Shown one piece after another: positions 1-22,246 of a DNA stretch of 22,246 bases. Source of the stretch: a virus; the IMG/VR virus record IMGVR_UViG_3300032561_001460, positions 1 through 22,246 of that record. One strand, given 5' to 3'. The notes under the pieces were generated by a model. That model ran no database searches, was not told the origin of the DNA, and saw nothing but the letters and a program-made list of their open reading frames with translations. Position 1 is the first letter of the stretch; each line of letters opens with the position of its first letter. Position numbers and translations under genes: made by a program.

Positions 1-42
1 AATGAACATGATCAAATGATGAGAGAGGAATTCGGTGAGTAA
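1..42 (+). CDS. 3' end of an upstream gene (partial)
   Basis: Frame 1 is open from the window edge to a TAA at 40-42 and encodes the tail NEHDQMMREEFGE. The acidic tail, the operon-like spacing and the 8-base overlap with the queE GTG start suggest a real gene end that is translationally coupled to queE. In phage deazapurine clusters queD, folE or queC often sit here, but 13 residues are too few to identify it. Confidence 0.5.
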   Translation, partial: NEHDQMMREEFGE

Positions 43-889
43 ATTAAAAGTAGCAGAACTATTTTATAGTATTCAAGGCGAAGGTCGCTATATGGGAGTG
101 CCCAGTATATTCCTTAGAACTTTCGGCTGTAATTTCCGCTGTGCTGGATTTGGTATGCCCAAAGGTCAACTTAGCACAGAAGTAGAAGAAATAGCAGAAG
201 TTGCTCATATGTTTACCAAATATGAAGACTTGCCATTAGTAAGTACAGGATGTGATAGCTATGCTAGTTGGGATCCGCGCTTTAAAGATTTAAGTCCTTT
301 AATGGAGTCAGATGCTATTGCTAATCGCATTATGGAGATTCTGCCATTTGGTCAGTGGGGCACTGAGCACTTGGTTATCACAGGCGGAGAACCTTTGTTA
401 GGTTGGCAACGTGCTTATCCAGACTTGCTGAACAATCCTAAGATGGCCAATTTACGAGAAATTACTTTTGAAACGAATGGCACTCAAAAGCTAAGTCCAG
501 AGTTTAAAGAGTTTTTGATTAACTGGTCATTAGATGGAGTTGGCAAGCCTAAACAAGTTACATTTAGTGTTAGTGCTAAATTAAGTTGCTCTGGTGAATT
601 GCGTGAAGATGCTATTAAGCCTGAAGTAGTTTGCGAATATCAAGAAGTTGGATACACTTATTTAAAATTTGTAATCTCTACAGAAGAAGATGCCGAAGAA
701 GCACTAGCAGTATCGCAAATTTATCAAGCGGCTGGGTTTAAAGGCCCAATTTACTTAATGCCAGTTGGCGGGGTTGAAAGTGTTTATACTTTGAATAATC
801 GTCGAGTAGCAGAACTAGCTATGGCAAATGGCTTACGCTATAGTGATAGACTTCAAGTGGTTCTTTGGAAAAACGACTGGGGTACTTGA
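35..889 (+). CDS. queE: 7-carboxy-7-deazaguanine synthase (radical SAM), phage-type
   Basis: QueE is a radical SAM enzyme that turns 6-carboxy-tetrahydropterin into 7-carboxy-7-deazaguanine, a step towards preQ0, queuosine and phage 7-deazaguanine DNA bases. The N-terminus has the QueE signature (ELFYSIQGEG, residues 8-17, then GVPSIFLRTFGCN), and the SAM-binding glycine motif TGGEP is at 116-120. The usual CX3CX2C cluster motif is incomplete: Cys32 and Cys36 are present but the third position is Phe39. Another Cys, at 73 in TGCDSY, may be the third ligand (inference). The GTG start at 35 follows a GAGAGAGGA ribosome site at 21-29; 284 residues is longer than typical bacterial QueE because of the segment around 40-90. 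metK follows one gene later and could supply SAM. Confidence 0.88.
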   Translation: MSKLKVAELFYSIQGEGRYMGVPSIFLRTFGCNFRCAGFGMPKGQLSTEVEEIAEVAHMFTKYEDLPLVSTGCDSYASWDPRFKDLSPLMESDAIANRIMEILPFGQWGTEHLVITGGEPLLGWQRAYPDLLNNPKMANLREITFETNGTQKLSPEFKEFLINWSLDGVGKPKQVTFSVSAKLSCSGELREDAIKPEVVCEYQEVGYTYLKFVISTEEDAEEALAVSQIYQAAGFKGPIYLMPVGGVESVYTLNNRRVAELAMANGLRYSDRLQVVLWKNDWGT

Positions 890-1132
890 TTGTATCCACA
901 AGGATTTCATGGTATGCCTATACCTGATTTAATCGATCCTTTTTATAGAAAGGCATTTTGGGAACTCAAATTTTCTTGGCTACCCCATAAATGTGCGCTA
1001 AGTAATAAGTTAATCTGGCTAGAATATGCCTATCGTGGCGTAGCTGGATGGTCCGGGCCAGGCGAACCAGCGTATCAATACAAATGGCATAGCAGTACCG
1101 AACATCTTATATGGAAATTAAAAGGAAATTAA
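890..1132 (+). CDS. hypothetical protein, aromatic-rich, 80 aa
   Basis: The frame opens with TTG immediately after the queE stop and ends in a TAATG overlap with metK. The product is rich in Trp, Tyr and Phe (for example FWELKFSWLP at residues 23-32, then KLIWLEYAYRGVAGW). I do not recognise the family. An in-frame ATG at 914 (MPIPDLID) is an alternative start; neither start has a strong ribosome site. Its position inside a tightly coupled operon and its full-length open frame support a real gene. No signal peptide or membrane segment is evident. Confidence 0.6.
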   Translation: MYPQGFHGMPIPDLIDPFYRKAFWELKFSWLPHKCALSNKLIWLEYAYRGVAGWSGPGEPAYQYKWHSSTEHLIWKLKGN

Positions 1133-2235
1133 TGAGCTATCTATTCACAAGCGAATCAGTATCAGAAGGACATCCAGACAAAGTAGCAGATGCTATTAGT
1201 GATGCTATTTTAGATTTAGTAATGAGTAAAGAAGACACTAGTCTTCGTTGTGCTTGTGAAACATTGGTAACTACAGATACAGTAATTGTTGCTGGAGAAT
1301 ATAAAGGTGTATTACATTCAGAAGAAGTAGAATCAGCTATTCGTCGAGTCATCAAAGATATTGGTTACGAGCAGTCAGGATTTGATTGGCGTACTGTTAA
1401 AATTATTAACTTGCTACATGGCCAGTCCGCAGATATTGCGTTAGGCACAGACAACTTTGGCGCAGGCGACCAAGGATTAATGTTTGGATATGCTTGTAAC
1501 GAAACAGAAAACTTTATGCCTTCGGCAATTTACTGGAGTCATAGAATTGTAGAAGGGTTAACACAAGTTCGTAAACAAGGTGTACTTAACTATCTTGGAC
1601 CAGATGCTAAGAGTCAAGTTACTTTTGAATACAGCGATGATGCCAAACCTATTCGTATTGCTAAAGTAGTTTGTTCTACACAACATAATGCCGATGTTGA
1701 TATCGAAACTGTTCGTAAAGACGTTGGCAATATTATTCGTAATATATTACCTACAGAATTTGTAGATGAAAAGACAGAATTTTATATTAACCCAACAGGG
1801 CGTTTTGTAGTAGGTGGTCCTGATGGTGACACAGGATTAACAGGTCGTAAGATTATTGTAGACACATACGGTGGATATAGCCCACACGGCGGTGGTGCGT
1901 TTAGTGGCAAGGATCCTACTAAGGTAGACCGTAGCGCCGCTTACATGGCTCGCTATTTGGCTAAGAATATTGTTGCCGCTGGTCGTGCTAACTGGGCTAC
2001 TGTACAAATTAGTTATGCTATTGGGGTAGCACAACCTATGAGTTTTTATATAGAGTCAGACGGTGATAGTCGTGCGTTAACAGAGTGGATTTATAATAAT
2101 GTAGATTTAACTCCGTTAGGTATTATTAATCGCTTTAAGCTGTTTAGACCTATATACAGTAAGACTACTAACTATGGTCACTTTGGCAAAAAAGATTTGC
2201 CATGGGAAGAAATAAATTTGTTTAAGGATCAGTAA
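1132..2235 (+). CDS. metK: S-adenosylmethionine synthetase
   Basis: MetK makes S-adenosylmethionine from methionine and ATP. The start is taken at ATG 1132 (MSYLFTSESVSEGHPDK) rather than 1111 because it follows AAAGGAA at 1121-1127 and matches the family N-terminus. Diagnostic motifs are all present: GHPDK (residues 13-17), the ATP-binding GAGDQG (110-115) and the P-loop-like GGGAFSGKD (253-261). At 367 aa it is close to the usual 380-400 aa and looks intact. It overlaps the previous stop and the next start by one base each. Phage copies are uncommon. Inference: it supports methylation or radical SAM chemistry such as QueE during infection. Confidence 0.95.
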   Translation: MSYLFTSESVSEGHPDKVADAISDAILDLVMSKEDTSLRCACETLVTTDTVIVAGEYKGVLHSEEVESAIRRVIKDIGYEQSGFDWRTVKIINLLHGQSADIALGTDNFGAGDQGLMFGYACNETENFMPSAIYWSHRIVEGLTQVRKQGVLNYLGPDAKSQVTFEYSDDAKPIRIAKVVCSTQHNADVDIETVRKDVGNIIRNILPTEFVDEKTEFYINPTGRFVVGGPDGDTGLTGRKIIVDTYGGYSPHGGGAFSGKDPTKVDRSAAYMARYLAKNIVAAGRANWATVQISYAIGVAQPMSFYIESDGDSRALTEWIYNNVDLTPLGIINRFKLFRPIYSKTTNYGHFGKKDLPWEEINLFKDQ

Positions 2236-2600
2236 TGGGAATATTTGATTTTTTTAAAAAGAAGCCAATTGCGGCTGTAGCGCAACAACAAGCTAAGTCA
2301 GCTAAACAAGTTGCTACTGAAAAAGGCGAAGCATACTTTGAAGTATTAAGTATGGACATAGATCCTAACGATATTAATTCAGGCGCATTTGAATTTGATT
2401 GGAATGACAAAATGATTGCCGATTTGGTTCGCCATGGCTATATGATGGATCCTAAAGATACAGACGCAGATATTATTGATCGTTGGTTTACCGCAGTATG
2501 TCGTAATGTAGTATTAGAAACAGCAGAACAATACGAAGCAATGTCGCCGCGAGTAGTTAAAAGTCGCGATGTTGGCGATGGCAGGAGTGAAGTAAGTTGA
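2235..2600 (+). CDS. hypothetical protein, 121 aa
   Basis: The start codon shares a base with the metK stop (TAATG). The product starts MGIFDFFKKKP, continues with a basic, Gln/Ala-rich linker and then an acidic, probably folded part (DWNDKMIADLVRHGYMMDP). No family recognised. Codon use matches its neighbours, and its end overlaps the next gene's TTG start, so it is co-translated with the nucleotidyltransferase. It is predicted cytosolic: the N-terminal FDFF stretch is too short to span a membrane. Confidence 0.7.
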   Translation: MGIFDFFKKKPIAAVAQQQAKSAKQVATEKGEAYFEVLSMDIDPNDINSGAFEFDWNDKMIADLVRHGYMMDPKDTDADIIDRWFTAVCRNVVLETAEQYEAMSPRVVKSRDVGDGRSEVS

Positions 2601-3070
2601 TTTTTAATCACATTCGCAGACTTACAGAAGAAGGTAAAAAGATTGGTATTACCTTTAGTACTTTTGATATGCTACACGCTGGGCATATTGCTATGCTATC
2701 CGAAGCTAAGAACCATTGTGATTACTTAATTGCTGGATTGCAAACAGATCCTACTATTGACCGAGATACTAAAAACAAACCTGTACAAAGTATTGTTGAA
2801 CGGCAAATACAATTAGCCGCTTGTCGCTATGTAGACGAAGTTGTTGTTTATCAAACAGAACAAGACTTAGTTGATTTGCTTCTAATACTGCCTTTGGATG
2901 TTCGTGTATTGGGTATTGAGTATGAGGATAAAGAATTTACTGGAAAGAGTGAATGTTATCGACGAGGTATCGAATGTATTTTTAACGATCGTGACCATTC
3001 GTTTTCAAGTAGTAGTTTACGCAGACGTGTAGTCGAAGCTGAAACTTTTAAACTCTTAAAACAACAATGA
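2597..3070 (+). CDS. cytidylyltransferase-like nucleotidyltransferase
   Basis: This is a HIGH-type nucleotidyltransferase of the TagD/RfaE-like superfamily, which transfers CMP or AMP to a phosphorylated alcohol or sugar. The nucleotide-binding signature is FDMLHAGHI (residues 23-31) with HAGH at 27-30. The conserved VERQIQLAACRYVDEVV segment follows (67-83), and SSSSLRRRV (137-145) sits where the family's RTEGISTT motif normally lies. Length (157 aa) is typical of single-domain members. The TTG start at 2597 overlaps the previous stop and follows AGGAG. The substrate cannot be told from sequence; a role in decorating a phage or host polymer or in NAD/coenzyme metabolism is only a guess. Confidence 0.85.
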   Translation: MIFNHIRRLTEEGKKIGITFSTFDMLHAGHIAMLSEAKNHCDYLIAGLQTDPTIDRDTKNKPVQSIVERQIQLAACRYVDEVVVYQTEQDLVDLLLILPLDVRVLGIEYEDKEFTGKSECYRRGIECIFNDRDHSFSSSSLRRRVVEAETFKLLKQQ

Positions 3071-3609
3071 TATTATATGTAAACGGTGATAGTCACACCA
3101 CAGCCGCCGAAGCTGTAAATCAATATATTGTTGCCGGCGATGACGCAAGAATAGCTCATTTAGGCCAACTACCGCATCCTGATAATATAGCAATCAGTTG
3201 GGGCAAGATGTTAAGTCTAGCCCTTCGTTATAGTTTTCATTGCGAAGCGTATGTTGATAATACCACCGATGATATTATAGCCGCAACAAAAAAATGGTTA
3301 GACGAGAAAAAGCAGGATGTTTTAGTTATTATCCAATGGCCTGCTACTGCTGAAGATGAAGGAAAAATTTGGCAATTTCATTTGGAATTAGCCAACCAAA
3401 ATATTAAACATATATTTTTTAACAGTAGCCAATCTTTTAACATCCAACACGATTGGAACAATAGCTTTATATCAGATACTTACGAAGATAAAATTCGTAA
3501 TGCCAATATCGAAACGGTATCCCCAAATTCTAAGCATTTTGGTAAAGACGGGCATTCTTTTTGGAACCGTTTACTCCTAAATTACATTATTACCAACAAT
3601 TTCGTTTGA
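3067..3609 (+). CDS. SGNH-hydrolase-like protein
   Basis: An ATGA overlap couples it to the preceding gene. The N-terminal GDSHT (residues 7-11) resembles block I of SGNH/GDSL hydrolases with Ser9 as nucleophile. A C-terminal KDGHSFW (160-166) supplies the Asp161-x-His163 pair expected of the family. Between them is an alternating beta/alpha pattern (LVIIQWPAT around 105-113). Such proteins act on esters of sugars or lipids; in phages they are mostly of unknown role. No signal peptide, so it acts inside the host cell or on the virion. The next promoter starts inside its stop codon. Confidence 0.65.
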   Translation: MILYVNGDSHTTAAEAVNQYIVAGDDARIAHLGQLPHPDNIAISWGKMLSLALRYSFHCEAYVDNTTDDIIAATKKWLDEKKQDVLVIIQWPATAEDEGKIWQFHLELANQNIKHIFFNSSQSFNIQHDWNNSFISDTYEDKIRNANIETVSPNSKHFGKDGHSFWNRLLLNYIITNNFV

Positions 3610-3634
3610 CTTTTAATATAAGTTCTGCTATACT
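3606..3634 (+). promoter_or_regulatory. sigma70-type promoter, leaderless layout
   Basis: TTGACT at 3606-3611, a 17-bp spacer and TATACT at 3629-3634. The ATG of the exonuclease starts at 3641, seven bases past the -10 box, so the predicted transcript begins at or next to the start codon with no room for a ribosome site. Confidence 0.85.
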
Positions 3635-3640
3635 GTTTGT

Positions 3641-4642
3641 ATGAAATATGTTCTTATAGATACCGCTAATCTTTTCTTTCGTGCTAGACATGGAGCCTTT
3701 CGTGCTAGTGATACTTGGGAAAAGGTAGGATTTGCCCTCCATGTAACATTAATGGCCGCTAACAAAATGGCTCGTCGATTTGAGGCGGATCATGTGGTAT
3801 TTGCTTTAGAAGGGCGCAGTTGGCGCAAAGACTTCTACAAACCATATAAGGCTAATCGTGCTGTATCTAGAGCTGCGCTTACAGAAGCAGAACAAGAAGA
3901 AGATAAGATGTTCTGGGAAACCTATGATTCCTTGACTAAATACTTGTCAGAGAAAACAAACTGTAGTGTTATCCGTTGCCCAACAGCAGAAGGGGATGAT
4001 ATTATAGCTCGTTGGATCGCATTACATCCACAAGATGAACACGTTATTATCAGCAGTGATACTGACTTTGTTCAATTATTAGCACAAAATGTCAAGCAGT
4101 ATAACGGAATTACCGACGAATTACATACTATAGAAGGAATCTTTGATGCCAAAGGTAGACCAGTCATCGACAAGAAAACTAAAGAACCAAAAACAATACC
4201 GGATCCACAGTGGTTACTTTTTGAGAAATGTATGCGCGGCGATTCGAGCGACAATGTCTTTTCGGCATTTCCCGGTGTCAGAACAAAGGGCACTAAAAAC
4301 AAGGTTGGCCTTGTGGAGGCATTCGCTGACAAGGACAAAAAGGGATATAATTGGAACAATATGATGCTACAACGCTGGACGGATCCAGATGGTGTAGAAC
4401 ATCGTGTGTTGGACGATTATCAGCGTAATGTAGCATTAGTAGATTTAACAGCGCAACCAGATGATGTTAAAGAAGTAGTAGATGATACTATTAAGGAACA
4501 AATTAGTCACAAGGATGTAGGACAAGTTGGTAGTCACTTCCTTAAATTTTGTGGGCGTTACGAACTTACAAAGGTAAGCGAAAACGCAGCAACATTTGGT
4601 GATTGGCTTAATAAGCACTACACTGGATCACTACAAAGTTAA
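3641..4642 (+). CDS. 5'-3' exonuclease / RNase H (FEN-like, PIN domain)
   Basis: This belongs to the flap-endonuclease/5'-exonuclease family (T4 Rnh- and T5 D15-like), which removes RNA primers and 5' flaps during lagging-strand replication. Visible metal-binding acidic motifs are IDTAN (D7), AEGDD (116-120) and SSDTDF (138-143). RGDSSDN (199-205) followed by FPGVRTKG is the helix-hairpin-helix DNA-binding region. A basic helical arch (KDFYKPYKANR, 63-73) threads the 5' end in relatives. The length of 333 aa is usual. It has its own strong promoter and appears leaderless. Its last 12 bases overlap, tail to tail, the GIY-YIG gene on the other strand. Confidence 0.9.
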   Translation: MKYVLIDTANLFFRARHGAFRASDTWEKVGFALHVTLMAANKMARRFEADHVVFALEGRSWRKDFYKPYKANRAVSRAALTEAEQEEDKMFWETYDSLTKYLSEKTNCSVIRCPTAEGDDIIARWIALHPQDEHVIISSDTDFVQLLAQNVKQYNGITDELHTIEGIFDAKGRPVIDKKTKEPKTIPDPQWLLFEKCMRGDSSDNVFSAFPGVRTKGTKNKVGLVEAFADKDKKGYNWNNMMLQRWTDPDGVEHRVLDDYQRNVALVDLTAQPDDVKEVVDDTIKEQISHKDVGQVGSHFLKFCGRYELTKVSENAATFGDWLNKHYTGSLQS

Positions 4643-5371
4643 AGACCATCCCTTAGTAGATTTTAACTTTCTGGTTAATACTCTACTCATAGCACTTTGA
4701 TCTAGATTGTATCGTTCAATCATTTCTCGTTTAGTAGCAGTAATAGTTTCGTTAGTTATTAGGTTAGTAAATGAATAGATAGTAGGATCATGTCGATAGT
4801 TGTCTTTTAGATTACAGCCTCGCTTAATCCAGCCAGTAAGTTCGTTTACAGACATTTCTTTGCGATCAACTATGCGACATACTCTTACTTTTGAGACTCT
4901 CATTTTTGTAAGTGTTGAATCTTTTGCTTTTTTGCCATAGTTAGGATTATTGCTACCAGAAAAATCTGCGTGATTATCCTTCATTTTTTGTTTTTGTTTA
5001 TCTGTTCGTTTAGAACCCTTATGCTTAGTATGCCCAAACTTTTTTCGTTCTTCTGTAGAGTATGTTTTACCTATGTTCCATCCGCCTCCACCGTTTTCTA
5101 TAGTTCTGTTAGCCCAAATTCTGTTGCCAAAATCATCCACAGAAGTTGTAATGCGGTATAGGTTGCTGTAATATCTGCCCAAGGACGACATTTCATTACG
5201 ATTTTTTCCGGAATAAATAACTTGAGTAGTAATATCGTCTCCATACTGTTTAATATGTTTTTTCCAATCAATCCCCGAACCTTTGTATTCATAGGGATCG
5301 TAATGAGTTTGACCTAAATATTTTAGTCCTGTTTTCTTATGCGTCTTAATGTAAAGCGTGTAAATAGTCAT
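4631..5371 (-). CDS. GIY-YIG homing endonuclease with NUMOD repeats
   Basis: A free-standing homing endonuclease: the N-terminal GIY-YIG nuclease domain reads LYIKTHKKTGLKYLGQT (residues 6-22) and GSGIDWKKHI. NUMOD3-like repeats follow (EERKKFGHTKHKG, then DKQKQKMKDNHADFSG). At the C-terminus is a NUMOD1/helix-turn-helix-like segment (ITATKREMIERYNLDQSAM). It is the only clear minus-strand gene in the window. Its ribosome site AAAAAGGA lies just upstream of the ATG at 5371. It shares its first 50 residues with the proteins at 6578 and 7817, so the three are paralogs. No minus-strand promoter was recognised. Confidence 0.9.
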   Translation of the reverse strand: MTIYTLYIKTHKKTGLKYLGQTHYDPYEYKGSGIDWKKHIKQYGDDITTQVIYSGKNRNEMSSLGRYYSNLYRITTSVDDFGNRIWANRTIENGGGGWNIGKTYSTEERKKFGHTKHKGSKRTDKQKQKMKDNHADFSGSNNPNYGKKAKDSTLTKMRVSKVRVCRIVDRKEMSVNELTGWIKRGCNLKDNYRHDPTIYSFTNLITNETITATKREMIERYNLDQSAMSRVLTRKLKSTKGWSLTL

Positions 5372-5482
5372 TGCTAATAGTTCCTTTTTAACTGTTAGAG
5401 TAGTTGGATCTGCCAGGATCGCGAACTACACTTATTTAGTTCATATTTATCTTTCGTTAATTTTATTAGGTTACCAAAATAG

Positions 5483-5511
5483 TTGACCGTATGGTTAAAT
5501 TCTGTTACAAT
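5483..5511 (+). promoter_or_regulatory. sigma70-type promoter
   Basis: TTGACC at 5483-5488, 17-bp spacer, TACAAT at 5506-5511. It sits 34 bases before the ATG at 5545, giving a leader of about 27 bases, and would drive the small-gene operon 5545-6560. Upstream, 5401-5432 can form a hairpin (GTAGTT paired with AACTAC). Confidence 0.75.
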
Positions 5512-5544
5512 AGTAGCATACAATTAAATTTGGGAATTAAAGCA

Positions 5545-5757
5545 ATGAACGAGAAGATTAAACAACTTGCTGAACAGGCTGGTATCACTGATAATAATCT
5601 AAGCGATGGCAATATGTCGCACGACGATTTAGCCAAGTTCGCCGAGTTGATTGTTCAGGAATGTGCCGAAGTTGCCAATGACCATAATTCAGAAGCCGAA
5701 GGTATTACTCTAGGTGTAGGCAGAGTAATTAAAGAACATTTTGGAGTTGAAGAATAA
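5545..5757 (+). CDS. conserved small phage protein, 70 aa (paralog of 21672)
   Basis: The start is placed at ATG 5545 (MNEKIKQLAEQAG), after GGGAATTAAAG, because the longer frame from 5491 would begin inside the promoter. The pattern MNE-IK-L--AG ... KFAELIVQECA ... VIKEHFGVE recurs in the protein at 21672-21893, so the phage carries two copies of this family. It is a helical, acidic, cytosolic protein. Function unknown; I know the pattern only as a common phage hypothetical. Confidence 0.8.
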   Translation: MNEKIKQLAEQAGITDNNLSDGNMSHDDLAKFAELIVQECAEVANDHNSEAEGITLGVGRVIKEHFGVEE

Positions 5758-5758
5758 T

Positions 5759-5941
5759 ATGGCTAAAGATATGTTTTGGACTACGGTAACATTTGCTGTA
5801 TTGTTAACTATATTAGCCTTAGCATTTTGGCCCGCAGATGTACGCCATGTAACAGTAAAGTATGATTGTGGTATCGCAGAGATTAGTCCCGACTATCCTG
5901 TAGCAGTAAAAGAACAATGTAGAAAAAGGATGACTAAATGA
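5759..5941 (+). CDS. small membrane protein, 60 aa
   Basis: The ATG at 5759 follows the previous stop by one base. Residues about 7-29 (FWTTVTFAVLLTILALAFWP) form a single transmembrane helix. The C-terminal half is polar, with two Cys (CGIAEISPDYPVAVKEQC) that could form a disulfide if periplasmic. This layout recalls small phage inner-membrane proteins, but no function can be assigned. Its stop overlaps the next ATG (ATGA). Confidence 0.7.
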   Translation: MAKDMFWTTVTFAVLLTILALAFWPADVRHVTVKYDCGIAEISPDYPVAVKEQCRKRMTK

Positions 5942-6387
5942 GTCTAGTAGCTAAACCCGTAATAGATAAACAGTTTTGGATTTTACAAGAAAATAATAAT
6001 AAAGTAGGGAACATTGAAGCCTGCGATGGCGGCTATCAAGTTAAGATTAATAATCAAGTAGTAGCACAATACAAAAGTATTAAATTAGTTGAACGAAATA
6101 TCAATGTTACTTTTGAAGCTATTATTAAACCTGAGAAAAAGAAAACAACCAATATAGTACATGGCTTTCCGGCAGCAGGTCGTGTATATAATCCTATGTG
6201 GGACGTTCCACAAAAGCTACCAGTTTACACTAAAACAAAGAAAAGTAAATCTTGGTATGCGGCTGGTTGGTACACAGTCAAGAAAGGTCGTCATTGGGCG
6301 GCTATGCAAGATCCTAAATTAATTGTATTACAACGCTACCCTTACGAGGGTCCATTTCAAACTAAAGAAGAGGCACTACCTAAATGA
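5938..6387 (+). CDS. hypothetical protein, 149 aa
   Basis: ATGA-coupled at both ends. The first 60 residues look like a beta-rich domain (FWILQENNNKVGNIEACDG), followed by a Lys-rich linker (PEKKKTTN) and a Tyr/Trp/Pro-rich C-terminus with SKSWYAAGWYTVKKGRHW. I do not recognise the family with confidence. Codon use is like that of its neighbours and the whole frame is open, so it is a real gene. Confidence 0.75.
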   Translation: MSLVAKPVIDKQFWILQENNNKVGNIEACDGGYQVKINNQVVAQYKSIKLVERNINVTFEAIIKPEKKKTTNIVHGFPAAGRVYNPMWDVPQKLPVYTKTKKSKSWYAAGWYTVKKGRHWAAMQDPKLIVLQRYPYEGPFQTKEEALPK

Positions 6388-6560
6388 ATTTAATTGAAAA
6401 AATTTGGCCGCCAATACTTTTATTGATATTGTTATCCGTTCCTTTTTTGATTTATCAGCAAATACAAAGAGCTAACCAATGCGAAATGAATGATGGAGTA
6501 CTTGTTAAATCAGCATCGGGATGGGCTTGTATAGAAGTGAAAAAGATACAAGAGAAATAA
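6384..6560 (+). CDS. small membrane protein, 58 aa
   Basis: ATG 6384 overlaps the previous stop. Residues 8-24 (WPPILLLILLSVPFLIY) form one transmembrane segment. A short polar tail with two Cys (NQCEMNDGVLVKSASGWACIEV) follows, similar in design to the protein at 5759. Function unknown; perhaps a lysis- or envelope-associated accessory protein, but nothing in the sequence proves it. Confidence 0.65.
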   Translation: MNLIEKIWPPILLLILLSVPFLIYQQIQRANQCEMNDGVLVKSASGWACIEVKKIQEK

Positions 6561-6581
6561 ATGACTAACCCTTTACGATGA
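6561..6581 (+). pseudogene. orphaned 5' end of the MazG-like gene
   Basis: A mini frame MTNPLR-stop begins directly after the previous stop codon. Its first four codons (ATG ACT AAC CCT) encode MTNP, the same as the intact MazG-like gene at 7195 (ATG ACA AAC CCG) with two synonymous changes. It therefore looks like the original 5' end, cut off when the GIY-YIG gene inserted. Its TGA overlaps the ATG of that gene, so it could still feed ribosomes into it. Confidence 0.55.
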
Positions 6582-7198
6582 CTAAGTACAATATGATTTA
6601 CTTGTACATTAAAACTCATCGTAAAACCGGATTAAAATATTTAGGTAAGACTAATCAAGATCCGTACACTTACAAAGGTTCTGGTAAGCGTTGGTCAGCT
6701 CATATCGAGAAACACGGCAATGATGTTGATACAGAAATATTAAAAGAGTGTAAAGATAATGAAGAAATAAGAGCCTGGGGCCTGTACTACAGTGACTTAT
6801 GGCAGGTAGTAGATAGTCCAGAGTGGGCTAACTTAAAACCAGAAGCAGGCGATGGTGGTCCGTTTAGTCATACCGAAGAAGCAAAAACTAAAATAGGCAA
6901 TGCCAGCAGAGGTAAGCCAGGTAAAAACAAAGGCAAGACTTACGAAGAGATACAACAGGATAAAGAAGAAGCAAAGAGAAGAAAAGAAAAACACAGAGAA
7001 TGGATGAAGGAAAATAATCCGTTTAGAGATAAAGAACATTCAGAAGATACAAAAGTAGTGATGCAAGAAAAGGCATTACAACATAGAAGTTCTCTTACAG
7101 AAGAAGAGAGAAAAAAGATTTATGGATCACAGCATAAAGGTAAGCCTTGGTCCGAAGCAAGACGCAACGCACAATTAAAGAAAAAGGAAAAAGTATGA
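6578..7198 (+). CDS. GIY-YIG homing endonuclease
   Basis: The GIY-YIG domain is at residues 7-57 (IYLYIKTHRKTGLKYLGKT, then YKGSGKRWSAHIEKHGNDV). It is followed by a Lys/Glu-rich linker with NUMOD3-like repeats (HTEEAKTKIGNASRG; HSEDTKVVMQEKALQHR; GSQHKGKPWSEARRN) that bind DNA in this class. It sits between the orphan 5' end at 6561 and the intact MazG-like gene, and its stop overlaps that gene's ATG (GTATGA). It is a paralog of 4631 and 7817. It probably cleaves phages lacking the insert within the MazG-like gene's first codons (inference). Confidence 0.9.
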   Translation: MTKYNMIYLYIKTHRKTGLKYLGKTNQDPYTYKGSGKRWSAHIEKHGNDVDTEILKECKDNEEIRAWGLYYSDLWQVVDSPEWANLKPEAGDGGPFSHTEEAKTKIGNASRGKPGKNKGKTYEEIQQDKEEAKRRKEKHREWMKENNPFRDKEHSEDTKVVMQEKALQHRSSLTEEERKKIYGSQHKGKPWSEARRNAQLKKKEKV

Positions 7199-7569
7199 CA
7201 AACCCGTTTAAGGATTCAGCAAAATTTATGACAGCTTGCGAGCAGACTATCTCAGGCATGAATGATGATCAGTTTAGACTTTACTCCAAATTGATTACAG
7301 AAGAATACGACGAGCTACAAGTAGCTATTGCTAATAAAAATCAAGTTGAAACTCTTGATGCTTTAATCGATATTATTGTCGTTACTATCGGAGCAATCAA
7401 TTCGATGGGCGCAGATGGTGAAGGTGCTTGGCGTGAGGTAATGGCTACTAACTTTGCCAAAATTGACCGTCAACTGGGCAAAGTACGCCGTCGTGAAGAT
7501 GGTAAAATTCTTAAACCATTGGGATGGGAACCACCTAAGCTAGCTAACTTTTTAAAGAGAGAACATTGA
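7195..7569 (+). CDS. MazG-like / phosphoribosyl-ATP pyrophosphohydrolase-fold protein
   Basis: An all-alpha NTP pyrophosphohydrolase of the MazG/PRA-PH superfamily; relatives hydrolyse nucleoside triphosphates or (p)ppGpp-like substrates. The metal-binding pattern is visible: EE at 36-37 with E40, then D55 and D59, then N86-x2-K89-x-D91. A conserved C-terminal REDGKILKPLGWEPP follows. The start is ATG 7195 after AAGGAAAA; the 16 residues that could be read upstream belong to the endonuclease's frame region. Its 5' codons appear to have been re-supplied with the homing gene. The stop overlaps a TTG start of the next gene. Confidence 0.82.
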   Translation: MTNPFKDSAKFMTACEQTISGMNDDQFRLYSKLITEEYDELQVAIANKNQVETLDALIDIIVVTIGAINSMGADGEGAWREVMATNFAKIDRQLGKVRRREDGKILKPLGWEPPKLANFLKREH

Positions 7570-7778
7570 GCTTACACTTACAAAAATTTATTGAGCGGGT
7601 TCGAGGTAATGATGCTCGGGGTAGTAAAGACTTTGTTATGCCAATGAAAGATGCTAAAGGCATGGCCGCGGACTTAACCGAGCTATTACTTGAACTTAGA
7701 ACCCTACAAACAGCCGCATTAAAGCCCCAGCAGGACCAGGTTATTGAACTTAAAATTGATGGCGGTGGGTTCAAATAA
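7566..7778 (+). CDS. hypothetical protein, 70 aa
   Basis: A TTGA overlap couples it to the MazG-like gene. It is mostly helical (LQKFIERVRGNDARGSKDF; ADLTELLLELRTLQTAA) and ends in a short beta-like tail, VIELKIDGGGFK. I recognise it only as a typical small phage protein. Downstream, 7779-7816 contains two minimal frames (M-K-stop, M-T-K-stop) and an ACTAAATA motif, but no other gene. Confidence 0.7.
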   Translation: MSLHLQKFIERVRGNDARGSKDFVMPMKDAKGMAADLTELLLELRTLQTAALKPQQDQVIELKIDGGGFK

Positions 7779-7816
7779 ATGAAATAAGTAGGTATATTAT
7801 GACTAAATAATATACT

Positions 7817-8419
7817 ATGTCGAAACCGTTTAAACCTACCTGGTTGTACATTAAGCAACATAATACTACCGGTCTAAAATACTTTGGAAAAACTATACGG
7901 GATCCTAACAAATATTTAGGATCTGGCGTACACTGGCGGGCACATCTTAATAAACACGGTCTAGATGTTACTACCGTTTGGTGTCAGCTATTCGATAATA
8001 AAGAAACATTAGTCGAATACGCTTTAAAATTTTCTACAGAAAACAAAATTGTCGAGTCAGCAGAATGGGCTAACATTAAACCCGAAGATGGATTAATGGG
8101 AGGTAGTTACGGTACTGTAAAAGAGTCCACTAGACAAAAAATTAGAGAAAATAGTAAAAACTATAGACATACAGAGTCTAGTAAAGAAAAGATTCGAACT
8201 GCTAGAGCAAAACAAGCGCCTACTATGTTAGGAAAAAAGCATAGTGACGAAACAAAACAAAAAATAAAAGATGCTAGAGCTAAACAAATAATGGTTCCAC
8301 GAAGTGAGGAATTCAAACAAAAAATATCGTTGCTCCACAAAGGTAAAAAGCGTTCTCCAGAAACTTGTAAAAAAATATCTGAAGCACGAAAAGAACTATT
8401 CAAAAGGAATTCTAAGTGA
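7817..8419 (+). CDS. GIY-YIG homing endonuclease with captured N-terminus
   Basis: The GIY-YIG domain starts at residue 10 (LYIKQHNTTGLKYFGKT, then YLGSGVHWRAHLNKHGLDV). Three NUMOD3-type repeats follow in the basic C-terminal half (STRQKIRENSKNYRH, HSDETKQKIKDARAK, SPETCKKISEARKE). Unlike its paralogs, it begins MSKPFKPT, which resembles the N-terminus of the downstream protein (MSRPKPT). This suggests the nuclease is fused to that gene's former first codons. Its stop overlaps the GTG start of 8416. No ribosome site is obvious, but an ACTAAATA motif lies just upstream. Confidence 0.9.
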   Translation: MSKPFKPTWLYIKQHNTTGLKYFGKTIRDPNKYLGSGVHWRAHLNKHGLDVTTVWCQLFDNKETLVEYALKFSTENKIVESAEWANIKPEDGLMGGSYGTVKESTRQKIRENSKNYRHTESSKEKIRTARAKQAPTMLGKKHSDETKQKIKDARAKQIMVPRSEEFKQKISLLHKGKKRSPETCKKISEARKELFKRNSK

Positions 8420-8703
8420 GTCGCCCCAAGCCAACCATTTTAGCTGAGCTTACAAACAAGCAAACATACAAAACCGAGCAAGTACTTGCTTCGGAAGGAG
8501 TATGGGCCGTTTACTTTGATAATAAACCAGTTAATCTTAAAACTTCTAATTTATTAGTTCAGTACCCTGGACCTAAATATAAAAAAGTAAGTTTTAGTAA
8601 TCCAGGTCACGCAATCAATCTTGCCAAAAAACTCAACACACAATTCAAAACTGATAAGTTTAGCGTAGTGTTACTCAAGCAAGGCGAAAAAGTATATCCT
8701 TGA
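8416..8703 (+). CDS. hypothetical protein, 95 aa
   Basis: GTG start overlapping the stop of the GIY-YIG gene, with AAAAGGAAT about 7 bases upstream. The protein seems a small alpha/beta fold (VWAVYFDNKPVNLKT ... KYKKVSFSNPGHAINLAKKLNTQF ... FSVVLLKQGEKVYP). Its pattern of a beta-strand followed by a helix ending in LAKKLN is reminiscent of small phage proteins predicting local modifiers, but I cannot name a family. It is probably the target gene of the upstream homing endonuclease. Confidence 0.7.
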   Translation: MSRPKPTILAELTNKQTYKTEQVLASEGVWAVYFDNKPVNLKTSNLLVQYPGPKYKKVSFSNPGHAINLAKKLNTQFKTDKFSVVLLKQGEKVYP

Positions 8704-8710
8704 TATTACT

Positions 8711-9079
8711 GTGCGTAACAAACTCAAACTTACAGAACAATTAGTAAATCAACTCCCGGAAGAACAACGCATTAGCGTAGAATCAGCTAGAGTATCATGG
8801 TGGTATAATTTGCGTCCAACTGGCGGACTTAGATTAACTCAATTAGGTTGGTTTGCTTTAGCCGATACATTAGACCTTGAATTTTATGAATATCGCATTG
8901 ATGATCCTATGAAGTTTAATCAGCATACAATACTAGACCTTGATAGAAAACTTCAAATGCCTTACTATATTATAACTACTAAAGGTGTACCAAAGTCTAT
9001 TGTTTTTTTTGGTAGTAAAGAAGCAGTATTAGCTAATTTGTATGGTAGTCTAGAAAAATTTCTTGACAATTATAGCTAA
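8711..9079 (+). CDS. conserved phage hypothetical protein, 122 aa
   Basis: GTG start at 8711 with little ribosome-site signal. The centre has a distinctive stretch, WWYNLRPTGGLRLTQLGWFAL (residues about 30-50), then a conserved-looking segment, KLQMPYYIITTKGVPKSIVFFGSKEAVLANLYG. I associate similar NLRPTGGLRLT sequences with hypothetical proteins of T4-like phages (recollection, not checked). Predicted soluble. The tRNA-Met promoter begins inside its last codons. Confidence 0.7.
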   Translation: MRNKLKLTEQLVNQLPEEQRISVESARVSWWYNLRPTGGLRLTQLGWFALADTLDLEFYEYRIDDPMKFNQHTILDLDRKLQMPYYIITTKGVPKSIVFFGSKEAVLANLYGSLEKFLDNYS

Positions 9080-9091
9080 CGATGTTATACT
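9063..9091 (+). promoter_or_regulatory. sigma70-type promoter of tRNA-Met
   Basis: TTGACA at 9063-9068, 17-bp spacer, TATACT at 9086-9091, with predicted initiation near 9098, 11 bases before tRNA-Met. The -35 box lies inside the preceding coding sequence. Confidence 0.85.
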
Positions 9092-9108
9092 TACAATGTA
9101 GTAAAGAT

Positions 9109-9184
9109 GGCCCGGTAGCTTAAAAAGTAAAGCGTCGAACTCATAATTCGGGGAGTGTGGGTGCAAGTCCTACCCGGACCACCA
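9109..9184 (+). tRNA. tRNA-Met(CAT), separate from the main array
   Basis: Full cloverleaf: acceptor GGCCCGG with CCGGACC (one C-A mismatch at the third pair), anticodon stem CGAA/TTCG with loop CTCATAA (anticodon 9142-9144), encoded CCA. The T-loop reads TGCAAGT, with G instead of T at position 55. The CAT anticodon could mean elongator Met or a lysidine-modified Ile tRNA; sequence alone does not decide. Confidence 0.85.
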
Positions 9185-9213
9185 AATGTCTTTAAGTAAC
9201 AAGGCCTACCAGT

Positions 9214-9221
9214 ACTAAATA
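9214..9221 (+). promoter_or_regulatory. ACTAAATA motif, possible late-promoter-like element
   Basis: ACTAAATA sits 5 bases before the ATG at 9227. The same octamer occurs at 7802-7809 before the gene at 7817, and GGTAAATA at 10663-10670 before the gene at 10675. It resembles the T4-type late box TATAAATA. Three cases in AT-rich DNA are weak evidence. Confidence 0.25.
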
Positions 9222-9226
9222 GATTT

Positions 9227-9442
9227 ATGGAACAGAACAAAAAACCAGTTGAACAGTATTATTACTCTGAAGAAGAGTGGAGCAGATTAGGTTGTGGTCC
9301 ATTGCCAGCAATTCGGAACCGATCAATACTAAATATACCTACTAATGCTCATTTGAGTTTTAGAGTGGTTAGATATATTAAGTATCACGCTACGCTTGTT
9401 TATATCAAATTGGTTGACAAAATAGGTAAAATAGTAGTATAA
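9227..9442 (+). CDS. hypothetical protein, 71 aa
   Basis: ATG start directly after the ACTAAATA motif, without a clear ribosome site. The first half is polar with YYYSEEEWSRLGCGP; the second is probably beta-rich (LSFRVVRYIKYHATLVYIKLVDKIG). The promoter for the cold-shock gene lies inside its 3' end. Unknown family; moderate confidence that it is translated. Confidence 0.55.
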   Translation: MEQNKKPVEQYYYSEEEWSRLGCGPLPAIRNRSILNIPTNAHLSFRVVRYIKYHATLVYIKLVDKIGKIVV

Positions 9443-9443
9443 T
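9414..9443 (+). promoter_or_regulatory. sigma70-type promoter of the cold-shock/tmRNA unit
   Basis: TTGACA at 9414-9419, 18-bp spacer, TATAAT at 9438-9443. The leader to the cold-shock ATG (9471) is only about 20 bases. No other promoter is visible before the tmRNA, so both are probably one transcript. Confidence 0.82.
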
Positions 9444-9470
9444 AGTTTTTAATAAAGGAAGTAAAGTAAC

Positions 9471-9674
9471 ATGGCAACAGGTAAAGTAAAGTGGTTTAAT
9501 GATGCAAAAGGGTTTGGATTTATTACCCCCGATGCTGGTGGTGAGGAATTGTTTGCACATTTTTCCGCAATTAGCACAAATGGTTTTAAGAGTTTAAAAG
9601 AGAATCAAGCGGTAACATTCGATGTAGTGGCAGGCCCTAAAGGCAAGCAAGCATCAAATATTCTTCCGCTGTAA
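9471..9674 (+). CDS. cold-shock protein (CspA family)
   Basis: A 67-residue single OB-fold RNA/DNA-binding protein that melts RNA secondary structure. RNP1 is KGFGFI (residues 13-18) and RNP2 is LFAHF (27-31), in the typical frame [21 protein letters not shown] ending [10 protein letters not shown]. The sequence, especially the [12 protein letters not shown] stretch, is like betaproteobacterial CspA proteins, pointing to the host group (inference). The ribosome site is AAAGGAA. It stops one base before the region assigned to the tmRNA acceptor piece, so the chaperone and the tmRNA are likely cotranscribed. Confidence 0.95.
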
Positions 9675-9675
9675 A

Positions 9676-10010
9676 GAATTGTTGTAATTCCTTCGTAGTG
9701 AAGGCGCTGTGGACCCGGGTTCGATTCCCGGCATCTCCACCGAAGCATATTACCGAACCGAGTTATCGGTAGCGAGGCCAAAAGCTGTAGTATGTTTCAG
9801 TGGGGATGACAAGGTTTCGACATGGTGAGATAATGAAAGAGGCAACACAGTAGGCGATGACTGTAAATCAAGCGAAAAACTTAAATGCAAACGCATCTAA
9901 AGGCGAAGTAACTGTTTCAGGTAAGGGAATTCGTTTCTCTGCTCGTACAGCACAACGCCAAACATTAGCAGTTTAATCACTGCTTTGCGGAGTTATCCGT
10001 CGAAACAGAA
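9676..10010 (+). ncRNA. ssrA: circularly permuted (two-piece) tmRNA gene
   Basis: The tmRNA 3' segment precedes its 5' segment. The acceptor piece (about 9676-9741) carries a T-arm CCGGG-TTCGATT-CCCGG (9715-9731) and the acceptor strand CATCTCC (9732-9738), then ACC without a final A. The coding piece starts at 9802 with GGGGATG, which pairs in all seven positions (one G-U) with CATCTCC. It continues AAGGTTTCGAC, like the tmRNA D-region, into a tag reading frame and the P5 hairpin (9968-9983). The segment between (9742-9801, with a CCGA/TCGG hairpin) would be excised. This gene order is known from alphaproteobacteria, cyanobacteria and some betaproteobacteria; it rescues stalled ribosomes. 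The exact outer ends are estimates. Confidence 0.9.
9887..9976 (+). other. tmRNA tag-peptide reading frame, 29 codons
   Basis: After the upstream segment AAACTTAAAT, the resume codon is GCA at 9887, giving the usual ANxx start. The frame reads ANASKGEVTV, passes through basic residues and ends RQTLAV at TAA 9974-9976. The stop lies in the loop of a GCAGT/ACTGC hairpin, as in canonical tmRNAs. The other two frames stop within eight codons. The tag is long, basic and ends in LAV rather than LAA. Confidence 0.8.
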
Positions 10011-10018
10011 AATAACAG

Positions 10019-10044
10019 ATAGGGGCTTCGACCCCTATTCTTTT
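10019..10044 (+). terminator. terminator behind the tmRNA
   Basis: A 7-bp stem ATAGGGG/CCCCTAT closes a loop containing TTCG and is followed by TCTTTT. It ends the cold-shock/tmRNA unit. Positions 10045-10164 hold no gene; they are the leader of the next gene, with AAAGGAACTATTAG before its ATG. Confidence 0.8.
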
Positions 10045-10164
10045 GACTTCATTATATGCGTATATTAAACTTAAAAATATGCCAAAACCTAGCAATTTTT
10101 GCAGGCCAACGCAAAAAAACAATAAATATTTGTTCAGTAGTATAAACATAAAGGAACTATTAGT

Positions 10165-10617
10165 ATGAAAAAAGTAATTTTAGCAGTAGCATTATTAGCA
10201 TCAACTACTTTTGCTTTCGCAACTGACGTTGGTGTTTTTGGTGGCCGCAACATGGGCTCTAAACAAGATACCGCAGGCGTTTCTGTTGGTCAATCATTTG
10301 GCGCAATTGGCGTTCAAGGAACTTTTGATCGTAGTACTACCAATGCTGTTGATGTTAATCGTTACACAGCATCTGTGAGTTATGACGTTATCAAACTAGG
10401 TCCCGTACAAACTAATGTTCGTGCTGGAGCTGCATTTATTGACACACAAAAACCTGGCGTAGGTAATGGTGGTGCTGGATTTATTGGCGCAGGGATTGCC
10501 TATCCTGTAGTTAAGAATGTAAATTTGGTAGCTGATTATGCCTACCAAAAAGGTAATAACATTACTAAGGCTTACAATGGCAACATCGTAACCGCAGGTG
10601 TTAAGTACTCGTTCTAA
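10165..10617 (+). CDS. small outer-membrane beta-barrel-like protein
   Basis: A classical signal peptide (MKKVILAVALLASTTFAFA, cleavage after residue 19) precedes a Gly-rich, alternating beta-strand protein (AGVSVGQSFGAIGVQGTF; YTASVSYDV; VNLVADYAYQKG). It ends in VTAGVKYSF with the C-terminal Phe used for outer-membrane insertion. The mature length of about 131 aa fits an eight-stranded barrel of the OmpW/OmpX/Opa-like size class. It has its own leader with AAAGGA and a strong terminator. Phage genes of this kind may alter the host surface, for example to exclude superinfecting phages (inference). It could also be a gene picked up from a host. Confidence 0.75.
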   Translation: MKKVILAVALLASTTFAFATDVGVFGGRNMGSKQDTAGVSVGQSFGAIGVQGTFDRSTTNAVDVNRYTASVSYDVIKLGPVQTNVRAGAAFIDTQKPGVGNGGAGFIGAGIAYPVVKNVNLVADYAYQKGNNITKAYNGNIVTAGVKYSF

Positions 10618-10635
10618 TTTTTACGAGTTAAACTA

Positions 10636-10659
10636 AAAGGGCCTTCGGGTCCTTTTTTT
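10636..10659 (+). terminator. rho-independent terminator after the porin-like gene
   Basis: AAAGGGCC-TTCG-GGTCCTTT, an 8-bp stem with a UUCG loop, followed directly by a T run. It is 19 bases after the preceding stop codon. Confidence 0.92.
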
Positions 10660-10674
10660 GTTGGTAAATATAGA

Positions 10675-11175
10675 ATGAAGATAGTAATCACTGGACATAC
10701 TGGTTTAGTAGGAAGCAAAATAGTTGAATTATTCCCCAATGAAGAAGTTATCGGGTTAAGTCGTAGTAACGGATACGATTTAACTACAAAGTACGACGAG
10801 TGCTTGTCTATAATGAAATCAGCGGACATAGTATTCAATAATGCCTATTCAGGTACTATACAAGCAAATATCATAAAAGATTTAAAAGATTCAAAAGTAA
10901 CTTTAATTACTATTGGAAGTATTGCTGGATACTATAGCACCAATCCATATCAAGTTAATAAAAAAATAATACACGAAACATATCAATATCATAAACCATT
11001 TTATCCAGAAAGATGTTTATTGTTGATACCAGGTTTTCTTGAAAATAATGCTAGGTGCGTTGAATTAGGTCGTACAGTCATTGATGTTAATCAAGTTATT
11101 AACGGTATTAAATATTTTTTAGATAATAAAAGAGTCACTATGATAGAATTTGATAATACTAGTAGGAAATTATAA
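10675..11175 (+). CDS. short NAD(P)-binding SDR/epimerase-like protein
   Basis: The N-terminus has the Rossmann glycine motif GHTGLVGSKI (residues 6-15). A strand-turn ADIVFNNA (50-57) and ITIGSIAGYYSTNPYQVNKK follow, with a YxxxK pair (YQVNK) as in short-chain dehydrogenases/epimerases. At 166 aa it is shorter than usual for the family (about 230-320), so the substrate-binding part is reduced. It could reduce or epimerise a nucleotide sugar, but the substrate is unknown. It shares a TAATG junction with the next gene. A GGTAAATA motif lies just upstream. Confidence 0.75.
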   Translation: MKIVITGHTGLVGSKIVELFPNEEVIGLSRSNGYDLTTKYDECLSIMKSADIVFNNAYSGTIQANIIKDLKDSKVTLITIGSIAGYYSTNPYQVNKKIIHETYQYHKPFYPERCLLLIPGFLENNARCVELGRTVIDVNQVINGIKYFLDNKRVTMIEFDNTSRKL

Positions 11176-11822
11176 TGCTGTTATATCATAAAACAAATTT
11201 TGATTTCTCACAAGAAGCTAAAGATTGGTTACTTAACCGATATAAAGATCACTTCAAATTAAATTTCTATCATAATTATGATTGGATTCAAAATCAACTA
11301 CAACATGAATGGCGAGCATCTATTGCTGGAGAAGAATTATTGTCTTACCTTTCTCAATATAATTGCGATACATCTAATCTGATCATAACTGCTCATCTGG
11401 CAAATTTAACAATACCATATTATAGTCGCCCGCACGTTGACGCCGAACAATTATACGGACCTGCTAAAGGTAAAATAACAGTAACTTCAAAATTTAATAT
11501 AATAGTGCTTGGTAATCCAGAAGATCCTATGCTTTGGTGGACTAACTTTCACCATACAGATAAACGCTTGTACTATAGTAATGTTTTAAATACACGTACT
11601 AATCAAGAATTTAGTAGTTTATCTATGCCAGGACACACTAATGAAGAAAAAATGGAGTATCTAGGTCCTGCTACAGATACAGCATCAAATTTACTAACTC
11701 CTAGCGCATTTGTACGCACAGATTATATTCATACTATAAAATTAAGTCCTGGACCAAGATTGGTAATTACTGTGCCTTTCGATAAAAGTATAGAAGAGTT
11801 AATCAATGTTACTATTCCATAA
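11175..11822 (+). CDS. 2OG-Fe(II) oxygenase-like protein, copy 1
   Basis: The residues expected of a 2-oxoglutarate/Fe(II) dioxygenase can be seen: H87-x-D89 in RPHVDA, the distal H186 and, nine residues on, R195 in HTIKLSPGPRLVITV, the usual 2OG-binding Arg position. The fold around them is beta-rich, with WWTNFHHTDKR and SNLLTPSAFVRTDY. The 215 aa length fits a single jelly-roll. The substrate is unknown; family members hydroxylate proteins, nucleobases or small molecules. Its last 17 bases overlap copy 2, with which it shares most of its sequence. Confidence 0.65.
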   Translation: MLLYHKTNFDFSQEAKDWLLNRYKDHFKLNFYHNYDWIQNQLQHEWRASIAGEELLSYLSQYNCDTSNLIITAHLANLTIPYYSRPHVDAEQLYGPAKGKITVTSKFNIIVLGNPEDPMLWWTNFHHTDKRLYYSNVLNTRTNQEFSSLSMPGHTNEEKMEYLGPATDTASNLLTPSAFVRTDYIHTIKLSPGPRLVITVPFDKSIEELINVTIP

Positions 11823-12420
11823 AACAGATTTTGATTTTTCGCAGGAAGCTAAAGATTGGATACTTAATCGATATAAAAATCATTTTAATGAAAATTTTTA
11901 TCATAATTTAGATTGGGATCAAAGAAAGTTACAGCACGAATGGCGTGAAGTAAGTGCTGGACAAGAATTATTAAATTATTTGTCGCAATATAATTGTGAT
12001 ACATCCAATCTAATCATAACCGCACATTTAGCTAATTTAGAAAATCAAGGTTATGGAAGACCCCATGTGGATAACGAAAACCATAAAATTTTAAAAAGTA
12101 GATTTAATATATTAATAAAAGGTAATCCAGAAGATCCTATGCATTGGTGGACCGATTTTCATCATACTGATAAAAGACTATACTCGATTACTCAAGTAAG
12201 TACTCGAACTGGATTACCTTTTACTGGGCTAACTATGCCAGGAACAACAGTAGCAGAAAAAATGGAATATTTAGGCCCTGCTACGGCTGCAGAATCAAAT
12301 TTACTAACTCCTAGCGCATTTGTACGCACAGACTATGTGCATACCGTACATTTGAGCCCAGGACCGAGATTAGTAATTACAGTGGGGTTCGAAAAATCTA
12401 TAGAAGATCTAATCAATTAA
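11806..12420 (+). CDS. 2OG-Fe(II) oxygenase-like protein, copy 2
   Basis: A tandem duplicate of the preceding gene. Both start MLL-HKT-FDFSQEAKDW, share QYNCDTSNLIITAHLANL and end in the same HT-LSPGPRLVITV block. The metal-binding H87, D89 and H179 and Arg188 are conserved, so both copies may be active. A segment of about 11 residues after the HxD site (YGPAKGKITV in copy 1) is missing here. The divergence suggests an old duplication with separate substrates rather than a recent copy. The start lies inside the end of copy 1, so the two are translated as a pair. Confidence 0.65.
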   Translation: MLLFHKTDFDFSQEAKDWILNRYKNHFNENFYHNLDWDQRKLQHEWREVSAGQELLNYLSQYNCDTSNLIITAHLANLENQGYGRPHVDNENHKILKSRFNILIKGNPEDPMHWWTDFHHTDKRLYSITQVSTRTGLPFTGLTMPGTTVAEKMEYLGPATAAESNLLTPSAFVRTDYVHTVHLSPGPRLVITVGFEKSIEDLIN

Positions 12421-12458
12421 TAGCATATAATGAAAGTTCTGGGCTCGTAAATACTTCT

Positions 12459-12713
12459 ATGCGAGCACTTTGGGACAAACATCCTGAACTTCCTTATAGA
12501 GCTGTAGCGCCTTGGCCAATAATAGAAACCAATGGAAATTTAGATTGGATCGCCGCAGTGGATACTATGGAATATTGGCTTGAAACAACAGTAGGTAGAC
12601 ATTACATACACTGGACTTGGACCATGTGGACATTGGATCAACCACACTTATGTGGTGTAAGTTTTGTTCGCGATACCGACTCATCACTCTTCCTTTTAAG
12701 ATGGGGCAACTAA
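12459..12713 (+). CDS. hypothetical Trp-rich protein, 84 aa
   Basis: ATG 12459 lacks an obvious ribosome site. The product is very rich in Trp (nine) and His, with YIHWTWTMWTLDQPH in the middle and SLFLLRWGN at the end; the latter pattern (FxLRWG) I know from small phage hypotheticals. The gene sits 38 bases after the oxygenase pair. It probably is a small soluble protein, function unknown. Confidence 0.6.
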   Translation: MRALWDKHPELPYRAVAPWPIIETNGNLDWIAAVDTMEYWLETTVGRHYIHWTWTMWTLDQPHLCGVSFVRDTDSSLFLLRWGN

Positions 12714-12728
12714 TTTTACCAAAAGTGG

Positions 12729-12757
12729 TTGACTTTCAATGGAAATATGCGTATAAT
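12729..12757 (+). promoter_or_regulatory. sigma70-type promoter (upstream of a tandem pair)
   Basis: TTGACT at 12729-12734, 17-bp spacer, TATAAT at 12752-12757. It is followed 44 bases later by a second full promoter, so the downstream small gene has two starts. Confidence 0.82.
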
Positions 12758-12801
12758 TGCAACATTAGGTAAATAAAAGTTCAGAGAAGTAAAAAAGAAG
12801 G

Positions 12802-12830
12802 TTGACAAAGAATTAATTAAGCATTATAAT
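12802..12830 (+). promoter_or_regulatory. sigma70-type promoter (downstream of a tandem pair)
   Basis: TTGACA at 12802-12807, 17-bp spacer, TATAAT at 12825-12830, a perfect consensus. Predicted initiation near 12837 lies about three bases before ATG 12840. Confidence 0.88.
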
Positions 12831-12839
12831 AAACATATT

Positions 12840-13001
12840 ATGAAAAATACAAGATTGTCCGTAACGTATCAAATAGCACAAGGTTCAGCACTCTGCTGGA
12901 GCCCGGTAGCCTCTTTACGCTCAACAATTCATAATAGTGGCTTTAATATGATTGAGGCAGGGAAAGATTATAGTAGGGTCCAAGAAGGATATGATGATTA
13001 A
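12840..13001 (+). CDS. small protein, 53 aa, near-leaderless
   Basis: The frame MKNTRLSVTYQIAQG ... ending YSRVQEGYDD starts three bases after the expected transcription start of a perfect promoter and ends just before a strong terminator. It is therefore a self-contained unit. No ribosome site fits; initiation would be nearly leaderless from the inner promoter. No family recognised. A noncoding RNA from the same unit is the alternative reading. Confidence 0.55.
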   Translation: MKNTRLSVTYQIAQGSALCWSPVASLRSTIHNSGFNMIEAGKDYSRVQEGYDD

Positions 13002-13030
13002 GTAATATTTTAATATCACAAACTTTAAGG

Positions 13031-13065
13031 ACCCGGAACTAAACACTCCGGGTTTTTTGTTTTTA
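13031..13065 (+). terminator. rho-independent terminator
   Basis: ACCCGGA (13031-13037) pairs with TCCGGGT (13047-13053) and is followed by TTTTTGTTTTT. It closes the 12729-13001 unit. Confidence 0.93.
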
Positions 13066-13078
13066 AAAGGAAAGAAAG

Positions 13079-13246
13079 ATGACAATAGATTATAGTAAAT
13101 TAAATGATCGTATTGTGGAACAGGCTTATAGTTATTCACTCAGTGATGAGCAAAAGCAGAAGTTGATTCAGAATAAGATCGAGCGAGCAAAGGTATTACT
13201 TGCTTCGCAGCGTAAAGAAGCTGTTTATTTTCAAATAGAAGATTGA
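13079..13246 (+). CDS. small helical protein, 55 aa
   Basis: ATG 13079 has a good AAAGGAAAG ribosome site. The product (MTIDYSKLNDRIVEQAYS ... AKVLLASQRKEAVYFQIED) is predicted to be largely helical and soluble. It follows a strong terminator with no promoter of its own visible, so readthrough or a late promoter is needed. Its TGA forms part of the -35 box of the tRNA-array promoter. Unknown function. Confidence 0.6.
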   Translation: MTIDYSKLNDRIVEQAYSYSLSDEQKQKLIQNKIERAKVLLASQRKEAVYFQIED

Positions 13247-13271
13247 CAAATAAACAGTAAGGTAGTATAGT
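13243..13271 (+). promoter_or_regulatory. promoter of the tRNA array
   Basis: TTGACA at 13243-13248, 17-bp spacer, TATAGT at 13266-13271; predicted start near 13278. It precedes a structured leader of about 220 bases and then the first tRNA. Confidence 0.88.
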
Positions 13272-13277
13272 GTGTTA

Positions 13278-13499
13278 TGTGGGAACGAGGTCCACGCTAG
13301 GCACTTAAAACATCTAGTAAACGGGCGGCCTGTACGATGAAACTCCTTTTGTGGAGCAAAAAACTACAGCGTAATAAAGCATACTAAAAGACCTGGTCCG
13401 TCAATGGCATCGCGGATCGAAGACATGGCGCTTTTCCACAGCGCAAAAATGATTGCCTTAGTATGCTTTATTACACGCTTTCTAAAGAGAGCGTTATAT
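13278..13499 (+). ncRNA. structured leader RNA of the tRNA array
   Basis: No reading frame is convincing here. From the promoter on, hairpins GTGG/CCAC and CTCC/GGAG are followed by a 16-bp perfect inverted repeat: TAATAAAGCATACTAA (13372-13387) with its complement at 13458-13473, extendable by GCG/CGC across a CA bulge. Inside its 70-base loop are a GGTCCG/CGGATC hairpin (13395-13418) and a GCGC/GCGC hairpin (13428-13444). The layout, a long terminal helix closing a branched domain beside tRNAs, recalls Y-RNA-like RNAs but is not proof of that class. It is not a terminator: no T run follows. Confidence 0.6.
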
Positions 13500-13584
13500 G
13501 GGTGGTGAGCGGCACTGGCGACCGCACCTGACTGTAAATCAGACGCCTCTGGCATACTTGGTTCGACTCCATGACCACCCACCA
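13500..13584 (+). tRNA. tRNA-Tyr(GTA)
   Basis: Acceptor GGGTGGT/ACCACCC, anticodon stem CTGA/TCAG with loop CTGTAAA (anticodon 13534-13536), a long variable arm as expected for Tyr, T-loop TTCGACT, discriminator A, encoded CCA. Confidence 0.93.
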
Positions 13585-13593
13585 AACAATAAC

Positions 13594-13671
13594 GGAACGG
13601 TGGCTGAGTGGCCCAAAGCAACAGTCTGCAAAACTGTAAAGTCGTCGGTTCGAATCCGACCCGTTCCTCCA
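13594..13671 (+). tRNA. tRNA-Cys(GCA)
   Basis: Acceptor GGAACGG/CCGTTCC, anticodon stem ACAGT/ACTGT with loop CTGCAAA (GCA at 13628-13630), T-loop TTCGAAT, discriminator T as usual for Cys, encoded CCA. Confidence 0.94.
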
Positions 13672-13679
13672 ACAACTAT

Positions 13680-13753
13680 TGCGGGTTGTGATAGCCACAC
13701 TCCGGTCTCATAAGCCAGGATGGAATAGGGAGCGTTACCCTAGCCCGCAACCA
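13680..13753 (+). tRNA. tRNA-Met(CAT), initiator-like, diverged
   Basis: Acceptor TGCGGGT/GCCCGCA ends in the initiator-type GCAACCA. Position 1 is T opposite A72, so it can pair, unlike bacterial initiators. The anticodon loop is CTCATAA (CAT 13709-13711); the stem CCGGT/GCCAG has a C-A mismatch. The T-loop is AGCGTTA rather than TTCGAAT. It resembles the better initiator copy at 17801 and may be a decaying or specialised paralog. Confidence 0.78.
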
Positions 13754-13758
13754 ACAAA

Positions 13759-13833
13759 GGCTCCAAAGTGTTCATGGACGCACACCTCTCTGTCTAAGAG
13801 GAAGAGGGAGATCGTTACTCCCTGGAGTCGCCA
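13759..13833 (+). tRNA. tRNA-Asp(GTC)
   Basis: Acceptor GGCTCCA/TGGAGTC with one G-U, anticodon stem CCTCT/AGAGG with loop CTGTCTA (GTC 13792-13794), discriminator G as in Asp, encoded CCA. The T-loop is ATCGTTA. Confidence 0.9.
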
Positions 13834-13839
13834 AGTTAT

Positions 13840-13917
13840 GTCCTCATAGATTACGATTGGCTAGATCAACACCCTTTCAAGGTGTAGGACCGGGATCGAC
13901 ACCCGGTGAGGACGCCA
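13840..13917 (+). tRNA. tRNA-Glu(TTC), copy 1
   Basis: Acceptor GTCCTCA/TGAGGAC, anticodon stem ACACC/GGTGT with loop CTTTCAA (TTC 13876-13878), T-stem CCGGG/CCCGG with loop ATCGACA, discriminator G, encoded CCA. Confidence 0.9.
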
Positions 13918-13923
13918 AGTTAT

Positions 13924-14000
13924 ACTCTGTTCGTCTATGTTGGTTAGGACCCCAGCCTTTCACGTTGGTAAGAGGGGATCGTCACCCCTACAGAGTGCCA
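13924..14000 (+). tRNA. tRNA-Glu(TTC), copy 2
   Basis: Acceptor ACTCTGT/ACAGAGT, anticodon stem CCAGC/GTTGG with loop CTTTCAC (TTC 13959-13961), T-loop ATCGTCA, discriminator G, encoded CCA. The TTCGTCTA and CCTTTCACG segments match the usual bacterial tRNA-Glu, so this copy is the more conventional of the two. Confidence 0.9.
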
Positions 14001-14016
14001 GTTAAAGAAAGATTAT

Positions 14017-14400
14017 ATGTTACAAAAATATAGCTGTAAAATATGTTCTACGGTATTTACACATAAAGAAAAAAGAATCTATTGTGGCAAGCATTACTTA
14101 GAAGGAATGCATCAAAGTTACATAGAACGGTGGAAGTCTGGTTTAGAAGATGGCCTTCGAGGCAAACATCAAACTAGTATGTATATACATCGTTATATAA
14201 GGGCAAAACAAAATAATAAATGTCTTATTTGTGGTATCGAAGAACATAATGGTCTTCCGCTATATCTAGAATTAGATCATATCGACGGGAATTATAAAAA
14301 TAACAAAGAAGAAAATTTAAGGGCAATATGCCCAAACTGCCATAGTCAGACGCCTACATATAAGGCTAAAAATAAAGGAAATGGTAGAGACAGAAAATAG
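14017..14400 (+). CDS. HNH homing endonuclease (in tRNA array)
   Basis: N-terminal zinc-type Cys (CKIC at 7-10, C23) precede an HNH nuclease: CLIC (69-72), LDHIDGNYKNN with D87-H88, N100 and CPNCH (105-109). This ordering is the classic ββα-metal fold in which the Cys pairs bind a structural zinc. The gene lies between tRNA-Glu and tRNA-Thr and its TAG supplies the first base of tRNA-Thr. The ribosome site is AAAGAAAGA. It is a free-standing homing gene, likely targeting tRNA-array DNA in related phages (inference). There is no intron signal. Confidence 0.9.
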   Translation: MLQKYSCKICSTVFTHKEKRIYCGKHYLEGMHQSYIERWKSGLEDGLRGKHQTSMYIHRYIRAKQNNKCLICGIEEHNGLPLYLELDHIDGNYKNNKEENLRAICPNCHSQTPTYKAKNKGNGRDRK

Positions 14401-14474
14401 CCCTTGTATCCTTAGTGGTAAAGGTCCGGTCTTGTAAGCCGGGTTCGGTGGTTCGATTCCATTCTGGGGCACCA
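14400..14474 (+). tRNA. tRNA-Thr(TGT)
   Basis: Acceptor GCCCTTG/CTGGGGC with G-U pairs and one T-T mismatch, anticodon stem CCGGT/GCCGG with loop CTTGTAA (TGT), T-loop TTCGATT, discriminator A, encoded CCA. It shares its first base with the HNH stop codon. Confidence 0.88.
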
Positions 14475-14482
14475 GTAACAAT

Positions 14483-14560
14483 CTGTGTGTAATGTCAATC
14501 TGGTAGACGGCCTGATCTGGAGTCAGGAGGCTGTAGGTTCGAATCCTACCTCACAGACCA
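14483..14560 (+). tRNA. tRNA-Pro(TGG), C33 variant
   Basis: Acceptor CTGTGTG/CTCACAG (one T-T mismatch) with C1 as usual for Pro, anticodon stem CCTGA/TCAGG and loop TCTGGAG (TGG 14518-14520). Position 33 is C instead of the nearly universal T. The D-arm (CTGGTAG) and T-loop TTCGAAT fit Pro, and CCA is encoded. Confidence 0.87.
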
Positions 14561-14569
14561 AAAACAATT

Positions 14570-14644
14570 CCCTGATAGCTCAGTTGGTAGAGTACGTGAC
14601 TGTTAATCACGGTGTCGCTGGTTCGAGCCCAGCTCGGGGAGCCA
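14570..14644 (+). tRNA. tRNA-Asn(GTT)
   Basis: Acceptor TCCCTGA/TCGGGGA, anticodon stem CGTGA/TCACG with loop CTGTTAA (GTT 14602-14604), T-loop TTCGAGC, discriminator G, encoded CCA. Confidence 0.94.
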
Positions 14645-14650
14645 CAATAT

Positions 14651-14745
14651 GGAAGATAATGCAGCGGGGATGGTCCTGCGACTGGCCTTGAAAACCAGGT
14701 CCTGGTGAAGAGCCGGGTGGGGTTCGACTCCTCTGTCTTCCGCCA
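14651..14745 (+). tRNA. tRNA-Ser(TGA)
   Basis: Acceptor GGAAGAT/GTCTTCC, loop CTTGAAA (TGA 14689-14691) on a CTGG/CCAG stem with a C-A closing mismatch, long variable arm, discriminator G, encoded CCA. Confidence 0.9.
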
Positions 14746-14754
14746 AACAATTAA

Positions 14755-14841
14755 GGAAAGTTGGCCGAGCGGCAAGGCAACAGATTGCTAATCTGTCATT
14801 CAGCAATGGGTGGATTGGTTCGACTCCAATACTTTCCGCCA
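14755..14841 (+). tRNA. tRNA-Ser(GCT)
   Basis: Acceptor GGAAAGT/ACTTTCC, anticodon stem ACAGA/TCTGT with loop TTGCTAA (GCT 14787-14789), long variable arm, T-loop TTCGACT, discriminator G, encoded CCA. Confidence 0.93.
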
Positions 14842-14851
14842 ATAACAATAT

Positions 14852-14946
14852 GGTAGATAGCACTGGTGTGCGGCCGGGTTTTATAAACCTGGGAGAGTGG
14901 TCAGATGGGCTGCAACGGATAGGATCATAACCTATATCTACTACCA
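14852..14946 (+). tRNA. atypical tRNA, anticodon TAT, long variable arm
   Basis: Acceptor GGTAGAT/ATCTACT pairs fully (one G-U) and CCA is encoded. The anticodon stem CGGGT/ACCTG holds loop TTTATAA, reading TAT (14882-14884), which would decode ATA (Ile). Against that, the variable region is about 27 bases, as in Leu/Ser/Tyr tRNAs. The D-arm is GCAC-TGGT-GTGC with a 4-base loop, and the T-loop is ATCATAA on stem ATAGG/CCTAT. Identity is uncertain; it may be decaying. Confidence 0.65.
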
Positions 14947-14951
14947 AACAT

Positions 14952-15028
14952 GGGTCTTTAGCTCAATGGATTAGAGTTCTAGTCTTCGAAACTAGCGGTT
15001 GGGAGTTCGAGTCTCTCAAGACCCACCA
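14952..15028 (+). tRNA. tRNA-Arg(TCG)
   Basis: Acceptor GGGTCTT/AAGACCC, anticodon stem CTAGT/ACTAG with loop CTTCGAA (TCG 14986-14988), T-loop TTCGAGT, discriminator A, encoded CCA. Confidence 0.94.
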
Positions 15029-15029
15029 T

Positions 15030-15106
15030 GCCTCAATAGCTCAGTTGGTTAGAGCATTGTGTTGATAACGCAAGGGTCCCTAGTTCGAGTCTAGGTTGAG
15101 GCACCA
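15030..15106 (+). tRNA. tRNA-Ile(GAT)
   Basis: Acceptor GCCTCAA/TTGAGGC, anticodon stem TTGTG/CGCAA with loop TTGATAA (GAT 15064-15066), T-loop TTCGAGT, discriminator A, encoded CCA. Only one base separates it from tRNA-Arg. Confidence 0.94.
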
Positions 15107-15126
15107 ACATTAAATAGTAGTACAAC

Positions 15127-15200
15127 GTCTTGGTAGTGTAACGGTAGCATCGCAGTCTCCAAAACTGTTGGTCGGGGTTCGAATCCCTGCCGGGACGCCA
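15127..15200 (+). tRNA. tRNA-Trp(CCA)
   Basis: Acceptor GTCTTGG/CCGGGAC, anticodon stem GCAGT/ACTGT with loop CTCCAAA (CCA 15159-15161), T-loop TTCGAAT, discriminator G as in Trp, encoded CCA. Confidence 0.93.
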
Positions 15201-15221
15201 AATAACTTAAGAAAGAGAATA

Positions 15222-15692
15222 ATGAAGTTTAACATACCACAAATCAAAAAGTTTATAGATGCTCAAGGTCCAGACACTAAGATTTATATTGGTGTGGACT
15301 CTGAACGAATTAAGCGTGGCAAAGAATGGTATGCTGACTATACAGCCGCTATTGTTGTACATATTGACGGTAATCACGGTTGTAAGTTATTTGGTGAAGT
15401 GACTAGAGAACGAGATTATGACCGTTGTGATAAACCTAATACTAGATTAATGACTGAAGTGTTTAAGGTTAGTGAATTGTATTTAAAATTAGCAGAAGTA
15501 TTAGAAGGTCGTGCTGTAGAAGTACATTTAGATATTAATCCTAACGAAATTCATGCTAGTTCTAATGTTGTAAGTCAAGCTATTGGTTATATCCGTGGCG
15601 TATGTAATGTAGAGCCACTAGTTAAGCCACAAGCGTTTGCGGCTAGTTATGCCGCAGATAGATTAAAAGGTTTAAAAGTAGTAAATGGGTGA
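15222..15692 (+). CDS. RNase H-like protein, YkuK/DUF458 family
   Basis: The start is ATG 15222 after AAGAAAGAG; upstream codons belong to tRNA-Trp. The 156-residue product matches the YkuK-type RNase H-like family. YIGVDSE is at residues 22-28 with acidic D26, strands TAAIVVHIDG and CKLFGEVTRE follow, a helix carries E79, VHLDINPNE has D104, and a C-terminal AASYAADR carries D146. Four acidic residues in this order fit an RNase H active site; the family's substrate is not established. It sits between tRNA-Trp and tRNA-Leu and its stop lies inside tRNA-Leu, so it may act on tRNAs or be transcribed with them (inference). Confidence 0.82.
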   Translation: MKFNIPQIKKFIDAQGPDTKIYIGVDSERIKRGKEWYADYTAAIVVHIDGNHGCKLFGEVTRERDYDRCDKPNTRLMTEVFKVSELYLKLAEVLEGRAVEVHLDINPNEIHASSNVVSQAIGYIRGVCNVEPLVKPQAFAASYAADRLKGLKVVNG

Positions 15693-15771
15693 GTGATGTA
15701 ATTGGTAGCCATGCTGGTCTTAGAAGCCAGTGCCGCAAGGCGTGAGAGTTCGAGTCTCTCCTTGCCCACCA
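15687..15771 (+). tRNA. tRNA-Leu(TAG)
   Basis: Acceptor GGGTGAG/CTTGCCC, anticodon stem CTGGT/GCCAG with loop CTTAGAA (TAG 15721-15723), long variable arm, T-loop TTCGAGT, discriminator A, encoded CCA. Its first six bases are also the last codons of the YkuK-like gene. Confidence 0.93.
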
Positions 15772-15777
15772 AAATAT

Positions 15778-15806
15778 TTGACAGTAATAAATTATTACTA
15801 TATAAT
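15778..15806 (+). promoter_or_regulatory. sigma70-type promoter, leaderless layout
   Basis: TTGACA at 15778-15783, 17-bp spacer, TATAAT at 15801-15806, both perfect. ATG 15813 lies exactly seven bases past the -10, the same geometry as at 3641 and 20661. It would also re-start transcription inside the tRNA array. Confidence 0.88.
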
Positions 15807-15812
15807 ACTGTT

Positions 15813-16277
15813 ATGATTATAGTAGAAGAATTTATTAAAAAATCTCGCGAAGAACGCAGGGCTCACTTAGACTTATCCGAGCCTTGTTGTGAACGCGGCG
15901 GTAACTCTACTAATCATAAAGGTGTATTAGCACAATATTTAGATACAACTATTCCAAGCGGGCGCATACTGTTGTGTCATGCTTGTAATAATAGTAAATG
16001 TAGTAATCCAAAACATTTGTATTGGGGCACTGATTACGATAATATCATCATTGATGGTAAAGAGTTTGGGACACATAAAAATCCTTTTGAACGCCGTGTT
16101 GAAAAATATGGTTTAGAAAAAGCATCTGCTATGAATAGCAAAGTAATGTTAGGTAATACTAATGGATCTGGAAATAAAGGAAAACCAAAGTCGGAAGAAC
16201 ATAAGGCAAAAATTGCCGCTAACAGAAAAGGTGGTAAACCTAAAGGTTGGCGCAAGATAGATCAAACGCCCGGGTGA
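15813..16277 (+). CDS. HNH homing endonuclease with NUMOD3 tail, leaderless
   Basis: The start is ATG 15813 (MIIVEEFIKKSREER). The HNH core is LLCHACNNSKCSNPKHLYWGTDYDN (positions 53-77), the pattern H-x-C-(N/D)-N ... C-x-NP-x-HL ... DN of phage HNH endonucleases, with H56, H68 and N77. A NUMOD3-like basic repeat (NTNGSGNKGKPKSEEHKAKI, 116-135) follows. It is monocistronic under its own consensus promoter and apparently leaderless. Its TGA lies ten bases inside tRNA-Leu(TAA), so the nuclease gene ends within the tRNA sequence it flanks. Confidence 0.9.
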   Translation: MIIVEEFIKKSREERRAHLDLSEPCCERGGNSTNHKGVLAQYLDTTIPSGRILLCHACNNSKCSNPKHLYWGTDYDNIIIDGKEFGTHKNPFERRVEKYGLEKASAMNSKVMLGNTNGSGNKGKPKSEEHKAKIAANRKGGKPKGWRKIDQTPG

Positions 16278-16353
16278 TGAAATGGTATACATAGAAGACT
16301 TAAAATCTTCCGCTTTAAAAGGCATGCCGGTTCGAGTCCGGCTCCGGGCACCA
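16268..16353 (+). tRNA. tRNA-Leu(TAA)
   Basis: Acceptor GCCCGGG/TCCGGGC, anticodon stem GAAGA/TCTTC with loop CTTAAAA (TAA 16301-16303), long variable arm, T-loop TTCGAGT, discriminator A, encoded CCA. Confidence 0.94.
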
Positions 16354-16360
16354 ATATAAC

Positions 16361-16391
16361 GCGAACGGTTCGATTCCGGCCCGAGGTACCA
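16361..16391 (+). pseudogene. tRNA fragment (T-arm and 3' acceptor half only)
   Basis: ACGG-TTCGATT-CCGG followed by CCCGAGGTACCA is the 3' third of a tRNA with encoded CCA, but no 5' half with a matching ACCTCGG strand precedes it. It lies eight bases after tRNA-Leu(TAA) and resembles that tRNA's T-arm. It is likely a remnant of a deletion or of a recombination between tRNA genes. Confidence 0.7.
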
Positions 16392-16588
16392 AAGTATTAG
16401 AAAGTAACATTTTCAGTTCTAGCAATAGAACTAAGTCTTGGACACGCAGACTTTAAAGCGAGGTGGGAGTAGGTGGAAGCCCTACACAAAATTTGAGGCA
16501 GTTGATGGGGGTAGCGTAAGCTACGGTGCAATGCCTCAATGTAGTAACGTCGTAACTCATCCTGAAGGGCCCTGCCGTTACGACACCA
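16392..16588 (+). ncRNA. structured RNA element ending in a CCA-like stem
   Basis: No gene is evident, but hairpins follow one another. They are AGTTCT/AGAACT (16415-16432), AAGTCT/AGACTT (16433-16453), GTAGG/CCTAC (16469-16485) and TTGAGGCA/TGCCTCAA (16493-16539) enclosing GTAGC-GTAA-GCTAC with a GNRA-type loop. The last is an 8-bp stem GTCGTAAC/GTTACGAC (16549-16584) followed directly by ACCA, exactly as a tRNA 3' end would be. No D-, anticodon or T-arm can be drawn between these last strands (20-base loop). It could be a novel ncRNA or a heavily rearranged tRNA region. Confidence 0.55.
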
Positions 16589-16590
16589 AT

Positions 16591-16664
16591 GCGGGATTAG
16601 TTTAATGGTAAAACAGCAGATTTCCAATCTTCGGTCAAGAGTTCGATTCTCTTATCCCGCTCCA
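16591..16664 (+). tRNA. tRNA-Gly(TCC)
   Basis: Acceptor GCGGGAT/ATCCCGC, loop TTTCCAA (TCC 16623-16625) on stem GCAGA/TCTTC with one mismatch, T-loop TTCGATT, discriminator T as in Gly, encoded CCA. Confidence 0.92.
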
Positions 16665-16678
16665 AATTAAAGGAACTT

Positions 16679-17194
16679 ATGAGTTTTTTGAAGGATGTAG
16701 ATTATCAACCCGTAGTTGATTGTTTAGTTAAACTTGGCAAGCAACTTAATAAGCCATCTTATAGATTTCTCAAAGGCGAAGTTCTAGCATTAGCATTAGA
16801 GAAAGCAACAGACGGAAGATTAAAGTATGTTGACCAGGAAGGATATGATAGCATTGATTTAGAAACTAATACAAAATATGAATTTAAATCAGTAGCTGAT
16901 ATGTTTTCACCGAAGAATACAATTACAGGACGAGTTTCACTTCAAAATACTAATAAGTCTAAATTTAATCAATCATTTGATTATTTGTTATGTATTCAGT
17001 CAGCCCCGCATAAGTTTGCTATATCGCAATTATCGTGGGACGAATGTAATAGGAATCTTGAAACAAAAAGCGGGCAGTTTAATTTAAAACCAGGACTGCC
17101 TGTTGCTAATTGGATATGTAAAGATTCTACAGTAGTAAATAACTTACAACCTATTACATTAGATGTTAGGAAGTTATTAGAAAGTATTTTATAA
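16679..17194 (+). CDS. putative PD-(D/E)XK endonuclease, possibly homing
   Basis: The 171-residue product has an order of residues typical of PD-(D/E)XK nucleases: a helix with E34 (FLKGEVLALALEKA), then YDSID with D57/D60, then YEFKS with E68-x-K70. The surrounding IDLETNTKYEFK is a beta hairpin as in restriction-endonuclease folds. It fills the gap between tRNA-Gly(TCC) and tRNA-Gly(GCC), ending four bases before the latter, the same niche used by the HNH genes. A homing role is therefore likely by context, but a DNA-processing or restriction-like enzyme is possible. Start at ATG 16679 after AAAGGA. Confidence 0.68.
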   Translation: MSFLKDVDYQPVVDCLVKLGKQLNKPSYRFLKGEVLALALEKATDGRLKYVDQEGYDSIDLETNTKYEFKSVADMFSPKNTITGRVSLQNTNKSKFNQSFDYLLCIQSAPHKFAISQLSWDECNRNLETKSGQFNLKPGLPVANWICKDSTVVNNLQPITLDVRKLLESIL

Positions 17195-17198
17195 ATTT

Positions 17199-17272
17199 GC
17201 GGGTATGGTGTAATGGTAACCCGAGACCTTGCCAAGGTTTAGTTGAGAGTTCGATTCTCTCTACCCGCTCCA
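17199..17272 (+). tRNA. tRNA-Gly(GCC)
   Basis: Acceptor GCGGGTA/TACCCGC, anticodon stem AGACC/GGTTT with loop TTGCCAA (GCC 17231-17233), T-loop TTCGATT, discriminator T, encoded CCA. Confidence 0.94.
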
Positions 17273-17287
17273 AAGTAATTAAAAATT

Positions 17288-17734
17288 ATGAATAACGGAA
17301 AATATTATACAGAATCTTATAAAGCTGGTCAAATAGCAAAAGTAAATAGAAAGTATGGTCCAGTAAAAGATCATACTAAAATTTGCGGATGCTGTAATAA
17401 AGAATTTGTTTGGACTGGTAGACAAAATACCAAACAATTTGAAACAGCTAGATTTTGTAGTAGAAGTTGTGCTAATAACAGAAGCTCTTGGTGGAAAGAC
17501 AATGCCACACATTATGCGACTATAGCAAAACAGCATCACGAACACAAGTGTATTATTTGCGGGTTTGACAAGATTGTTGCTATCCATCATATTGATGAGA
17601 ATAGAAAAAATAACAAGCCCAGTAATTTAATACCGCTATGCCCAAATCATCACGAGATGGTTCATAGCAAATGGAAACACGAAGTATTGCCATTTATTAA
17701 TGAATGGCAAAAGAATTTAGGGCTGTTGGTATAA
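17288..17734 (+). CDS. HNH homing endonuclease with N-terminal zinc motif
   Basis: The N-terminus has CGCC (33-36) and CSRSC (57-61), likely a zinc-binding DNA module. The C-terminal HNH domain reads CIIC (88-91), IHHIDENRKNN with H100-H101, N113 and CPNHHE (118-123). It differs from the HNH at 14017 outside the core, so the two were probably acquired separately or diverged long ago. The ribosome site is weak. The frame ends 15 bases inside tRNA-Ala(TGC), adding LLV from tRNA sequence. It is free-standing in the tRNA array. Confidence 0.9.
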   Translation: MNNGKYYTESYKAGQIAKVNRKYGPVKDHTKICGCCNKEFVWTGRQNTKQFETARFCSRSCANNRSSWWKDNATHYATIAKQHHEHKCIICGFDKIVAIHHIDENRKNNKPSNLIPLCPNHHEMVHSKWKHEVLPFINEWQKNLGLLV

Positions 17735-17794
17735 TTGGGAACACACCTGCCTTGCACGCAGGAGTAGGGAGTTCGACTCTCCCACGGTCCACCA
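17720..17794 (+). tRNA. tRNA-Ala(TGC)
   Basis: Acceptor GGGCTGT/ACGGTCC with two G-U pairs, anticodon stem CCTGC/GCAGG with loop CTTGCAC (TGC 17753-17755), T-loop TTCGACT, discriminator A, encoded CCA. Its first 15 bases double as the HNH gene's end. Confidence 0.93.
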
Positions 17795-17800
17795 ATCTAT

Positions 17801-17874
17801 CGCGGGTTGGAGAAGGAGTATCTCGAGGGTCTCATAAGCCCTAGTCTCTGGTGCGATTCCAGAACCCGCAACCA
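17801..17874 (+). tRNA. initiator tRNA-fMet(CAT)
   Basis: The hallmark of bacterial initiators is present: C1 opposite A72 is unpaired beside a GCGGGT/ACCCGC stem, ending GCAACCA. The anticodon loop is CTCATAA (CAT 17833-17835). The stem AGGGT/GCCCT has three G-C pairs but with an extra T-G pair next to the loop. The T-loop is TGCGATT, with G at position 55. Confidence 0.88.
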
Positions 17875-17880
17875 AACTGT

Positions 17881-17954
17881 TGAGGTATAGTGTAACGGCA
17901 GCACCGTGCCCTTTGAAGGCATTAGTCTAAGTTCAAATCTTAGTACCTCTACCA
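17881..17954 (+). tRNA. tRNA-Gln(TTG)
   Basis: Acceptor TGAGGTA/TACCTCT with an open 1-72 pair (T-T), anticodon stem GTGCC/GGCAT with loop CTTTGAA (TTG 17913-17915), T-loop TTCAAAT, encoded CCA. A weak 1-72 pair is normal for Gln. Confidence 0.9.
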
Positions 17955-17957
17955 AAT

Positions 17958-18031
17958 GCCTCGTTAAGTAAACGGTATACTGCCCTCCTTACAAGTGGGT
18001 CTCGGTGGTTCGACACCATCACGAGGTACCA
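17958..18031 (+). tRNA. tRNA-Val(TAC)
   Basis: Acceptor GCCTCGT/ACGAGGT, anticodon stem CCCTC/GTGGG with a T-T mismatch and loop CTTACAA (TAC 17990-17992), T-loop TTCGACA, discriminator A, encoded CCA. Confidence 0.9.
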
Positions 18032-18047
18032 ATTTTAGAAAGTGAAT

Positions 18048-18266
18048 ATGTTTAAAGTTTATTATACTGTGGATAATAAACCACACGCAGAAGTGTTTGA
18101 TGATTTAAGTATGGCATTATCTGCGTCTCAATTCCATCGTAGCCTTGGACATACCTTTGTTACGATGTGTAGTGAAAATCCTAACTGCACGAGTAAACTA
18201 GGAGTAGACGAAGTAAAAGATGTCGACAACTATGATGGTTGGATATCAAGAGGTAGAGCACCCTAA
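18048..18266 (+). CDS. small conserved phage protein, 72 aa
   Basis: The start is ATG 18048 after AGAAAG; a GTG at 18042 is an alternative. The product (MFKVYYTVDNKPHAEVFDD ... FHRSLGHTFVTMCSENPNC ... GVDEVKDVDNYDGWISRGR) resembles small proteins I recall from podo- and myophages (LGHTFV-M-SENPD pattern), of unknown function. It is probably an alpha/beta fold. Its last three codons (GCA CCC TAA) overlap the first nine bases of the next tRNA gene. Confidence 0.75.
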   Translation: MFKVYYTVDNKPHAEVFDDLSMALSASQFHRSLGHTFVTMCSENPNCTSKLGVDEVKDVDNYDGWISRGRAP

Positions 18267-18333
18267 GCTAACCTAGTGGAAGCGCCAGCTCTAAGAGCTG
18301 GATGGCTTGGAGCGTAACCAAGAGGGTGCACCA
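18258..18333 (+). tRNA. tRNA with TAA-register anticodon, identity uncertain
   Basis: Acceptor GCACCCT/AGGGTGC pairs perfectly, D-stem GCT/AGC, T-stem CTTGG/CCAAG with loop AGCGTAA, encoded CCA. The anticodon stem CCAGC/GCTGG leaves loop TCTAAGA. That puts TAA at 34-36 and C at 33, but the arm can close further (CCAGCTC/GAGCTGG) leaving only TAA. It lacks the long variable arm of tRNA-Leu, so isotype cannot be assigned. Confidence 0.72.
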
Positions 18334-18336
18334 TAG

Positions 18337-18430
18337 ACATATTAGGTGTGGCCTTAGTGTTAGCGGTTAGCACCTCGGATTGTGATTCCGATAGGGTGGA
18401 TTCGAATTCCACAGGTCACCCCTAATATGT
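18337..18430 (+). repeat. 10-bp inverted repeat extending the tRNA-His acceptor stem
   Basis: ACATATTAGG (18337-18346) and CCTAATATGT (18421-18430) are perfect complements directly flanking tRNA-His. Together with the 7-bp acceptor stem they form an 18-position helix with one T-C mismatch in the precursor. Confidence 0.85.
18348..18420 (+). tRNA. tRNA-His(GTG), no encoded CCA
   Basis: Acceptor GTGGCCT/AGGTCAC, anticodon stem TCGGA/TCCGA with loop TTGTGAT (GTG 18382-18384), T-loop TTCGAAT and discriminator C as in His. The base before position 1 is T, so the His-specific G-1 is not encoded. CCA is absent (CCT follows), unlike nearly all other tRNAs here, so host CCA addition would be required. 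Confidence 0.88.
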
Positions 18431-18454
18431 TTTAAATTTTAAAAGGAGAATGGC

Positions 18455-18874
18455 ATGGTTTTAAACAAGCTAGTTGGAAAACGCATTAATGGTATTTTCC
18501 TAAACGAAGACCATGATAGAGTTGCATTTCGTACCATCGAAGGAGAAGTATTAGGATTTTATGTATGTGGCGATTGTTGTAATACTGTTTACATTAATCA
18601 CTTTCAAGGTAGAGATGTAATTGGAGAAGGTAACACTTTTGATTTGCTACGTGGTGCGTTAGTTACTGCTGTAGAAGAAAAAGAGTGGGTCAATGTTGAG
18701 ACAGATGACGAATACGCAGAAGTAGTCGAAGATGGCTTCTTTACTATTCGCACTAACCGTGGATATATTGATTTTGAAGTACGCAACGAACACAACGGTT
18801 ACTACTCGGGCCATATTGAAGATTGGACCGATGTTGTAAATTTAGAGGAACTAGTTCCACTAACAGATTTTTAA
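18455..18874 (+). CDS. hypothetical protein, 139 aa (DCC-motif family)
   Basis: Strong AAAAGGAG ribosome site. The N-terminal half, LVGKRINGIFLNEDHDRVAF followed by GFYVCGDCCNTVYINHFQG, resembles a phage family with a conserved G-DCC-x-x-x-x-I-H core that I recall as a DUF of unknown function. The Cys pair and His could bind metal. The C-terminal half is acidic and beta-rich (FFTIRTNRGYIDFEVRNEHNGYYSG). It is the first clear coding gene after tRNA-His, and likely cotranscribed with the tRNAs. Confidence 0.75.
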   Translation: MVLNKLVGKRINGIFLNEDHDRVAFRTIEGEVLGFYVCGDCCNTVYINHFQGRDVIGEGNTFDLLRGALVTAVEEKEWVNVETDDEYAEVVEDGFFTIRTNRGYIDFEVRNEHNGYYSGHIEDWTDVVNLEELVPLTDF

Positions 18875-18886
18875 AGGAGAAGTAAA

Positions 18887-19087
18887 ATGAAAGCAAGAAA
18901 TATATTTGCTGTACTAGCAAATAAACGGAAAGCGGGCTCGCACCGCAAGAGCAATAAAGCTCTACGCAAGCAAGAAAAACAATCCAGGTGTGATGAAACT
19001 GGCTATCATATTCGGCTTTTACCCGAACTTTCAGAGTTCAAATCTCTGCGCCTGGACCAGTTTATATTGAAGCACATTAATCCTTAG
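18887..19087 (+). CDS. small basic protein overlapping all of tRNA-Lys
   Basis: A good ribosome site (AAAGGAGAAG) and ATG 18887 open a frame beginning MKARNIFAVLANKRKAGSH, then KSNKALRKQEKQ. That basic N-terminal part looks like a genuine small phage protein. From residue 33 onward (SRCDETGYHIRLLPE) the codons are those of tRNA-Lys and its flank. The frame stops at 19087, inside the following RNA structure. Either the protein has acquired a new C-terminus when tRNA-Lys became inserted, or its 3' end has been lost. Confidence 0.5.
   Translation: MKARNIFAVLANKRKAGSHRKSNKALRKQEKQSRCDETGYHIRLLPELSEFKSLRLDQFILKHINP
18984..19059 (+). tRNA. tRNA-Lys(TTT)
   Basis: Acceptor CCAGGTG/CGCCTGG, anticodon stem TTCGG/CCGAA with loop CTTTTAC (TTT 19018-19020), T-loop TTCAAAT, discriminator A, encoded CCA. 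It lies entirely within the reading frame 18887-19087. Confidence 0.92.
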
Positions 19088-19181
19088 TAGTGGCACCATA
19101 TCTGACCGGTATGGGCTTCCGCTTGTTGGAGGAAGGTAAATGAATCCGCTCGTCACGGTTCTTCTAGTGTGTTTCAATATA
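19063..19181 (+). ncRNA. structured RNA closed by a 14-bp helix
   Basis: TATATTGAAGCACA (19063-19076) pairs over all 14 positions (one G-U) with TGTGTTTCAATATA (19168-19181). Inside are the hairpins CCATA/TATGG, CTTCC/GGAAG and CCG/CGG, giving a branched, tRNA-sized domain. It starts four bases after tRNA-Lys and ends two bases before tRNA-Arg, so it is transcribed and processed with them. No reading frame is convincing. It has the same architecture as 13369-13478, but the sequences are unrelated. Confidence 0.6.
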
Positions 19182-19183
19182 AG

Positions 19184-19258
19184 CTGGCGTTAGTACAATG
19201 GATAGTACAATCGGCTTCTACCCGATGAATATGGGTTCGATTCCTGTACGCCGGACCA
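19184..19258 (+). tRNA. tRNA-Arg(TCT)
   Basis: Acceptor CTGGCGT/ACGCCGG, anticodon stem ATCGG/CCGAT with loop CTTCTAC (TCT 19217-19219), T-loop TTCGATT, discriminator A, encoded CCA. Confidence 0.92.
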
Positions 19259-19336
19259 AAAGATATAATTTTGGCAATATTATTGTCAACTTAGTGTAAC
19301 TCTTAAGCGTTAATATAGTATGCTTAGGAGAAACTC

Positions 19337-19522
19337 ATGTATACCCACCCTGTTACAAGTATTAACACTCGCGACTTTAGTAATAATAAGCCAGAAAAGC
19401 TCAGCCGAGTTGGCACAGTCTTTGGATTCCAATCGCTTAGAATGGGTTGCCCCAACTGCGACAGCAAACGGTCGGGTCCGTGCTATCATCACAAGAACGA
19501 AGGCAAAACTACATCTACCTAA
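19337..19522 (+). CDS. small Cys/His-rich protein, possible 5' part of a frameshifted gene
   Basis: ATG 19337 has a clear AGGAGA ribosome site. The 61-residue product ends in a zinc-finger-like cluster, CPNCDSKRSGPCYHH, and a short polar tail GKTTST before TAA. Codon use is phage-like. Directly past the stop, the +1 frame continues as convincing coding sequence (RPLARVFLNDNDDD...) without any start codon. This suggests one protein made by +1 frameshifting near 19516-19522, or a frameshift mutation. The alternative frame from ATG 19320 runs uninterrupted but its first 60 residues look non-coding and it lacks a ribosome site. Confidence 0.6.
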   Translation: MYTHPVTSINTRDFSNNKPEKLSRVGTVFGFQSLRMGCPNCDSKRSGPCYHHKNEGKTTST

Positions 19523-19721
19523 GCGACCGTTAGCTCGTGTATTTTTAAATGATAACGATGATGACTATTACGATGAAACTCCAGAGTTTCAAATTGGATA
19601 TCGTCGTCCAGAGCTAGTCGACCAAACAGCTGATGTACAAGACATTTCGGATGAAATGAAAATTAGACTTGTGTTAGCAAGAAAAAAGGCTTTAGAAAAA
19701 TATAAAGAGGTTTGGGGATAA
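19523..19721 (+). CDS. acidic C-terminal coding segment (+1 frame of the preceding gene)
   Basis: In the frame ending at TAA 19719-19721 the codons encode RPLARVFLNDNDDDYYDETPEFQ (read as two stretches), then YRRPELVDQTADVQDISDEMKIRLVLARKKALEKYKEVWG. The acidic run followed by a helical basic end, and the phage-like codon use, argue for real translation. No ATG, GTG or TTG lies at the start of this segment; the first in-frame ATG is at DEMKIR, far inside. The segment can be reached by +1 frameshift from 19337, or as part of a 133-residue frame from ATG 19320. Confidence 0.5.
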
Positions 19722-19745
19722 TACTCTACGCCTTTTTTCATTTAC

Positions 19746-19821
19746 GGAAATGTAGCTTAGTTGGTAGAGCAGGTCCTTCATACGGACAAGGTCGGGGGTT
19801 CGAATCCCTCCATTTCCACCA
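19746..19821 (+). tRNA. tRNA-Met(CAT), elongator-like
   Basis: Acceptor GGAAATG/CATTTCC, loop TTCATAC (CAT 19779-19781) on stem GGTCC/GGACA with one mismatch, T-loop TTCGAAT, discriminator A, encoded CCA. The paired 1-72 position argues against an initiator. It is the fourth CAT tRNA of the window. Confidence 0.9.
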
Positions 19822-19824
19822 GAA

Positions 19825-19853
19825 TTGACAAAAAAATACTTTTATAGTATAAT
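19825..19853 (+). promoter_or_regulatory. sigma70-type promoter of the phosphoesterase gene
   Basis: TTGACA at 19825-19830, 17-bp spacer, TATAAT at 19848-19853, a perfect consensus. A leader of about 24 bases with GAAAGGAG precedes ATG 19884. Confidence 0.9.
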
Positions 19854-19883
19854 GTTTTATTAACTTAGAGAAAGGAGCATAAT

Positions 19884-20489
19884 ATGCCAGCAGTATTTTT
19901 AGTTAGCGATACACACTTTGGTCATGCCGGTGTATGTCGCTTCACTCGTAGTGATGGGGTTACAAAACTTCGCCCGTGGGACTCTGCTGAGGAGATGGAT
20001 GAGGCCATGATTACAGCATGGAACGAAAGAGTACGACCTAACGACAAAGTTTACCACTTAGGTGATGTTGTTATGAATCGAAAAGCATTGCCTATTATGG
20101 ATAGACTTAACGGAGACAAGGTTCTTATTCGTGGTAATCACGACATTTTTAAAGATGAGGACTACCGGAAATACTTCCGTGAACTTCGTGCATATCATGT
20201 GATGAATGGAATGATTCTTAGCCATATTCCTATTCATGAAGAATCGCTAGGTAGATTTGGTTGCTCAATCCACGGCCACCTCCACGCCAATCGTGTAATG
20301 AAGCCACGCGGAGTTGATGCCAAGACCGGCAAAATTCTATATAGCGACGAGATTGATCCACGATATTTCAATGTGTCCGTTGAACAACTACCCGACTTTG
20401 CTCCAATCTTATTTGAAGATGTATTAAAGAGGATTAAAGAGCAGGGAGGGGAAGTCGGATTTAAGAATGGGAATGGACCCGTAATGTAG
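19884..20489 (+). CDS. calcineurin-like metallophosphoesterase
   Basis: The di-metal phosphoesterase motifs appear in order: SDTHFGH (residues 8-14), HLGDVV (58-63), RGNHD (83-87), LSHIP (112-116) and IHGHLH (129-134). These bind two metals and hydrolyse phosphate mono- or diesters. At 201 aa it is a compact single-domain form that is common in phages and of unknown natural substrate; nucleic-acid ends or cyclic nucleotides are options. The ribosome site and promoter are strong. The last codons form the left arm of a 12-bp hairpin with downstream sequence, which could stabilise or end the transcript. Confidence 0.93.
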   Translation: MPAVFLVSDTHFGHAGVCRFTRSDGVTKLRPWDSAEEMDEAMITAWNERVRPNDKVYHLGDVVMNRKALPIMDRLNGDKVLIRGNHDIFKDEDYRKYFRELRAYHVMNGMILSHIPIHEESLGRFGCSIHGHLHANRVMKPRGVDAKTGKILYSDEIDPRYFNVSVEQLPDFAPILFEDVLKRIKEQGGEVGFKNGNGPVM

Positions 20490-20533
20490 TCCTTCCTCGG
20501 GTCCATTCCGGGCCATGGCTCAACAAGCCGTGG
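20470..20533 (+). repeat. two strong hairpins at the phosphoesterase gene end
   Basis: GGAATGGACCCG (20470-20481, inside the last codons) pairs perfectly with CGGGTCCATTCC (20498-20509). Three bases later CCATGGCT-CAACA-AGCCGTGG (20513-20533) forms an 8-bp hairpin. Neither has a T run, so they may be mRNA-stabilising rather than classic terminators. Positions 20534-20625 hold no gene; ACCCAC (20579) and GTGGGT plus T run (20612-20620) could form a weak terminator with a long loop. Confidence 0.7.
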
Positions 20534-20625
20534 AAAGATTGGCCACCAAACAATAAAACTGTAGCCAAAAAGCCACATACCCACCCTGCCTCTCACAGAA
20601 GCACACTTTAGTGGGTTTTTACGAC

Positions 20626-20654
20626 TTGACTCTTAATACTGAAGATAGTATAAT
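20626..20654 (+). promoter_or_regulatory. sigma70-type promoter, leaderless layout
   Basis: TTGACT at 20626-20631, 17-bp spacer, TATAAT at 20649-20654. ATG 20661 begins seven bases after the -10, so the transcript is predicted to start at or beside the start codon. It would drive the small-gene operon to the window end. Confidence 0.88.
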
Positions 20655-20660
20655 AGTAGC

Positions 20661-20930
20661 ATGAGTCAACTACTATACCCACATCTTTGTATTGCTGTAG
20701 ATACCGAACCGTTTTATGCGGATTTGGTGCGTCGCTATACTAGTCTAGGCACAGGTAAGAATCAGGACAGACTTGAGATCCGTAAAGAAATCGCTCAACG
20801 ATGCGAAGGCATGAGTCAGTGGTTAGTTGATCATGGCTATCAGTGTGGAACCGATTATCAGCAGACCGAATTGGGCTATAGATTTGCTTCCGAGCAGTTG
20901 GCAACCTTTTTCCGTTTGGCCTGGAGTTAA
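20661..20930 (+). CDS. hypothetical protein, 89 aa, leaderless
   Basis: The start codon coincides with the expected transcription start and no ribosome site precedes it. The product (MSQLLYPHLCIAVDTEPFYADL ... EIAQRCEGMSQWLVDHGYQCGTDYQ ... LATFFRLAWS) looks like a compact, mainly helical soluble protein. No family recognised. It ends two bases before the next ATG, so it leads an operon of small genes. Confidence 0.7.
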   Translation: MSQLLYPHLCIAVDTEPFYADLVRRYTSLGTGKNQDRLEIRKEIAQRCEGMSQWLVDHGYQCGTDYQQTELGYRFASEQLATFFRLAWS

Positions 20931-20932
20931 CG

Positions 20933-21295
20933 ATGATTAGGTATTCTACAAATTGGATGGGTGTTATTAACTTGCAATGGTATATAGATCGCGGATTGAC
21001 CAAACGGGTCACCCGAACACTAACAGAAGATTCCAAACTCACTGGCAGAAAAGCTGGTGAATCATTTGAGTATGATGAGATACTACAAAGTTATTCATGT
21101 GGTCGTATTGATTGTTGTGGCACAGGGTTAGGTCCGTGGGGTGCGGAAATTGGTGTTGATCCTATGAAAGATTCATCGTGGGCTCAATTTGGTAAATGGT
21201 TAGAAACTATTGAAACTGATGACTTGTGGACTATGGACCAATTGGTTGAACAGTATGAAAAAACAAATCCTAAAATTGAATGGTGGGTAGAATAA
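20933..21295 (+). CDS. conserved phage hypothetical protein, 120 aa
   Basis: The frame begins MIRYSTNWMGVINLQWY, followed by a Cys-containing centre CGRIDCCGTGLGPWGAEIGVDPM and an acidic Trp-rich end. I recall RYSTNWMGP-like starts among phage hypotheticals. The CGRIDCC segment may bind metal. It overlaps the next ATG by one base (TAATG) and is part of the 20661-22246 operon. Function unknown. Confidence 0.75.
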   Translation: MIRYSTNWMGVINLQWYIDRGLTKRVTRTLTEDSKLTGRKAGESFEYDEILQSYSCGRIDCCGTGLGPWGAEIGVDPMKDSSWAQFGKWLETIETDDLWTMDQLVEQYEKTNPKIEWWVE

Positions 21296-21675
21296 TGGGC
21301 ATGTTTGACAACATTGAGTATCGAGGTCGGCAGTATCAAACCAAAGATACTCCCTTACAAACTCTGGATAATTACAAGATTGAACAGGATCAGGACTCAG
21401 GTCATTGGCGTCTGTGGCATGAAGAATATGACTCAGAGTGGGTTGATAGTGCGGACGGGTTCCTAGGCGGAACAATGGTTCAAAGCAATGAGCGTTGGGT
21501 ATGCTGTGATGATTTTGATGGTGTAATTTGTTTTTACTATTACCGGTCTGAAGAAGACCAGGAAGAATATGAAGCCTTGTTTATGAATGGCCGTATGTTA
21601 AAAATTAAACAAACTCAGGGCGAACCGCTAACAGAGTGGTTGGTTAAGGGTATAGAAGAACGGGGATTGGAATGA
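21295..21675 (+). CDS. hypothetical protein, 126 aa
   Basis: The start is taken at ATG 21295 (MGMFDNIEYRGRQYQTKDTP), which shares a base with the previous stop; a second ATG at 21301 is possible. MFDNIEY-G--YQTKDTPLQ-LDNYKIE is a pattern I know from short phage proteins of unknown function. The rest is acidic and aromatic (WRLWHEEYDSEW, CCDDFDGVICFYYY), probably beta-rich. It is ATGA-coupled to the next gene. Confidence 0.78.
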   Translation: MGMFDNIEYRGRQYQTKDTPLQTLDNYKIEQDQDSGHWRLWHEEYDSEWVDSADGFLGGTMVQSNERWVCCDDFDGVICFYYYRSEEDQEEYEALFMNGRMLKIKQTQGEPLTEWLVKGIEERGLE

Positions 21676-21893
21676 ACGAACGCATTAAAGAACTTATGTT
21701 AGAAGCCGGTTATGCGGCTCCCGAGTTAGCAGGCCGTGCTAATAAGCTAGCCGAGTTGATTGTGAGAGAATGTGCTGGCAAGGTAGAGGAACTGGCAGAA
21801 AAGTTGGCAGAACAAAGACCGAATAGTAATTACGATTCAGTAGCATATGAATGTGCCGAAGTTATTAAAACGCAGTTTGGAGTTGAACTATGA
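21672..21893 (+). CDS. conserved small phage protein, 73 aa (paralog of 5545)
   Basis: It begins MNERIKELMLEAG and ends VIKTQFGVEL. It shares KLAELIVRECA with the protein at 5545-5757, the second copy of this family. The centre contains a predicted coiled helix (KVEELAEKLAEQ). As at 5545, a short membrane protein follows, so the pair of genes may have been duplicated together. Function unknown. Confidence 0.8.
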   Translation: MNERIKELMLEAGYAAPELAGRANKLAELIVRECAGKVEELAEKLAEQRPNSNYDSVAYECAEVIKTQFGVEL

Positions 21894-22015
21894 AAGATTT
21901 AGGATTTGTTTTATCAATATTATTATTAGTTTTCCTATTTCAAGGCGAGCCAGATGTATGGGACAAACTTCATGATCGGGCAATGGCAATGGATATCTGT
22001 GAAGGAAAAAAATAA
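21890..22015 (+). CDS. small membrane protein, 41 aa
   Basis: ATGA-coupled to 21672. After MKDLG, residues 5-18 (GFVLSILLLVFLFQ) form a short hydrophobic segment, either a membrane anchor or a signal-anchor, followed by a charged tail ending CEGKK. Too short to classify. Its TAA overlaps the next ATG. Confidence 0.6.
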   Translation: MKDLGFVLSILLLVFLFQGEPDVWDKLHDRAMAMDICEGKK

Positions 22016-22246
22016 TGCGTGTATGGACCTCAAAATACAGAAATCACTGGATCTCACCGTATGTTATCCTCAAGGCCATATGCTTTTGGGAACGAGACGA
22101 AGATCGCATCTACAATCTCAAGGAAGAAGCCGACAATCCATACATCAAGTGGGTTAAATTGTTAGATCCTATTTGTGTTGCCTGGCAACGCTTCTTGGAC
22201 TTGGTTCATCCACGCTGGACTTATGTTCGCATTGATCCATGGGATA
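22015..22246 (+). CDS. conserved phage protein, 5' part (runs off the window)
   Basis: ATG 22015 overlaps the previous stop (TAATG) and the frame stays open to the window edge, 77 codons. It encodes MRVWTSKYRNHWISPYVILK, then a charged segment, and WVKLLDPICVAWQRFLDLVHPRW before ending YVRIDPWD. The HWISPY ... LDPIC ... LD-VHP ... Y-RID-WD pattern matches a widespread phage hypothetical family I recall, whose members continue for 50-100 more residues. Function unknown. Confidence 0.8.
   Translation, partial: MRVWTSKYRNHWISPYVILKAICFWERDEDRIYNLKEEADNPYIKWVKLLDPICVAWQRFLDLVHPRWTYVRIDPWD

Follow-up and report, generated by a model that had tools for sequence, protein, structure and literature searches.

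The DNA analysed here, called the window throughout, is a 22,246-base virus contig that carries 26 tRNA genes besides a tmRNA gene. The tmRNA gene lies at about 9680-10017 and is confirmed to be circularly permuted, i.e. a two-piece tmRNA gene. The features of the locus are:

9414-9443, + strand: sigma-70-like promoter, TTGACA-18-TATAAT, 12 of 12 positions (consensus match only)
9471-9674, + strand: cold-shock protein (csp) gene, 67 amino acids with a CSD domain, directly upstream of the tmRNA
9680-9741, + strand: acceptor (tRNA-like 3') piece, with P2 3' strand, T-arm, acceptor 3' strand, discriminator A and CC (Rfam, folding and sequence; 5' end approximate)
9715-9731, + strand: T-arm, CCGGG-TTCGATT-CCCGG (sequence and Rfam)
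9732-9738, + strand: acceptor 3' strand, CATCTCC (by eye)
9739, + strand: discriminator A (A73) (by eye)
9740-9741, + strand: CC (by eye)
9742-9801, + strand: intervening segment of 60 nt, expected to be removed; its self-pairing extends the acceptor stem (folding)
9802-9821, + strand: start of the coding piece, with acceptor 5' strand GGGGATG (9802-9808) and D-loop GGTTTCGAC (sequence and Rfam)
9843-9865, + strand: P2 5' strand and the next hairpin (PK1 region) of the permuted tmRNA model (Rfam alignment)
9887-9976, + strand: tag frame from resume codon GCA to stop TAA, 29 amino acids, ANASKGEVTVSGKGIRFSARTAQRQTLAV (ARAGORN, Rfam and comparison)
9967-9984, + strand: P5 hairpin, AGCAGT (9967-9972) with ACTGCT (9979-9984), and the tag stop TAA (9974-9976) in its loop (sequence and folding)
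10018-10039, + strand: intrinsic-terminator-like hairpin with a T-rich tail (pattern match only)

ARAGORN called a permuted tmRNA (tmRNA*) at 9650-10067 with the tag ANASKGEVTVSGKGIRFSARTAQRQTLAV. Rfam matched its tmRNA_permuted model, RF04321, at 9680-9919 (118.4 bits, cut-off 47, E 5.9e-23) and its beta_tmRNA model, RF01850, at 9639-9945 (117.6 bits, cut-off 84), and because these scores are far above the cut-offs a chance origin of the match is very unlikely. An earlier note, made from the letters alone, had read this part of the virus record as a permuted tmRNA and had proposed both ARAGORN and the Rfam covariance models as checks. Both agree with it, and the gene is complete. The anatomy that the note described also stands: the T-arm and acceptor 3' strand (9715-9741) lie upstream of GGGGATG at 9802, and the tag frame, the intervening segment and a P5 hairpin with the stop codon in its loop are all present.

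In the window gene, as in the RF04321 model, the T-arm and acceptor 3' strand precede the acceptor 5' strand and the tag, and there is a resume codon, a tag frame and a stop within the P5 loop; the resume codon GCA falls at the Rfam consensus UAAaUGCaAACG, and the PK1 region aligns to the model (Rfam alignment, with pseudoknot-free folding). Read from the sequence, the acceptor stem GGGGATG/CATCTCC forms seven of seven pairs, including a G3:U70 wobble, and is followed by A73. A G:U third acceptor pair is the recognition element of alanyl-tRNA synthetase. The terminal A of CCA is absent from the gene, where the DNA reads ACCG. RNAfold recovered the acceptor stem, T-arm and P5 both in the precursor fold, where the intervening segment lengthens the acceptor stem, and in a cofold of the two pieces; P5 did not form when the coding piece was folded alone. 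By sequence, the coding piece has only an approximate 3' boundary. From these features, the phage gene probably yields a functional two-piece tmRNA.

The csp gene and the tmRNA are probably a single transcription unit, since a promoter-like site stands before csp and a terminator-like hairpin follows the tmRNA; six promoter-like sites were found where shuffles give 2.8. The pairing of the two genes recurs in relatives. Among the best 80 of 412 csp relatives, a tmRNA* lies at most 2.5 kb downstream of csp in 51 loci. For the 29 loci where ARAGORN called no tmRNA* downstream, a tmRNA or tag motif is present in 14, another 10 stop less than 600 bases from csp, and 5 have no explanation. Beyond the tmRNA, the next listed gene (10165-10617) encodes a 150-aa protein that by eye seems to bear a signal peptide and that weakly matches the outer-membrane beta-barrel family PF13505, below the Pfam cut-off (E 6.6e-4). 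Elsewhere in the window, 35-2235 holds neighbouring genes for a QueE-like radical SAM protein and an S-adenosylmethionine synthetase, and 11175-12420 holds two tandem paralogous genes (74% DNA identity) that have no Pfam match.

The closest annotated-phage relatives of the window's 5'-3' exonuclease are in jumbo phages such as PA5oct (53.7% identity), and a 158.5 kb contig, G001, is identical to the window across 19,671 bases. Some huge phages encode SmpB (PMC7162821). A PF01668 search found no phage SmpB in any of 12 related records, the window included and all of them possibly fragments, so the tmRNA would depend on the SmpB of the host.

Another related contig, G009 (235.8 kb), carries a second permuted tmRNA with the tag ANDESYALAA, next to a T4-like gp32 gene (159.5 bits). 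The window matches G009 and a further contig, G006, only up to 21301. Past that point G009 and G006 stay alike until about window-equivalent 21725, where they diverge; contig G005 sides with G006. G001 ends near window-equivalent 21024, judging from its coordinates. The departure of the window over 21301-22246 may be a genome end, a repeat-driven assembly break or a variable junction. We considered and rejected the idea of one phage with two tmRNAs of different tags: G009 is likely chimeric, and less probably a real variant genome, as the contigs part beyond 21301 and the second tmRNA sits beside a gp32 gene that is absent from G001 and G006. The gp32 family has short-tag tmRNAs in 27 of 80 kept loci, five of them with the same tag, ANDESYALAA.

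The earlier note had taken a phage with a two-piece tmRNA to be unusual and to suggest capture from, or a match to, a host of a lineage with such tmRNAs. The first point held only in part, and the comparison did not support the second. Two-piece forms make up 53 of 133 published phage tmRNA structures, and 50 of the 53 come from marine or aquatic samples (PMC9004378). The newest tmRNA database holds 79 phage sequences, all forms together (PMC11915505), and the virus loci collected here gave 126 unique motif cores. Two isolate phages, Pseudomonas phage UF_RH6 and Stenotrophomonas phage Marzo, have permuted tmRNAs by ARAGORN and by Rfam (RF04321, 118.8 and 119.0 bits; RF01850, 104.4 and 94.6 bits, respectively); Marzo also has an overlapping second ARAGORN call. 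Pseudomonas aeruginosa and Stenotrophomonas hosts carry one-piece tmRNA genes, so a permuted gene in a phage need not match a permuted gene in its host. A permuted tmRNA was also seen on the Pandoraea oxalativorans conjugative plasmid pPO70-1 (1171-1505 of that locus; RF04321, 128.8 bits); ARAGORN reads its tag, an odd one, as GKNDAFYYEAA.

The tRNA-like domain was also compared across the virus loci. A structure search that required at least six of seven acceptor pairs, and neither G3:U70 nor A73, found 117 unique permuted tRNA-like domains; G3:U70 is present in 109 of them (the other eight may include false ones) and A73 in all 117, which argues for charging. Loci found by another motif were evaluated for acceptor pairing by a crude fixed-offset extraction, in which 36 of 166 hits were dropped for want of a D-loop motif and 16 for want of a T-arm motif. 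The mean over 24 distinct arm pairs was 5.29 of seven, above all 1000 re-dealings (maximum 5.0). Two sets of virus records, 13 and 8 in number, had been picked because their loci carried such tags, and every record in both passed the RF04321 cut-off.

A phage-borne two-piece tmRNA is itself already known, and the unusual part of the window gene is its long basic tag. The earlier note was silent on the sequence, length and composition of the tag, which are the stranger feature of the gene. The window tag ANASKGEVTVSGKGIRFSARTAQRQTLAV is 29 amino acids long, basic and ends in -LAV, compared with 10-13 amino acids and an -AA end in 38 related short-tag genes.

To place this tag among others, loci were collected independently of the tag, from the best 80 of 412 csp relatives and from at least 120 stretches with the motif upstream of the tag; the motif search then covered all collected loci, including those found by tag pattern. 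No tag was obtained from 24 of the 126 unique motif cores, some of which were cut by contig ends while others had short tags missed by the rule. The collection gave 114 unique tag coding sequences, and 113 after one was dropped. The dropped one was the ARAGORN tag GTHQFLAKYIQTALA for locus L005, a misread at a locus where the window's tag frame is intact.

The 113 tags comprise 37 in class A (motif V-x-V..[KR]-x-[IFVL]-[KR]-F), 37 in class B (motif TF[DEK][FY]..) and 39 others, called class C. Class A, to which the window belongs, has 29 amino acids in 32 of 37 tags, an LAV or FAV end in 33 of 37 and a mean net charge of +3.4. Class B is a second long class of 22-31 amino acids, acidic, with an LAA or IAA end in 31 of 37. 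Class C tags are nearly all 10-13 amino acids long (38 of 39), all end in [LMI]AA (39 of 39) and have a mean net charge of -1.6. Classes A and B have opening codons in common, e.g. GCAAACGCATCTACA, and 23 of the 37 class B tags have a canonical-looking N[DE]..AA end part. This suggests that the long tags are cassettes, inserted behind a short leader and ahead of the old degron.

One set of class A loci has a strongly diverged tRNA-like domain. The permuted tmRNA at 10290-10550 of locus L003, to which L004 and L009 are identical over the 600 bases compared, has the T-loop TGCAACT instead of TTCGATT, yet keeps its class A tag and, by eye, G3:U70. ARAGORN missed it in all three loci; Rfam detected it at 66.3 bits (cut-off 47) in L003 and L004, and also in the record of L009.

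The gene could be an ordinary captured tmRNA that does no more than supplement ribosome rescue by the host, with a tag whose length and sequence were free to drift neutrally because any tag frees the ribosome. Further Mollicutes, beyond the one that has been used as an example, also have long tags. That example (PMC9382460) fits drift, as do the variation in the part of class A tags downstream of the core and the modest synonymous excess over the whole class A tag (share 0.41 against 0.30 expected, p 0.023). Against drift, the long tags evolve under amino-acid-level constraint, in frame 0 only. We took 75 long-tag sequences, with no motif filter, and formed 28 disjoint nearest pairs, which hold 76.7 synonymous and 82.3 nonsynonymous changes; the synonymous share in frame 0 is 0.48, where 0.29 is expected (p=1.6e-7), and in frames +1 and +2 it is 0.21 and 0.11 (p=1 for each). 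The class A core has 19 synonymous against 11 nonsynonymous changes (p 1.2e-4), TCN/AGT serine switches included, in tests where class membership was set by a motif that limits amino-acid variation and where some sequences came from tag-pattern loci. GEVTVSGK-like cores are also kept across many contigs, part of whose loci were found by that core. With these results, neutral drift of the tag seems an unlikely explanation.

The tag region might instead be conserved for RNA structure and not for its peptide. CTGTTTC at 9912-9918 is complementary to GAAACAG at 10002-10008 over seven base pairs, and many codons are nearly invariant at the DNA level. Counting against selection on the peptide, the most distant class A pairs (distance above 0.2), with class membership again set by motif, have the same pN/pS, 0.83, in frame 0 and in frame +1. 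Conservation of the tag region at the DNA level is strong as well, so part of it may have an RNA role. GAAACAG is, however, also present in the short-tag members L277 and L319, where the stretch examined lacks the partner. An excess of synonymous changes shows up in frame 0 and not in the other two frames, and the diverged loci L228, L239 and L286 keep V-x-V..K-x-[IFV]-[KR]-F with other codons. Altogether, RNA structure is a rather improbable reason for the conservation of the tag as a whole. A crude test of P5 pairing over 111 tags gave 5.87, which is not above its control (the largest of 200 re-dealings was 5.89).

The tag classes seem to have moved between genes. A tree was built without the tag columns, from 101 rows and 102 columns, with 48 of its 97 inner branches open and 14 of 115 loci left out for lack of an assignable class. 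The three classes need 22 changes on this tree, compared with a mean of 47.3 when shuffled and a least possible number of 2. As the observed number falls between these, the tag classes cluster yet switch repeatedly. On a tree with few columns and many unresolved forks, this reads as tag classes apparently exchanged between similar RNA scaffolds.

The class A core was also searched for elsewhere. A scan of 84,980 genomes of prokaryote species with two exact degenerate patterns gave no hits. Each pattern covers 24 of the 37 class A tags, but the window's own tag, which reads -IRF- where most class A tags read -VKF-, is matched by neither of them, so the absence from bacteria holds for exact matches to the commoner form of the core. 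These bacterial scans covered class A, and diverged bacterial versions could be missed by them. In IMG/VR, a related class A pattern gave 59 stretches, 45 of them unique, and all 45 have the resume context TAAATGC upstream. A tblastn search of 50,697 phage records matched neither of two tags tried, one from class A and one from class B, and the long tags had no PHROG match. A PDB search with the tag returned nine matches up to E 10 (best E 2.8e-4, 22.9 bits), for the most part to repeats of cell-wall-binding proteins and toxins; they were set aside as chance or a shared hairpin pattern, since none has a stretch that passes on its own. Passages from PMC9004378, PMC11915505, PMC7162821, PMC4131195, PMC12595487 and PMC9382460 do not describe long phage tags.

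Our preferred reading, to which we give a probability of roughly 0.72, is ordinary trans-translation by a phage two-piece tmRNA whose phage-specific tag would alter the fate of the rescued peptides. By analogy with known permuted tmRNAs, the csp-tmRNA transcript would be cut by tRNA-processing enzymes at about 9741/9802, the host would complete the CCA end, and alanyl-tRNA synthetase would charge the molecule. Host SmpB would then bring the charged tmRNA to stalled ribosomes, where the nascent chain would be tagged and released. In the last and least certain step, the long tag would change the fate of the rescued peptides, whether of phage or host. The longer tag of Mesoplasma florum, with an NYAFA end, is read by Lon, and in E. 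coli a variant tag that ends in AAV is broken down more slowly than one ending in LAA (PMC9382460). The simplest altered fate would be proteolysis that is shifted or slowed relative to an -LAA tag, much as the Mesoplasma long tag shifts it to Lon. The data would fit equally well with a tag by which peptides are protected or sequestered.

The molecule might instead act as a decoy or inhibitor, tRNA-like in form and titrating the SmpB of the host, as was proposed for the tmRNA of phage DS6A, which consists of the tRNA-like domain (TLD) only. Such a TLD-only phage form inhibits tmRNA (PMC11915505, PMC4131195). The window gene, by contrast, retains a full coding piece with its resume codon, tag frame and P5, and the tag frame is under selection in relatives, which together make a decoy very improbable.

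Beyond trans-translation with a phage-specific tag, we propose tentatively, and with more doubt than belief, that a group of large environmental phages uses the two-piece tmRNA as an exchangeable tagging platform under selection by hosts or their defences. The swapped cassettes would be the basic, hairpin-like VxVSGKxxKF class ending in -AV, the aromatic class and the canonical short tags, and each would give the rescued peptides a fate of its own, for example degradation by another protease, protection or sequestration. While phage tmRNAs are known already, a constrained and seemingly exchanged class of tag raises the question of what happens to the tagged protein. An answer could yield new degron parts and bring to light a signal for protein fate that is specific to phages.

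Betaproteobacterial tmRNA tags are short, about 10 amino acids, and end in -LAA. The window gene resembles the betaproteobacterial two-piece tmRNA (RF01850) and RF04321 in its permuted order, tRNA-like domain, P2 and resume codon context, and differs from the betaproteobacterial gene in being phage-borne, in its 29-aa basic -LAV tag and in not encoding the terminal A of CCA. The betaproteobacterial subtype therefore applies to the RNA scaffold only: the model score is above its cut-off, and the tag is not of the short -LAA type. Like the two-piece tmRNA of Melnitz-type phages, the window gene is phage-encoded and permuted; the Melnitz gene is alphaproteobacterial-like and has a glutamine riboswitch (PMC9004378), whereas the window gene fits the beta model and follows csp, and no riboswitch reached the Rfam cut-offs within the window. 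The tag of Mesoplasma florum is likewise longer and departs from -LAA, although it belongs to a bacterial gene and ends in NYAFA, and the likeness is one of description (PMC9382460). UF_RH6 and Marzo have permuted phage tmRNAs like that of the window, but with the short tags ANDTSFDVRLAA and VAANDDSYTVRIAA, respectively, as read by ARAGORN.
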